Assembly: GCA_902557965.1 (NCBI GenBank)
Contig: CACECK010000002.1
Coordinates: 124,001-188,000 of the forward strand
Reading direction: 5' to 3'
Length of the DNA stretch: 64,000 bases
Source of the DNA: an uncultured SAR86 cluster bacterium
GTDB taxonomy: Bacteria > Pseudomonadota > Gammaproteobacteria > Magnimaribacterales > D2472
The position numbers and the translations under genes are program-made. Positions 1 through 64,000 of the stretch are shown piece after piece; position 1 is the stretch's first letter, and every line of letters begins with the position of its first letter. The notes below the pieces were generated by a model that saw nothing but the letters and a program-made list of their open reading frames with translations, ran no database searches and was not told where the DNA came from.

Positions 1-1189
1 TTCATCTAAAAAATCAAAGGCCATTTCCAAAGCTGCAAAAGAGGTTTGGCAAGAAAAGCACCACCACGAGTTTCCAATTGATGTATTTCAAACAGGTTCC
101 GGTACAAGTTCAAATATGAATGCGAATGAAGTGATAGCAAATTTAGCGACTAAATTTGCAAAAGTAAAAGTTGGTCCAAATGATGATGTGAATATGAGTC
201 AAAGCAGTAATGATGTAATACCTACAGCTATAAAAATAAGTGCTCATATGGATCTGACCAAAAAACTTTTTCCAAAACTTGATGAGCTTATTAAAACCAT
301 TGAAAAAAAAGCAGAATCAGTAAAAGGAACCATTAAAACAGGAAGGACACATTTAATGGATGCTATGCCTATTGATTTTGCAGAAGAATTAAAAGCATGG
401 TCAAGTCAGCTTCAATCCTCAAAAGAGATGTTGAGCACTCTTGAAACAAAATTTCTTGAATTACCTCAGGGTGGAACAGCTGTTGGAAGTGGAATAAACG
501 CCCACAAACAATTTGCAAAATATTTTGCTCAAGAAATAACAAAGCTCTCTGGCAATAAATACAAATGTGTACCAAGTAAGAATTTTTATCATGAATTAAG
601 CGCACAAGATTGTTCTGTTCAATTGTCTGGTGAACTTAAGAATCTTGCAGTCATACTGATGAAAATATCTAATGATCTAAGGTGGATGAACAGTGGGCCA
701 CTTGCAGGCTTATCTGAAATTGAACTAAAAGCTCTTCAGCCTGGAAGTAGCATTATGCCAGGTAAGGTAAATCCTGTTATTCCAGAGGCGGTTGCAATGG
801 CATCTGCAGATGTAATTGGTAATGATGTTTCTATTACTGTTGCTGCGCAATCAGGTAGTTTTCAGCTTAATGTCATGTTGCCGGTGATTGCCTATAATCT
901 TTTAAAAAGTATAAATCTGTTATCAGGGGCCATGGATGTATTGTCAAAAAAAGCGATAAGAACTTTTAAAGTAAATAATAAAAATTTAGAAATTTCATTA
1001 TCAAAAAACCCAATTTTGGTTACTGCTTTAAATCCAATAATAGGATATGAAAATGCTGCTGCTATAGCGAAGAAAGCCTACAAAGAAAACAGACCCATAA
1101 TAGATGTTGCAGCTGAGGAAACAAATATATCAAAATCAAAGCTTTCAAAGTTGCTAGATCCGACCAAGCTTGCTAAAGGTGGTATTTAG
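1..1189 (+). CDS. fumC: Class II fumarate hydratase, 5' truncated by window edge
   Basis: Frame is open from position 2 upstream of the listed ATG (…FQTGSGTSSNMNANEVIAN…); class II signature GSSIMPGKVNPVIPEA. Confidence 0.96.
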   Translation, partial: SSKKSKAISKAAKEVWQEKHHHEFPIDVFQTGSGTSSNMNANEVIANLATKFAKVKVGPNDDVNMSQSSNDVIPTAIKISAHMDLTKKLFPKLDELIKTIEKKAESVKGTIKTGRTHLMDAMPIDFAEELKAWSSQLQSSKEMLSTLETKFLELPQGGTAVGSGINAHKQFAKYFAQEITKLSGNKYKCVPSKNFYHELSAQDCSVQLSGELKNLAVILMKISNDLRWMNSGPLAGLSEIELKALQPGSSIMPGKVNPVIPEAVAMASADVIGNDVSITVAAQSGSFQLNVMLPVIAYNLLKSINLLSGAMDVLSKKAIRTFKVNNKNLEISLSKNPILVTALNPIIGYENAAAIAKKAYKENRPIIDVAAEETNISKSKLSKLLDPTKLAKGGI

Positions 1190-1191
1190 AT

Positions 1192-1539
1192 ATGTCTGAT
1201 AATCTCTCAGAAAATAAATGCGAGGCATGCTCTATTGACGCACAAGCTTTAACCGAGCAAGAGATTAGTGAGTTTTTGCCACAAATTCCATCTTGGATTG
1301 TTCATGAAGAAGAGGGTATTAATAGACTTATTTGTTCCTTTGCTTTTCCAAATTATGAACATTCTGTTAATTTTACAAAACTTGTTGCGAAACTAGCTGA
1401 AGAAGAAGATCACCATCCTGAAATTGTTTTAGAATGGGGAAATGTCACTGTTTCTTGGTGGTCACACAAGATAAAAGGTTTGCACAGAAACGATTTTATT
1501 TGCGCCTCAAAAACTGATGACCTTTTTAAAAATTTATAA
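1192..1539 (+). CDS. phhB: 4a-hydroxytetrahydrobiopterin (pterin-4a-carbinolamine) dehydratase
   Basis: 115 aa; EEDHHPEI…VTVSWWSHKIKGLHRNDF is typical of the PCD family. Confidence 0.92.
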   Translation: MSDNLSENKCEACSIDAQALTEQEISEFLPQIPSWIVHEEEGINRLICSFAFPNYEHSVNFTKLVAKLAEEEDHHPEIVLEWGNVTVSWWSHKIKGLHRNDFICASKTDDLFKNL

Positions 1540-1554
1540 TTAATAACAAGGATA

Positions 1555-1782
1555 ATGGAACAGAATCAGAAGCCTTATCAATTCTTAGCATGGTCAGCTA
1601 CAGCTATTTTAATTTTAGCTGCATTGCTTGCAAGCTTTGTTCCTGCACTTGAATATCATCATTGGGCATTTATAATTGCAAATTCCTTATGGGTAATTGT
1701 TGGAATTTTATGGAAAGAAACAACTCTTATTGTGCTTAATGCAGGCCTAACAATTATTTATATCTTAGGATTGATCTTATAA
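1555..1782 (+). CDS. Small hydrophobic membrane protein, unknown function
   Basis: 75 aa, about two to three hydrophobic segments; follows phhB closely. Confidence 0.65.
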   Translation: MEQNQKPYQFLAWSATAILILAALLASFVPALEYHHWAFIIANSLWVIVGILWKETTLIVLNAGLTIIYILGLIL

Positions 1783-3075
1783 AAAAATAAATTTTGATAT
1801 AAAAATTAGCGTTAAGAACCATGCGCCAGAGGAAATTTCTTTTATTTCACCATTAGATATTTTTAAAGAAACGTAAGTCAAAAATCCAAGAGCAATTCCA
1901 TCAGCAATAGAAAATGTTAAAGGAATCATAACTATTATTACCAATGCAGGTATAAGTTCCTGAACATAAGACCAGTTAAGTTTTTCCATACCTCCAAGCA
2001 TTAGAATTGCGACGTAAATTAATGCTCCTGAGGTTGCATAAACTGGAATAATGGCAGCAAGCGGAGATAAAAACATTGCCATAATAAATAGCATACCTAC
2101 GACTACTGCAGTTAAGCCTGTTCTTCCGCCTGCTTCAACACCTGCAGAACTTTCAACATAGCTTGTTACAGGCGAACATCCAAAAAATGTTCCAAATATA
2201 CTTGCTCCACTATCAGCCTTGAGAGCTTTATCCAGATCTTTTGCTTCACCATTTTTATCTAAAAGATTTGCCCTGGTTGCAACTCCCACAAGAGTACCGG
2301 TTGTATCAAATAAATTTACAAATAAAAAAGACATTATTACTGTCACCATTCCAATATTTAGAGCACCGATAATGTCTAATTTCATAAGAGTTGGTGTAAT
2401 ATCTGGAGGGTAGGCAATTAAACCACTAAATTCTATCAATCTTGCGACTAACGCAATTAGCGTTATTGTTAAAATACCAACTATTATTGAGCCAGGAACT
2501 TTCCTTAGAGATAAAGCTGAAATTATTATAAAGCCCAAGCATGCTAGAAGAGTTTCAATCTTTTTAAAATCTCCAAGAGATAATATTGTTGCATCATTAC
2601 TGATAATAATTCCGCCACTTTTTAAACCAATCAATCCAATAAATAAGCCAACACCAGCACCCATTGCAATCCTTAGATTGAGAGGTATGCTAGAAATCAT
2701 CCAACTACGAAGTTTGGTGATGCTCATTATAAAAAATAAAACGCCAGCGATAAAAACTGCTCCAAGCGCTATTTCCCATGAATAACCCATTTCTCCAACA
2801 ACTGTATAAGTAAAAAATGCGTTTAGACCCATTCCTGGAGCAAGTCCGATAGGCCAATTTGCAAAAAACCCCATAATGAAACATGCAATAGCAGCTGCCA
2901 TACAGGTTCCAACAAAAATTGCACCTTGATCCATACCAGTAGCGGACATCATTTGTGGATTTACAAATATGATGTATGCCATTGTTATAAATGTTGTAAG
3001 ACCAGCTAATAATTCTTTTTTAATAGTGGTATCATGTTCACTTATTTTAAAAATCTGCTCTAAAATTTGTCTCAT
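1777..3075 (-). CDS. NCS2 family permease, AzgA/PbuG-like (guanine/hypoxanthine/adenine)
   Basis: 432 aa; ELLAGLTTFITMAYIIFVNPQMMSATGMD, GMGLNAFFTYTVV, SFLFVNLFDTTGTLVGVATRA. Confidence 0.93.
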   Translation of the reverse strand: MRQILEQIFKISEHDTTIKKELLAGLTTFITMAYIIFVNPQMMSATGMDQGAIFVGTCMAAAIACFIMGFFANWPIGLAPGMGLNAFFTYTVVGEMGYSWEIALGAVFIAGVLFFIMSITKLRSWMISSIPLNLRIAMGAGVGLFIGLIGLKSGGIIISNDATILSLGDFKKIETLLACLGFIIISALSLRKVPGSIIVGILTITLIALVARLIEFSGLIAYPPDITPTLMKLDIIGALNIGMVTVIMSFLFVNLFDTTGTLVGVATRANLLDKNGEAKDLDKALKADSGASIFGTFFGCSPVTSYVESSAGVEAGGRTGLTAVVVGMLFIMAMFLSPLAAIIPVYATSGALIYVAILMLGGMEKLNWSYVQELIPALVIIVMIPLTFSIADGIALGFLTYVSLKISNGEIKEISSGAWFLTLIFISKFIFL

Positions 3076-3183
3076 ATAAATATTCTGAATTTTAGTTATT
3101 TTAAGATTTTAAAAGTATACATTTATTTAATAAATTAATAGTTAAAATTTATAGAATAAAACAATTAATTAATCTTATTTTTT

Positions 3184-3199
3184 TGGCATGTAATTTGCA
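3184..3199 (+). promoter_or_regulatory. Candidate sigma-54-type -24/-12 element (TGGCATG-N4-TTGCA) upstream of TonB receptor
   Basis: tggcatgtaatttgca: GG and GC separated by exactly 10 nt, 43 bp before the ATG at 3242. A GCATGT direct repeat overlaps it. Confidence 0.4.
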
Positions 3200-3241
3200 T
3201 GTTATATTTTAATAAACAAACATTTAGACGGGGATCTAAAA

Positions 3242-5563
3242 ATGACTTTTAAACGACCTAACTTTTTTAAACTGAGCTTATTAACAGTTACTTTTTTATT
3301 TAACTTTAACTATGTTCAATCACAAGAGCAAACCATCGAGGATGTAATAGTTACTGCAGAGAAAAGAGATGAAAGTCTTCAAACTGTATCACAAGCAGTC
3401 ACAGCTATTACGGACTCAGAACTTGAAGCAAAAAATATAACCTCTTTTGTTGATTTAACCGCTATTGTGCCTGGAGTTACAGTTGCGAAAAACGAAGGAT
3501 ACAAAACTGTTATTTCAATTAGAGGTGTTGGTAACGAAACTAATCAAAATGCAATTGCTGCACCTTCGGTTGCTTTTCATATGGATGGAATTTTTGTTGC
3601 TTCTCCATTTTCTCTTCAAACTGATTTTGTTGATGTTCAAAGAATTGAGGTACTAAGAGGTCCTCAAGGTACTCTTTTTGGGCAAAATTCTACTGGCGGA
3701 GCCATAAATGTTATTTCTAAAAAGCCATCTTTTGATGATTTTTATGCAAAAACTGATATTACTCTTGGTGACTATGATCTAATGAAAATCGGAACCGCAC
3801 TTAATTTTCCAATTTCAGACAAACTGGCAACCAAACTTACAATATCTTCAATAGAAAGAGATGGATTTACTGAAAATTTAGTTACTGGTCAAGATCTAGA
3901 TGATGCATCAAGCATCAGCATTCGTAGTGATTGGATTTATGAAATTAGCGACACCTCATCCTTAAGAATATTTGGACAATATTTTGATTCAGATAGAAAT
4001 GGCTCAGCTATGAAAGGTAAGGATGATCTTTCTTCGGATGCCAGAAAACTATCTCAAGACACATTGTCAAAGCAAGAATTATCCTCAAAGATTTTCGCGG
4101 TTATTTATGAATCAGATTTGGGATATGCTAATTTAAAAGTTTTAGCTAGCAAACAAGAAGATGATATTTTGGTTGTGAGAGATAATGATAGGCATGCTGC
4201 AGGGGTACAACCAGTATTGTCAATGCCTGGCCTTCCATACATATATATCGATAATGCACCTTATTATCCAATGGCAGAATTTAATCCAGAATCCTCACTA
4301 GTAGATACTGATACTTTTGAAATAAATTTAATTTCAAATGAGCCAGCATTAAATGGAAAATTAGATTGGACTTTTGGAGCTTTTTATTTAAAACATAAAA
4401 TAGAAAATCATATTAGAGGATATGTCGATAACGATTTAGATGGTGAATTTAAATATGTTTGTGATGAGCCCTTTGCTAACCCTAATTATTGTTTCAATAT
4501 TGGAGAGAACCCCTTCGGTGCTGACTTTGATTTTGTTACAGATGCCTTCCCAGAGAGAGAGTCTTTTTCAATATATGGACAAACAACTTATATGATTTCA
4601 GATGTTTCAAGATTAATAAGTGGGATTAGATTTACCGAAGATGAAGTAACCACATGTAACGCTAACTTTTTCTTTGGCTGTGATAATTTGACCACTAGCT
4701 CAGATGAAATGACTGGAAAAATTGCTTTAGAGTATGACGTAAATTCCGACACCATGGTCTATTTATCATATACGGCAGGATATAAACCAGGCGGAACAAA
4801 CCTTACTTATGGTTCTGATGCAGAAGATGGTTCTTTTTCTGCAATGGTTTTTGAAACTTTCGAACCTGAAACAGTAGATTCAATGGAATTTGGTATCAAA
4901 TCTGACTTTTATGATGGCAAGGCTAGAGCTAATATAGCCGTATTTTCATATGATTATGAGAATCTTCAATTCCAAGCAACAGATCCAATTCCTTATCAAG
5001 GAGGAGTTGCAAATATTCCAGAATCTGAGATGTCGGGAGTTGAAATAGAGTTTACAGCTTTGTTCACAGACAATATAACTTTTGATATGAATCTTGGTTT
5101 TATTGATTCTGAAGTCAGCTCGGATTTTGAAGTCCTTGATAATGTTCTTGCATTTCAATATTTTTTTGGAGAGGAAGCACTAAGATATGATCTTAGAGAG
5201 AATGTAAATGGAAATGAGCTTGCTAAAACACCAGACTTTACTGCAGACATATCAATGACATATGAAACAGAATTACCATCTGGCAATTCTTTAACAAGTG
5301 TCTTTCAGTTTATAAAAAGAGGAGAATTTATGCAGCGTGTTAACAATAATCCCTCAGTTGATAAAGTTCCTGATTATCAAATATTTAATGTTTCGGTAGG
5401 ATTAGATTTTAAAAATGATTTAAGTTTAGACTTTATTCTATTGAATGCTGGTGATGAAGATGGGCTCAACTCAGCAATGACTGATGTCTTTGGTGTTGCA
5501 GCAACTGGACTTGAGTATATTCCTCCGAGACAAATAATGACTAGATTAAGCTACAAGTTCTGA
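3242..5563 (+). CDS. TonB-dependent receptor
   Basis: 773 aa; TonB box-like EDVIVTAEKR, plug motif RIEVLRGPQGTLFGQNSTGGAINVISKKP, beta-barrel, terminal aromatic RLSYKF. Confidence 0.95.
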   Translation: MTFKRPNFFKLSLLTVTFLFNFNYVQSQEQTIEDVIVTAEKRDESLQTVSQAVTAITDSELEAKNITSFVDLTAIVPGVTVAKNEGYKTVISIRGVGNETNQNAIAAPSVAFHMDGIFVASPFSLQTDFVDVQRIEVLRGPQGTLFGQNSTGGAINVISKKPSFDDFYAKTDITLGDYDLMKIGTALNFPISDKLATKLTISSIERDGFTENLVTGQDLDDASSISIRSDWIYEISDTSSLRIFGQYFDSDRNGSAMKGKDDLSSDARKLSQDTLSKQELSSKIFAVIYESDLGYANLKVLASKQEDDILVVRDNDRHAAGVQPVLSMPGLPYIYIDNAPYYPMAEFNPESSLVDTDTFEINLISNEPALNGKLDWTFGAFYLKHKIENHIRGYVDNDLDGEFKYVCDEPFANPNYCFNIGENPFGADFDFVTDAFPERESFSIYGQTTYMISDVSRLISGIRFTEDEVTTCNANFFFGCDNLTTSSDEMTGKIALEYDVNSDTMVYLSYTAGYKPGGTNLTYGSDAEDGSFSAMVFETFEPETVDSMEFGIKSDFYDGKARANIAVFSYDYENLQFQATDPIPYQGGVANIPESEMSGVEIEFTALFTDNITFDMNLGFIDSEVSSDFEVLDNVLAFQYFFGEEALRYDLRENVNGNELAKTPDFTADISMTYETELPSGNSLTSVFQFIKRGEFMQRVNNNPSVDKVPDYQIFNVSVGLDFKNDLSLDFILLNAGDEDGLNSAMTDVFGVAATGLEYIPPRQIMTRLSYKF

Positions 5564-5628
5564 TTTAATTTGATCATAAAGTTATACTAATAAGATTAAG
5601 ATTTGCTTTTTATACGTATACCTAAAAC

Positions 5629-6192
5629 ATGGATAAGCTTTTTATAAAATCTGATGTTCTATTAAAAGATTCTTTTCAACTTGCGTGGAATGTTTACGAG
5701 AGTGGCTTTGAACCAAATTATATAATTGGAGTTTGGAGAGGAGGCGCACCGGTTGGTATTGCAGTTCAAGAATTTTTAAATGTATTAGGAATAAAATCTG
5801 ATCATGTTGCGATTAGGACTTCTTATTACTCTGGGATAGGCGAAAGAAAAGATAGCGTTCAGGTATATGGATTAAATTATGTAATCAGGCAGCTTGAATC
5901 AGAAGATAGATTGCTTATTGTTGATGATGTCCACGATACCGGAAATTCTGTTGCACAGATAATTGCTGATATTGCGGCTGCATGCAAAAAAAATACTCCC
6001 GAAATAAAGATTGCAACCCCTTATTACAAACCAAATAAAAGTCAAACGGGTAATAAACCTGATTATTATCTTCATGAGACAGATCAATGGTTAGTTTTTC
6101 CTCATGAATTAGATGGCTTATCTGTGGAAGAAATTATAGAAAACAAACCAGAGCTCGCTAATTTGATTGATAAAATAAAGAATCATATTTAA
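5629..6192 (+). CDS. Phosphoribosyltransferase, HPRT/XGPRT-like
   Basis: 187 aa; PRPP-binding motif LLIVDDVHDTGNS; GVWRGGAPVG. Confidence 0.85.
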   Translation: MDKLFIKSDVLLKDSFQLAWNVYESGFEPNYIIGVWRGGAPVGIAVQEFLNVLGIKSDHVAIRTSYYSGIGERKDSVQVYGLNYVIRQLESEDRLLIVDDVHDTGNSVAQIIADIAAACKKNTPEIKIATPYYKPNKSQTGNKPDYYLHETDQWLVFPHELDGLSVEEIIENKPELANLIDKIKNHI

Positions 6193-6258
6193 GTTTATAA
6201 AAAATAAGCTATAAATCGACACTCTTTTTTTTCTTTTATGGTTTAGTTATAATCTGTC

Positions 6259-7722
6259 ATGGATAAATTAAAACAAAAAGCGTTAACCTTTGATGACGTT
6301 CTACTTCTTCCAAGATATAGTGACTTTCTTCCTAGTGAAGCAAGCACTGATTCAAAACTAACTCGTAACATTTCATTAAAATTACCTCTAATTGCAGCTG
6401 CAATGGATACTGTAACTGAATCACGCATGGCTATTGCTCTTGCAGAGGCTGGAGGTATTGGCATTATTCATAAAAATAATTCAATTGAGGAGCATGCTCA
6501 GTTAGTGAGAGCTGTAAAAAAATATGAAAGTGGCATTGTCAGAGATCCGGTAACAATAAGTTCATCAAAATCAATTGGTGAGCTAAAACAATTAACTTCA
6601 GACCTTAGCATTTCAGGTATGCCAGTTGTTGATAATGGCGAACTCAAAGGTATTGTTACGAGTAGAGATTTTAGATATGCAGACAATATGAATTCAAATG
6701 TGTCTTCTATCATGACACCCTTTGAAAAGCTTGTAACTGTAAAAGAAGGCGTATCTCAAAAAGAAGTTATGCAACTAATGTATGAAAACAGGATTGAAAA
6801 AGTACTAGTTCTAGATGATCAAGATAACCTATCAGGGCTGGTAACTATGAAAGATATAGAAAAATCTGCACAAAATCCTGATGCAACTAAAGATGAATCT
6901 GGAAGACTAAAAGTTGGTGCTGCTCTTGGCACAGATAAAGAAGCAATTAAAAGAGCAGAAGCATTGGCAAACGAAGGTGTTGATGTATTTGTAATCGATA
7001 GCGCACATGGACATTCAAAAAATGTTATCGATATGATTAAAATGATCAAAAAGTCTTTTAAAGATATTGATGTTATAGGTGGAAATATTGCTACTGCAGA
7101 TGCTGCAATAGAACTTCAAAAGGCGGGCGCAGATGCAGTAAAAGTTGGTATGGGACCAGGTTCAATTTGCACCACTAGGATTATTGCTGGAATAGGAGTT
7201 CCACAAATATCTGCGATATATGATATTAAGAAAGCTCTTCAAAAAACTGATATACCAGTTATCGCAGATGGTGGTATTAGGTTTTCAGGTGATATTGCAA
7301 AGGCTATTGCTGCTGGAGCTGACTCAGTAATGTTAGGAAGTCTTTTTGCAGGAACAGAAGAAGCTCCAGGCAAAGTTGAATTATTTCAAGGCAGAAGTTT
7401 TAAGACTTATCGTGGCATGGGCTCTATTGGAGCAATGACTGAAAGAGAAGATGCAAATAGATACATGCAGGAAGATGTAGAAATAAATAAATTAGTTCCC
7501 GAAGGTATTGAAGGAAGAGTTCCATACAAGGGCCTTGTTTTAAATGTTGTTAATCAATTAGTTGGTGGATTAAGGCAAAGCATGGGATATATAGGTTGTA
7601 AAAACATTTCAGAGATGCATAAAAATAGTCAATTTGTTGAGATTACTAATGCCGGAATGACTGAAAGTCATGTTCATGACGTCATGATAACTAAAGAGGC
7701 TCCTAACTACCAAAGAAGTTAG
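6259..7722 (+). CDS. guaB: IMP dehydrogenase
   Basis: 487 aa; [17 protein letters not shown] region, [18 protein letters not shown] catalytic loop, [10 protein letters not shown]. Confidence 0.98.
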
Positions 7723-7729
7723 TTAACTA

Positions 7730-9295
7730 ATGAAAAAATTATCAGTAAACAATAAGAATATTGATAAGATTCTAGTTTTAGATTTTGGGTCTCAATATAC
7801 TCAATTGATTGCAAGACGCGTAAGAGAAAGCGACGTTTATTCAGAAATTCTCCCATGGGATATAGACGAAACAAAGATAAAAGATTTAGATCCTAAGGGG
7901 ATAATTTTATCTGGAGGACCCAACTCTGTAACAAAAAGTTTTACCCCAAGAATACCTCAGATTGTATTTGAGCTTTCCATTCCAGTTTTAGGGATATGTT
8001 ACGGAATGCAAACACTTGCTGAACAAATGGGAGGTCATGTGGTCTCAGTTGATCAAAAAGAGTTCGGTCATTCTGAATTAGAAATACATAATGATTCTAG
8101 GTTATTTCATGGTATTGATAAAAAATTAAATGTTTGGATGAGTCATGGAGATCAAGTTCAAGATCTACCTGATGGTTTTAAACTTCTAGCGTCAACCAAA
8201 ACAGCTCCTATTGCTGCTATGCAACATGAAAATCTTCCATATTATGCAATCCAGTTTCATCCAGAAGTGACGCATACGAATCATGGCGAGGATATTCTTA
8301 ACAACTTTATTTTAAATATCTGTGCGGCCAATACTGATTGGAGAATGGATGACTTAATTGCGAGTAGGATTGATGAAATTAAAAATCAAGTCCAAGGTAA
8401 TAAAGTTCTTTTGGGATTATCTGGTGGAGTTGATTCCTCAGTAACAGCAGCATTGCTTAATAAAGCAATTGGTAAAAAGTTAACATGTGTATTTGTAGAC
8501 AATGGGCTGCTTAGAAAAGGTGAGGCAGATCAAGTAATGCAAACATTTAAAGAAAATATGAATTTAAATGTAATTAAATCAGATAGCAAAGAGATATTCC
8601 TAAGACATCTTAAGAATATTGAAGATCCTGAACAAAAAAGAAAAGTGATTGGCAGAACTTTTATTGATGTTTTTGATGCTGAGGCAATAAAATTAAAAGA
8701 TATAAAATTTCTAGCACAAGGAACAATTTATCCAGATGTAATTGAATCGTCTGGAAGTGAATCAAAAGAGGCAAGAGTTATAAAATCTCACCATAATGTT
8801 GGCGGACTTCCTGAGGAAATGGAACTAGATTTGGTTGAGCCTTTGCGGGACCTCTTCAAAGACGAAGTCAGAAGAATGGGAATTGAGCTAGGCATACCTA
8901 AAGAAATGATAGATAGACATCCATTTCCAGGGCCTGGACTCGGCGTGAGGATAATTGGAGAAATAACAAAAGAAAAAACAAAGATTCTTCAAGAAGCTGA
9001 CCATATTTTTATTGAAGAACTTATCAATGCAGATCTTTATGATAGTGTCTCTCAAGCTTTTGCAGTTTTATTACCGGTAAAGTCAGTTGGGGTAGTTGGA
9101 GACGAGAGAAGATATGCGGAAGTCATTGCATTAAGAGCGGTTGAGACTGTTGATTTTATGACTGCGAAATGGGCGCATCTTCCATATGAGTTTTTAGAAA
9201 ATGTTTCTAATAGAATTGTTAACGAAATTGAGGATGTGAGCAGGGTGGTTTTTGATATTTCAAGCAAACCTCCAGCAACTATTGAGTGGGAATAA
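7730..9295 (+). CDS. guaA: GMP synthase (glutamine-hydrolysing)
   Basis: 521 aa; GATase GICYGMQ, P-loop [13 protein letters not shown]-term [17 protein letters not shown]. Confidence 0.98.
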
Positions 9296-9296
9296 T

Positions 9297-9905
9297 ATGA
9301 AAATTTGTATAGTTTTTGGTCACTATAATACTAAAGATTCTTTTAACGCATCTGTTAGAGATACCTTTATTGAAGAAGCAAAAAAAATTGGACATGAAAT
9401 AGATTTAATTAATTTATTTGATGAAGAAGAACAATTGCCATTTTATAGAAGTGATATTAATCCTCCTCCAAAGTTAGTAATGGATTATAGAGATAGACTT
9501 GAGGATGCTGATGTTATGTTTTTAATGAGCGCTTGTCATAATCTAAGAATGAGCGGTGTCCTAGAAAATTGGATTGATTGGGTCCTGCATCCAACATGGT
9601 TTTTTTCATATAAATCATTATTACCTGATAGCAAGTTTCTTGGGAATTACGGATATCCTGTTGCTGGAGCAATGAAAAATAAAATTGGAATTGTTTCTAT
9701 GACTTATGGCGGACCAATGGTGACCTATTTCAATTTTTCTCTTTTCGACAATATTCCCTATAGAAGATTAAAAAAGTCTGTCTTTCAATTAGGAGGACTA
9801 AAGACAAAATATTTGAGATTCTATTCAGTTCTTCCTAATATGAAAAAAAGTGATTTTGAAAAACACATGCAAAAAGTAAGAAAATTTGCAAGAAGCATAA
9901 AATGA
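9297..9905 (+). CDS. Flavodoxin-fold NAD(P)H dehydrogenase/oxidoreductase
   Basis: MKICIVFGHYNTKDSFNASVRDTFIEEAKK…; ATG at 9297 directly after guaA stop is preferred over the listed 9252. Confidence 0.8.
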   Translation: MKICIVFGHYNTKDSFNASVRDTFIEEAKKIGHEIDLINLFDEEEQLPFYRSDINPPPKLVMDYRDRLEDADVMFLMSACHNLRMSGVLENWIDWVLHPTWFFSYKSLLPDSKFLGNYGYPVAGAMKNKIGIVSMTYGGPMVTYFNFSLFDNIPYRRLKKSVFQLGGLKTKYLRFYSVLPNMKKSDFEKHMQKVRKFARSIK

Positions 9906-11137
9906 AGTTTTTTGGTTGGAGAATGGTACTCACTGGTCTTACCCTTGAGTTCACTGTTGTAGGTTTCCTTTTTTATAGCTTTCCTGTCATTTGGCCTTAT
10001 TTGATATCAGAACTCGGTATGACTGAAAGTCAGCTTGGAATGGTTTCCGCATTCTATTTTATTCCTGTGGCAGTTTTAGCAATTATTATTGGTCGCGCCC
10101 TTGATAAGTATTCTGTTAAAAAATTTATGATGATAGGCGCTATTATTTACGCTATTGGACTTTTCTCTTTAAGTTTCATAAATTCTTATTGGTCTCTTTT
10201 AAGCATTTATCTAACCATTCTTGCTTTGGGTTCTATAATGATGGGAAATTTAGCTGTATCTAAATTAATCGCAAATTGGTTTGATAAAAATGCAGGTAGA
10301 GCCTTAGGTATTGCAGCAATAGGCATTTCCTTTTCGGGGGTTATGTTGCCCTTGATTGTTGATCCTCTTCTTGACTTGGTGGGTTGGAGAAATGTTTATG
10401 TAATATTTGCTTCTGTAGTTCTTTTTATTATTTTACCTCTTATCTTTTTTACTGTGATTGATGATCCAAAGACAGTTAATCAAGTTAAAGACGGCATAAA
10501 AATAGATAATGAGGAAAAATTTATACCTCAGGAGATGACCGCAAAAGAGCTTTTATATAAAAAAGTTTTTTGGGTAATTTCTTTAGCGTTTGCTTTTCAA
10601 TTTCTTTCCATGATGGGTGTGCTTGCTTTTTTGCCTGTCCATGCAAGTAAAATGGGGCTTGATGAAACTTGGAATCTTTTGGGATTACCAATCAAGCAAT
10701 ATGTTTTTGCATATTCTTTAGCAGCATTTGGAGGAGTCCTAGGAAAAATAATATTTGGATATCTGATGGATATTATGAAAGCTGCACATCCTGCAATGAT
10801 GGCTATGTTTCTTCAAGCAACCGGAATCTTTGGAATTACTTATTTCAACGAACCTAATATATTTCTTTTATGTGCATTCATATTTGGTTTAGGTTTTGGT
10901 GCTGCCACTCCTCTTATGACAGCATGTTACCTAAGAATTTTCGGGGCACATAATCTTGGGAAAGCTAGAGGCATATCATCTCCAATTATTTCGCCGCTTC
11001 AACCAATTGGAATTCTAATAACAAGCATACTTATAGGATTTCAAGATACTTATTTTGTAGCTTTTAATATTATGGGATGTTTTGCTTTAGTTGCCGTTGT
11101 TTTGGCTAGCCAAATTAAAGAGCCTGAAAAAATCTAA
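9902..11137 (+). CDS. MFS transporter
   Basis: 411 aa, roughly 12 TM; 4-bp overlap with upstream gene. Confidence 0.88.
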   Translation: MKFFGWRMVLTGLTLEFTVVGFLFYSFPVIWPYLISELGMTESQLGMVSAFYFIPVAVLAIIIGRALDKYSVKKFMMIGAIIYAIGLFSLSFINSYWSLLSIYLTILALGSIMMGNLAVSKLIANWFDKNAGRALGIAAIGISFSGVMLPLIVDPLLDLVGWRNVYVIFASVVLFIILPLIFFTVIDDPKTVNQVKDGIKIDNEEKFIPQEMTAKELLYKKVFWVISLAFAFQFLSMMGVLAFLPVHASKMGLDETWNLLGLPIKQYVFAYSLAAFGGVLGKIIFGYLMDIMKAAHPAMMAMFLQATGIFGITYFNEPNIFLLCAFIFGLGFGAATPLMTACYLRIFGAHNLGKARGISSPIISPLQPIGILITSILIGFQDTYFVAFNIMGCFALVAVVLASQIKEPEKI

Positions 11138-11222
11138 TCGAGATAATTTTATGCTATCACAACATTATTTCAGCGTAGTTTCTATTTATTTAGATTATAA
11201 TTCTTGAATACACAACATTCAC

Positions 11223-12716
11223 ATGAAATATTCAAAAAATACAGTTAATAATAAAGTTTATGAAATTCCTGAAATTTTAGACGATTCAGAAAATATCAAA
11301 TCATTTTTATCAAAACATGATGGAAAAAAAGTTATTGTCGTTCAAGGTTTAGGTTTTGTTGGCGCGGTAATGAGCTTAGTTTGCGCAAATTCAATTACAG
11401 AGGATTATGCTGTTATAGGAATAGATTTACCAAGTGAAGATTCATATTGGAAGATAAGGTCAATAAATGACGGCATTTTTCCTTTAATTGCAGAAGATCC
11501 AAAAATTGATAAATTCTTTGAAAAAGCAATTCAAAAAGGAAATTTTTATGCTACTTATGATCCTTATGTTTTTGAGCATGCAGATGTAGTTATAGTAGAT
11601 ATAAATCTAGACGTACAAAAAGAATCAAATAAAGATTACTCTTTAGCTGATTTTGATGTTGATATGTCTGGCTTCAAATACGCAATTAAGTCAATCGCAG
11701 AAAAATGTAGGGAAAATATTTTAATATTAGTGGAAACAACTGTTCCACCAGGCACATGTGAAAAAATTGTGAAACCAATACTTCAAGATGAATTTGGTAA
11801 AAGAGGCTTAAATTTAGATAAATTTAAACTTGGTCATTCATATGAGAGAGTTATGCCTGGACCGGAATATATTAATTCTATAAGAGAATATCCAAGAGTT
11901 TATTCTGGTATGGATCAAAATAGCGCTGACTCAATTCAAATTTTTTTAAGCACAATCATCGACACAAATTTATGTGATTTGACTAGACTAGAACATACCA
12001 ATGCAACTGAAATGGCTAAAGTTTTAGAAAATTCTTATAGAGCAACAAATATTGCTTTTGCTGTTGAATGGTCAAGATATGCTGAGGAAGCAGGAGTTGA
12101 TTTATTTTCTATTGTAAATGCTATAAGAGTTAGAAATACCCATTCAAATCTGATGTATCCAGGAATTGGTGTAGGTGGTTACTGTCTAACAAAAGATCCA
12201 CTTCTTGCTAGTTGGTCTAGAAAGTCTTTTTTTGGATCAGAAAATGATTTAAACATGAGTATAAAAAGCGTTTCAACTAACGATCAAATGCCAAGATATG
12301 CTTTTGAGAGATTAATAAATGTTTTTCAAGAAACAAGTAATAAAAATATTCTTATGTTAGGTGTTTCTTATAGAGGTGATGTTGGGGATACAAGATATTC
12401 GCCTGTTGAGGGTGTTTACAAAATGATTGCAGAAAATGGATCAACTATTTTTTTACATGATCCTTATGTTAAATACTGGCCAGAATTAGATTTAAAAATA
12501 GAATCAAAATTAGATCATGCTTTAGATAACGAGATAGATATTATTATTATTTCAGCTGGACATAGTATTTACAAAAGCTCAGATACTATTGAGAGGCTAA
12601 TGAGCATCGATAATCTTAAAATTTTTGATACCCTGGGTTTATTTTCCGATGAGCAAATTAGTACATTAAAGAGTAAACATGAATTATCTATTTTGGGAAG
12701 AGGAGATATAAAATGA
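11223..12716 (+). CDS. Nucleotide-sugar dehydrogenase (UDP-glucose/GDP-mannose DH family)
   Basis: 497 aa; VVQGLGFVGAVMSLVCA Rossmann motif; catalytic Cys region GVGGYCLTKDP. Confidence 0.9.
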   Translation: MKYSKNTVNNKVYEIPEILDDSENIKSFLSKHDGKKVIVVQGLGFVGAVMSLVCANSITEDYAVIGIDLPSEDSYWKIRSINDGIFPLIAEDPKIDKFFEKAIQKGNFYATYDPYVFEHADVVIVDINLDVQKESNKDYSLADFDVDMSGFKYAIKSIAEKCRENILILVETTVPPGTCEKIVKPILQDEFGKRGLNLDKFKLGHSYERVMPGPEYINSIREYPRVYSGMDQNSADSIQIFLSTIIDTNLCDLTRLEHTNATEMAKVLENSYRATNIAFAVEWSRYAEEAGVDLFSIVNAIRVRNTHSNLMYPGIGVGGYCLTKDPLLASWSRKSFFGSENDLNMSIKSVSTNDQMPRYAFERLINVFQETSNKNILMLGVSYRGDVGDTRYSPVEGVYKMIAENGSTIFLHDPYVKYWPELDLKIESKLDHALDNEIDIIIISAGHSIYKSSDTIERLMSIDNLKIFDTLGLFSDEQISTLKSKHELSILGRGDIK

Positions 12717-13744
12717 AGAAAATTTTAGTTCTTGGTGGAGCTGGATTTATTGGAAGAAATATTGTTAAAGAGCTTGTTTCTAATGGTCATTTTGTAACAT
12801 CAGCTGATATAAAAGAATCACAAGAACTTGAAAATTTAAAAAACTCTAGCAATGGAGACAATTTAGAAATTTTTACAGCTGATTTTTCTGATCCCTCATC
12901 CTTTAGAATCTTAAGAGAATCATATGATGAGCTATATATGCTCGCTGCAGTAGTTGGAGTAAATAGAACACTTAAAAATCCAGAAGAGGTTGTAAGAATT
13001 AATACAAGCTTGACAATGAATACTCTTAATTATGTTAGAGAAAATCCTGTGAAAAAAATACTTTTCTCGTCCTCAAGTGAAAATTATGCTGGAACTTCAG
13101 ATTTATTTAATGCTCAAATTCCAACTGACGAAGATGTACCTTTATGTATTTCGGATGTAAAACATCCAAGATGGACATATGCAATGACTAAAATGCATGG
13201 AGAGTTGGCATTCCTTCATTGTGCAAAAGCATATAATTTTAAGTGCACAATAGTCCGTTATCAGAATATTATTGGACCAAATATGGGATTTGGCCATGCA
13301 ATTCCTCATATAGTTGAAAGATTTTGCAAATTATCTGATAAGGTTTTCAAAATATATGGTCATGATCAAACTAGAGCTTTTTGTTTTATTGATGATGCTG
13401 TTAAAGGCACAATTCTATCCATGGAATCATTGAAAGCCGATGGAGAAATATATCACATAGGAAAAGATGAAGAGATATCTATGTCAGAATTGTGTTTGTT
13501 TATTGGTGAGATAATGGGATATAAAGGAAAATATGAGAATGCAATGACCTATCCAGGTTCAGTTGCAAGAAGATGCCCAGACATTACAAAAGCAAAAAAT
13601 GATTTGAAATATAATCCAGAATTTTCTTGGAAAGATTCAGTTAAAAAAACGGTGAACTGGTATAGAGATTTTTTTGAGTCAGGAAGAAATCCAGATTCTG
13701 GAGGCTTCGAACCTCCTGAGCAAGTTATGAGGTCATATGATTAA
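12713..13744 (+). CDS. NAD-dependent epimerase/dehydratase (SDR extended)
   Basis: 343 aa; VLGGAGFIGRNIV; YAMTK motif (YxxxK). Confidence 0.92.
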   Translation: MKKILVLGGAGFIGRNIVKELVSNGHFVTSADIKESQELENLKNSSNGDNLEIFTADFSDPSSFRILRESYDELYMLAAVVGVNRTLKNPEEVVRINTSLTMNTLNYVRENPVKKILFSSSSENYAGTSDLFNAQIPTDEDVPLCISDVKHPRWTYAMTKMHGELAFLHCAKAYNFKCTIVRYQNIIGPNMGFGHAIPHIVERFCKLSDKVFKIYGHDQTRAFCFIDDAVKGTILSMESLKADGEIYHIGKDEEISMSELCLFIGEIMGYKGKYENAMTYPGSVARRCPDITKAKNDLKYNPEFSWKDSVKKTVNWYRDFFESGRNPDSGGFEPPEQVMRSYD

Positions 13745-14400
13745 TGCAAAGATTATTTGACATTTTTTTATCCTTAACAGCAATAGTTTTTCTATCACCG
13801 ATACTAACTATAGTATCTATAATTCTAAAATGTACTGGCGAAAATGAAATCTTTTATAAGCAGGAGCGCGTTGGTAAATACGGCAAAACATTTGGCGTTC
13901 TTAAGTTTGCTACCATGCTTAAAGATAGTCCAAAAATTGGTGCTGGTGAGATAACTGTTAAAAATGATCCTAGGGTTTTGCCGTTTGGAAAATTCTTAAG
14001 AAAATCTAAAATAAATGAACTTCCTCAATTATGGAATATTTTTGTTGGAGAGATGAGTATTGTTGGGCCTAGACCAATGGTACCAAATACATATGCAAAG
14101 TATGATTCTCATGCTCAGAATCGCTTAAACACAATTTGTCCTGGTTTAACTGGTATTGGGTCAATTATTTTTCGAGATGAGGAAAAATTGCTTGAAGATA
14201 AGTCTAATGCACAAGAATTTTATTCCAATCATATAATTCCTTACAAAACTAATTTGGAAATATGGTATGTTGATAATGCATCATTATATTTGTATTTGAA
14301 ATGTATTTTTATTACAGCCTGGGTAGTAATATTTCCAAAATCTAAAATACACTTAAATTTTTTAAGCAACTTACCTCCAATGCCTGATAATTTAAAATAA
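13744..14400 (+). CDS. Monotopic phosphoglycosyl transferase / bacterial sugar transferase
   Basis: 218 aa; YKQERVGKYGKTFGVLKFATM, INELPQLWNIFVGEMSIVGPRPMVP. Confidence 0.9.
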   Translation: MQRLFDIFLSLTAIVFLSPILTIVSIILKCTGENEIFYKQERVGKYGKTFGVLKFATMLKDSPKIGAGEITVKNDPRVLPFGKFLRKSKINELPQLWNIFVGEMSIVGPRPMVPNTYAKYDSHAQNRLNTICPGLTGIGSIIFRDEEKLLEDKSNAQEFYSNHIIPYKTNLEIWYVDNASLYLYLKCIFITAWVVIFPKSKIHLNFLSNLPPMPDNLK

Positions 14401-14413
14401 TCCAAAAGAAATT

Positions 14414-15712
14414 ATGAGTTCAAAAAATTATAGAAACTTTGTTTTAGTTCTCTTGACTATCGTTTATGGTTTTAACTTCATCGACAGACAAATAATGGGC
14501 ATACTTGCTCCATTTATTCAAAAAGATTTAGGACTGACAAATACTGAGCTTGGACTTTTAATTGGTTTAGCTTTTGCTGTTTTTTATACGCTCGTTGCCA
14601 TACCAATTGCATGGTTAGCTGACAGATATAATAGGGTAAATATTCTTTCTATTGCGCTAGCCACTTGGAGTGGTTTTACTGCCTTAACTGGATTAGCAAA
14701 TAACTTCATACAAATAGGTCTTGCCAGAATGGGCGTTGGTATAGGTGAGGCTGGAGGGAGTCCACCTTCGCATTCGATAATTTCAGATTTATTTCCAAAA
14801 GAAGAAAGAGCAAGCGCACTAGGAGTTTACTCGATGGGTATTCCTTTAGGGATTATGGCGGCATACTTTGTCACCGCTTCTTTAATGGGGTCTTCAGAAG
14901 ACGTGGACTGGAGAAGAATTTTTATTGTACTCGGTTTAACTGGTGTTGGTTTGGCATTAATAGTTAAGTTAGTACTCAAAGAACCAGTAAGAGGGGCAAT
15001 GGAGCTTGGTGCAGCTACAGAAATTAAAAAACCACCATTTCTAGAGTCTTTAAAAGAATTAATGAAGATACCTGCATGGTGGGCAATGTGTTTTGGAATA
15101 GCATTTGGATCATTTGTCTCATATTCAAAATCAGCCTTTCAGACTAAATATTTGTTAACCTTAGATCCAAGTTTTGATTTTCAAACTCTTGTAATCATTC
15201 TAGGAATCATGAATGGAACTACATATGCTGCCGGAGCATTTTTTGGTGCTCGACTGGCAGATAAGTGGGGTAAGAAAGATATCAGAGCATACGGATGGCT
15301 TCCTGCTATATCAATAGCTTTATGTCTTCCAGTTGGCCTAATAACTTGGTGGGTTCCTTCAATTGTAATACATCTAATTTTCGCAACCTTATTCTTATTG
15401 CTAATAGGAATTTACTTAGGTCCAAGCTTTGCAATAGCTCAAACATTAGCTCCAATTCATATGAGAGCAATGTCCACAGCATTATTTTTCTTTATATTAA
15501 ATATGATAGCTTTGGGTGGAGGGCCAACTTTCTCAGGCTGGATAATGGATGTCTTCAAAGAAAACTTTAATGATCTTGAGTCAATCAGATATGCAATGAC
15601 TGTTACGTCATTTGTTTTTGTTCCATCTGTAATTAGCTTTTTGCTAGTTTCGAAGTATTTACCAAAAGACTGGAAAGAAGCAGAGGAAAGAAATCTCAAA
15701 CTTGCAAAATAA
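14414..15712 (+). CDS. MFS transporter, spinster-like
   Basis: 432 aa; NFIDRQIMGILAPFIQKDLGLTNTELGLL, RMGVGIGEAGGSPPSHSIISDLFP. Confidence 0.9.
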   Translation: MSSKNYRNFVLVLLTIVYGFNFIDRQIMGILAPFIQKDLGLTNTELGLLIGLAFAVFYTLVAIPIAWLADRYNRVNILSIALATWSGFTALTGLANNFIQIGLARMGVGIGEAGGSPPSHSIISDLFPKEERASALGVYSMGIPLGIMAAYFVTASLMGSSEDVDWRRIFIVLGLTGVGLALIVKLVLKEPVRGAMELGAATEIKKPPFLESLKELMKIPAWWAMCFGIAFGSFVSYSKSAFQTKYLLTLDPSFDFQTLVIILGIMNGTTYAAGAFFGARLADKWGKKDIRAYGWLPAISIALCLPVGLITWWVPSIVIHLIFATLFLLLIGIYLGPSFAIAQTLAPIHMRAMSTALFFFILNMIALGGGPTFSGWIMDVFKENFNDLESIRYAMTVTSFVFVPSVISFLLVSKYLPKDWKEAEERNLKLAK

Positions 15713-15715
15713 CTA

Positions 15716-16111
15716 GTGTTGAATAATCCAAAAGATATCTTAAAAACCATTAACTCAATTGCCATAGTTGGAATTAGTTCAAAAGAAGAAAAAGACAGCT
15801 ACAAAGTTATGAAATTCTTAATTGAGAGAGGATATAAAGTATTTCCAGTTAATCCAAATGAAGAGGGAGAATATATCTTGGGTAGAAAATGTTACAAGAA
15901 TATATCAGACATTAATGATGAAGTGGACATGGTTGATGTCTTCAGAAAAAAAGAATTTGTTTACGAAGTAACTAAGGAGGCTATCAAAATTAATGCAAAA
16001 GTTTTGTGGACTCAGCTAGATATTTTTTGTGAAGATTCGTTAAATTTAGCTCAGGATGCTGGCCTTGCAGTGATAATGAATAAATGCCCCAAAATTGAAT
16101 TAGAGGATTAA
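15716..16111 (+). CDS. CoA-binding protein (YccU family)
   Basis: 131 aa, GTG or TTG start; SIAVVGISSKEEKDSYKVMKFLIERGYKVFPVNP-type motif (here IAIVGISSKEEKDSY). Confidence 0.88.
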   Translation: MLNNPKDILKTINSIAIVGISSKEEKDSYKVMKFLIERGYKVFPVNPNEEGEYILGRKCYKNISDINDEVDMVDVFRKKEFVYEVTKEAIKINAKVLWTQLDIFCEDSLNLAQDAGLAVIMNKCPKIELED

Positions 16112-16148
16112 TATTGGACTAATTTTTGAATATGGATTCTAATAAATT

Positions 16149-16937
16149 ATGCAAGATATTTTAAAAGTAGAAAAAGTTACCGAATCGATTGTTCGAATAA
16201 CAATGGATGATGAAAAAACAGGAAACTCTCTTTCTGATCAAATGATTAATTTATTAAGTACAACAATCAAAGAAGTATCTGTTGATAAACTGATTAAAGT
16301 TATTGTTATTGCTGCTACTGGCAAAATATTTTGTTCGGGACATAATTTAAAAGAAATAACAGCTGCCAGAGAAAATAATGATCAAGGAGAAAGTTATTTT
16401 AGAGATTTATTTGAGTCTTGCTCCACATTAATGCAGTCAATTGTAAACTGCCCAAAACCTGTAATTGCTGAGATTGATGGAATTGCAACAGCAGCTGGGT
16501 GCCAATTAGTTGCAAGCTGTGACTTAGCTGTTGCTTCAGATTCATCATCATTCGCTACACCGGGAGTTAATTTAGGTTTATTTTGCTCAACTCCAATGGT
16601 TGCCTTATCAAGAAATGTTAAGAAGAAAGATGCAATGAAAATGCTATTGACTGGAGATATGATAGATTCGGCTGAAGCAAAAAGAATCTCATTAATAAAT
16701 GATCATGTACCCTGTGAAAATCTATCAAAAGAAGTAATGGAATTAGCAAACAAAATAGCTAGCAAATCTATGCAAACAGTAAAAATAGGTAAATCAGCAT
16801 TTTATAAACAAGCAGAACTTAGCCTATCTGAGGCTTATAAATATACATCAGAGATCATGGCTGAAAATACTATGAATAAAGATGCAAAAGAGGGTATTTC
16901 ATCTTTTTTAGAAAAACGAAAGCCTAATTGGGAGTAA
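16149..16937 (+). CDS. Enoyl-CoA hydratase/isomerase family protein
   Basis: 262 aa; IFCSGHNLKEI, KPVIAEIDGIATAAGCQLVASCDLAVAS, FLEKRKPNWE. Confidence 0.92.
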   Translation: MQDILKVEKVTESIVRITMDDEKTGNSLSDQMINLLSTTIKEVSVDKLIKVIVIAATGKIFCSGHNLKEITAARENNDQGESYFRDLFESCSTLMQSIVNCPKPVIAEIDGIATAAGCQLVASCDLAVASDSSSFATPGVNLGLFCSTPMVALSRNVKKKDAMKMLLTGDMIDSAEAKRISLINDHVPCENLSKEVMELANKIASKSMQTVKIGKSAFYKQAELSLSEAYKYTSEIMAENTMNKDAKEGISSFLEKRKPNWE

Positions 16938-16943
16938 AATTTG

Positions 16944-17486
16944 ATGGATGATAGATTAGGATTAAAAAAATATATTAGAAAGGTAAACAACTTCCCAATC
17001 GATGGAATAGTATTTAGAGACATTACTAGTTTAATTGAAAATCCAGAAGCTTTTGTAAAAACATGTGATGAACTTACAACGCTTACAAAAAATTTTGGTG
17101 CTGACGCGGTTGCTAGTATTGAGAGCAGAGGATTTATTTTTGCTGGTACTATTGCACGCGATTTATCTTTGCCTTTTGTTTTAGCTCGAAAGCCTGGAAA
17201 ACTACCCAATAAAACTTACAAGAAGAGCTTTGATTTAGAATATGGAAGCACATCTATTGAAATACAACAAAATACAAATCTAACCGAAGATCAAAAGGTA
17301 GTTATTGTTGACGATCTTGTAGCAACAGGTGGGACTGCAATCGCTTGCGCCGAACTTCTAACAGAAAATTTTAATATTTTAGAGTCTAATATTTTAATTC
17401 TTACAATCATAGATTTACCTGAATTAGGTGGAAGTAGTTTGATTAAGGAGAAAGGCTTTAAAATAGAGACCATCGTAGATTATTAA
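16944..17486 (+). CDS. apt: Adenine phosphoribosyltransferase
   Basis: IRKVNNFPIDGIVFRDITSLI; SIESRGFIFAGTIA; VVIVDDLVATGGTAIA. ATG at 16944 preferred over the TTG at 16941. Confidence 0.95.
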   Translation: MDDRLGLKKYIRKVNNFPIDGIVFRDITSLIENPEAFVKTCDELTTLTKNFGADAVASIESRGFIFAGTIARDLSLPFVLARKPGKLPNKTYKKSFDLEYGSTSIEIQQNTNLTEDQKVVIVDDLVATGGTAIACAELLTENFNILESNILILTIIDLPELGGSSLIKEKGFKIETIVDY

Positions 17487-18235
17487 TTTCTTTTAGTAAT
17501 CTTTCTCCATACCCTTATAGCACTATTAAAATTTAAGAACGGTCGAACCAGCTTATACACTTTTCCAGGTAAAACATCAGCCTTTCCTTTAATTGAAGCT
17601 TTTTCAGTTTCCATAACAACTTGCTTAGCACTAACCCACATCCACCAAGGCACTTTATCTTTAAGATGATTAAGTCCTGCTCTTTCATGGGCTTTGGTTT
17701 TGACATAACCAGGAAGACTAACTGTAACTGAAATATTTTTATCTTTAAGCTCGGCTGAAATAGATCTACCATATGCATGAATGCCTGATTTTATAGATGA
17801 ATACAGAGATGATTTTGGCATTGCAGTTGTTGCTCCAATACTTGATATTATTACAATTCTTCCACTTCTTTTTTCTGTCATCTTGGGTATGAACCCCTCA
17901 ATTAAGTCAATAACACCTCCACACATTAAATAATAGTAATAATCTTTTTCTATTTGTTTAATTTCACCAATAGCACCATTAACTGCAATACCAGCATTTG
18001 CAACTAAAAGATCAGGAGTTTCAAAATTATTTATTATTAAATTTATAGATTCTCTTTTGCCCAAATCAAATGTATGAAATTGAGCTTTTTCACACTGTAA
18101 TTTTTGCTTTGATTCAAGTGATCTATCCTTATCTTGCGACACCAAATCAAGATTCCAGCCTTTTTCAGATAAATGCTTTGCATATTGAAAACCTATGCCA
18201 GAAGAAGATCCTGTTATTAGTGCTCTGTAAGCCAT
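17483..18235 (-). CDS. SDR family oxidoreductase
   Basis: 250 aa; ALITGSSSGIGFQYAK, VANAGIAVNG, S-YSSIKSG catalytic motif. Confidence 0.92.
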   Translation of the reverse strand: MAYRALITGSSSGIGFQYAKHLSEKGWNLDLVSQDKDRSLESKQKLQCEKAQFHTFDLGKRESINLIINNFETPDLLVANAGIAVNGAIGEIKQIEKDYYYYLMCGGVIDLIEGFIPKMTEKRSGRIVIISSIGATTAMPKSSLYSSIKSGIHAYGRSISAELKDKNISVTVSLPGYVKTKAHERAGLNHLKDKVPWWMWVSAKQVVMETEKASIKGKADVLPGKVYKLVRPFLNFNSAIRVWRKITKRN

Positions 18236-18314
18236 TAGGTAATCTTATATTAATAATTTTTTTCATCAATTTTTTTACGTAACCCGAATCAATTTTCTCT
18301 GATATGATTTATTT

Positions 18315-19322
18315 ATGGAAGATTCATTTGGTCGCTTAATGTTAGATATTGAGGGAACATCATTAACACATGATGACAAATCAATCTTATCTAATAACCA
18401 GGTAGGTGGAGTAATATTTTTTTCTAGAAACTTTGAATCTTATGATCAAATCAAAGGACTTATATCTGAAATAAAAAACATCAAACAAAATATTATTTTT
18501 GCTGTTGATCAAGAGGGTGGAAGAGTCCAAAGATTTAAAAATGATTTTACATTAATGCCTTCGCTTCAAGATTTATCCAAATATTCAGATGCTAACAAAA
18601 TAGATATGTGTAAAGAGGTTGCTTGGCTAACCTCATCTGAGCTTTTAGCTGCGGGTATTGATGTAAACTTTGCACCAGTTTTGGATCTAGACGAAAGCTC
18701 ATCTAGTATTATTGGAAATAGAGCATTTTCATCCTCAAGCGAAGAGGTTATTAAATTTGCTTCCTCATACATAGATGGGATGCATGAGGCAGGGATGTGT
18801 TCTACTGCCAAACATTTTCCTGGTCATGGAGGAGTAATTGAGGATAGTCACATCTCACTTCCGGAAGACATAAGGACTATAGATGATTTATTAAGCTCAG
18901 ACTTAAAACCATATTTAGAATTGGCTAATAAAATTGATGCTGTAATGTGTGCTCATGTTCTTTTTCCTAAAATTGATAAATTTATACCAAGTTATTCAAG
19001 ACTATGGATTAATGAAATATTGAAGGATCAAATTGGGTTTGATGGGGTTGTATTCAGCGATGATTTAACAATGGCTGGTGCTGGTAATGATGATTTTTAT
19101 GAAAAGGCCTATAACTCAGTCTTGGCTGGATGCGATATGGCACTCATTTGTAATAACAGAGAGGGAGCTATAAATGTAATAAATCATTTTGAAGAAATGG
19201 GCGTAGAGCAATCTAATAAAATTTTTCGTATGAAAAAAACAAAACATATAGACTGGAACGACCTAGTTATTTCAGAACGAGCTTTATCAGTTAAAAAACA
19301 TTTAAAAAATATAAGGAGTTGA
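18315..19322 (+). CDS. nagZ: Beta-N-acetylhexosaminidase (GH3, NagZ-type)
   Basis: 335 aa; FAVDQEGGRVQRF, TAKHFPGHGGVIEDSHISLP, VFSDDLTMAGA. Confidence 0.95.
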   Translation: MEDSFGRLMLDIEGTSLTHDDKSILSNNQVGGVIFFSRNFESYDQIKGLISEIKNIKQNIIFAVDQEGGRVQRFKNDFTLMPSLQDLSKYSDANKIDMCKEVAWLTSSELLAAGIDVNFAPVLDLDESSSSIIGNRAFSSSSEEVIKFASSYIDGMHEAGMCSTAKHFPGHGGVIEDSHISLPEDIRTIDDLLSSDLKPYLELANKIDAVMCAHVLFPKIDKFIPSYSRLWINEILKDQIGFDGVVFSDDLTMAGAGNDDFYEKAYNSVLAGCDMALICNNREGAINVINHFEEMGVEQSNKIFRMKKTKHIDWNDLVISERALSVKKHLKNIRS

Positions 19323-19323
19323 T

Positions 19324-19845
19324 ATGAGAAGAATAATAACGGGACATAACGAAGATGGAAGATCAATTATTACATTGGATGGGCCACCTGCAAGATCAAT
19401 TGGCGAAGATGTTGGAGGCTTGTTTGAATTATGGAACACGGACGGTAAAGATATTATTTCTAAAGATAATAATGATAGAGCTGATGAAGAGATCATCTTG
19501 TCCCCTCCAGCTGGAGGAACCAAATTTAGGTATTTTCAAATCAATCCATTGCCTGAGGGAGTGCCAGATGAAGTAATGCAGGAGATGGCAGCTCAGGCAT
19601 TTGATAATGTTGGAGCTGCTCATCACAGGATAGACACTACAAAACATCCTGCGATGCATAAGACAGAGACTATTGATTACATCATTCTTTTAAAAGGTGA
19701 CGTTACTTTAATTTTGGATGAGGAAGAGGTTAAATTAAAACCATTTGATGTTGTTGTCCAAAGAGGAACCAATCATGCTTGGGTTAACAACGGTAATGAA
19801 CCAGCTTTATTAATTGCTGTTTTAATTGATAGTAATGTTATTTAA
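19324..19845 (+). CDS. Cupin domain-containing protein
   Basis: 173 aa; MHKTETIDYIILLKGDVTLILDEEEVKLKPFDVVVQRGTNHAWVN. Confidence 0.88.
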   Translation: MRRIITGHNEDGRSIITLDGPPARSIGEDVGGLFELWNTDGKDIISKDNNDRADEEIILSPPAGGTKFRYFQINPLPEGVPDEVMQEMAAQAFDNVGAAHHRIDTTKHPAMHKTETIDYIILLKGDVTLILDEEEVKLKPFDVVVQRGTNHAWVNNGNEPALLIAVLIDSNVI

Positions 19846-19846
19846 T

Positions 19847-21655
19847 TTAAAAGCCTGCTGATCCATTCATAATTACATCGTAGTACTCATTGTCCAAAGG
19901 GGTATACGATGCTTCACCTGGTTTTTTTATAAATATCTGATCTTTATTAACCTTATCTAAATGAAACGCTTCTTCTCTTAAATCATTTTTCTTTAATTTA
20001 AAAGTTCCTGTGGTTTCAAGTTCTTCGATTATTCTGACGAAAACTGGCTGAGCATAACTTGGGAGCTTATCTGCAACGAAAGCTGAGAAATCTTCCCACC
20101 TAAATTCATTTAATTCACAATTAAATGCAACCATACCGGCTCTACCTTCGCTATTTGGTACTTTTACACCAAAAACATTTGCCATATTTACTTGATCAAA
20201 AGAATTTAAGATTTCTGCAACTTCATTTGTTGATACATTTTCAGATTTCCATCTAAAAGTATCCCCAACTCTATCAACGAATTGATAGTGTTTTCGACCT
20301 AGTGCAAATCCAACATCCATAGTCTTAATTAAGTCACCAGTATTAAACCATCTGTCTCCTTCTTCAAAGACATTTTTGATAACCTTTTCTTCACTAGCTT
20401 TTTTATCTGTGTACCCGTTGTATACAGCATTTGGTCCGATTTTAACAAGAGCCAGACCAGGTTCATGTTCTTGAGCTTCAATATATTTACCATCTCCATC
20501 AGTTTTTAATTTATCTTCAGCAACATCATATTCAAGAAGTGCTAACTCAATATTGGTCATACCAATAGTTTGATCTTTGTTAAGCAAGTTCATAAACATA
20601 CCATTGCCTTCACTCGCTCCATAAATTTCACATATCCTATCAACCTTAAATCTGTTTCGGAAACAATCCCAGAGGTCTGGTCTTAAGCCGTTACCAACCA
20701 TCTTTGATATTGGATTATTCATTTCCTCATCACATGTATCCTGAAAGCTAAGATATCTACATAGCTCTCCAACATAAACAAATGCAGTAGTATTGAATTT
20801 TTGTGCTTCCTTCCAAAAGGTAGATGCAGAAAATTTTCTTCTGATGAAGGTTGAAGCTCCAACATGAATACATGCACATAGACCTAACATTAATCCTGTT
20901 GAATGATATAGAGGCAGACAATTATACAAACAATCCTGATTGTTCATTCTATAGCCAGCTCTTGTGATATTTGTTGATGCTGCAACAATTTTAGTATTAG
21001 GAAACAAAGCCGCTTTTGGAACACCAGTAGTACCAGATGTGAATATGTAGAATGCTGTATCCTTTGCAGTAACATTTTTTATTGCTTCTGGTGTTTCAGT
21101 TTTAGTTTTATCTATGAGCTTATCAAGATCAGAAGCCCAATGTGGACATTCATAAGTGTCACCATCTTTGACCCAATATAGATTTGAACTGTCTTTTACA
21201 TTTATATCATCAAGAACTTCTTCAAGGGAGCTCATTAACTCAGCTCCAACTATACATTTTTTAGAATCTGAAGAATTTATACAATGAATAAGAGGAGCCC
21301 CGGTAAGACTAGTATTAATTAAAACCCCGATAGCACCTATTTTATTCAGTGCTAACAAAGTAATCACATACTCGGGCCTATTCTCCATAAATAAAACCAC
21401 TCGATCGCCATGAACGATTCCATCATTTACCAATTTATTAGATAAAATATTTGCAGCTTTATTTATTTCGGAATATGTCCATGTTTGCTCTTCAAAATAT
21501 ATAAAGTTTTGTTCCCCATATTTTTCTACACTTTCTTGGAATGTATGAGCCAAGGAAGCACTATCGTCTGGTTCCGGCCATTTATATTTTAATAATGGGA
21601 TTATGAAGCGAAGTTCACTTATTACTCTAAAAAACTCTGTTATATTTTTTATCAT
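19847..21655 (-). CDS. Long-/very-long-chain acyl-CoA synthetase (FATP/FadD6-like)
   Basis: 602 aa; AMP-binding YIFTSGTTGVPKAALFPN; YGASEGNGMFMN; WFNTGDLIK. Confidence 0.92.
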   Translation of the reverse strand: MIKNITEFFRVISELRFIIPLLKYKWPEPDDSASLAHTFQESVEKYGEQNFIYFEEQTWTYSEINKAANILSNKLVNDGIVHGDRVVLFMENRPEYVITLLALNKIGAIGVLINTSLTGAPLIHCINSSDSKKCIVGAELMSSLEEVLDDINVKDSSNLYWVKDGDTYECPHWASDLDKLIDKTKTETPEAIKNVTAKDTAFYIFTSGTTGVPKAALFPNTKIVAASTNITRAGYRMNNQDCLYNCLPLYHSTGLMLGLCACIHVGASTFIRRKFSASTFWKEAQKFNTTAFVYVGELCRYLSFQDTCDEEMNNPISKMVGNGLRPDLWDCFRNRFKVDRICEIYGASEGNGMFMNLLNKDQTIGMTNIELALLEYDVAEDKLKTDGDGKYIEAQEHEPGLALVKIGPNAVYNGYTDKKASEEKVIKNVFEEGDRWFNTGDLIKTMDVGFALGRKHYQFVDRVGDTFRWKSENVSTNEVAEILNSFDQVNMANVFGVKVPNSEGRAGMVAFNCELNEFRWEDFSAFVADKLPSYAQPVFVRIIEELETTGTFKLKKNDLREEAFHLDKVNKDQIFIKKPGEASYTPLDNEYYDVIMNGSAGF

Positions 21656-21727
21656 GTATAAAACTAATGTATATATTTTTTATATTATAATGCGCCAACA
21701 CTTTTTTATATATAGGACTTAATTATC

Positions 21728-22900
21728 ATGAATGAAAACAAAAAATTTGATTTTGTTATATATGGAGCAACAGGCTTCACTGGAAAACTCGTTGTTGAGT
21801 ACGCTATGCAGAAATATTCAGATAATACTGATGTTTCCTGGGCAATAGCTGGAAGAAGTGTTTCTAAATTAGAAGAACTTAAAAATAAAATGAATCTTTC
21901 AGATGATATAACCATTTTTGAAGTTGATAGTGATAACCAAGAATCTATAGACAACTTAGTAAACCAAACCAAGTGTGTTTTAACTACAGTTGGACCTTAT
22001 CAATTATATGGAGAGAATATAATAAAAACATGTGTTGCTTCAGGAACCGATTATGTTGATTTATGTGGCGAACCTGGTTTTATGTTCAGAATAATAAATG
22101 AGTGTTCAGCTAAAGCAAAAGAAACTGGTTCAAGGATAATTTTCTCTTGTGGATTTGACAGTATTCCTTTTGATTTGGGTGTTCTTTATGTTCAAGAAGA
22201 AGTTATGTCAAAAATTGGTAAATATGCTGAATCAGTAAGAGGAAGAGTCAGAGTTATGAATGGTGAATTTTCAGGTGGAACTGCTGCTTCAATGAAAGCA
22301 ACAATGTCATCATTAAAATCAAATCCTGAATTAATAAATGTACTTATAAATCCTCATGGACTGTGTGAAGGTTCTCAAGGGGCTCAACAAGCTGATGATA
22401 CAAAGCCGGTATATGATGATGAGCTTGAAACTTGGGTGGCTCCATTTTTTATGGCGCCGATAAACACAAAAAACATACATCGCTCGAATAAGTTAATGGA
22501 TCATAAGTATGGAGAAAATTTTTTATATAACGAAATGTGGATAACAGGCCCTGGTGATGAGGGCAAGGCTGCTGCAGATATGATTGCATCAACCAATCCA
22601 ATTGCTGGAGATGATGTACCTGCTCCAGGAGAGGGACCATCAAGAGAAAAAAGAGAAAATGGTAGTTATGAGATTTTATTTTGTGCAGATGTTGATAACC
22701 AGGTCTTTAAGGCTTCAGTTGCCGGAGATATGGATCCTGGGTATGGCTCTACATCAAAAATGATTACTGAAAGTGCAATTTGTCTTGTTAAGGATGTTAA
22801 AGATTTGGAAGGAGGTATTTATACTCCTGCTGCATCTTTGGGAATGAAGCTGGTATATAGGTTAGAGGCAAATGCAGGACTAACTTTTAAAGTTGAGTAG
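21728..22900 (+). CDS. Saccharopine dehydrogenase-like NADP-binding oxidoreductase (trans-acting enoyl reductase type)
   Basis: 390 aa; FDFVIYGATGFTGKLVVEY; DYVDLCGEPGF; CGFDSIPFDLG. Confidence 0.9.
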   Translation: MNENKKFDFVIYGATGFTGKLVVEYAMQKYSDNTDVSWAIAGRSVSKLEELKNKMNLSDDITIFEVDSDNQESIDNLVNQTKCVLTTVGPYQLYGENIIKTCVASGTDYVDLCGEPGFMFRIINECSAKAKETGSRIIFSCGFDSIPFDLGVLYVQEEVMSKIGKYAESVRGRVRVMNGEFSGGTAASMKATMSSLKSNPELINVLINPHGLCEGSQGAQQADDTKPVYDDELETWVAPFFMAPINTKNIHRSNKLMDHKYGENFLYNEMWITGPGDEGKAAADMIASTNPIAGDDVPAPGEGPSREKRENGSYEILFCADVDNQVFKASVAGDMDPGYGSTSKMITESAICLVKDVKDLEGGIYTPAASLGMKLVYRLEANAGLTFKVE

Positions 22901-22901
22901 A

Positions 22902-23291
22902 TTAAAGTTCGCCTTTTTCTCTTAGATTTGCTCTAATTTGAGTTGCGCTTATCGAGGAGATTTCTTCTTCAAAAACTTCTTCTTCGAATTTGTAACCAAC
23001 TCCTCTACCGAAGGTAATATTAGTTATATTAGGTACCAGCATGATTTCGTAGTCTTTACCTCTTTTGTAATTATCTAATAATAAATTTTCTTCAATATTC
23101 TTACATACTGTGTCCCAGCAAAAAGGATTATCATCTTGTCCTTCTCCCCCTGAAACACCTTCAACATCTCTTACTTGAATAATCACTTGCCCAGTTTTCT
23201 CTATACATCTTTTAAAAAGTTCTTGATGACCTTTATGCCATGGCTGCCATCTTCCAAGCATTTGCACAGTTGGTTTTTTCCAATCAAACAT
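22902..23291 (-). CDS. Small adenylyl/cytidylyltransferase-like protein
   Basis: 129 aa; GRWQPWHKGHQELFKR (HxGH), C-terminal ISATQIRANL (ISxTxxR). Confidence 0.85.
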   Translation of the reverse strand: MFDWKKPTVQMLGRWQPWHKGHQELFKRCIEKTGQVIIQVRDVEGVSGGEGQDDNPFCWDTVCKNIEENLLLDNYKRGKDYEIMLVPNITNITFGRGVGYKFEEEVFEEEISSISATQIRANLREKGEL

Positions 23292-23694
23292 TATTCAAAA
23301 TTTCCCTTGCAATCATTTCATGATTCGAATCGTTCATTTCCGTAATTCTAAAATTCACATCAGAAGGCTCTTCAAACATTTTATTAGTATCCTCATACCT
23401 TCCTTCTTTAATTGTATTCATCCATATTGTTATATCAGGATCAAAATTATCTTTAGTTTTTTTTGTTGGACATACAAAATCACATATCACCATACGACCA
23501 TGTTTTTTTTCAAAATCTGCTAAATTTTTCATCCTGAGACTTTGTCTGATTCTTCCCTGTGGTGAGAAATCCCAATCATTTGCCATATCTCTGACTATAT
23601 CCGCGTTATACCAAGCAGCCTCAAGAAGGGGCTGCAGTCTTTTTGCTAAATATGTTTTACCACTTCCAGGAAGACCCATTATTAATATTTTCAT
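23284..23694 (-). CDS. P-loop kinase, adenylylsulfate kinase-like
   Basis: 136 aa; Walker A GLPGSGKT; NADIVRDMANDWDFSPQGRIRQSLRM resembles the APS-kinase DGDxVR…FSxxDRxxNIRR region. Confidence 0.82.
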   Translation of the reverse strand: MKILIMGLPGSGKTYLAKRLQPLLEAAWYNADIVRDMANDWDFSPQGRIRQSLRMKNLADFEKKHGRMVICDFVCPTKKTKDNFDPDITIWMNTIKEGRYEDTNKMFEEPSDVNFRITEMNDSNHEMIAREILNNV

Positions 23695-24797
23695 TATCTT
23701 AATTTCGTAATGCTAAAAATTTCATTCTTGAATTGAATAAGTTTTTCATTATCAATTGCTTTTTTAACTTTATTAAATGCACGTTGATTTTTTTCTAGAC
23801 CTTGAATATCTTTTTCAGGTATTTGACCTACATACAAAATGTTAGCCCATTTAGCATCCATATTATGGCCAAATAGTTCTGTAACAGTCTGATCAGGAGC
23901 TTTTCTAAAATTAAAAAAGTAGCTTTTTGGCATACCAAAATTAAATTTATTATTCTCAACAATCGGATTATTTTTTAGGTACTCAATAATATCTTTTGCA
24001 GTATTTGGAAATGCTTCTTTTTCTTTAAAAGCTATTTTTAAAATCTTTTGGATAGAATCTCCACCGCAAGAATGAGTTATTAAAAGCTTGCCAGACTTAT
24101 TTAACAATTTCATTAATGGACCTATTACATTATTCACTTTTATCTTCACAGAAGACGCAGCTCTGTATGCTTGTGAGGCAATAATTAGATCGTAATTATT
24201 GTTTTTATAGTCATTTTTTAGGAAGTGCTCTAGATGTCTTTTATTATCTTCACGATAAATTCTAATAATACAAGGATTTGAATAAGATGTTCTATCATTT
24301 TTATCGATCTCAATTCCCCAATTCTTCTTAATAAAATTACTTAGCTTAGTTCCAGTTATTTGAGTATTAAAGTCAAACGAGTTATCGCTTTTAAGAATTA
24401 AATTGTATTCTTTCACTTTTTTATTTTTAATCTTTGATGAGCTTTCAATATAACCAACTTCAGAAAATTTTACATTAGTCATTGTTAGTAACATGTTAGG
24501 ATGTTCTACAAATCTATCTGGCATTTTTTCTAAAGTGTTCTTTAGATCCTCATAACTAATTTCTTTTCCAGATATCAGAAGCGATGTATATGGATGATAT
24601 CTATGAAAACTTTTTATAACATTTGATGTTATTGTTCCATCTCCTGTTCCAGCATCAAGAATTCTTAGGTAAGATTTATTTAGTGATAAAGATGCAATGT
24701 GTGGATAAATTTTTGATGAAATAGCCTTCTTTTCGCTCGTGTTTTGTATGAATGATAGATACTTTAATCTATCATCAAAAAATCTTTTTTTCCCCAT
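23694..24797 (-). CDS. Class I SAM-dependent methyltransferase-like protein
   Basis: Motif I LRILDAGTGDGTITSNV; Rossmann-like LLNKSGKLLITHSCGG. Listed start 24809 is TTG; in-frame ATG at 24797. Confidence 0.7.
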   Translation of the reverse strand: MGKKRFFDDRLKYLSFIQNTSEKKAISSKIYPHIASLSLNKSYLRILDAGTGDGTITSNVIKSFHRYHPYTSLLISGKEISYEDLKNTLEKMPDRFVEHPNMLLTMTNVKFSEVGYIESSSKIKNKKVKEYNLILKSDNSFDFNTQITGTKLSNFIKKNWGIEIDKNDRTSYSNPCIIRIYREDNKRHLEHFLKNDYKNNNYDLIIASQAYRAASSVKIKVNNVIGPLMKLLNKSGKLLITHSCGGDSIQKILKIAFKEKEAFPNTAKDIIEYLKNNPIVENNKFNFGMPKSYFFNFRKAPDQTVTELFGHNMDAKWANILYVGQIPEKDIQGLEKNQRAFNKVKKAIDNEKLIQFKNEIFSITKLR

Positions 24798-24908
24798 AAA
24801 AATATCCAAAAATTAGATGTATAAATGATAATCGAAATAAAGAAATAATGCATTTACTCATAGGATATTTTGAGATTAAAATAGCATAAAAATCTAGGGG
24901 GAATTTTT

Positions 24909-26063
24909 ATGACAGAATCACAGCTACCATTATTAATTGGAATAGGAACACGTGTAAGAAAATCTCCATATTATGAGTCTAATTTGAAATATGGTGTTAC
25001 AGGCTTTACTGTCTATAACAAAATGTATCTGCCAACTGCTTTCTCTGGACCTGAGAAAGAATACGAAAGTTTAATTAATGATGTTACTTTTGGAGATTTT
25101 GCTGCTGAAAGACAAATAGAAATTACTGGAGCAGATGCTTATAATTTTGTCAGGTATATCCAACCAAGAAATCTAGAAAAATGTGAAATAGGTTTTTGCA
25201 AATATATTTTGCTAACAGATAAAGATGGCGGAATTGTTAATGATGCATGTTTATTGAGACTTGAAGAAAATAAGTTTTGGATTTCGCCTGGCGATGGAGA
25301 CGTTATTCTTTGGCTCCAAGGTATAGCAATTAATTCTGGTATGGATGTTCATATTATTGAACCTGATGTTTCGCCTCTTCAAATAAGTGGACCAAAATCA
25401 GGAAAATTAATTCAAAAGTTGTTTGATGGAAAACATGATGATCTGGGTTACTACAAAGCAGCTGAAACTTCTCTAGAAGAAATTCCAATGGTAATTGCTC
25501 GAACTGGATGGAGTGGTGAACTCAGTTATGAGCTTTATCTGCAAGATAGAAATTTAGGCAACAAATTATTTGAGTTAGTTTACGAAGCTGCTAAAGAGTT
25601 TAACGGAAGAGTAATTGCCCCAAATACAATAAGAACAATCGAGGGCGGTATATTGTCTTATGGTGGCGATTTTGGCCGTGAACATAATCCTTACACTATT
25701 GGGATGGGCAGGTTGGTCGATGTAGATCAAGAAACTGATTTTATTGGTAAAGAAGCGCTTAAAAAAATAAAAGAAAATGGTTTAAAGGAAAAGTTGGTTG
25801 GCTTAGAATTAGACGGAGAACCAATAATCAAAGCACCTGAAAATTTTTGGCCTGTGCATAACGAAAATCATCAAAAAGTTGGCAGAGTCTCAAGAGCCTT
25901 TTATTCACCACGTTTAAAGAAAAATATTGCACTTGCTATAGTTGATATTGATTTCTCTTCAGAAGGAACAGATATAAATGTTTCAACTCCAAATGGAGAC
26001 TTGGCTGCAAAAGTTGTTAAATTGCCATGGTTTAATGCTAAAAAAGAAAATAAACTTGATTAA
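24909..26063 (+). CDS. GcvT/aminomethyltransferase-fold protein, DMSP demethylase (DmdA)-like
   Basis: 384 aa; GVTGFTVYNKMYLPTAF…FGDFAAERQIEITGADA, ARTGWSGELSYELYL, LSYGGDF. Similar by eye to recalled Pelagibacter DmdA (VSAYTVYNHMLLPASF…WDVAAERQVEISG). Confidence 0.75.
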   Translation: MTESQLPLLIGIGTRVRKSPYYESNLKYGVTGFTVYNKMYLPTAFSGPEKEYESLINDVTFGDFAAERQIEITGADAYNFVRYIQPRNLEKCEIGFCKYILLTDKDGGIVNDACLLRLEENKFWISPGDGDVILWLQGIAINSGMDVHIIEPDVSPLQISGPKSGKLIQKLFDGKHDDLGYYKAAETSLEEIPMVIARTGWSGELSYELYLQDRNLGNKLFELVYEAAKEFNGRVIAPNTIRTIEGGILSYGGDFGREHNPYTIGMGRLVDVDQETDFIGKEALKKIKENGLKEKLVGLELDGEPIIKAPENFWPVHNENHQKVGRVSRAFYSPRLKKNIALAIVDIDFSSEGTDINVSTPNGDLAAKVVKLPWFNAKKENKLD

Positions 26064-26066
26064 TAC

Positions 26067-26594
26067 ATGAAAATAAATATATTTCTAATTTTAATTTTTT
26101 CTTTAAACTCTTTTTCTATGGTTATTGACAATTTGGATGATATTAGGGGTGATTGGGTATCTATTTCAGATCAAGTTATGGGAGGTATTTCTGAAGGTGG
26201 CTTATTTGAAATACAAGAGGATGGAAAAAATTTCTATAGGTTAGAAGGCGTTGTTAGCACCAAAAACAATGGTGGCTTCCTACAAGCTCAAGTAAGGAAT
26301 AAGAATAGTTCGCAAGTATACAAAGGTCTAAAATTAACTGTTAGAGGAACAAATGACAATTATTATGTGTGGATAAGGACACCACAATGCAGGTTTCCGT
26401 GGGATAGATATCTTGTTTCATTTCTTCCAACATCAGACTGGCAAACAATATATATACCTTTTGAAGATTTTAAAAAATCTAATGCTTATATGCGCAAAAA
26501 GATGAATTTAAAACAAATTCGAACAATTGCATTAGCGGCATATGGTAAAGATTTCAATGCACAATTAGATATAGCAAACATTGAGTTTTATTAA
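26067..26594 (+). CDS. CIA30 family protein with signal peptide
   Basis: 175 aa; DDIRGDWVSISDQVMGGISEG; GGFLQAQVRN; W..IYIPFEDFK. Confidence 0.85.
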   Translation: MKINIFLILIFSLNSFSMVIDNLDDIRGDWVSISDQVMGGISEGGLFEIQEDGKNFYRLEGVVSTKNNGGFLQAQVRNKNSSQVYKGLKLTVRGTNDNYYVWIRTPQCRFPWDRYLVSFLPTSDWQTIYIPFEDFKKSNAYMRKKMNLKQIRTIALAAYGKDFNAQLDIANIEFY

Positions 26595-27053
26595 TTGACC
26601 TTTTCAAATTTGGACAATGAATTTATGCAAGCAGCCATTCATCTTGCAAAAATATCTTATAAAAAAAATGAAGTGCCTGTTGGAGCAGTAGTTGTTTTTG
26701 AGAATAATATAGTTGGAAAGGGAAGGAATTCTATGATTTCGGAGAATGATGTTACTGCGCATGCTGAGATCAATGCTATTAGAGATGCATCAAGAAATTT
26801 AGGCAACTATAGATTAATTAATTGCAATATATATGTAACACTTGAACCATGTCATATGTGTGCAAAAGCAATAGCAGATGCAAGAATAGATAATTTGGTT
26901 TTTGCCACCAAGGAACCCAAAACTGGAAGTGTTGTCTCAATAGACAACATTTATGATAAAAATATATTGAATCATTGTGTTAATTACCAATACGGTTTGT
27001 TGAAAGATGAAAGCTCTAAATTATTGAAAAATTTCTTTAGAGATAAAAGATAA
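26595..27053 (+). CDS. tadA: tRNA-specific adenosine deaminase
   Basis: 152 aa, TTG start; VTAHAEINAIRDA (HAE) and TLEPCHMCAKAIADARI (PCxxC). Confidence 0.93.
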   Translation: MTFSNLDNEFMQAAIHLAKISYKKNEVPVGAVVVFENNIVGKGRNSMISENDVTAHAEINAIRDASRNLGNYRLINCNIYVTLEPCHMCAKAIADARIDNLVFATKEPKTGSVVSIDNIYDKNILNHCVNYQYGLLKDESSKLLKNFFRDKR

Positions 27054-27491
27054 TTAGATTTTCTTTATCATTTTAGAATGAGGGATTCCAGTATCTGAGC
27101 CCTTATATGGACCAACTACTTCATAACCTGACTTTTCGTAGAACCGAATTGCATGATCACGAGCATTCAAAATTATTGAATCTACCTTTTTCAATTTTGC
27201 ATAACTTTCTAACTCTTCGACAACCTGCTTTCCAATTCCTTTGCCTCTATGATAATCATCCACGGCCATAAATCTTATTTGTGCTTCATCAGGTGAATTA
27301 AGATGAAGTCTGCCACATGCAACTATTTTTTTATCAATCAAGCCAATAAGATGAAAGCTACTATTTTCATGCTCATCTTTTAGAGACTCAACCGACTTTC
27401 CAATAGGTTGCCTGAGAATTTTCCACCTAAATAAATCATATTTATCAAATTCTTCTTTATTATCTGGAGATTTAAAATGAATTCTATTCAC
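27054..27491 (-). CDS. GNAT family N-acetyltransferase
   Basis: 145 aa; IRFMAVDDYHRGKGIGKQVVEEL acetyl-CoA binding motif; FYEKSGYEVVG. Confidence 0.92.
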   Translation of the reverse strand: MNRIHFKSPDNKEEFDKYDLFRWKILRQPIGKSVESLKDEHENSSFHLIGLIDKKIVACGRLHLNSPDEAQIRFMAVDDYHRGKGIGKQVVEELESYAKLKKVDSIILNARDHAIRFYEKSGYEVVGPYKGSDTGIPHSKMIKKI

Positions 27492-28296
27492 TAAGTTCTA
27501 ACCAAACAGGACAATGATCAGATGGTTTTTCCATTGCTCTCGCATCATAATCTATTCCAACTTTTTTGATTGAATCTCTTAAATTATTAGTAATTAAAAT
27601 GTGATCAATTCTCAATCCTCTTTTTGGATTTTGATCAAACATTCTTGATCTATAGTCAAACCAAGAATAAATTGAAGCTTCTTCTGGATAAATAACTCTC
27701 CATGAATCAGTAAAGCCTAAATTTTTAATGCTATTCCACATCTCTCTCTCTTGAGGTTGAAAAGATGTCTTTCCATCTCTTAGCCATCTTTTGGCATTTT
27801 CTTCTCCGATACCTATGTCGATGTCCTCTGGGGAAACATTAAAATCTCCCATAACAATCAAATTTTTCTTTGTTTTCATTAGTGCTTCTATGTGCTCTTT
27901 TAGATCAGCATAATATTTTATTTTTTTTGGAAATTTTGTCTCGTGATTAATATTTTCTCCTTGTGGAAAATAACCATTCATAATTGTTATTTCCTTATTC
28001 CCAAATTTAAAAGTAGATTGAATAAACCTTTTTTGATCGTCCTCAGTATCACTTATGAAGCCTTTAACAGTATTTAAGGGTTTATTTTTGCTTAGAATTG
28101 CAACACCATAATGTCCTTTTTGACCCCAAAATTCTACGTGGTATCCAATTTCGTTTATCACATCTATAGGAAAGTCAGGATCATTTACTTTGGTTTCTTG
28201 CAAACCAATGACATCAGGATTCAAAGTATCCCTGAGATGCTCAATTTGATGAGGCCTTGCACGAATGCTATTTATATTAAATGAGACTATTTTCAT
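27484..28296 (-). CDS. xth: Exodeoxyribonuclease III
   Basis: 270 aa; FNINSIRARPHQIEHL, GLQETKV, VMGDFNVSPEDID, RIDHIL, SDHCPVWLEL. Confidence 0.95.
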   Translation of the reverse strand: MKIVSFNINSIRARPHQIEHLRDTLNPDVIGLQETKVNDPDFPIDVINEIGYHVEFWGQKGHYGVAILSKNKPLNTVKGFISDTEDDQKRFIQSTFKFGNKEITIMNGYFPQGENINHETKFPKKIKYYADLKEHIEALMKTKKNLIVMGDFNVSPEDIDIGIGEENAKRWLRDGKTSFQPQEREMWNSIKNLGFTDSWRVIYPEEASIYSWFDYRSRMFDQNPKRGLRIDHILITNNLRDSIKKVGIDYDARAMEKPSDHCPVWLELSE

Positions 28297-28297
28297 A

Positions 28298-30340
28298 TCA
28301 GTTAACCATTGTAATAATTTTTTCTTGTTTTAGGCCTAAATAATCATTAACTATTTTAGCCGATTCTATTAATTGAAAATCATTTTCAAAATCAATTCTA
28401 TTTGCATTAACTTCGTCATCATTTTCTTTATTAAAATTTTCTAGATCTTCATAAGAAGCAAACTCATCAAAGCCTAAGGAATTTCTTCTCCTATTTTCAA
28501 TTTCTAGTAACCAATTTTTTCTAAGAATTTTTTGATTTTTTCTATCTTGAAGCTTCAAACTTAGAAATTTTTTATCCTTATTAAGATCATATCTTTTTCT
28601 TACATCCTTTAAATAGTTAAGATTTGGTTCATAAGTAAGCCTGTCTTTATGAAGTTCTAAAACATTCTCAATTACTGAGGTATCAAAAACAAATTTCTTA
28701 TGCCTGTATGGCCTAATGACATCCCATTGCAAAGCAGTAGGGTATGAACTCTCGCCAACAGAATCAATATCCCAAGTCACTGGAAGTTCTATATCAGGAA
28801 CAACACCTTTATTTTGAGTACTTTTACCATTAACTCTATAATATTTTGATTCTGTAATTTTGATCTGGCCTTCAGATAAATCTTCTAGACTTTGAACAGT
28901 ACCTTTACCAAAAGTTCTTTGGCCCACAACTAAGCCTCTTCTATAATCTTGAATTGCTCCTGCAACTATTTCTGATGCTGAGGCTGAATACCTATTAACA
29001 AGAACTATTACAGGTTTATCCCAAACCTGAATTGCTCTTGTATCTCCATATGGCTGTATAAGTCCTCTTTTTTGTTTCACTTGCACCGTAGGACCTGATG
29101 AAACAAATAGTCCAATAATTTTATTTGCCTCAATAAGAGCTCCACCGCCATTATTACGTAAATCTAGAATAACAGCATCAATCCCATTAGCATTAAATTC
29201 TTCAAGGATATTTTTTACATCTTTGCTGCTGCTCTTATAGTCTGTATTTCTTTTGGCATATTCTTCAAAATCTATATAAAAGGAAGGTAGATCAATAACT
29301 CCAATTTTATTTTCATCTATTTCAAATACATCCGACTGAGCAGCTCTATCCTCGAGTTTTACTTCCTCTCTTTTTAAAGTGACAATTTTTCTATTATCAA
29401 TATCAGACTCAAAGGATATAAATTCTATTTGTACTTCTGTATCAATATCGCCTCTTATTAGATCTACTACTTCATCAATTCTCCATCCAACAACATCTGT
29501 AAATTCATCCTCATCAACCTGTTTGATCTTAGATATTCTATCTTCTGGTTTTATTTTTCCAGATTTTTCTGCAGGTCCGCCTGGTACAAGACTTATTACT
29601 TTCGTGTAATCGTCATCAACACCTAGAAGTGCCCCAATACCACTTAATTTTAAGCTCATATTCATATCAAAATCTTCTGCAGACCTTGGTGATAGATATG
29701 ATGAATGAGGATCAAATTGGTTTGTGAGGATATTCATAGCAAGAGAAAAAATGTCTTCTTCTTTTTGTTGAGCTATTCTGCGTAGTCTATTTTTATATCT
29801 TTTGCTGATATCCTCTTTAGGATTATCACTCGATGAATCTGATAATTTTGCAACCAATAAATCATTTTTAGTATCTAATCGCCATATTTCTTCAATATTA
29901 GACATGTTTATTTGCCACTCATTATCATCCTCAAAGATATCTAGATACTCATTAATAGTAAAATCAAAATTTGTATTCTCAATTAACTTAATTTGAAATT
30001 CAGAATACGAAACTAATTTCTCATAATATAAATTTATTAATTCATAGGCTAATTCAATATCAAATTTCTTACTTGTTGTTTGACTGGCTGCTTTCAAATA
30101 ATAGTCAAACTCACTTTTAATAAAGTAATTTTTTTCCCCATCTAAGCGCTCAAAAATTGCTTCAAAATATTTTTTATTAAAGTCCTGATCATTAAAATTT
30201 CTAACATAATGTTCTCGAGATAGTTTTTTATATATTTCATTACTTAAATCTTTTTTCTTTTCGCTTATATTAATTTTTTCATATGTCTCTGAGGAAGTGA
30301 GAATAGAAAAAGTAACTACAAATATTAGATAAAAACGCAT
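28298..30340 (-). CDS. prc: Carboxy-terminal (tail-specific) protease, S41
   Basis: 680 aa; signal peptide, PDZ domain, VLVNRYSASASEIVAGAIQDYRRGLVVGQRTFGKGTVQ. Confidence 0.94.
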   Translation of the reverse strand: MRFYLIFVVTFSILTSSETYEKINISEKKKDLSNEIYKKLSREHYVRNFNDQDFNKKYFEAIFERLDGEKNYFIKSEFDYYLKAASQTTSKKFDIELAYELINLYYEKLVSYSEFQIKLIENTNFDFTINEYLDIFEDDNEWQINMSNIEEIWRLDTKNDLLVAKLSDSSSDNPKEDISKRYKNRLRRIAQQKEEDIFSLAMNILTNQFDPHSSYLSPRSAEDFDMNMSLKLSGIGALLGVDDDYTKVISLVPGGPAEKSGKIKPEDRISKIKQVDEDEFTDVVGWRIDEVVDLIRGDIDTEVQIEFISFESDIDNRKIVTLKREEVKLEDRAAQSDVFEIDENKIGVIDLPSFYIDFEEYAKRNTDYKSSSKDVKNILEEFNANGIDAVILDLRNNGGGALIEANKIIGLFVSSGPTVQVKQKRGLIQPYGDTRAIQVWDKPVIVLVNRYSASASEIVAGAIQDYRRGLVVGQRTFGKGTVQSLEDLSEGQIKITESKYYRVNGKSTQNKGVVPDIELPVTWDIDSVGESSYPTALQWDVIRPYRHKKFVFDTSVIENVLELHKDRLTYEPNLNYLKDVRKRYDLNKDKKFLSLKLQDRKNQKILRKNWLLEIENRRRNSLGFDEFASYEDLENFNKENDDEVNANRIDFENDFQLIESAKIVNDYLGLKQEKIITMVN

Positions 30341-30348
30341 ACTAACTT

Positions 30349-31437
30349 TTAAAAACCTTGAATTTTTGCTGCTTCTGCTCTGACTATCTCAGGCGCACCA
30401 AGCAATTGCCTATTTAGGCCAATTCTTTTAAACCAGTAATGAGTTCCTAAAAGATCGGTAAAGCCCATACCCCCATGAACTTCTGTTGCTTTTTTTGATA
30501 TTTCTTTAGATATTTCAGATACATGAGATTTTGCATGACATGCCATTAATTTTGCATCATCTTCACTATTATCAAAACTATGTGCTGCATGCCATACTAG
30601 CGAATAACATGGTTCAAGTTCAGATGCCATCTCTGCACACATGTGTTTTACCGCCTGAAATGAACCAATAACTCTATTAAATTGCTTTCTTTCTTTTGAG
30701 TAAGATACTGCCATATCAAGCATTGTTTGTGATGCCCCTAAAGAATCTGCTGCAAGTGTTATACGTCCGGCATCGATTGACTTCTCGATTGCATTTGTTG
30801 ATTTAATAGTGCCTTCCAAGATTTCTATTGGCGTATTTTCAAATTTAATTTCCTTATATGTTCTTGTTTTATCAACTGTTATTAAATCAATACAACTTAT
30901 AGTCTCATGATCTAAAGGTACCATTCCTAGAACACCATTAGCATCAGACACCAGCAAATGTGTTGCATGATCAGTATCTATAACAAATAAAGTATTTCCA
31001 TTTACAACTTGACCAGAAAAATTAATTTTACTTGAATTCCTTGATCCAAAATAATCAGAAAAACCAATCCCAAACTTTATGTTGCCAACTGACATTTCAT
31101 TCAAAATTTTGGTTGTTTGATCGACATTGCCACCTAATTTTATTGCAATAGGAGCCATTACATATGAACCGCAGAAGGGTATTGGAGCAACCGCTCCACC
31201 TAAACTTTGACTAATTGCAGCTGCAAATAATAAATCCAGACCAAGCCCACCATTTTCTTCAGGTATCAATATATTATTTATACCAAGATTAACAATCCCT
31301 TTATGAATATCTTTTTTCAAACTAGATTTATCGCCATCTGAAATTTTTCTAATAATATCTAAATCAGCATTATCCTCAAGAAATTTCTTAACGTTATCTT
31401 GAAAGAAAATTTGATCTTCAGAAAGGCCAAAATACAT
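30349..31437 (-). CDS. Acyl-CoA dehydrogenase
   Basis: MYFGLSEDQIFFQDNVKKFLEDN…SYSKERKQFNRVIGSFQAVKH, EVHGGMGFTDLLGTHYWFKR. Listed start 31530 overlaps the upstream gene; ATG at 31437 preferred. Confidence 0.92.
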   Translation of the reverse strand: MYFGLSEDQIFFQDNVKKFLEDNADLDIIRKISDGDKSSLKKDIHKGIVNLGINNILIPEENGGLGLDLLFAAAISQSLGGAVAPIPFCGSYVMAPIAIKLGGNVDQTTKILNEMSVGNIKFGIGFSDYFGSRNSSKINFSGQVVNGNTLFVIDTDHATHLLVSDANGVLGMVPLDHETISCIDLITVDKTRTYKEIKFENTPIEILEGTIKSTNAIEKSIDAGRITLAADSLGASQTMLDMAVSYSKERKQFNRVIGSFQAVKHMCAEMASELEPCYSLVWHAAHSFDNSEDDAKLMACHAKSHVSEISKEISKKATEVHGGMGFTDLLGTHYWFKRIGLNRQLLGAPEIVRAEAAKIQGF

Positions 31438-31438
31438 A

Positions 31439-32665
31439 TTATTCTCCTTTTTGTACCTTAGGTTCCCTTGGCATACCAAGTCCTCTTTCAGATATAATAT
31501 TTTTTTGAATTTGGCTTGTTCCCCCACCAATAATTAATCCAAGAAAATACATATAGCCTACTTGCCAAGAACCTCCATCTCTAATATTTGGACTATTTTC
31601 ATATAATGTTCCCAGTTCACCCATAATGTCGATTGCAAAACCCTCTAGCTCATGCCTTAATTCAGTGCCTACAAATTTTTGAATCATACCAGCAATTTTT
31701 ACATCTTGATTTTTATTTAATTTGGCTGATAAAACTCTTAATGAATTAGATTGAAAAGCAATAACTTTACCTTGGATTTTCATTAACTTATCAAGATAGA
31801 CAGGATTATCAATAACCTTTTCACCATTAATAGTTTCATCTTTCATTCTTTCAATGAGAGAATTCAATCTATTCATCATTACATTTGGATCTGAGAGGGA
31901 GCCTCTTTCATGTCCTAATGTTGCATTAGCTACAGCCCAACCTTCGCCTCGTTTTCCGACAATATTTTCTTCAGGAATTGTTACATCTGTAAAAAATACC
32001 TCATTAAATCCTGCGTTCAGAGTCATATCAACTAATGGCCTAATTTCAATTCCAGGTGCATCCATTGGTATTAATAAATAACTTATACCAGCATGTTTTG
32101 TAGCATCTGGCTCTGTTCTTACTAAGCAAAACATCATTTGAGAATATTGTGCTGTACTTGTCCAAATTTTCTGACCATTAATCACCCAGTTTCCTTCAAT
32201 CAATTCACCTTTTGTTTGAAGGCTTGCAAGATCACTTCCTGCATTAGGCTCTGAATAACCTTGACACCATATAATTTCACCATGCAATGTTGGTTTTATA
32301 TATTTTTGTTTTTGTTCTTCAGTACCTAGTTCTAAAAGTGTTGGGACTAACATATCTATTCCTTGACCACCCATTGGTGGCGGAACTTTAGCTTTTGCAA
32401 ACTCAGACGCTATTATTCTATTTTTGATAATATCAGTTTCACCGCCATATCCTCCGTACTCTCTTGGAATAGACCTAGCAAAATATCCATTTTCAATTAA
32501 TAGTTTCTGCCAATCAGATCTTTTCATTTTAAGATCACCAGACTTAAAAGATCCCGCTAATGGAATTTTTGAAGAGTCAGAAAAATGTACTCCAGAATAT
32601 TTTTTACAAAATTTCTTAAGCTTTTCTGTAAATTCTTTATATTCAGAACCGTAATTTAAATCCAT
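31439..32665 (-). CDS. Acyl-CoA dehydrogenase
   Basis: 408 aa; WCQGYSEPNAGSDLASLQTKG, NGQKIWTSTAQ, GGGTSQIQKNIISERGLGMPRE. Confidence 0.94.
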   Translation of the reverse strand: MDLNYGSEYKEFTEKLKKFCKKYSGVHFSDSSKIPLAGSFKSGDLKMKRSDWQKLLIENGYFARSIPREYGGYGGETDIIKNRIIASEFAKAKVPPPMGGQGIDMLVPTLLELGTEEQKQKYIKPTLHGEIIWCQGYSEPNAGSDLASLQTKGELIEGNWVINGQKIWTSTAQYSQMMFCLVRTEPDATKHAGISYLLIPMDAPGIEIRPLVDMTLNAGFNEVFFTDVTIPEENIVGKRGEGWAVANATLGHERGSLSDPNVMMNRLNSLIERMKDETINGEKVIDNPVYLDKLMKIQGKVIAFQSNSLRVLSAKLNKNQDVKIAGMIQKFVGTELRHELEGFAIDIMGELGTLYENSPNIRDGGSWQVGYMYFLGLIIGGGTSQIQKNIISERGLGMPREPKVQKGE

Positions 32666-32671
32666 ACTATC

Positions 32672-33457
32672 TTATTCCCAGTTAGGTTTTCTTTTTTCAA
32701 GAAATGCTGTAATTCCTTCCTTTGCATCTTTACCTTCAAAGCATTTTGCTATTTGTTCTTTTAAGTATGGCAATGCCTCATTAAAATCTTTTGAATCTTG
32801 TTTTTCATATGCCTCAAGTCCAAACTTCATAGTTTCGGGTGCAAGGCTAGCCAATTCTTCTGCAAGTTCCTTAACTCTTTGATTCAAATTTTCAGGTTTA
32901 ACTGATTCATTTATCAAGCCCCACTTTTCAGCCTCATCAGCATCGATAGGTTTACCTCGCATAATAAAGTCTAATCCTGCTCTTTTTGGCATCACTCTAA
33001 AAAGACCAGCCATAACCATAAATGGCCATAGACCTCTATGAATTTCAGGCGCTGAAAAAGTCGCAGTATTTACTGATACAGCATGAGTGGAGTTACTTAC
33101 CATTAAGAGGGCACCTGCAAGAACTGAACCTTGAATTTTACATATTATCGGCTTATAAAGATGCCTAAGCGAAAGACTGATATCGTCAGCATTTGATAAC
33201 TTTGGTATATTTGATTCTGAATCAGATTTTCTTAAATCTGCTCCAGCACAAAAAATGTCACCTTTTGCAGCAATAACCACTACTCTAATAGAGTCTTCTT
33301 GCTTAGCGAATGCTAAAGAATAGTTCAGCTCATTCATCATGACATTGTTAATAGCATTCTTTTTTTCAGGTCTATTAAGAGTAATAGTTAATATCTTTTT
33401 TTTGATTTCGAGATCAATCGCTTCAAAATTAAGACCCTCTAATGACAATTTTTCCAT
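32672..33457 (-). CDS. Enoyl-CoA hydratase/isomerase family protein
   Basis: 261 aa; LTITLNRPEKKNAINNVMMNEL, IFCAGADLRK, ITAFLEKRKPNWE. Confidence 0.93.
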   Translation of the reverse strand: MEKLSLEGLNFEAIDLEIKKKILTITLNRPEKKNAINNVMMNELNYSLAFAKQEDSIRVVVIAAKGDIFCAGADLRKSDSESNIPKLSNADDISLSLRHLYKPIICKIQGSVLAGALLMVSNSTHAVSVNTATFSAPEIHRGLWPFMVMAGLFRVMPKRAGLDFIMRGKPIDADEAEKWGLINESVKPENLNQRVKELAEELASLAPETMKFGLEAYEKQDSKDFNEALPYLKEQIAKCFEGKDAKEGITAFLEKRKPNWE

Positions 33458-33459
33458 GC

Positions 33460-35232
33460 TTAAGTTTCTCCCAATATTTCATTTGGCACAAGAATCTTTT
33501 TTGCTCGCAAATATTCTCCTAGAGATTTTGCCTGACTGTCTTTCCTATTATTGGAAGATACCCCATCTTGTAAAATATCATGAATATAAAAGTTCAGAGA
33601 ATTAATATTAGGCAGTTCAAATCTTTCAATCTCATATTTTGACAAATCAGGCATTAATTCTTTAATTTTTTCAATAGTTAAAAAGTTATATAAGAATGAA
33701 AAGGTCGTATTATTTTTTGCCCACACGCCTAAATTAGCACATCCTCCTTTATCTCCGGATCTTGTACCAAATAAATCTCCAAAGAAAATTTCTGAATGGC
33801 TAGAAGATTTTATATCATCAATTTCAATAGGCTCTCTTTGGTAATATATTTCTTCCAAACCCAATTGACTGGTTGGAATAATTTCAATTTCTTTACCGTC
33901 AACATGAACCCTTTCTTTTATGTATTTACTATTTATTAGAGCAGGCCAATATACAATAACTGGACCGCTTGACTTTGGATTTGTTTGTGCAAAAAAACCT
34001 GGAATATTTGCTAAAGCTAATTCAATTATCTTTGCACTAAAAAGCCTTCCAACGAGTTCTTGGTTCATTGATTTCACTGAAATAACAAGTGAAGCCATAG
34101 CTTCTTCATTTGTGCTTGGATTCTCTTTATCTGTTCGATGAAGTTCAATAAAAACTTCATCAAATTGATCTTTACCACCAACTGAGTTAAAAAGCGTATC
34201 TGTGAAGACTTTTGCTTTATCTTCAATATCCATGCCAGTTAGAATTATTTCCATACCATTTCTGTTTCCACCAGCAAGGTTTATACATACTTTATGATCT
34301 TTTGGCGGAGAGCTTCCTCGGCATCCTGAGACATGAACTTTATCTTTTTCTACCTCTTCTATTTTTAATGTATCAAAATGAGCAATAACATCTGGATTTA
34401 CATATGCAGGAGAACTAATTTCATATAATAACTGAGCGGTTACAGTTCCTTTTGATACCAAACCGCCAGTTCCAGGATGTTTTGTGATGTTAAAACTTCC
34501 GTCTTCATAAATTTCTGCAATAGGGTAACCAACATTATCAAAATCAAGCACTTCTTTAAAAAAAGCATAATTACCTCCAGTTGCCTGGCACCCACATTCT
34601 ATAATATGTCCCGCAGCTAAAGCTCCAGCTAATGCATCATAATTATTTCTATCCCAATTATATTTCCAGGCGGCCGGACCTATTACAACAGCTGCATCAG
34701 TAACTCTTGGGCAGACAACTATATCAGCACCATTATCAAGTGCTTCTTTTATGCCCCAGGCTCCTAGATAAACATTTGATGTAAGAGGGGTATAGCCTGA
34801 ATTTTTTAAAGAAGTATTTTTATCAATATTTACAAACTCTTCACCACTACCTATTAGGTTTGACATTTCTGGCATTAAATCGTCCCCGTCAATGTATGCA
34901 ACTTTCATTTCTACAGCTTGCTCCTCTAGAATTTTCTGTATTTCGCTTGCCATAGATTTAGGATTTAACCCACCTGCATTTGTAACAATTTTGATGTTTT
35001 TCTCATCGCATGTTTTTGCAATTTCGTTTACTTGTTTTAAAAAAGTTCCAACATATCCTTTATCTTCTCCTCTTTGAAGTTTTTGGCCGTAAAGAATTGT
35101 CATTGTGAGTTCTGCTAAATAATCTCCAGTTAGAACATCAATTGGACCTCCTTCAACTAAATCTTTTGCAGCTGATAATTTATCGCCATAAAACCCACTA
35201 CAGTTAGCAATTTTTATTAAGTTATTTTCCAT
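33460..35232 (-). CDS. Acyclic terpene utilization AtuA family protein (DUF1446)
   Basis: 590 aa; IANCSGFYGDKLSAAKDLVEGGPIDVLTGDYLAELTM; GDLFGTRSGDKGGCANLGVWA. Confidence 0.92.
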   Translation of the reverse strand: MENNLIKIANCSGFYGDKLSAAKDLVEGGPIDVLTGDYLAELTMTILYGQKLQRGEDKGYVGTFLKQVNEIAKTCDEKNIKIVTNAGGLNPKSMASEIQKILEEQAVEMKVAYIDGDDLMPEMSNLIGSGEEFVNIDKNTSLKNSGYTPLTSNVYLGAWGIKEALDNGADIVVCPRVTDAAVVIGPAAWKYNWDRNNYDALAGALAAGHIIECGCQATGGNYAFFKEVLDFDNVGYPIAEIYEDGSFNITKHPGTGGLVSKGTVTAQLLYEISSPAYVNPDVIAHFDTLKIEEVEKDKVHVSGCRGSSPPKDHKVCINLAGGNRNGMEIILTGMDIEDKAKVFTDTLFNSVGGKDQFDEVFIELHRTDKENPSTNEEAMASLVISVKSMNQELVGRLFSAKIIELALANIPGFFAQTNPKSSGPVIVYWPALINSKYIKERVHVDGKEIEIIPTSQLGLEEIYYQREPIEIDDIKSSSHSEIFFGDLFGTRSGDKGGCANLGVWAKNNTTFSFLYNFLTIEKIKELMPDLSKYEIERFELPNINSLNFYIHDILQDGVSSNNRKDSQAKSLGEYLRAKKILVPNEILGET

Positions 35233-35844
35233 TTAATTTTTTAACTTTATTCCATTAAGGATGATTGAGGTCAGAGAATTTGCAGATTCATCAGGAGAAG
35301 AACTAATGAGCTTTCTATTTTTTTCAGAAAGGAATTCTCTTCCAATGCTACTAAATAGGATAGAAAAAGCTTTAGTATTAATTTCACGTATTTCTTTCAT
35401 ATTAATTGCTTCATTTAAAAGTTTTTCAGTATATTCTGATATAAAATTTTCATGAAAGTCTGTCATTTTTTTTGACCCTTCAATTTTTTCAACATTTTTC
35501 ATGAATCGATCAAACTTTGGACCAACAGCTTGATTAACAATAAAAAGATACTTTTCTAACTTTTCTATAGGCGAACTTATTTCATTAACTGAGTCAATTG
35601 CATGTTTTCCAAGTTTTCTTAGAATATTGTCCATAGTCATTAAAATTAATTTGTCTTTACTTGGCGCAATTTCATAAAGTGTTCTTAATGATATTTTAAG
35701 TTTTGAAGCAAATTCTGACATTGTGATATCAGGAACACCTTTTTCGAGCATTTTTTCAAGAGTATCTATTATCTCTGAATGCCTTTTAGTTATTATTTTC
35801 GGCTTTTTAACAATTACGCTTTCTTGAAACTCAACTTCTCTCAT
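35233..35844 (-). CDS. TetR-type transcriptional regulator
   Basis: 203 aa; N-terminal HTH ILDTLEKML…ITMSEFASKLKISLRTLYEIAPSKDKLIL-type (read RHSEIIDTLEKMLEKGVPDITMSEFASKLKISLRTLYEIAPSKDKLI). Confidence 0.85.
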   Translation of the reverse strand: MREVEFQESVIVKKPKIITKRHSEIIDTLEKMLEKGVPDITMSEFASKLKISLRTLYEIAPSKDKLILMTMDNILRKLGKHAIDSVNEISSPIEKLEKYLFIVNQAVGPKFDRFMKNVEKIEGSKKMTDFHENFISEYTEKLLNEAINMKEIREINTKAFSILFSSIGREFLSEKNRKLISSSPDESANSLTSIILNGIKLKN

Positions 35845-35847
35845 TAT

Positions 35848-37770
35848 CTATTTTACTACCATCAAAAGGGCACCATTTTCTACTTGATCATTTACTGAGA
35901 TAAGTAATTCCGATACAGTCCCATCTTCAGAAGCTTTTATTGAATGCTCCATTTTCATTGCTTCAAGGATAACTAGCGTGTCACCAGCTTGCACTTTTTT
36001 ACCTTTATTAACTTTTATATCAATGACTTTGCCAGGCATAGGCGCAATTAAACCTCCTGCAGTAATTTCCTGACCAGGAATCACAAATTTTGGCTTTATG
36101 GACAACATTACATCTCCATAAGGCATATGCACTAAGATATTTGATGTATTCATCGTTACTTTTGCGTAATGCCTTTCAGTATCAAAAACACAGTCAATAC
36201 CATCTTCATCCTTGTCATATATCAAAGCTGTTTTACCATTTGAGAATTTAAATGAACCATCTCTTTGAAGTTGATATTCTACTTTTATGTCAGTATTTTC
36301 ATATTCGAAAGTAATTGATTGAGATGGAAGTCTTCCATTAGTCCATCCAGATGGCATGAAACTTGCTACATTAGATTTCTTTCTATTTAACTCTTGAATC
36401 CAAAGTGCTGCAATGGCAACAACATGATGAATTGAACCATCAGGAATAACTAATTTTCTATCTGGATTTACTCTATCAATAAAGTCTGTTGTCGTATCCC
36501 CATCAATGAATTCTTTTGATTTAAGACAATTTACTAAGAAATCCCTATTAGTTTTTACGCCTCCAATATGCGCAGACTCTAAAGCTTTTGCAAGTTTACT
36601 TGCAGCGTCGGTTCTATTAGGGGCATAAGAAATTATTTTAGCCAACATTGGGTCAAAGTCTGTACCAACAACTGTTCCTCTAGAAACGCCAGTATCCCAT
36701 CTCGCATCAGCAGAATTATCTTTTTCAAAAGCTATTAAAGTACCTATTTCAGGAAGAAAGTCATTATTAGGATCTTCGGCATACAATCTTGCTTCGATTG
36801 ATGAGCCACTCCATTGAATATCTTCTTGAGAAAATTTTAACTCTTCTCCTCTTGCAACTTTTAGCTGTTCACTCACAAGATCAATACCAGTAACTTCTTC
36901 TGTCACTGGGTGCTCAACTTGCAGACGTGTATTTACTTCGAGAAACCAAAATTCACCTGTTTTATCATCAAATAGAAACTCTACAGTACCAGCTGATTCA
37001 TACTTTATTTGTTTAGCTAATTTAACGGCAGCATCACCCATTTTATTTCTTATTTCTTCAGACACTCTAGGCGAGGGTGATTCTTCAATAATTTTTTGAT
37101 GCCTTCTTTGAATGGAACACTCCCTTTCTCCGAGATGAACAACATTGCCATTAGAGTCACCTAAAATTTGAATTTCTATATGTCTAGACTTCTCAACATA
37201 TCTTTCGATAAATATTCTTTCATCATTGAAACCATTAAGTGCTTCTCTTTGCGCACTTATAATAGAATCTTTTAATTCACTTGATTTATTAACAATTCTC
37301 ATTCCCTTGCCACCACCACCAGCTGCAGCTTTAATTAAAAGTGGATAGCCAATCTTATTAGCTTCTTTGGGGTTTGAAGTCATTGGAAGTGTTGGAACAT
37401 TTGCTTTTATGGCGAGTTCTTTTGCTTTGAGCTTATCTCCCATTACTGAAATCACATGAGGAGAGGGCCCAATCCAAACCAAACCTTCTTTTTTAACTTT
37501 TCTTGCAAATGATGAGTTTTCAGATAAAAAGCCATATCCAGGATGTATTGCTTGAGCTCCTGTCTTAATGGCAGCATCAATAATTTGATTCCCATCTAAA
37601 TAACCACCATCTTTGAGCCTTACAGATTGATCAGCTTGTTTTACAAATAAAGCATCTTTATCAGCATTAACATATACTGCAACTGATCTAATACCCATCT
37701 CTTTAGCAGTTTTAATAATCCTGCATGCAATTTCGCCTCTATTGGCAATTAGTATTGAATTAAAAATCAT
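35848..37770 (-). CDS. Biotin-dependent acyl-CoA carboxylase alpha subunit (biotin carboxylase + BCCP)
   Basis: 640 aa; IANRGEIACRIIKTAKEMGI, AAGGGGKGMRIV, biotinylation motif ILEAMKMEHSI. Confidence 0.95.
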   Translation of the reverse strand: MIFNSILIANRGEIACRIIKTAKEMGIRSVAVYVNADKDALFVKQADQSVRLKDGGYLDGNQIIDAAIKTGAQAIHPGYGFLSENSSFARKVKKEGLVWIGPSPHVISVMGDKLKAKELAIKANVPTLPMTSNPKEANKIGYPLLIKAAAGGGGKGMRIVNKSSELKDSIISAQREALNGFNDERIFIERYVEKSRHIEIQILGDSNGNVVHLGERECSIQRRHQKIIEESPSPRVSEEIRNKMGDAAVKLAKQIKYESAGTVEFLFDDKTGEFWFLEVNTRLQVEHPVTEEVTGIDLVSEQLKVARGEELKFSQEDIQWSGSSIEARLYAEDPNNDFLPEIGTLIAFEKDNSADARWDTGVSRGTVVGTDFDPMLAKIISYAPNRTDAASKLAKALESAHIGGVKTNRDFLVNCLKSKEFIDGDTTTDFIDRVNPDRKLVIPDGSIHHVVAIAALWIQELNRKKSNVASFMPSGWTNGRLPSQSITFEYENTDIKVEYQLQRDGSFKFSNGKTALIYDKDEDGIDCVFDTERHYAKVTMNTSNILVHMPYGDVMLSIKPKFVIPGQEITAGGLIAPMPGKVIDIKVNKGKKVQAGDTLVILEAMKMEHSIKASEDGTVSELLISVNDQVENGALLMVVK

Positions 37771-39425
37771 AATCTAAATACTCCATATTCTGATGCGCCT
37801 TCAATAACGTTATTGCTTACAATAGATAAACAAAATCCTATTACATCTCTAGTATCTCTTGGATCTATTATCCCATCGTCAGTCATCATGCTGCTTGCAA
37901 CAAGACCATGAGACAACTTTTCCAGATAATCAATCACCATTGCTTTAAGTTGTTCGTCCGCTTTTTTATCAAATTTCTTACCATCCCTCTTTGCTTTAGC
38001 TTCTCTTACTATTGACATTACACCAGCCATTTGCTCTGGACCCATGACTGCAATTTTTGCTGTTGGCCATAAAAAGGTAAATCTATTATTAAAAGCTTTG
38101 CCAGACATTGCATAAGTCCCTGCACCATATGAAGCGCCAACTATAAATGTTATATGAGGCACCATTGAATTAGATACGGCGTTAATAAGTTGAGATCCCT
38201 TCTTAATTATTCCCTGTCTTTCAAAATCTTTTCCTACAAGAAAGCCAGTAACATTATGTAAAAAAACCAGTGGAATATCTCTCTTGTTACATAGCTGTAT
38301 GAAACTTGCACCTTTCTCAGCTGATCCAGGGTAGATAGGACCATTATTTCCAATAATGCCTATTTGATATCCATGAACTGAAGCCCAGCCACATACCAAT
38401 GATGAGCCATAAAGTGGTTTAAACTCTTCGAACTTTGACCCATCAACAAATCTTGCAATAATTTCTTTAATATCAACAGCTGACTTAAGATCCTCACTTA
38501 AAATTCCTAATAATTCTTCGCTTTGATACTCTGGTTCGGAAGATTCAATTTTTGGCTCGGGACCTTTTTTTGACCAATTTAGATGAGAAACCACTTCTCT
38601 ACATATTCTCAGAGCATCCATTTCATCCTCTGCAAGATAATCAGATAGACCTGACACCTCTGAATGCATTTGAGCTCCTCCAAGAGTTTCATCATCAGAC
38701 TCTTCACCTGTAGCCATTTTTACTAGCGGTGGACCGGCGAGAAAAGCTTTAGATTGATCTTTTATAAAAATATTATAATCAGACATTCCTGGTTGATAGG
38801 CACCTCCAGCTGTAGATGAGCCAAATACAACTGATATAACTGGAATTCTAAGTTTTGATAACTCTGTCATTTCATAAAAAAATCTTCCTGTAGATGCAAA
38901 GTGACTTTGTTGAAGTGACGGAGCTATCGGCGGCGTATCACCCTGATTATTTGAGACACTTAAATCACCACCAGCTGATTCTACAAAACTTATAAATGGT
39001 ATTTTGTTATCTCTTGCTATTTCTTTTGCTCTTTTCCATTTTTCTCCAACATAAACAGTCATTGCTCCTGCTTTTACAGAAGGGTCATTTGCAAAAATAA
39101 CACATTCAGTTCCTGAAATAATTCCAACACCGGATACACACCCACCACCAACGTTGTAATTGTTTGTTCCATATGCCGCAAATGGCTGAATCTCTAGAAA
39201 GGGGCTATCTGGATCAAGTACATTCATTACTCTTTGTCTAACTGGCATTTTTCCTCTTTTTGCAAGACGTTCATGATGATGCATACCACCTCCAATTTCA
39301 GCTAAGTCAAGGAGTCCGTCCAAGAATTTTAATTTTTCTAGCATCATTGCTTTATTTTTTTGATACTGATCTGAATTTACATCAAGGTTAGATTTTAATT
39401 TTGGTGATATATTTTCTTTATTCAT
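37767..39425 (-). CDS. Acyl-CoA carboxylase beta (carboxyltransferase) subunit
   Basis: 552 aa; FGSSTAGGAYQPGMSD, GGAQMHSEVSGLSDYLAEDE, ASYGAGTYAMSGKAFNNRFTFLWPTAKIAVMGPEQMAGVM. Confidence 0.94.
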   Translation of the reverse strand: MNKENISPKLKSNLDVNSDQYQKNKAMMLEKLKFLDGLLDLAEIGGGMHHHERLAKRGKMPVRQRVMNVLDPDSPFLEIQPFAAYGTNNYNVGGGCVSGVGIISGTECVIFANDPSVKAGAMTVYVGEKWKRAKEIARDNKIPFISFVESAGGDLSVSNNQGDTPPIAPSLQQSHFASTGRFFYEMTELSKLRIPVISVVFGSSTAGGAYQPGMSDYNIFIKDQSKAFLAGPPLVKMATGEESDDETLGGAQMHSEVSGLSDYLAEDEMDALRICREVVSHLNWSKKGPEPKIESSEPEYQSEELLGILSEDLKSAVDIKEIIARFVDGSKFEEFKPLYGSSLVCGWASVHGYQIGIIGNNGPIYPGSAEKGASFIQLCNKRDIPLVFLHNVTGFLVGKDFERQGIIKKGSQLINAVSNSMVPHITFIVGASYGAGTYAMSGKAFNNRFTFLWPTAKIAVMGPEQMAGVMSIVREAKAKRDGKKFDKKADEQLKAMVIDYLEKLSHGLVASSMMTDDGIIDPRDTRDVIGFCLSIVSNNVIEGASEYGVFRL

Positions 39426-39451
39426 AACTTAAAAATGTTTAGGGCCAGTAA

Positions 39452-39479
39452 TGGTAATATATTATCATTAATATTACCA
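39452..39479. promoter_or_regulatory. 28-bp perfect inverted repeat (9-bp arms), candidate operator
   Basis: TGGTAATAT-attatcatta-ATATTACCA in the divergent region between the carboxylase operon and the GST gene. Confidence 0.5.
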
Positions 39480-39517
39480 CTATTTAGATGTAAGATAGCT
39501 CTTTTACATTTCAAAAC

Positions 39518-40138
39518 ATGATAAAAATTTACGGAACAGAAAATTCTAGAGCTGTCAGACCTATTTGGACGGCAGAAGAAATGGGCCTTGAATATGAATT
39601 AATCATGATGCCATTTCCTCCAAGAGTATTTATGAAAGAATACCTTGATATAAATATGTTAGGAACCATACCGTATTTAATTGACGGCAATGTAAGGATG
39701 ACAGAATCGGTGGCAATTTCACAATATTTGGTTGAAAAATATGGTCCAACAGACCTGCAGGTAAAACCAGATGAAGAAGATTATCCATCATATTTGAATT
39801 GGTTATTTCATGCAGACGCAACCCTTACTTTTCCACAAACAGTGGTTCTAAGATATAAGTTTCAAGAACCAGGAGTTGCCGATGCTGCTGTTGAAGGTTA
39901 TAGCAGGTGGTTTGTATCAAGACTTAAACTTCTTGAGAAATCTTTAGAAGATAAACAGTATTTATGCTCTAACAGATTTACAATTGCAGACATATGTGTA
40001 AGTTACGCTATTAATCTTGCAGAGGCTTTAGGAATTGAACAAGCCTTTAAACCCAACATAAAAAGATGGTCAGATAATTTATTTTCAAGACCAGCTTTTA
40101 TTAAAAGCAAAGAGTATAAATATGAACCCAATGAATAA
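39518..40138 (+). CDS. Glutathione S-transferase family protein
   Basis: 206 aa; thioredoxin-like N-domain (…GTIPYLIDGNVRMTESVAISQYLVEKYG), C-domain FTIADICVSYAI. Confidence 0.92.
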   Translation: MIKIYGTENSRAVRPIWTAEEMGLEYELIMMPFPPRVFMKEYLDINMLGTIPYLIDGNVRMTESVAISQYLVEKYGPTDLQVKPDEEDYPSYLNWLFHADATLTFPQTVVLRYKFQEPGVADAAVEGYSRWFVSRLKLLEKSLEDKQYLCSNRFTIADICVSYAINLAEALGIEQAFKPNIKRWSDNLFSRPAFIKSKEYKYEPNE

Positions 40139-41381
40139 AATTAAAAGTTTCTTATTTACATTATTATTTCTTCCATTTATTTTGGGAGCAAATCAAACCA
40201 ATCATATTCAAACCATCTATCTAGGCTCAGGATGTTTTTGGGGAGCAGAAAAAGGATACGAGGCCTTAGAAGGAGTAATTGATGCAAAGTCAGGTTATGC
40301 TAATGGGTATGGAATAAAACCCAACTATAGATCTATTATTCAATTGAAGAATAAATTCAATTCAGATAATTTTGCTGAGGTTGTTGAGGTCACATTTAAT
40401 TCAAACTACATAACACTTGAAGAAATTCTGATGCATTTTTTTGAAACTCATAATCCTACTCAATACAACAGACAAGGCAATGATATCGGTACTCAATATA
40501 GATCTACGATATTATTTTCAAATCAAGATCAAAAACAGATTTCTGAACTTATTAGAGATGAATATCAATTGCTCTTAAAAAACGGTGGATATGGCCAGAT
40601 AAAAACAAAAATAGAGCCCCTTGAAAATTTTTATTTTGCTGAGGAATACCATCAAGACTACCTTAAGAAAAATCCTAATGGATATTGTCCTGATCTCTCA
40701 ACTGGAATTGTTTTTAATAAAGAAAGTATTAATCCTCTTGATAATAGTAATCTAGCAAAGGGTAAACAAATTTTAGTTCTGGATTCTAAGAGCTATTGCC
40801 CATATTGCGATAAATTAAAGAATGATGTTATTAATGACTACAACGGAAGCATACCATTAAGCTATAGAACATCTGACCAACTCCACGGACTTGTCCTTAA
40901 ATCACCAAGTTGGGCTACGCCTTCAATATTATTTCTTGAGAATGGCACAGAAGTATTTGGATATCAGGGTTATATAAATTCAAAGGATTTTTATAAGCTA
41001 TTAGGAAAGTTTAAGCTTGGCGAGACTGAGGCATATAAAGTTGCTTTTAATGCAGGAACAGACGCAAGATTTTGTAAAGAATATCAAATATTCAAAAATA
41101 CGCCTGATGGTGTTTTTGTTGATAAGCTTAGTGGAGCGCCTCTTTTTGATACCAAGGATAGATTTGTATCAAGATCTGGATGGCTATCATTTACAGGCCC
41201 AGTGAAAGATTCTGTTTATGAACTTCCTGACAATAGTTATGGAATGAGGAGAACCGAGATAAGGTCTGTATCTTCTGATATCCACCTAGGGCATGTTTTT
41301 GATGATGGACCCAATGGAATGCCCAGATACTGTATTAATGCTACAGTTTTAGAGTTTCAACCTAGAGTTGAAAGCTCTTAG
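40122..41381 (+). CDS. Exported MsrA / thioredoxin-fold / MsrB fusion protein
   Basis: 419 aa; signal peptide, MsrA GSGCFWGAEKGYE, central SYCPYCDKL with cis-Pro WATPSILF, MsrB HLGHVFDDGPNGMPRYCINATVLEF. Confidence 0.9.
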   Translation: MNPMNKIKSFLFTLLFLPFILGANQTNHIQTIYLGSGCFWGAEKGYEALEGVIDAKSGYANGYGIKPNYRSIIQLKNKFNSDNFAEVVEVTFNSNYITLEEILMHFFETHNPTQYNRQGNDIGTQYRSTILFSNQDQKQISELIRDEYQLLLKNGGYGQIKTKIEPLENFYFAEEYHQDYLKKNPNGYCPDLSTGIVFNKESINPLDNSNLAKGKQILVLDSKSYCPYCDKLKNDVINDYNGSIPLSYRTSDQLHGLVLKSPSWATPSILFLENGTEVFGYQGYINSKDFYKLLGKFKLGETEAYKVAFNAGTDARFCKEYQIFKNTPDGVFVDKLSGAPLFDTKDRFVSRSGWLSFTGPVKDSVYELPDNSYGMRRTEIRSVSSDIHLGHVFDDGPNGMPRYCINATVLEFQPRVESS

Positions 41382-43322
41382 TTAGTAGCTTATTCCATAA
41401 CCATATTGATAAGTAGGATTATCAGTATCGTCTGGTAAATCTTCTTTTTGTTTTTTTACTTCTTCCATTGAGGAAGGTATTTCAAATGGTAATTTACCAC
41501 TTGGATTAAAGTTACCATAAATAGCTTCAAATATAACTTTATCCATCACTCCAAAAGTACCAATTAATCCTGATGTCATATTTTTAATTTCTTCAAGTAT
41601 TGCAGGCCTATTAAGATCGACTACGACAACAAGATTGTTATTCTTAGAATAATTTTTTATTTTTGATCTTATTTCTTCATTGAATTTTAAGTCTCCATTT
41701 GGAAAGAGGGTGCTCAAAAAATTATCAAAAAGCCTGTTAAGTCCTGATTCTTGATTACCATTAAAAACAGTATGAATATACATAATTATTACATCTGCTT
41801 TTTCAGGATCGTTAACTACTTTGCCAAAATTCGATGCAATTTGGTTATCAAGACCATCAACAAAAACTCTTTGTTCATTTTTCAACGGCAGAATGCCATC
41901 ATTCTCTAATAAAACAATTGATTTGCGTTGAGCATCTAGCCCAAATGTAATATTTTTATCAGTTGCAACATGCTCTTTTATTTTTTTTTCATTTACATAT
42001 GGATTATCAAATAACCCTAAATCAAATTTATTAATTAATATTCTTCTAACAGAATTATTAATTCTTTCTATAGATATTTCACCATCATTTATAAGGCTTA
42101 TAATATGCACAGGGTCATCTTCACCTCCATATTGGTCAATGCCAGCTATAAGAGATTTTTTATATCTTTCTTTAATTGAGAGATTATCAACACCCCAATG
42201 TCTTCCGCTTATAATGCCCCAATCAGAACAAACCACACCATCAAATCCAAGCTCATTTCTCAATAAATCAGATAGTATGTATTCGTTATATCCCATTGCG
42301 ACATCTTCGTCTGTAATACCAACTGGAATGCCGTAATAGGGCATTATCACTTTTAAATTATTTTTAATAGCATCTTTGAAGGGCAATAAATGATAGTTAA
42401 AATTATTTCCTGGATAATTTTGATTTCTACCGCTGAACAAATGAGGATCTAGGCCATTTTCTTGTGGACCTCCTCCTGGAAAATGCTTAACCATAGTGTG
42501 AACACTTTTTTCAGATATATTTTTTCCCTGAAAGCCCTCCATATATGCTAATGTCATTTTTGAAGACAGTTCAGCATTTGATCCAAAAGTTCCAAAATTT
42601 CGAGCCCATCTTGGTTCTGTTGCCAAGTCTGACATTGGATGAAGTGCAGTTCTAATTCCAGTTGCTAAATATTCTTCTCTGGCTATTTCAGCAAAATTTT
42701 GAATTATTGATGGATCATTTGTGGCTGCAAAGCCCAACTGAGATGGCCATTTTGAGTAACCATCTACAGAAAATGAAGCAACACCACCGCCTTTTGGGAC
42801 TTCATGAATTGGATCAGAGCTTATGGTTACAGGAACACCAAGTCGAGTCTTTGATGCAATTTTTTGAAAGTAATTTATTCTTTTTGCCAATTCAGTTGGG
42901 CTAGGATTACCGTACAAATTAAAGTGAGTGATATTATCCAAAACTATCTTAGCTTCAGTAAGTTTATTTCCTCTAATGGCAATTTCATAAACTAACATCA
43001 GTAAATCAGGACTCAAAGTAAAAGGAGGATGAAACATTTGCCCAACTTTTTCTTCAATCGTCATTCTATCTAATAAATCATTAGCTCTAATTTTTGAAGG
43101 AAGTCTATGATCCTCATATACATCTAGTAAATTATTTTTATTTAAATCTCTAAAGGTATGACTATCGCTTTTAATCAAATTTACTTCACCAACAAGAGAT
43201 TTATTTACTTTAAGCTTTTGAATAGGTTTATATAAGTTTAATAATGCAAATAAAGAAGCAAGTAAAAGAAATAAAAGCAAACTATAGAGAAATATTTTCA
43301 AGAGAGAGAATTCTCTTTTCAA
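41382..43322 (-). CDS. Glycoside hydrolase family 3 protein, N-terminal membrane anchor/signal
   Basis: 646 aa; MVKHFPGGGPQENGLDPH, GFDGVVCSDWGIISG, SIVLLENDGILPLKNEQ. Confidence 0.92.
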   Translation of the reverse strand: MKREFSLLKIFLYSLLLFLLLASLFALLNLYKPIQKLKVNKSLVGEVNLIKSDSHTFRDLNKNNLLDVYEDHRLPSKIRANDLLDRMTIEEKVGQMFHPPFTLSPDLLMLVYEIAIRGNKLTEAKIVLDNITHFNLYGNPSPTELAKRINYFQKIASKTRLGVPVTISSDPIHEVPKGGGVASFSVDGYSKWPSQLGFAATNDPSIIQNFAEIAREEYLATGIRTALHPMSDLATEPRWARNFGTFGSNAELSSKMTLAYMEGFQGKNISEKSVHTMVKHFPGGGPQENGLDPHLFSGRNQNYPGNNFNYHLLPFKDAIKNNLKVIMPYYGIPVGITDEDVAMGYNEYILSDLLRNELGFDGVVCSDWGIISGRHWGVDNLSIKERYKKSLIAGIDQYGGEDDPVHIISLINDGEISIERINNSVRRILINKFDLGLFDNPYVNEKKIKEHVATDKNITFGLDAQRKSIVLLENDGILPLKNEQRVFVDGLDNQIASNFGKVVNDPEKADVIIMYIHTVFNGNQESGLNRLFDNFLSTLFPNGDLKFNEEIRSKIKNYSKNNNLVVVVDLNRPAILEEIKNMTSGLIGTFGVMDKVIFEAIYGNFNPSGKLPFEIPSSMEEVKKQKEDLPDDTDNPTYQYGYGISY

Positions 43323-43336
43323 AGTTTTGTCCTTAA

Positions 43337-44494
43337 TTATTCGTCTGAGAAGAATCCATTTATTCTTTCATAAGAATCTATAAATTCTTCTTTAAAATTT
43401 TGCACAGTTTGACCAGCAGTTATCGTTTCATTAACCAATCCAATACCTTGTCCTACCCAGTATGTTTCTAATTGCTTTGCACCCTCGTGTCCAATCGCAG
43501 CTTGATCTGCAACTTTCTTTAAAGCAGGTTCGCTTACCATAGTTTGAAGTGGCATTGGAAGTGGTTCTGGAGCATCTTTACCTTCCCAAGCATCAACCCA
43601 AGGAGAGGATAATTGTCTTGAATGCTTTCCAGTTCTGCTTTTCGATCTTACAGTATGACTTGATGATGCAGCCACCATTTTTTCTTTTATATTGTCAGAT
43701 GTTTCTGCTTCCATTGTGGGCAAGAAAACAGATGCACACCATACTCCATCAGCCCCCATTGCCATAACTCCAGCCATTTGTTCGCCTGTGCAAATTCCTC
43801 CAGCGGCAAGAATTGGTACATTGCCATATTCTTTTAAAGCTCTTCTGACCTCAGGAACTAAAACCATTGTAGAAACACTTCCACAATGACCGCCACCTTC
43901 GGTGCCAGACACCACAATTATGTCTACACCTGCTTCTGCTTGTTTTACTGCATGTTGTTTTGCTCCAACTAATGCTGCTACTGGGACTTTATGTGCCTTA
44001 CCCATATCTAACATCCATTTTGGCGGAACACCCAAAGCATTCGCAACTAAACTTATTGGATGCGCAAATGCAACCTCCAAAACTTCTTTTGCTCCATCTA
44101 ATCCTGCGCCAAGGACTCCATTAGAGTTTGCTTCTAAACTTTTTGAATTTTCATTATCTCTTAAATCAGAGCCATCTAAGTCATGCTGTTCAAGAACGTC
44201 AGCACGAAACTCTCTGTGTTCTTGAGGTATCATTGCCCTTAAATCATCGGTTGAAAGATTTTCACCTTTTCCAACATAAGAATTAGGGACTAGAACATCG
44301 ACCCCATAGGGTTTACCGTCAATATGCTCATCAATCCAATTAAGCTCAATTTCAAGTTTTTCTGGCGTTAGTCCTACCGCTCCTAAGACACCCATACCTC
44401 CAGCTTTTGAAACTGCAACAACTACATCCCTGCAATGACTAAAAGCTACCAAGGGAAATTCAATTCCAAGTAAATCGCAAATTTGTGATTTCAT
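43337..44494 (-). CDS. Nitronate monooxygenase / 2-nitropropane dioxygenase-like
   Basis: 385 aa; VVAVSKAGGMGVLGAVGLTPEKL, IIVVSGTEGGGHCGSVSTMVLVPEV, ILAAGGICTGEQMAGVMAMGADGVW. Confidence 0.92.
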   Translation of the reverse strand: MKSQICDLLGIEFPLVAFSHCRDVVVAVSKAGGMGVLGAVGLTPEKLEIELNWIDEHIDGKPYGVDVLVPNSYVGKGENLSTDDLRAMIPQEHREFRADVLEQHDLDGSDLRDNENSKSLEANSNGVLGAGLDGAKEVLEVAFAHPISLVANALGVPPKWMLDMGKAHKVPVAALVGAKQHAVKQAEAGVDIIVVSGTEGGGHCGSVSTMVLVPEVRRALKEYGNVPILAAGGICTGEQMAGVMAMGADGVWCASVFLPTMEAETSDNIKEKMVAASSSHTVRSKSRTGKHSRQLSSPWVDAWEGKDAPEPLPMPLQTMVSEPALKKVADQAAIGHEGAKQLETYWVGQGIGLVNETITAGQTVQNFKEEFIDSYERINGFFSDE

Positions 44495-44559
44495 TTTTAC
44501 TCCTCAATTCTTCCTACATAGTTTATATTACTTAATATTAATTGAGAATAAATAAAGAA

Positions 44560-45048
44560 ATGAATAAATTCACAGTCCCAGATATTTGTGACAAATACGA
44601 AGACAAGATTCAAATAGGCGATCTTTTTTTAAACTCTTATGGGAAAAATGATAAGTTTTTTGGAGAGATTCAAACCGCAAGATGCGAGCATTCCAATAGG
44701 GTTGTAAAAGAATTAGTTTCCAAAAATGGTTCTAATAAGGTTCTTTTTATTCAACACACTGGCAAAGAAAAATGCTCAATGGTTGGAGATCAAATTGCAC
44801 AAATGGCAGCCAATAATGGTTGGAAAGGAATCATTACGAACGGATATATAAGAGATATTGAAGTGATAAAAGACATACCCATAGGAGTTTATGCAAAAAA
44901 TACTTATCCAAAAAAGACAGACAAATCTATTGGAGTTGGTGAAGTTGGAGTTGCGCTTGATTTTGAAACAATGATTATTAAAATGGGTACTTGGATATAT
45001 GTGGACACTAATGGCTGGGTGATAAGCGAAAAGGAGCTAGAAATTTAA
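44560..45048 (+). CDS. RraA family protein (ribonuclease E activity regulator-like)
   Basis: MNKFTVPDICDKYEDKIQIGD…GWKGIITNGYIRDIEVIKDIPIGVYAKNTYPKKT. ATG at 44560 preferred over the TTG at 44542. Confidence 0.88.
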   Translation: MNKFTVPDICDKYEDKIQIGDLFLNSYGKNDKFFGEIQTARCEHSNRVVKELVSKNGSNKVLFIQHTGKEKCSMVGDQIAQMAANNGWKGIITNGYIRDIEVIKDIPIGVYAKNTYPKKTDKSIGVGEVGVALDFETMIIKMGTWIYVDTNGWVISEKELEI

Positions 45049-45921
45049 CTCATCAATCTTTCTATCTTTTTCATCCCATATTTCTTCAATCCACTCTTTA
45101 AATTCATCTCTGTATAAATGATCACTCCCATAATTCCTGTTTTTAAGATTTTCAGGAATTTTATAGCTTTTAATAAATACTTTTACATCTTTCATTTCAC
45201 CATTCAAAAAGGACCACGCACTCCTTTTCTTAGATTTATACACGACAGAAAAATTAATCAATGTATCAATTTCTGGCATTGCTGATAGGGCGGTAGCCAT
45301 TCCACCTATTTTTGGCTGAAGAAGATTTTTGTATTTAGAATTTTGAGCTTTATGTTTTTCAGACGTAAACCTTGTGCCTTCAGCATAACTAAATATCGTA
45401 GATGGAGCTCTTAAAAATCTTTTACATGACTTTAGCGTATTTTCGTAATCTTTTGTTCTTAAGGAGGGATTCTTTTCTATTGCTTTCTTTGAATGCCTAT
45501 TAACAAAAGGCATATTTAATGTCTTATTAGCAAGAAATACAAATGGGATCCACCACAATTCTTTTTTCATGAAAAATTTTAATAATGGTATTTTTTTATT
45601 TGCTACTGTTAACAATACAAATATATCTGCCCAAGATTGATGATTAGACATAGCCATATACCATTTGCTCATATCATACTTTTCATTATTGATAACTTGA
45701 ATATTATTGCCATGCATAAGAAGCATAATTAATTTAAGGCCATAAACAGTGAGGTCCCCAATTTTATTAGATATTTTGGCTAAAAATAGCTTAAACGACT
45801 TTAGTGGAATTACAGCCCTAGGAATATTAATAATAGCTAAAGTGCCAAAGCCTATTATTAATTCTACAAGAATCAATAAGAATGTAATTAAACCAACCAA
45901 ATTTGATTTAATAACCTTCAT
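45037..45921 (-). CDS. PlsC-type acyltransferase
   Basis: 294 aa; MSNHQSWADIFVL (HxxxxD-type), FSYAEGTRFTSEKH. Confidence 0.9.
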   Translation of the reverse strand: MKVIKSNLVGLITFLLILVELIIGFGTLAIINIPRAVIPLKSFKLFLAKISNKIGDLTVYGLKLIMLLMHGNNIQVINNEKYDMSKWYMAMSNHQSWADIFVLLTVANKKIPLLKFFMKKELWWIPFVFLANKTLNMPFVNRHSKKAIEKNPSLRTKDYENTLKSCKRFLRAPSTIFSYAEGTRFTSEKHKAQNSKYKNLLQPKIGGMATALSAMPEIDTLINFSVVYKSKKRSAWSFLNGEMKDVKVFIKSYKIPENLKNRNYGSDHLYRDEFKEWIEEIWDEKDRKIDELNF

Positions 45922-45938
45922 ATTTTTAAATCTATCTC

Positions 45939-47078
45939 CTAAAAACCACTTAAATTTGCATATCTTTCAGTATGAAATTTTGCGCTTCCAAATATTTGTT
46001 CAGCTACCCTGGCTCTCTTTAAAAAGAAACCAATATCATATTCATCAGTAACCCCAATTCCACCATGCATTTGGATAGCTTCATTGGAAACTAGATGAAG
46101 CGTTTCACCCGCAACGGTTTTTGCAAGACTTGATAGTCTTTGGACATCATTTGATCTTTCATCAGCAGCTCTCATTGCTGCAATAACAGAGGATTTTGTT
46201 AGTTCAATTTCGCAAAACATCTCAGCTGCTCTGTGTTGCAAAGCCTGGAATGAACCAATCAGTACTCCAAATTGCTTCCTTTGTTTAAGATAATCTAATG
46301 TTGTTTCAAATGCAGCCTCAGAATTTCCTAGCATTTCAGCTGACATAGCTATTCTTCCTATATCAAGAACATCATCTATTGCTTCACCACCAGCTTCAAT
46401 ATCGCCCAATATATTTTTAGATGAAATTTTTACGTTATCAAAAATTATGTTTGCATAATTTCTGGAGTCGGCCATCTCTAATTTAATTCTATCAATGCCT
46501 TCATTAGTTGGATCAACTAAAAAAAGAGTTAAACCAGTTGAATCTCCTTTTTCGCCTGATGTTCTTGCAAGAACTATTAATAAGTCAGAGCTTGTTCCGT
46601 CAATGACAAAGTTTTTTTTGCCAGATAGAATATATTCATCACTACTTTTTTTAGCTATTAATACAGTGTTATATGGATTGTGATGACTTGATTCATCAAC
46701 CGCAACAGATGTTGTTAATTCACCATTTGCTATCAAAGGAAGATATTTTTCTTTTTGTTCTTTTGTACCATAGTTATTTATTGCATAAGCCCCTAGAACT
46801 CCTGAAGCAAATAATGGAGAGGGAGTTAAAGTTTTTGCACACTCTTGAAGAACAACACAAATACCCGAAAGGCCAAAATTAGAACCACCGAACTCTTCAG
46901 GAATCATAATTCCTGGCCAACCCAATTTTGACATTTCATTCCATATATTTTTGTCCCAGAGCATTGGATCTGACATGTCTCTTAATGATCTAAAATGAGT
47001 AATAGGTGATCTTTCTTCAGCAAAGCTCTTTGCAGTATCTTTAAGAAATTGCTCTTCTTCGGTAAGTATTAATTTCAT
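45939..47078 (-). CDS. Acyl-CoA dehydrogenase
   Basis: 379 aa; LKQRKQFGVLIGSFQALQHRAAEM, IQMHGGIGVTDEYDIGFFLKRA. Confidence 0.93.
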   Translation of the reverse strand: MKLILTEEEQFLKDTAKSFAEERSPITHFRSLRDMSDPMLWDKNIWNEMSKLGWPGIMIPEEFGGSNFGLSGICVVLQECAKTLTPSPLFASGVLGAYAINNYGTKEQKEKYLPLIANGELTTSVAVDESSHHNPYNTVLIAKKSSDEYILSGKKNFVIDGTSSDLLIVLARTSGEKGDSTGLTLFLVDPTNEGIDRIKLEMADSRNYANIIFDNVKISSKNILGDIEAGGEAIDDVLDIGRIAMSAEMLGNSEAAFETTLDYLKQRKQFGVLIGSFQALQHRAAEMFCEIELTKSSVIAAMRAADERSNDVQRLSSLAKTVAGETLHLVSNEAIQMHGGIGVTDEYDIGFFLKRARVAEQIFGSAKFHTERYANLSGF

Positions 47079-47084
47079 ACTAAT

Positions 47085-48278
47085 TTACTGACTTGGTAAA
47101 CCAAGAACCCTTTTTGATATAACATTTAACTGGACTTCAGACGTTCCTCCTTCTAGAGAATTTCCCTTTGTTCTAAGCCAAGCTCTTGTGAGATTTTTAT
47201 CATCATCTTCAAATTCATCTCCATCCCATGCAACACCATTTATTCCGGATGCAGCAACCATTAGTTCATGACGCTTTTTATTATGCTCTGTTCCGTAAAG
47301 CTTGAACATTGAAGCAGTTGCGCTAGCTTTTCCACCTTCATCACCAGCTCTTTTAAGAGTTAAACCAAAAGCATGCTCTTTTATTTTATGAGATGATATT
47401 TCTGATCTATAAAAATTATTTTTTATCTTGCCGTTCTCCTCTCCAAGGTGTTTTTTTGCTATTGAAACTACATCTCTTTTACTTCCCATTCCAGCAGCAA
47501 GACCAAAATTAGATATAAATGCTCTCTCATGTTGTAAAAGTTTTTTAGCAATTGTCCAGCCAGCATTCAATTCACCAATTAAATTTTCTTTTGGCACTTC
47601 AACGCTGTCAAAAAATGTTTCACAAAATGGTGATTTGCCTGATATGAGAGTAATTGGCTTTGTAGTTACTCCTTTAGTAGCCATATCAATCAATAAAAAA
47701 CTAATTCCATCATGTTTTGGTTCCTTTGGTCCTGTTCTGACTAACGCGAATATCCAATCTGCTTTGTCCGCATAAGAAGTCCAAACCTTTTGACCATTAA
47801 CAAGATAGCTTTCACCAATATCTTCTGCTTTAGTAGATAAACTAGCTAGATCTGATCCCGAACCAGGTTCTGAATAACCCTGACACCATCTGATCTCACC
47901 TTTAATAATTTTTGGTATGTGTAATTTCTTTTGTTCTTCAGTTCCATATTCTAAGAGGACTGGTGCAAGCATCCAAATACCAAAACTTAGTAATGGCGAC
48001 TTTGCGCCAATGAAAAATAATTCTTCGTTGAGGATTTTTACTTCGTCCTTAGAAAGGCCGCCCCCACCATATTCTTTTGATACTGTAGGCATTGTCCATC
48101 CTTTTTCACCCATTCTTTCAAGCCAGATCTTACTTTCAGGGTTTTTATACGTAGCATTTCTTCCGCCCCAAACCTCATCAACTGGAATTTTAGGATCAGC
48201 TCCATTTCGCATAGACGGGGGACAATTTTTATCAAGCCATTTTTTTGTATCTTCTCTAAATTTTTCTAAATTAGTCAT
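47085..48278 (-). CDS. Acyl-CoA dehydrogenase
   Basis: 397 aa; RWCQGYSEPGSGSDLASLSTKA, NGQKVWTSYADKADW, GGTSEVQLNVISKRVLGLP. Confidence 0.94.
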   Translation of the reverse strand: MTNLEKFREDTKKWLDKNCPPSMRNGADPKIPVDEVWGGRNATYKNPESKIWLERMGEKGWTMPTVSKEYGGGGLSKDEVKILNEELFFIGAKSPLLSFGIWMLAPVLLEYGTEEQKKLHIPKIIKGEIRWCQGYSEPGSGSDLASLSTKAEDIGESYLVNGQKVWTSYADKADWIFALVRTGPKEPKHDGISFLLIDMATKGVTTKPITLISGKSPFCETFFDSVEVPKENLIGELNAGWTIAKKLLQHERAFISNFGLAAGMGSKRDVVSIAKKHLGEENGKIKNNFYRSEISSHKIKEHAFGLTLKRAGDEGGKASATASMFKLYGTEHNKKRHELMVAASGINGVAWDGDEFEDDDKNLTRAWLRTKGNSLEGGTSEVQLNVISKRVLGLPSQ

Positions 48279-48332
48279 AGTGTTTATAGTTTTTTAAAAT
48301 GTAATCGCATTATTATATATTCACAATTGTAA

Positions 48333-48354
48333 TATTATCGAGCCCTTGATAATA
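48333..48354. promoter_or_regulatory. Inverted repeat TATTATC-n8-GATAATA, candidate operator or hairpin
   Basis: 7-bp perfect arms in the divergent region between the acyl-CoA dehydrogenase and nadK. Confidence 0.35.
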
Positions 48355-48409
48355 ACAAAAATTATGACCTATTTAATAAATAGTGCAATTCAGGGATATA
48401 ATCACGTTT

Positions 48410-49273
48410 ATGTTTAAAAATGTTGGTATATATGTAAGACAAGAGTCAAATCATGGCGTCGATTTAGATGTTATGAATGATATGATCGATTTCTTATCCA
48501 ATAAAGATATAAAACTTTTAATTGACGAATCCTCAGATTACGAAAATAGTCACACTAATTCGGTAAATCACAATGATTTTGTTGAAACAGTCGATTTAAT
48601 TATTGTATTTGGAGGAGATGGTACTCTTCTTAACTCAGCTAGAAAATACTTAGATTATGAGATACCTATTCTTGGAATAAACATGGGTAAAGTTGGTTTT
48701 CTTACAGACATTAAAGTAGATAATTTTGAAAAATCTTTGAGTGATATTTTAGATGGCAACTATCTTATTGAAGAACGTAATTTAGTTTCAGCAAAGTTTA
48801 ATGAAACACATCTTTATGGATTAAACGAAGTTGTAATTCATTCAGGTTCTTACGCTCAGTTAATGAGATATCAATTAAGTGTTAATGACAGAATAGTCTA
48901 TGAACAAAGATCCGATGGACTTATAGTTGCCACTCCAACTGGATCCACTGCGTATGCTTTATCGGCCGGAGGCCCAATCATTCACCCAAGTTTGGATGTA
49001 TGGACAATTTTGCCAATGCTTCCACAAAGTCTATCATCAAGACCTTTTATAATTTCTTCTGAGGAAAAAGTAATAATAAATTTATTTGATGGGCCAAATG
49101 AACAAGCAAAGATATGTGTAGATGGCCAGGATGATATAGATTTACCGTTTAATGTTGAAATATCTGTTTCTAAAATGAAAAAAACACTTAAACTTGTCCA
49201 TCTCAAAGATAATGATTTTTTTGAAGCATGCAGAGAAAAACTTGGTTGGAGTCTTAATATTTCAAAGTTATAA
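48410..49273 (+). CDS. nadK: NAD kinase
   Basis: FGGDGTLLNSARK, GINMGKVGFLTDI, SDGLIVATPTGSTAYALSAGGPI. ATG at 48410 preferred over 48383. Confidence 0.95.
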   Translation: MFKNVGIYVRQESNHGVDLDVMNDMIDFLSNKDIKLLIDESSDYENSHTNSVNHNDFVETVDLIIVFGGDGTLLNSARKYLDYEIPILGINMGKVGFLTDIKVDNFEKSLSDILDGNYLIEERNLVSAKFNETHLYGLNEVVIHSGSYAQLMRYQLSVNDRIVYEQRSDGLIVATPTGSTAYALSAGGPIIHPSLDVWTILPMLPQSLSSRPFIISSEEKVIINLFDGPNEQAKICVDGQDDIDLPFNVEISVSKMKKTLKLVHLKDNDFFEACREKLGWSLNISKL

Positions 49274-49274
49274 G

Positions 49275-49907
49275 TTGAAGAAAATTAATAATTTCCATAT
49301 TCCAATCATCATTGCCTCTATATTGATAGCACTTTTATCAAATTTTGGTTCTGTAATAATCTTTATCGAACCATTTACCTTTACCCAAATAAATATTAGC
49401 AACCTAGGTTATTTTTCATCGCTTCCAGTTGATCAAACATTTATTGATAACAATCAGTGGTGGAGATTGGTTTCACCAATGTTTTTACATTTTTCATTTG
49501 CTCATTTAGCTTTTAATTGTTTGTGGATATATATACTTGGTGAAAAAATTGAAAGAATTGATGGAAGTTTAACTTTTATATCGATAGTAATATTTACAGC
49601 AGTATCAAGTAATTCACTTCAATATTTTTGGAATGGATCAAGTCTCTTTGGCGGTTTATCAGGAGTTATATATGGCTTAATAGGTTTCTGTATGATTATC
49701 GAAATGGATTCACCTAGAGATATATATGATATACCCCCAGGACTATATATGTTTATGATTATATGGATGATATTAGGTTTTATGGGTGTTTTAGAACTAT
49801 TTGGTTTTGGTTCGGTTGCAAATTTTGCTCATCTCGGTGGTTTAGTGTCAGGTATAATATTCGCTATGATGCTAAAAACTATTAGTTTAATCTGGAAAAA
49901 TCAATGA
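49275..49907 (+). CDS. Rhomboid family intramembrane serine protease
   Basis: Six-TM-like; WWRLVSPMFLHFSFAHLAFNCLWIYILG, GGLSGVIYGLIG (Ser), FAHLGGLVSG (His). TTG at 49275 avoids overlap with nadK. Confidence 0.9.
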   Translation: MKKINNFHIPIIIASILIALLSNFGSVIIFIEPFTFTQINISNLGYFSSLPVDQTFIDNNQWWRLVSPMFLHFSFAHLAFNCLWIYILGEKIERIDGSLTFISIVIFTAVSSNSLQYFWNGSSLFGGLSGVIYGLIGFCMIIEMDSPRDIYDIPPGLYMFMIIWMILGFMGVLELFGFGSVANFAHLGGLVSGIIFAMMLKTISLIWKNQ

Positions 49908-50764
49908 TTAAAAAAGCAGTTTTACCAGTTGCTGGTCTTGGGACAAGATTCCTGCCTGCTTCAAAAGCTACCCCAAAAGAAATGCTGCCAATAATTGATA
50001 AGCCTTTATTGCAATATGCTGTAGAAGAAGCAATAGAAATAGGAGTCGAGGAAATTATATTTATAACTAGCAATGAAAAGCATTCAATTGAGAAACATTT
50101 CCAAGAAAACATTGATATGGCAAATAGATTAATTAAATCTGGAAAAAAGGATTACCTTGAAAAACTTAATCCTAAAGTTTTTTCAGATATAAAATTTCAT
50201 TATATAAATCAAAATAATCAAAATGGTCTAGGAGATGCAGTTCTTCATGCCAAAGAGATAGTTGGAGATGATTCATTTGCTGTCCTTCTTCCTGATGATT
50301 TATTTATTTCTAATATTTCATGCTTAAGTCAATTAATTGATACCTATAAAAAAACAAATTCTTCAGTAATAGCAGTAAATAAAATTGATAAGGAAAATAT
50401 TCATAAATATGGCGTAATCAATCCTGGCATAAAAGAACATGATGCTATTTTGATTGAGGATATTATTGAAAAGCCAAAAGCAGACGAAGCGCCGTCTGAT
50501 ATCGCTGTCTGTGGCAGATATATTTTTACATCTTTAATATTTGATCATCTTGAGGCTACTAATTTTGACAAATCTGGTGAAATTCAACTTACAGATGCAA
50601 TAAAATCTCTAATTAATAATCAAAAGGTACATGCAAGGCTATATGATGGTGAAAAATTTGACTGTGGAAGTAAAAAAGGTTTTGTACATGCTACTATAGC
50701 CCTCGCTTTAAGAGATAACTCAATTAGCAAAGATATATCAAAAATAATAAAGGAAATTATTTGA
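49904..50764 (+). CDS. galU: UTP-glucose-1-phosphate uridylyltransferase
   Basis: 286 aa; KAVLPVAGLGTRFLPASKATPKEMLPIIDKPLLQYAVEEA. Confidence 0.97.
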   Translation: MIKKAVLPVAGLGTRFLPASKATPKEMLPIIDKPLLQYAVEEAIEIGVEEIIFITSNEKHSIEKHFQENIDMANRLIKSGKKDYLEKLNPKVFSDIKFHYINQNNQNGLGDAVLHAKEIVGDDSFAVLLPDDLFISNISCLSQLIDTYKKTNSSVIAVNKIDKENIHKYGVINPGIKEHDAILIEDIIEKPKADEAPSDIAVCGRYIFTSLIFDHLEATNFDKSGEIQLTDAIKSLINNQKVHARLYDGEKFDCGSKKGFVHATIALALRDNSISKDISKIIKEII

Positions 50765-51756
50765 ATTTTTTTCTTAAATTTTTCAGAATTTTACCACCCG
50801 AGCTCGCACATAGGCTTGCGTTAGATTCTTTAAATTTTATTCATAAAATTGGAATATTAAATTTATTTTATAAAAAACCAGAGTTGGAGACATTCTCTTT
50901 TGCAGGAATGAACTTCAAGAACAGACTTGGCACCGCTGCAGGATTAGATAAAAATGGTGATTATATAGATTGTTTGGGAGAACTTGGATTTGGTTTTTTA
51001 GAGGTCGGTACTGTTACACCTATACAGCAATATGGAAACTCAAAACCCCGAGTATTCAGAAACTTTCAAGATGAATCCATCATCAATAGATTGGGATTTA
51101 ATAATAAGGGTGTTGATCATTTAGTAAAAAATTTAAAATCAAGATCATATAAAGGAATTGTAGGAGTTAATGTAGGCGCAAATAAAAAATCCAAAGGAGA
51201 GCAAAGGGTTAAAGATTATTTGTATTGCATTGAAAAAGTATATAAATATGCTGACTATATAACTGTAAACATATCTTCTCCAAATACCCCAAATCTCAGA
51301 GATCTTCATAATATGGATAACCTCTCAGACTTAGTTCTATCAATTGAGGATAAAGTTAAGGAATTAAACATAGGCATTCCATTTTTTTTAAAAATTTCGC
51401 CAGATGAAACTAACGATTCGATTGACAATATAATTAAAACCGTAGAGTCATCTTTTTTTCAAGGAATTATTGCAACAAATACAACAATAGATAAAACAAA
51501 CCTTTCAAATAAAAAATTTAATAATATAGAGGGAGGATTATCTGGTAGGCCTTTAATGGATAGATCTACGGAAACAATAAAAGCTATTAAAATTAAATCA
51601 GATAAAGAGATTCCAGTAATTGGGGTTGGTGGTGTAATGAATGCTGCAGATTTTAATAAAAAAATCGATGCCGGATCAGAACTTGTTCAAATTTATACTG
51701 GATTTGTTATAAAAGGACCAAATATTTTAAGTGATATTTTAAAAAAAGATGACTGA
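50761..51756 (+). CDS. pyrD: Dihydroorotate dehydrogenase (quinone)
   Basis: 331 aa, TTG start; RLGTAAGLDKNGDYIDCLGELGFGFLEVGTVTP, NISSPNTPNLRDL. Confidence 0.96.
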   Translation: MNFFLKFFRILPPELAHRLALDSLNFIHKIGILNLFYKKPELETFSFAGMNFKNRLGTAAGLDKNGDYIDCLGELGFGFLEVGTVTPIQQYGNSKPRVFRNFQDESIINRLGFNNKGVDHLVKNLKSRSYKGIVGVNVGANKKSKGEQRVKDYLYCIEKVYKYADYITVNISSPNTPNLRDLHNMDNLSDLVLSIEDKVKELNIGIPFFLKISPDETNDSIDNIIKTVESSFFQGIIATNTTIDKTNLSNKKFNNIEGGLSGRPLMDRSTETIKAIKIKSDKEIPVIGVGGVMNAADFNKKIDAGSELVQIYTGFVIKGPNILSDILKKDD

Positions 51757-52186
51757 GATATTTGTTTTTATTATTGCCATAATATTTTTAGTTGGATCAA
51801 TATCACTTGCACTACCCTCAAAATCATCTAAAGAAAAGTCTAAAGTCAGAATGCAAGCAAAAATCCTTGGTTGCAAGATTTCATCAACTCTATATGGCAA
51901 GAATAGCTTTAAAAACATAAATTCTATAGATGTAATTTATCAAGTAAAAAATGAATCAAGTTTTAAGGAAGGACATTTTATTAGAGACAAGGAACAATTT
52001 ATCTTGTATTCTCCTGTCCAGTTAAAGTACCAAACTGGATTTGAACAAATGATTTTAAATTTAAATAATATTTCACCATATCTTGAAGAAATAATTTTCT
52101 CTAAGTCAAATATAAGCTTTTTATGGCATGAAAAAAAAGGTGTTTCAAATTTAGAACAAATTGTTGAAAGAATAAATAATTTATAA
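51749..52186 (+). CDS. Hypothetical protein with N-terminal TM segment
   Basis: 145 aa; MTEIFVFIIAIIFLVGSISLAL; 8-bp overlap with pyrD. Confidence 0.65.
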   Translation: MTEIFVFIIAIIFLVGSISLALPSKSSKEKSKVRMQAKILGCKISSTLYGKNSFKNINSIDVIYQVKNESSFKEGHFIRDKEQFILYSPVQLKYQTGFEQMILNLNNISPYLEEIIFSKSNISFLWHEKKGVSNLEQIVERINNL

Positions 52187-52245
52187 ATTTAACTTGCCAA
52201 CAATACTAAATTAATGATATTTATAAAAAAGGAAACTTTATAACT

Positions 52246-54858
52246 ATGTCAAAATCACTTGTAATTGTTGAATCGCCAGCAAAAGCTAAAACTATATCCA
52301 AGTATCTTGGATCAGAATATATTGTTGAATCTAGCGTTGGTCATATTAGAGATCTTCCAAAAAAAGCTTCACCGAGTTCAAAGCGTGCATCTATACCTAA
52401 AGATACAAGTCCTGAAGAAAAAATAAGATTAAAAGCTATTAATGATAGAAATAGATTAATAAGAAGAATGGGTATAGACCCAGACAATGGTTGGGCTGCT
52501 GATTGGCAAATAATTCCTGAAAAAGAAAAAGTGATAAAAAATTTAAAAAAGGCTGCTAAGCAAGTTGATCATATATATCTTGCAACAGATTTAGATCGAG
52601 AAGGTGAAGCAATTGCGTGGCATCTTAAAGAGGCCTTAGGCCCAGAAAAATATTCTTACTCAAGAGTAAGATTTAATCAGATTACCAAATCAGCAATTAT
52701 TGATTCATTCGCTGATCCTAAAGAAATCGATCTTGATTTAGTTAAAGCTTATAGAGCTAGAAGATTTCTAGATAAAGTTATCGGCTTTGAATTATCTCCA
52801 TTGCTATGGAAAAAAATTGCAAGAGGGCTATCAGCCGGAAGAGTACAATCTGTAGCGTTAAGAGTTTTAGATGAAAGAGAAAGATTGATTCAAGAATTTA
52901 TACCTGAAGAATTTTGGGAAGTATCAATGATTCTTGATAAAAATGATTTATCAATACCATTTTCACTTAATAGAAAGAAATCAGACCCTCTACTAAAAGA
53001 AAGTGAAGCAAGAAATATTGAAAATTTAGTTAATGATTCTGATTTAAGCATAGATGAAATTATAAAAAAACCAGTTAAAGCGAAACCAAGGCCGCCTTTT
53101 ATAACTTCTACTCTTCAACAAGCAGCTAGTACTAAATTGAGTTTTGGAGTTAAAAGAACAATGCGTGTTGCTCAAAAACTTTATGAAGCTGGGCATATTA
53201 CGTATATGAGAACAGATGCACCTAGTTTAAGTAAAGAATCCATCCAAGACGCAAGAAACTTTATCAACGAAAGAATTGGTGAAAGATATTTAACTAATGC
53301 TCCAAGAATATATTCAAGCACTGAAAATGCTCAAGAAGCTCATGAAGCTATAAGGCCAACCAACGCTTTTATGACAGTTGATGATTTACTTAATCAAACG
53401 GAAGAAGAAAAAAGACTTTATCAATTAATATGGCAACAATACATTGCATGCCAAATGCCAGATGCTGAATACTTGTCAACTTCTGCAAAAATAAATGTTG
53501 GTGAATATACTTTTTCTGCCAAAGGAAGAGAAGTTGTTTTTGATGGTTATACAAAAGTATCTCAACCTCTTCGGTCTGATAGCGATGATATTTTGCCACC
53601 ACTAGCTGAAGGTGAGTCTCTTCAATTAAATAAAGTCAATCTAGAGCAAAAATTTACAAAACCTCCTGCAAGATTTTCTGAGGCTGCTTTGGTGAAAGAA
53701 CTTGAAAAGAAGGGCATAGGTAGACCTTCAACTTATGCAAACATCATTTCTACCATCCAAGATAGAGGATACGTAGAGATTCAAAATAGAAGATTCTTTG
53801 TAAAAAAAATAGGTCATATAGTTGCTGAAAGGTTACTTGAAAGCTTCGATGACATTATGGACTATGAGTTTACTGCAAACCTTGAAAATAATTTAGATAA
53901 AGTTGCCCAGGGAGAGATTGATTGGAGAAATGTTCTAGATGATTTTTATACTTCATTTAAAAATGATTTAACTAATGCATCAGATGATCACACTGGAATG
54001 AGGGGCAATAGACCAATTTCAACAGATGTTATATGTCCGTGTGGTAAAACTAATATGGTAATTAGAAATTCCTCTAATGGAGTTTTTCTAGGATGTTCTG
54101 GTTATCAAAATACAGGTGATGAAAAATGTAAAGAGACACTAAATTTAATTTCTGGTGATGAAGCAGTTAGTGTAGATGATACAGAAGAAGCTGAAAATTT
54201 GTTAATAAAAAAAAGATGTCCTAAGTGTGGCACTAGCATGGATAACTATCTTATTGATGAGAATAGAAAACTTCATATCTGTGGCAAGAATCCGGATTGT
54301 GATGGTTATCTAGTCGAGGAAGGGCAATTTAAAATTAAAGGATATGATGGCCCAACTCTAGAATGTCATAAATGTGGTTCAGAGATGCAATTAAAAACTG
54401 GTAGGTTTGGAAAATATTTTGGTTGTCTAAATGATAACTGTGGTGCAACAAGAGCATTACAAAGAAATGGCGAACCCAAACCACTAATGATGGAGCCAAT
54501 TTCTCTACCAGATCTTGCATGTTTGAAATGTGAAGATCATTATCTTTTAAGGGATAGTATGAAAGGACTCTTTTTAGCGGCGAGTAAATATCCCAAGAAT
54601 AGAGAAACCAGAGCTCCAAAAGTCTCTGAAGTAAAACATCTAAAAAATGAGTTTGCAGAAGCATGCAGATTTCTGCCAGACTCAAATAAACACCTATATT
54701 TAATGAGCGCTCCAGAAAATGATCAGGAAGGCAATCCTTATGTAATTAGGTACAACAGGACTGACGATGTACATTATCTTGCATCAGAAAAAGATGGTAA
54801 AAAAACAAAATGGACTGCAGTCTTTTCAGATAACGAGTGGACACAAAACAAAAAATAA
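52246..54858 (+). CDS. topA: DNA topoisomerase I
   Basis: 870 aa; LVIVESPAKAKTISKYLG, TYMRTDAPSLS catalytic Tyr, C-terminal Cys4 zinc ribbons. Confidence 0.98.
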   Translation: MSKSLVIVESPAKAKTISKYLGSEYIVESSVGHIRDLPKKASPSSKRASIPKDTSPEEKIRLKAINDRNRLIRRMGIDPDNGWAADWQIIPEKEKVIKNLKKAAKQVDHIYLATDLDREGEAIAWHLKEALGPEKYSYSRVRFNQITKSAIIDSFADPKEIDLDLVKAYRARRFLDKVIGFELSPLLWKKIARGLSAGRVQSVALRVLDERERLIQEFIPEEFWEVSMILDKNDLSIPFSLNRKKSDPLLKESEARNIENLVNDSDLSIDEIIKKPVKAKPRPPFITSTLQQAASTKLSFGVKRTMRVAQKLYEAGHITYMRTDAPSLSKESIQDARNFINERIGERYLTNAPRIYSSTENAQEAHEAIRPTNAFMTVDDLLNQTEEEKRLYQLIWQQYIACQMPDAEYLSTSAKINVGEYTFSAKGREVVFDGYTKVSQPLRSDSDDILPPLAEGESLQLNKVNLEQKFTKPPARFSEAALVKELEKKGIGRPSTYANIISTIQDRGYVEIQNRRFFVKKIGHIVAERLLESFDDIMDYEFTANLENNLDKVAQGEIDWRNVLDDFYTSFKNDLTNASDDHTGMRGNRPISTDVICPCGKTNMVIRNSSNGVFLGCSGYQNTGDEKCKETLNLISGDEAVSVDDTEEAENLLIKKRCPKCGTSMDNYLIDENRKLHICGKNPDCDGYLVEEGQFKIKGYDGPTLECHKCGSEMQLKTGRFGKYFGCLNDNCGATRALQRNGEPKPLMMEPISLPDLACLKCEDHYLLRDSMKGLFLAASKYPKNRETRAPKVSEVKHLKNEFAEACRFLPDSNKHLYLMSAPENDQEGNPYVIRYNRTDDVHYLASEKDGKKTKWTAVFSDNEWTQNKK

Positions 54859-54981
54859 ATTCTATACAACCTTAATCGGTTGAAAAATTAAAATTCATTA
54901 CTAGATAAGTGTAAGATTTATATATAGTCTTGCTTCGCATATCGGTATATGAATGTTAAGCTTTATGTTTAAGGAGAATCA

Positions 54982-55239
54982 ATGTCAAATTACCTAGAAC
55001 TTGCACAATTGCCTGATGGCACAATAGTTTTAAGAAGATCAGATGATCACAAAAATCCTATTGTAAAAATAGAATTTTCTAGAGAGTCTAAAGATTTTCT
55101 TCAGGGTCAAGAACTGACAGTAGCTAAAGAAATGATAAGAGCTGGTATTGAGAGTGTAAGTGGAAATGTAAGTGATTTAGATGATTTTTTTGATAAACAA
55201 ATCGAGAGCTTTTCAAAGAAACAGACTATAGTCCATTAA
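54982..55239 (+). CDS. Conserved-type hypothetical protein, 85 aa
   Basis: Strong SD (aaggag) ahead of ATG; lies between topA and lexA. Confidence 0.75.
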   Translation: MSNYLELAQLPDGTIVLRRSDDHKNPIVKIEFSRESKDFLQGQELTVAKEMIRAGIESVSGNVSDLDDFFDKQIESFSKKQTIVH

Positions 55240-55856
55240 TTTTTTCTCAAAAGACCAACACTTTTTCCTTCAATTGCAAAATCTTCAACTTCAAGATCTA
55301 TGATTATATTTTTATAGTCCTCATTCGCTGCTTCAAGCTCGATAACTTTTTCAGATTTTCTTTTAAAATATTTTATTGTTACTTCATCGTCAATTCTTGC
55401 AATAACAATATCACCATTTTTAATTTCAGAAGTTTTCTTGACTGCCACCAAGTCGTCTTCCATTATTCCTGCATCTTTCATGCTGAGCCCTTTAACTTTT
55501 AAAAAATAGTCAAATTGAGAGTCAAAAAAATTATTAGGACAGTTTATTTTGTTTTCAATATTTTCTGTTGCAAGAGTTGGAGAACCAGCTGCAACTAGAC
55601 CAATAACTGGGTATTCATCTTGTATCTCAGCGCTAGAGCTCGAACTGCCAATTATCGATATTCCTCTTGATGTGCCACTCTCAATAGATATGAAGCCTTT
55701 TTTTTCAAGAGCTCTAAGATGTGTTTCTGCAGAATTAGGTGATTTGAAACCTAGTTCTTTACAAATATCAGCCCTTGTTGGAGGAAACCCTGTTTTATTA
55801 AGGTAAACTTGAATACAATCTAGTACTCTTTGTTGTTGTGTTGTAATTTCTTTCAT
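55236..55856 (-). CDS. lexA: LexA repressor
   Basis: 206 aa; HTH GFPPTRADICKELGFKSPNSAETHLRALEKKGFI; cleavage-site-like VAAGSP; catalytic KGLSMKDAGI. Confidence 0.96.
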   Translation of the reverse strand: MKEITTQQQRVLDCIQVYLNKTGFPPTRADICKELGFKSPNSAETHLRALEKKGFISIESGTSRGISIIGSSSSSAEIQDEYPVIGLVAAGSPTLATENIENKINCPNNFFDSQFDYFLKVKGLSMKDAGIMEDDLVAVKKTSEIKNGDIVIARIDDEVTIKYFKRKSEKVIELEAANEDYKNIIIDLEVEDFAIEGKSVGLLRKN

Positions 55857-55867
55857 AGCAATATAAA

Positions 55868-55887
55868 TACTGAATATATATACAGTA
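55868..55887. promoter_or_regulatory. LexA (SOS) box
   Basis: TACTGAATATATATACAGTA = CTG-N10-CAG, 11 bp upstream of the lexA start codon, in the lexA/5'-nucleotidase divergent region. Confidence 0.92.
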
Positions 55888-55918
55888 TAATACGAAAATT
55901 AGATTAAGATCAAGATAT

Positions 55919-56821
55919 ATGAAAGCAGAAAATTCAAAACTAATTATAGGAATCTCTTCAAGAGCACTTTTTAACCTTGATGAAAGTCATAAAATATATA
56001 AGAAAGAAGGCTTAAAATCTTATCAAGATTATCAAATTGAACATGAGGACAAGACTCTTGAACCAGGAGAGGCATTTGGACTTGTTAACAAAATTTTAAA
56101 AATAAATGATTTGTATGAAAATGAGGACAGAATTGAGGTAATTTTATTATCCAGAAATACCTCAGATACTGGGCTAAGAATAAGAAACTCAATCGAAGCT
56201 CACAACTTAAGTATATCTAGAGCAGCTTTCTGTGGTGGAGAAAGTCCTCACAGATATGTAAAAGACTTTGGGGTTCACCTTTTCTTATCAAGTAGCATTG
56301 AAGATGTTAAGTTAGCAATCAAAAGTGATGTAGCAGCTGCAACGATAATTTCTAACACAAATAAAAATAAAAAAGGATCAAAGTCAGATCAGTTAAAAAT
56401 CGCGTTTGATGGAGATGCAGTTATATTTTCTGATGAATCTGAAAAAGTATTTCAAGAAAAAGGACTTAAAGCATTTATTGAAAACGAGGTTAGCTCTAAG
56501 ACAGCTCTTAAGGAGGGACCTTTTAAATCATTTTTAGTCGAGCTTAATAAAATACAAAATGATTTTGAAATTAATGAGTGCCCAATAAGAACAGCACTGG
56601 TAACTGCAAGATCAGCTCCTTCAGATAAGAGAGTAATAAAAACTTTAAGGCAATGGGGAGTAAGAATTGACGAATCATTATTTTTAGGTGGAATGGCGAA
56701 ACAAAAATTTTTAAAATCTTTTGATGCGGATATCTTTTTTGATGATCAAAAAAAGCATATTATGGGTGCAAATGAAACTACCACGTCAGGCCATGTACCA
56801 TACGGTATAAAAAATATTTAA
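55919..56821 (+). CDS. 5'-nucleotidase (cytosolic NT5C1-like family)
   Basis: 300 aa; [65 protein letters not shown]. Confidence 0.9.
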
Positions 56822-57480
56822 TGAACGATTCTCTTAAATTAAAAAACTATAAGCGACCTAAGCTGGAACTTCCGAACGATGAAGGCGCTTTATTGCTTCA
56901 TAGTTGCTGTGCTCCGTGTTCTGGAGAAATTATTGAGGCCTTAGCAGTTTCAGACATAGAAACAACAGTATATTTTTATAATCCAAATATACATCCAGTA
57001 GATGAATATGAGATTAGAAAAGATGAGAATAGAAGATTTTGCGATCAGGTAGGGTTCAAATGTATTGATGGAGATTATGATAAAGATGATTGGTTTGAAA
57101 GAATAAAAGGACTTGAAAATGAACCTGAAAGAGGCGAAAGATGTACAAAATGTTTTGACATGCGCTTTGAAAGATCAGCCTTATTTGCATATGAAAATGG
57201 TTTCAGTGTATTTGCAACTACTCTAGGCATATCTCGATGGAAGGATATGGAACAGATTAATAATTCTGGTAATAGATCAGCATCCAGATATAAAAATGTA
57301 AATTTCTGGGACTTTAATTGGAGAAAAGAAGGAGGCTCTTCAAGAATGATAGAGATTTCGAAACGAGAACATTTTTATCAACAAGAATATTGTGGCTGTG
57401 TTTATAGCCTGAGGGATACCAATCGGTGGAGAAGAAAAAATAATAAAGATAGAATTATTAGAGGGGTAAAATTTTATTAA
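56821..57480 (+). CDS. queH: Epoxyqueuosine reductase QueH family
   Basis: 219 aa; [60 protein letters not shown]. Confidence 0.93.
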
Positions 57481-57481
57481 G

Positions 57482-58351
57482 ATGCAACCAGGCCAAAAAT
57501 TCAGAGAAGCTTTAAAAAATAGTCAACCTTTGATAATTCCAGGAACAATTAATGCTTATTCTGCCAAATTAGCTGAAAGAGCTGGCCATAACGCAATTTA
57601 TCTTTCAGGAAGTGGTGTGGCTGCTGCTTCATATGGGTTACCAGATTTAGGAGTTACATCAATGGACGATGTATTAATTGATGTAAAGAGAATCACAAAT
57701 GCCACATCGCTTCCTTTATTGGTTGATATTGATACTGGTTGGGGGGAATCTGATCAGATTGCTAAAACCATTACCGAGATGGGAATGGCAGGGTGCGCAG
57801 CAGTTCATATTGAAGATCAAGTTTTTGATAAAAGATGTGGACATAGGCCTAATAAACAACTGGTATCGATAAAAGATATGACAGATAGGCTAAAAACTGC
57901 CATCAAATCCAAAATAGATGATTCGTTTTTTGTAATGGCAAGAACTGATGCAATTGCATCAGAGGGAGTTGAAGGTGCACTCAAAAGATGCAAAGCATAC
58001 ATTGAAGAAGGTGCGGATGGTATTTTTCTTGAGGCTGTGACGTCAATAGACCAGTATAAAGAATTTAAAGATAACTTTTCTATTCCTGTTCTTGCAAATA
58101 TAACTGAGTTTGGAAAAACTCCTTTATTTACCCAAAATGAATTGAAAGAAGTTGGTGTTGATATGGTTCTTTATCCTTTAACTGCTTTTAGGGCTATGAG
58201 TTTATCTGCAGAAAAAATATATAATTCAATTATTAAACACGGGACACAAGAGTCTCTCTTGGATATAATGCAAACCCGTGAAGAGTTGTATGAAGTTTTA
58301 GATTATTACAACTTTGAAAAACAACTTGACGATAAATTGTCAAAAAAATAA
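57482..58351 (+). CDS. prpB: Methylisocitrate lyase
   Basis: 289 aa; GTINAYSAKLAERAGHNAIYLSGSGVAAASYGLPDLG, HIEDQVFDKRCGHRPNK. Confidence 0.95.
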   Translation: MQPGQKFREALKNSQPLIIPGTINAYSAKLAERAGHNAIYLSGSGVAAASYGLPDLGVTSMDDVLIDVKRITNATSLPLLVDIDTGWGESDQIAKTITEMGMAGCAAVHIEDQVFDKRCGHRPNKQLVSIKDMTDRLKTAIKSKIDDSFFVMARTDAIASEGVEGALKRCKAYIEEGADGIFLEAVTSIDQYKEFKDNFSIPVLANITEFGKTPLFTQNELKEVGVDMVLYPLTAFRAMSLSAEKIYNSIIKHGTQESLLDIMQTREELYEVLDYYNFEKQLDDKLSKK

Positions 58352-58360
58352 GGGGTACAG

Positions 58361-59482
58361 ATGACTAAAAAATTAGAGGGAGCAGGCTTAAGAGGACAAG
58401 TAGCTGGAGAAACATCTCTATCCACAGTTGGCCAAATTGAAGGGCTTGCATACAGAGGTCATAAAATTGAATTGCTTGCAGAAAAAGCAACGTTTGAAGA
58501 AGTTGCTTATCTATTGCTTTATGACAAACTTCCTAATCAATCTGAATTAGATGGATATAAATCTTTACTTAAAAGTCTTAGAGATCTTCCAGATTCCTTG
58601 AAAGAAGTTCTAAAAAAAATACCTGCTGATGCCCATCCTATGGATGTAATGAGAACAGGCACTTCTATGCTAGGTAATATAGAAGCTGAAGGAGATTTCT
58701 CAAATCAATTACATGCAATTAATAGAATGATAGCAACCATGCCATCAATTGTTACTTATTGGTATAAGTTTTCCCATGAAGATCTTGATATTGATTTAGT
58801 AAATGATGAGGATAGTATGGCAGGGCATTTTTTACATATTCTTCATGGAGAAAAACCATCCGATCTCCATAAAAAAGTTATGGATGTTTCTTTAATCTTA
58901 TACGCGGAACATGAATTTAATGCATCTACTTTTACAGCCAGAGTTTGTGCATCCACTATGTCTGATATTCACTCATGTGTTGTTGCAGCAATTGGTTCAC
59001 TTAGAGGCCCTTTACACGGCGGCGCAAACGAAAAAGCTATGGAGTTAATTGAAAACTGGACTTCGAGGGAAGAAGCAAAATCAAATATTATTGAAATGTT
59101 AACCAATAAAGAAAAAGTTATGGGATTTGGTCATGCTGTTTATTCTATCCGAGACCCAAGAAATGCTGTTATTAAAGAATATGCAAAGCAGCTTTCAGAA
59201 CTTGCTGACACCGATACCTTGTATCAAGTTGCTGAGGAAGTTGAAAAAGTTATGGCAGACGAAAAGAAAATGTTTGCTAATGCAGATTTTTTCCACGCCC
59301 CAGCATACTTTTACATGGGCATACCAACTAAACTATTTACTCCAATATTTGTAATGTCTAGAATTTCTGGTTGGGCAGCACACTGTATGGAGCAAAGAGC
59401 AAACAATAGAATTATTAGACCAAGTGCTGAATACATAGGTGTTGAATCTTCAGACTGGGTTGATATCTCAGATAGGCCATAA
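58361..59482 (+). CDS. prpC: 2-methylcitrate synthase
   Basis: 373 aa; GLRGQVAGETSLSTVGQIEGLAYRGHKIELLA; LRGPLHGGANEKAM; GFGHAVYSIRDPRN. Confidence 0.95.
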   Translation: MTKKLEGAGLRGQVAGETSLSTVGQIEGLAYRGHKIELLAEKATFEEVAYLLLYDKLPNQSELDGYKSLLKSLRDLPDSLKEVLKKIPADAHPMDVMRTGTSMLGNIEAEGDFSNQLHAINRMIATMPSIVTYWYKFSHEDLDIDLVNDEDSMAGHFLHILHGEKPSDLHKKVMDVSLILYAEHEFNASTFTARVCASTMSDIHSCVVAAIGSLRGPLHGGANEKAMELIENWTSREEAKSNIIEMLTNKEKVMGFGHAVYSIRDPRNAVIKEYAKQLSELADTDTLYQVAEEVEKVMADEKKMFANADFFHAPAYFYMGIPTKLFTPIFVMSRISGWAAHCMEQRANNRIIRPSAEYIGVESSDWVDISDRP

Positions 59483-59485
59483 AAA

Positions 59486-60937
59486 ATGTCATCAAATGTT
59501 GACCTGAATATCAGACCAGGATTTGATGGACTTATTTCAGAAATTGCTAATTACGTTTCAAACTATGAAATAAAATCTGAACTAGCTTTAGATACTGCAA
59601 GAAACTGCCTCATAGATACCATTGGATGTGGTCTTTTAGCGCTGCAATTTCCAGCTTGTACTAAAATGCTTGGCCCTATTGTAAAAGATACTAAAGTCCC
59701 CTTTGGAGTTAGAGTTCCAGGCACAAACCATCAACTAGATCCTGTGAAAGGAGCATTTGATATTGGATGTATTGTAAGATGGCTTGATTATAACGATACT
59801 TGGCTTGCAGCTGAATGGGGACATCCTTCAGACAATCTGGGCGCAATATTATCTCTTTGCGATTTTGTATCACAGCAAAATATTGCTAGTGGAAAAGAAC
59901 CATTAACAATGAGAACAGTTTTAGAGTCTATGATTATGGCTCATGAGATTCAAGGTGTTCTAGCGCTTGAAAATAGCTTCAATAAAGTTGGGTTAGACCA
60001 CGTTATATTAGTTAAAGTTGCTTCAACAGCAGTTGCTACAAAATTGTTAGGAGGTTCAGTTGATCAAATTAAAGATGCCGTAAGTCAAGCATGGGTAGAT
60101 GGCCAAAGTTTAAGAACATATAGACATGCCCCTAATGCTGGCTCAAGAAAAAGCTGGGCTGCTGGAGATGCAACTAGCAGAGCAGTAAGGCTGGCTATGA
60201 TTACTATGTCAGGCGAAATGGGATATCCAGGTGTTTTATCGGCGCCTGTTTGGGGTTTTGAGGATGTTTCATTTGATGGTGAAAAACTTTCTTTACCACA
60301 ACCTTTTGAGTGCTATGTTATGGAAAATATTCTCTTTAAGATAAGTTTTCCTGCAGAATTCCATGCTCAAACTGCAGTAGAGGCAGCAGTAAAACTGCAT
60401 GATGTAATCAAAGATAAAATTAACGAAATTAAATCTGTTGAGATAACCACACACGAATCTGCAATTAGAATAATTTCTAAAGTTGGTGAGTTGAATAATC
60501 CTGCCGATAGAGATCATTGTTTGCAATATATGGTTGCTATTGGCCTATTAAAAGGAAACTTAGTTGCTGAAGATTATGAAGATGATGTTGCTAGAGATCC
60601 AAGAATTGATGCACTAAGAGAAAAAATGATTATCAACGAAGACAAAAGATATACAAGAGAATACCTTGAGGCAGACAAGCGTTCAATTGCAAACAGAATT
60701 CAAATTCATTTCAATGATGGGACTTCAACTGATGAGATTGAAGTTGAATATCCCATCGGTCATAAAAGAAGAAGAGAAGAGGGTATTCCTGTATTAGAAA
60801 AGAAATTTATGAATAATCTAGCCATCACATTTGATGAAGAAGCTTGCAATAAGATATTTAATCTGTGTATGAATCAAAAAGAACTTGAAAACACTTCTGT
60901 TGTTGATTTTCAGTCAATATTTTCAAAAATCCCATAA
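59486..60937 (+). CDS. prpD: 2-methylcitrate dehydratase
   Basis: 483 aa; [48 protein letters not shown]. Confidence 0.95.
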
Positions 60938-60976
60938 AATAAGGCTTTTAAAGCTTTTTAGACTATAATTATCGCC

Positions 60977-62059
60977 ATGTCAGGCAATACGTTCGGAAAA
61001 ATATTTAAAATTACGACTTTTGGTGAGAGTCATGGCACTGCTATGGGCTGCATTTTAGATGGCTGTCCACCTCAAATAGACCTAACAAAAGAAGACATTC
61101 AATATGAATTAAATAGAAGAAAGCCTGGTCAATCAGATGTAACAACGCAAAGAAAAGAAGATGATGCGGTTGAGATATTATCAGGCGTCTTTGAAGGAAA
61201 AACTCTTGGAACTCCTATAGGGATGATTATTTATAACAAAGATCAGCAATCTAAAGATTATTCAAATATTAAAGATGTCTTTAGACCAAATCATGCAGAT
61301 ATTACCTATCAAGCTAAATATGGTCACAGAGACTACAGGGGTGGTGGAAGAGCTAGTGCTAGAGAGACTGCGAATTGGGTTGCAGCTGGAGCGATTGCTA
61401 AAAAAATACTGCAAAAAGAGGGTATATCAGTTAATGGCTTCGTGTCTGAAATAGGCAAAATAAAAGCAGATACTGTCAATCACAAAGAGATTGGAAATAA
61501 ATACTTTTTTTGTGATGAGTCAAAGCTTTCAGAGTTAGATTCTATGTTTAATGACTTAATTGAAGAGGGTAATTCTGTTGGAGCAAAATTAGGTGTTGTT
61601 GTCGAAAACTGTCCTGTTGGACTTGGTGATCCAGTTTTTGAGAAGCTAGATGCAAATCTTGCAAAGGCAATTATGACAATTAATGCAGTTAAATCAGTAT
61701 CAATAGGAAATGCAGATGATTTGTTAGGGCTTAAAGGCTCTGATGCAAGGGATGAAATTACTTCTTCTGGGTACTCTTCAAATAACTCAGGTGGTATTTT
61801 AGGTGGCATATCAAATGGAGACGACATAAGCTTAAGCTTTATAATTAAGCCCACATCAAGTATTAAAACTAAAGGTAAGACAGTTAACAATCAAGGCGAG
61901 GATGTTGATATAGAAGTTTCTGGGAGACATGATCCATGCGTTGGCATCAGAGCAGTTCCTATAGCTGAAGCAATGGTTAGTCTTGTTTTGGTAGATAATT
62001 TACTACTAAATAGAGCACAATGTGCTGATATAGAACAAAAGCTGCCATTTAGTGAATAA
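60977..62059 (+). CDS. aroC: Chorismate synthase
   Basis: 360 aa; [67 protein letters not shown]. Confidence 0.98.
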
Positions 62060-62064
62060 AAATA

Positions 62065-63462
62065 ATGAAGACTTTATACGACAAACTCTGGGAAGAGCAT
62101 CATGTTAGCCAGCTTGATTCTGGCGAGTCACTTTTATACATAGATAGACATTACCTTCATGAGGTTACTTCACCTCAAGCTTTTGAAGGCTTATCAAAGA
62201 AAAATTTAACACCATGGAGACTAGGAGCTAATATAGCAACTCCAGATCATAATGTTCCCACTGAAAGAGGAAATAATTTTGGATTTAACGAGATTAAAGA
62301 CGAAATTTCTAAAATCCAAGTTATTGAACTTGATAAAAATTGTAATAAATTTGGAATAAAACAATTCGATATCAGATCATCCAAACAAGGTATTGTTCAT
62401 GTTATTGGACCTGAATTGGGATATACGTTACCCGGGATGACAATCGTTTGTGGCGATTCTCATACTTCTACTCATGGAGCCCTTGGATGTTTGGCTATGG
62501 GTATTGGAACTTCTGAAGTAGAACACGTTTTGGCAACACAATGCCTTAAGGTTTCGAAATTAAAAAATATGCTAGTTAGATTTGAAGGGGTTCCTAAAGA
62601 AAATGTAACTTCTAAAGACATAGTCTTGTATTTTATTGGTCAGATTGGAACTGCAGGTGGAACAGGTTATGCAATAGAGTTTGCAGGTCAATATATTGAG
62701 AGTATTTCTGTTGAGAGCAGAATGACAATATGTAATATGGCAATTGAAGCAGGTGCAAAAGTAGGATTAGTGGCTCCAGATGAAACAACCATTGAATATT
62801 TAAAGAAAAATTCAATGCTCAATGATGACATGTTCGTTGATGCTATGAATTATTGGAATGAATTAAAGTCAGATGAAGGAGTAAAATTTGATGAAGAGCT
62901 AATTATAGATATTTCCAAAATAAAGCCACAAGTAACATGGGGAACATCACCTGAAATGGTAGTAAGTTTTGATGACAATATCCCAACTCCATCAAACTCA
63001 GCATCAGATGATATTAAAAATATTTTACTTGCAAGAGAATATATGGGCATTGATTCAGAAAAAAAACTTTCAGAACTAAGCTTTGATAAAGTATTTATTG
63101 GCTCATGTACAAATTCAAGAATCGAAGATTTAAGAGAAGCAGCTCAAATCGTAAAAGGTAAAAGAATTGCTGAAAATATTTTAGAAGCAATAGTAGTTCC
63201 AGGATCAGGGCTTGTAAAAGAGCAAGCAGAGTCAGAGGGTTTAGATAAAGTTTTTATTGAAGCAGGATTCGTATGGAGAGATCCAGGTTGTTCAATGTGT
63301 CTTGGAATGAACCCTGACCAACTGAAACCCTACGAGAGGTGTGCCTCAACTTCAAATAGAAATTTTGAGGGACGACAAGGCTATCTAGGAAGAACGCATT
63401 TAATGAGTCCACTCATGGCAGCATTTACTGCTATCAATGGGACCGTTGGAGATCCATCATGA
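62065..63462 (+). CDS. leuC: 3-isopropylmalate dehydratase large subunit
   Basis: 465 aa; [58 protein letters not shown]. Confidence 0.98.
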
Positions 63463-64000
63463 CTTCAAACAGCGAAGGATTAATCATTGATGGTGTTATG
63501 GCTTATATTGATAGAGACAATATAGACACAGATCAAATAATTCCTACGGAGTATTTAAAATCAATTAAAAAATATGGATTTGAAGATTATTTATTTGATG
63601 GTTGGAGGTTTGCGGATGATGGCAAATTAGGTATTACGAAAGAGGAAAGAATCCTTAATGAGAATTTTATACTAAACACACAACCCTATGACAAATCGAA
63701 AATATTGTTAGCAAGAGATAATTTTGGGTGTGGTTCTTCAAGAGAGCATGCTGTTTGGGCTTTGAGAGACTTTGGTATAAAAGCTGTTATAGCATCATCA
63801 TTTGGAGACATTTTTTATAACAATTGTTTTAAGAATGGCGTTTTACCAATAAAATTGAATAAAGAAGAAATTCAACAACTTTTTAAGAGATCTGCTGATA
63901 ACGTTTTAAGTTTATCAATTGACCTTATAAAAAAAGAAATCCAAATCAACAATGATTATTTGATTTCATTTGAGGTAGATAAAAATTTACTTGATAGGAT
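63459..64000 (+). CDS. leuD: 3-isopropylmalate dehydratase small subunit, 3' truncated by window edge
   Basis: ATG at 63459 overlaps leuC stop; [57 protein letters not shown]. Open to end of window. Confidence 0.95.

Follow-up and report, generated by a model that had tools for sequence, protein, structure and literature searches.

The closest described systems to the locus reported here are the bifunctional PAPS synthetases (animal PAPSS1/2 and bacterial Sat-CysC fusions), the APS kinase CysC (PF01583), the ATP sulfurylases Sat (PF01747) and CysD-CysN, the latter a PP-loop ATPase with a GTPase, and the archaeal-type NMN adenylyltransferase NadM. Phage-borne cysC is reported to be an auxiliary metabolic gene of assimilatory sulfate metabolism (PMC10914622), with no mention in those passages of a nucleotidyltransferase partner or of the cellular distribution of the gene pair described below. 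Most SAR11 bacteria lack ATP sulfurylase (PMC10356861), and in Pelagibacteraceae incomplete sulfate pathways, with aprAB conserved, belong to the core (PMC12636525). Since APS reductase is core and strongly conserved in SAR11, yet most SAR11 have no recognised ATP sulfurylase, the fate of SAR11 APS is unexplained (PMC10356861, PMC12636525). Here we describe two short adjacent genes, a kinase gene (K) and a nucleotidyltransferase gene (N), which we consider likely (probability roughly 70%) to encode a short APS kinase and an unrecognised small ATP sulfurylase, forming a two-gene sulfate-activation module. We found no description of a small ATP sulfurylase or of the K-N pair in the open-access literature.

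The locus lies in a window of 64,000 nucleotides on contig C2 of an uncultured SAR86 cluster bacterium (G000), whose assembly comprises 1.05 Mb in 22 contigs and is 81.5% complete. The named genomes closest by N are those of SAR86 cluster bacteria (85-89% identity). We use K and N for both the genes and their proteins. The features of the locus are:

22902-23291, minus strand: N, a nucleotidyltransferase of the HxGH type (129 aa), predicted to be a small ATP sulfurylase
23284-23694, minus strand: K, a P-loop kinase of 136 aa, predicted to be a short APS kinase
23284-23291, minus strand: the 8-bp K/N overlap, ATGTTTGA, with the start of N within the end and stop codon of K, and conserved across bacterial and viral loci
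23694-24797, minus strand: a 367-aa class I SAM-dependent methyltransferase-like protein, encoded upstream of K with a 1-bp overlap

The initial annotation had described three minus-strand genes overlapping by 1 and 8 bp; these reading frames and overlaps were confirmed, and the motifs that it quoted for the kinase and the nucleotidyltransferase are present in the translations. The stop codon of the methyltransferase (TAA) and the ATG of K have 1 bp in common (TAATG), while the TGA stop codon of K falls inside the first codons of N. The methyltransferase reading frame is also real, whereas its annotated TTG start at 24809 (minus-strand ORF 23694-24809, 371 aa) is disfavoured. Because full-length homologues either begin at, or contain, the Met of the motif MGKKRFFDD, the start is probably the ATG at 24797. 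As the annotation had stated, cysDN and sulfotransferase genes are absent from the window: our profile search of G000 found no match to CysD or Sat, and its two Sulfotransfer_3 genes are located on another contig (C6). A DmdA-like protein is encoded at window positions 24909-26063; its best NCBIfam match is DMSP demethylase, and we are unsure of its substrate because the score (337 bits) is below the 410-bit cut-off of that family.

Judged by its sequence, K is an APS-kinase homologue. It scores 29.1 bits against Pfam APS_kinase (PF01583; cut-off 21.1), and its SAR11 and Microvirga counterparts score 30.9 and 54.1 bits, respectively. When a family profile of 39 K relatives was compared with the PDB, the top match was the APS kinase 2yvu (2e-11), PAPS synthetase 1 was matched at 3e-7, and most of the further matches were PAPS synthetases and APS kinases. 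The P-loop residues and D32, R35, F43 and R48 are invariant in these 39 sequences, and we take the latter four to be the APS-binding Asp/Arg/Phe/Arg of APS kinases. Canonical APS kinases exceed K by about 40 residues; K has a short lid region, and its score against the NCBIfam apsK equivalog (22.1 bits) is far below the cut-off of 138.7. There is also a weak match to the NadR-kinase-type family AAA_28. The predicted activity of K is the formation of PAPS (APS + ATP to PAPS + ADP).

The motifs GRxQPWHxxH, VPNI, GRxVGY and SATxIR and the residue R41 of N are invariant or nearly so. Across 292 N sequences, PWHxxH, VPNI, GRxVGY and SATxIR are kept almost without exception (HxxH in 292/292, SATxIR in 287/292 and RDxxG in 238/292, these being short motifs of which two are shared with NMNAT). 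The AlphaFold model of N (pLDDT 84.7) has its best Foldseek matches among NMNAT and PPAT structures (1ej2, TM 0.61 by query length; 4yp7, E 9e-4), with HldC and GCT among its structural neighbours. Since the model is nearest to NMNAT/PPAT, the predicted superfamily indicates nucleotidyl transfer and not the acceptor. The nearest named families are likewise archaeal NMNAT, although N is far below their cut-offs (26.4 bits against 127, and 25.6 against 181, in the curated families). No ATP sulfurylase was found among the top 50 fold or profile matches of N, and its score against Sat (PF01747) is 12.5 bits, under the cut-off of 24.3. Both N and Sat have an HxxH and an IS-x-T type motif, and where Sat has GRDHAG, strand 2 of N ends in an invariant Arg, mostly within RDxxG. 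Profile-profile comparison (hhalign) of N with Sat gave a probability of 1.5% with only the HxxH aligned, the Sat profile being thin (three sequences), and on this result we ruled out that N is a shrunken Sat homologue. Homology to CysD or CysN was not found either, N being an HxGH nucleotidyltransferase and K a P-loop kinase.

K and N have an identical distribution among 80 related SAR86-order genomes, each being present in the same 52; the carriers come from families f1 and f2, with hardly any from f3 or f4. They also occur together in about 150 viral loci, almost always adjacent and with K first. In IMG/VR, relatives of K were found in 524 stretches and relatives of N in 148. The 8-bp overlap recurs, more often than expected by chance, in 73 of the 77 named-genome loci that hold both genes and in 91 of the 153 viral loci where K and N share a strand. 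PHROG 10255 spans both proteins, with K matching its first half (1.2e-28, positions 2-109) and N its second (2.7e-18, positions 124-228). The two are a single protein in Stenotrophomonas phage DLP_6 and Xanthomonas phage AhaSv, and fusions can also be found in the bacterial genome G445 and in Microvirga. The conserved gene order, the fixed overlap and these natural fusions suggest that K and N act together.

The viral setting of the pair is often a T4-like replication block (UvsX-like, gp41-like and ThyX-like genes, named by sequence reading) and sometimes a group of surface-sugar genes. The N tree places the SAR86-type copies in one clade and the SAR11-type copies in another, both amid viral sequences, with a weakly resolved backbone; this topology suggests separate exchanges of N between viruses and cells for the two types. 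Each gene also occurs without the other. N was found without a detected K in loci L244, L248 and L311; these N-only cases include Bacteroidota MAG contigs and one alphaproteobacterium in which N directly follows CysQ (L244:6877-7266; L311:8001-8402). A K homologue without N has a sulfotransferase gene as its neighbour on a Rhodoferax plasmid, and another, carried by a Rhizobium plasmid, lies near such a gene.

We analyzed the genetic contexts of the pair beyond the window. In family f2, a Sulfotransfer_3 gene (5.6e-39) takes the position upstream of K that the methyltransferase holds in G000, giving the order sulfotransferase-K-N. CysQ is the PAP phosphatase, and in SAR11-type alphaproteobacteria a CysQ gene (TIGR01331, over cut-off) is found immediately upstream of K-N; several of these loci also carry AprA/AprB, over cut-off, and a QmoC-like gene alongside the pair. 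In SAR11-type genomes, aprA has as its neighbour the gene for a 116-aa protein (L281:3855-4202) with no Pfam or NCBIfam match, which often separates AprBA from K-N. A plasmid of Microvirga lotononidis has the order NodJ-like gene, NodH-like sulfotransferase, K-N fusion, NodP and NodQ (Nod names by sequence reading). NodQ there is a CysN-DUF2061 protein without the CysC (APS-kinase) domain, and K would supply the missing APS-kinase step. The N half of this fusion is without SATxIR and GRxVGY while the K half is intact; since NodP and NodQ already make APS there, this loss fits redundancy. DUF2061, a small predicted membrane protein (L140:4790-5008, L205:5983-6210), separates K from N in some 16 viral loci and adjoins N in a single SAR86 locus; in Mesorhizobium it is flanked by a sulfotransferase gene and cysD-cysN. 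It may take part in sulfate activation. A sulfotransferase gene near K-N was seen in only 1 of 160 viral loci (L014:8424-9254), about 2.4 kb from a K-DUF2061-N arrangement and accompanied by KdsA-like and epimerase-like genes. The initial annotation had likened the genes to a "split, miniaturised PAPS-synthetase arrangement" before discounting the idea, N being too short and sulfur genes not being nearby. The cross-genome comparison reverses that judgement: K is by homology an APS kinase relative, the pair elsewhere adjoins sulfotransferases, CysQ, AprBA and NodH/NodP/NodQ, and the PAPS-synthetase comparison has become the better-supported reading.

Sulfotransfer_3 (PF13469) was detected in 50 of the 52 K-bearing SAR86-order genomes and in 6 of the 28 that lack K, and CysD over cut-off in none of 82 N-bearing genomes (the same 52 plus 30 further ones), compared with 253 of 398 Pseudomonadota in a comparison set; the Fisher values for these counts describe association only, because PF13469 and CysD are both distributed in lineage clusters, with SAR86 profiles following family, so that they are not independent, and many of the genomes are incomplete. 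Weak CysD matches below cut-off were seen in two N-bearing genomes, G022 and G048. Sat was found in three of the 82, one from the SAR86-order set (G048) and two from the further 30. G048 carries both N, located on another contig, and a pyruvate kinase-Sat fusion; the sole canonical ATP sulfurylase detected in that genome is this 717-aa protein (PK + PUA_2 + ATP-sulfurylase; L229:4951-7104). Since G048 has both, we dropped the idea that N is simply a replacement for Sat. N is the obvious candidate for the ATP sulfurylase that went undetected in nearly all N carriers.

The methyltransferase is a lineage-restricted neighbour and not part of the conserved pair. Among the 80 SAR86-order relatives it was found in 34 genomes, every one in f1, and it is thus confined to part of one SAR86 family; no viral relatives were found in the viral sequences searched. 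Two genomes (G013 and G030) keep the methyltransferase and have K-N elsewhere. In G030 it stands alone between the same flanking genes as in the window, and the region that holds K-N includes Wzz-like and epimerase-like genes. All of its Pfam matches are below cut-off, and its structural model is of low confidence (pLDDT 58), with SAM methyltransferases as the best Foldseek matches. The three-gene module for "kinase + NMP transfer + methylation" that had been proposed for this locus is therefore unsupported and we rejected it, because the methyltransferase is not co-conserved with K-N and the two come apart; of the proposed trio, only K and N are co-conserved.

The sulfate-activation reading of K-N can be set out as follows. 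N would catalyse ATP + sulfate to APS + PPi, or the reverse, yielding ATP from APS, and we infer the direction by host. K would phosphorylate this APS to PAPS, its homology being clear and its activity predicted, and the two proteins would act together in a kinase-first order like that of animal PAPS synthetase. The PAPS made in SAR86 would go to sulfotransferases whose genes lie at other sites of the genome or, in one family, adjoin the pair; SAR11, with the pair beside CysQ and AprBA, could also use it to drain APS made from sulfite. N would then be a third kind of ATP sulfurylase, with a small NMNAT/PPAT-like HxGH fold and no profile relationship to Sat or CysDN. On balance we favour the wider proposal that N founds a third, evolutionarily separate ATP sulfurylase family of SAR86, SAR11 and marine viruses, which would close the SAR11 AprBA pathway (APS + PPi to ATP + sulfate) and supply PAPS in SAR86. 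Several observations count against the sulfate-activation reading, namely the NMNAT-like fold of N, the negative Sat comparison, the loci with N alone, the mostly incomplete assemblies, the shortness of K and its score far under the apsK cut-off, the co-occurrence of N and Sat in G048, and the single sulfotransferase among 160 viral loci.

Other functions would fit parts of this evidence. The polysaccharide context raises the possibility that K phosphorylates, and N attaches a nucleotide to, some other small molecule or surface sugar for glycan decoration, which is close to the initial annotation; in several SAR86 genomes, and in many viruses, the vicinity of the pair includes genes for UDP-glucose dehydrogenase, Wzz, KdsA/KdsB or cytidylyltransferase-cupin proteins, and HldC and GCT are structural neighbours of N. 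We regard this as unlikely, since sulfated surface glycans account equally well for such neighbours and the CysQ, AprBA, NodH/NodP/NodQ and DUF2061 contexts are left unexplained. Somewhat less probable still is that K is a true APS kinase supplied with APS by AprBA or a host enzyme, with N acting on another anion or as a partner or regulator of K. The K homologues that occur without N beside or near plasmid sulfotransferases, the degenerate N half next to an intact K half in Microvirga, and the lack of profile homology between N and Sat are all consistent with it. However, the nucleotidyltransferase active site is conserved in nearly all of the 292 N sequences, the CysD and Sat searches detected no other source of APS in SAR86 N carriers apart from the Sat of G048, and the Microvirga motif loss occurs just where APS is already made by NodP/NodQ.

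The best fold and profile matches of N, together with the weak AAA_28 match of K, would instead suggest NAD salvage, with K as a nicotinamide riboside-type kinase and N as a small NMN adenylyltransferase in a split-NadR-like arrangement by which phages restore NAD. NadD above cut-off was found in none of the f1 (including G000) or f4 genomes, unlike those of f2 and f3. The lack of a NadD match in f1, the family of the window, is compatible with NAD salvage and gives no support there for NMNAT redundancy. The overall pattern is not complementary, however: N and NadD occur together in f2, and almost every f4 genome is without a match to either. The sequence of K is clearly nearer to the APS kinases, and the neighbourhoods examined carry sulfur and sulfotransferase genes and no NAD genes. 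We consider NAD salvage very improbable, and sulfate activation by K-N remains our preferred explanation.

If this explanation is correct, a 129-aa protein encoded next to an APS-kinase homologue would answer two gaps, that of SAR11 outlined above and that of SAR86, in which sulfotransferases are present, CysD is undetected and Sat was found in only one of the genomes tested. The published observation that most SAR11 lack ATP sulfurylase would become testable, and phage "cysC" could be reread as part of a two-step APS/PAPS module and not only as a single assimilatory gene. The carriers of K-N include SAR86 and SAR11, two of the most abundant bacterial groups of the surface ocean, and hundreds of marine viruses.

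In comparison with known systems, K-N resembles bifunctional PAPS synthetase in that an APS kinase and an HxxH nucleotidyltransferase go together, in some cases as a fusion and with the kinase first as in PAPSS, and differs in the small size of both proteins (136 and 129 aa) and in an NMNAT/PPAT-like N with no detectable Sat homology. K shares with CysC the P-loop and the FS....R block, having NADxxR where CysC has DGDxxR, and departs from it in its shortened substrate lid region and low apsK score. N follows the HxxH nucleotidyltransferase logic of Sat, with an IS-x-T motif near the end and an Arg-Asp after the second strand; unlike Sat (about 350-400 aa), it is without the PUA-like domain and is below the family cut-off. 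With CysD-CysN it has only the predicted reaction in common, the proteins being unrelated. NadM is closest in fold and profile, but the N family scores 24-30 bits against cut-offs of 127-181, N is shorter, and the Arg-Asp after strand 2 sets it apart from the NMNAT sequences aligned. Among phage protein families the pair belongs to PHROG 10255, annotated as "kinase". Phage cysC is already known; what would be new is PAPS synthesis with a previously unrecognised first enzyme.
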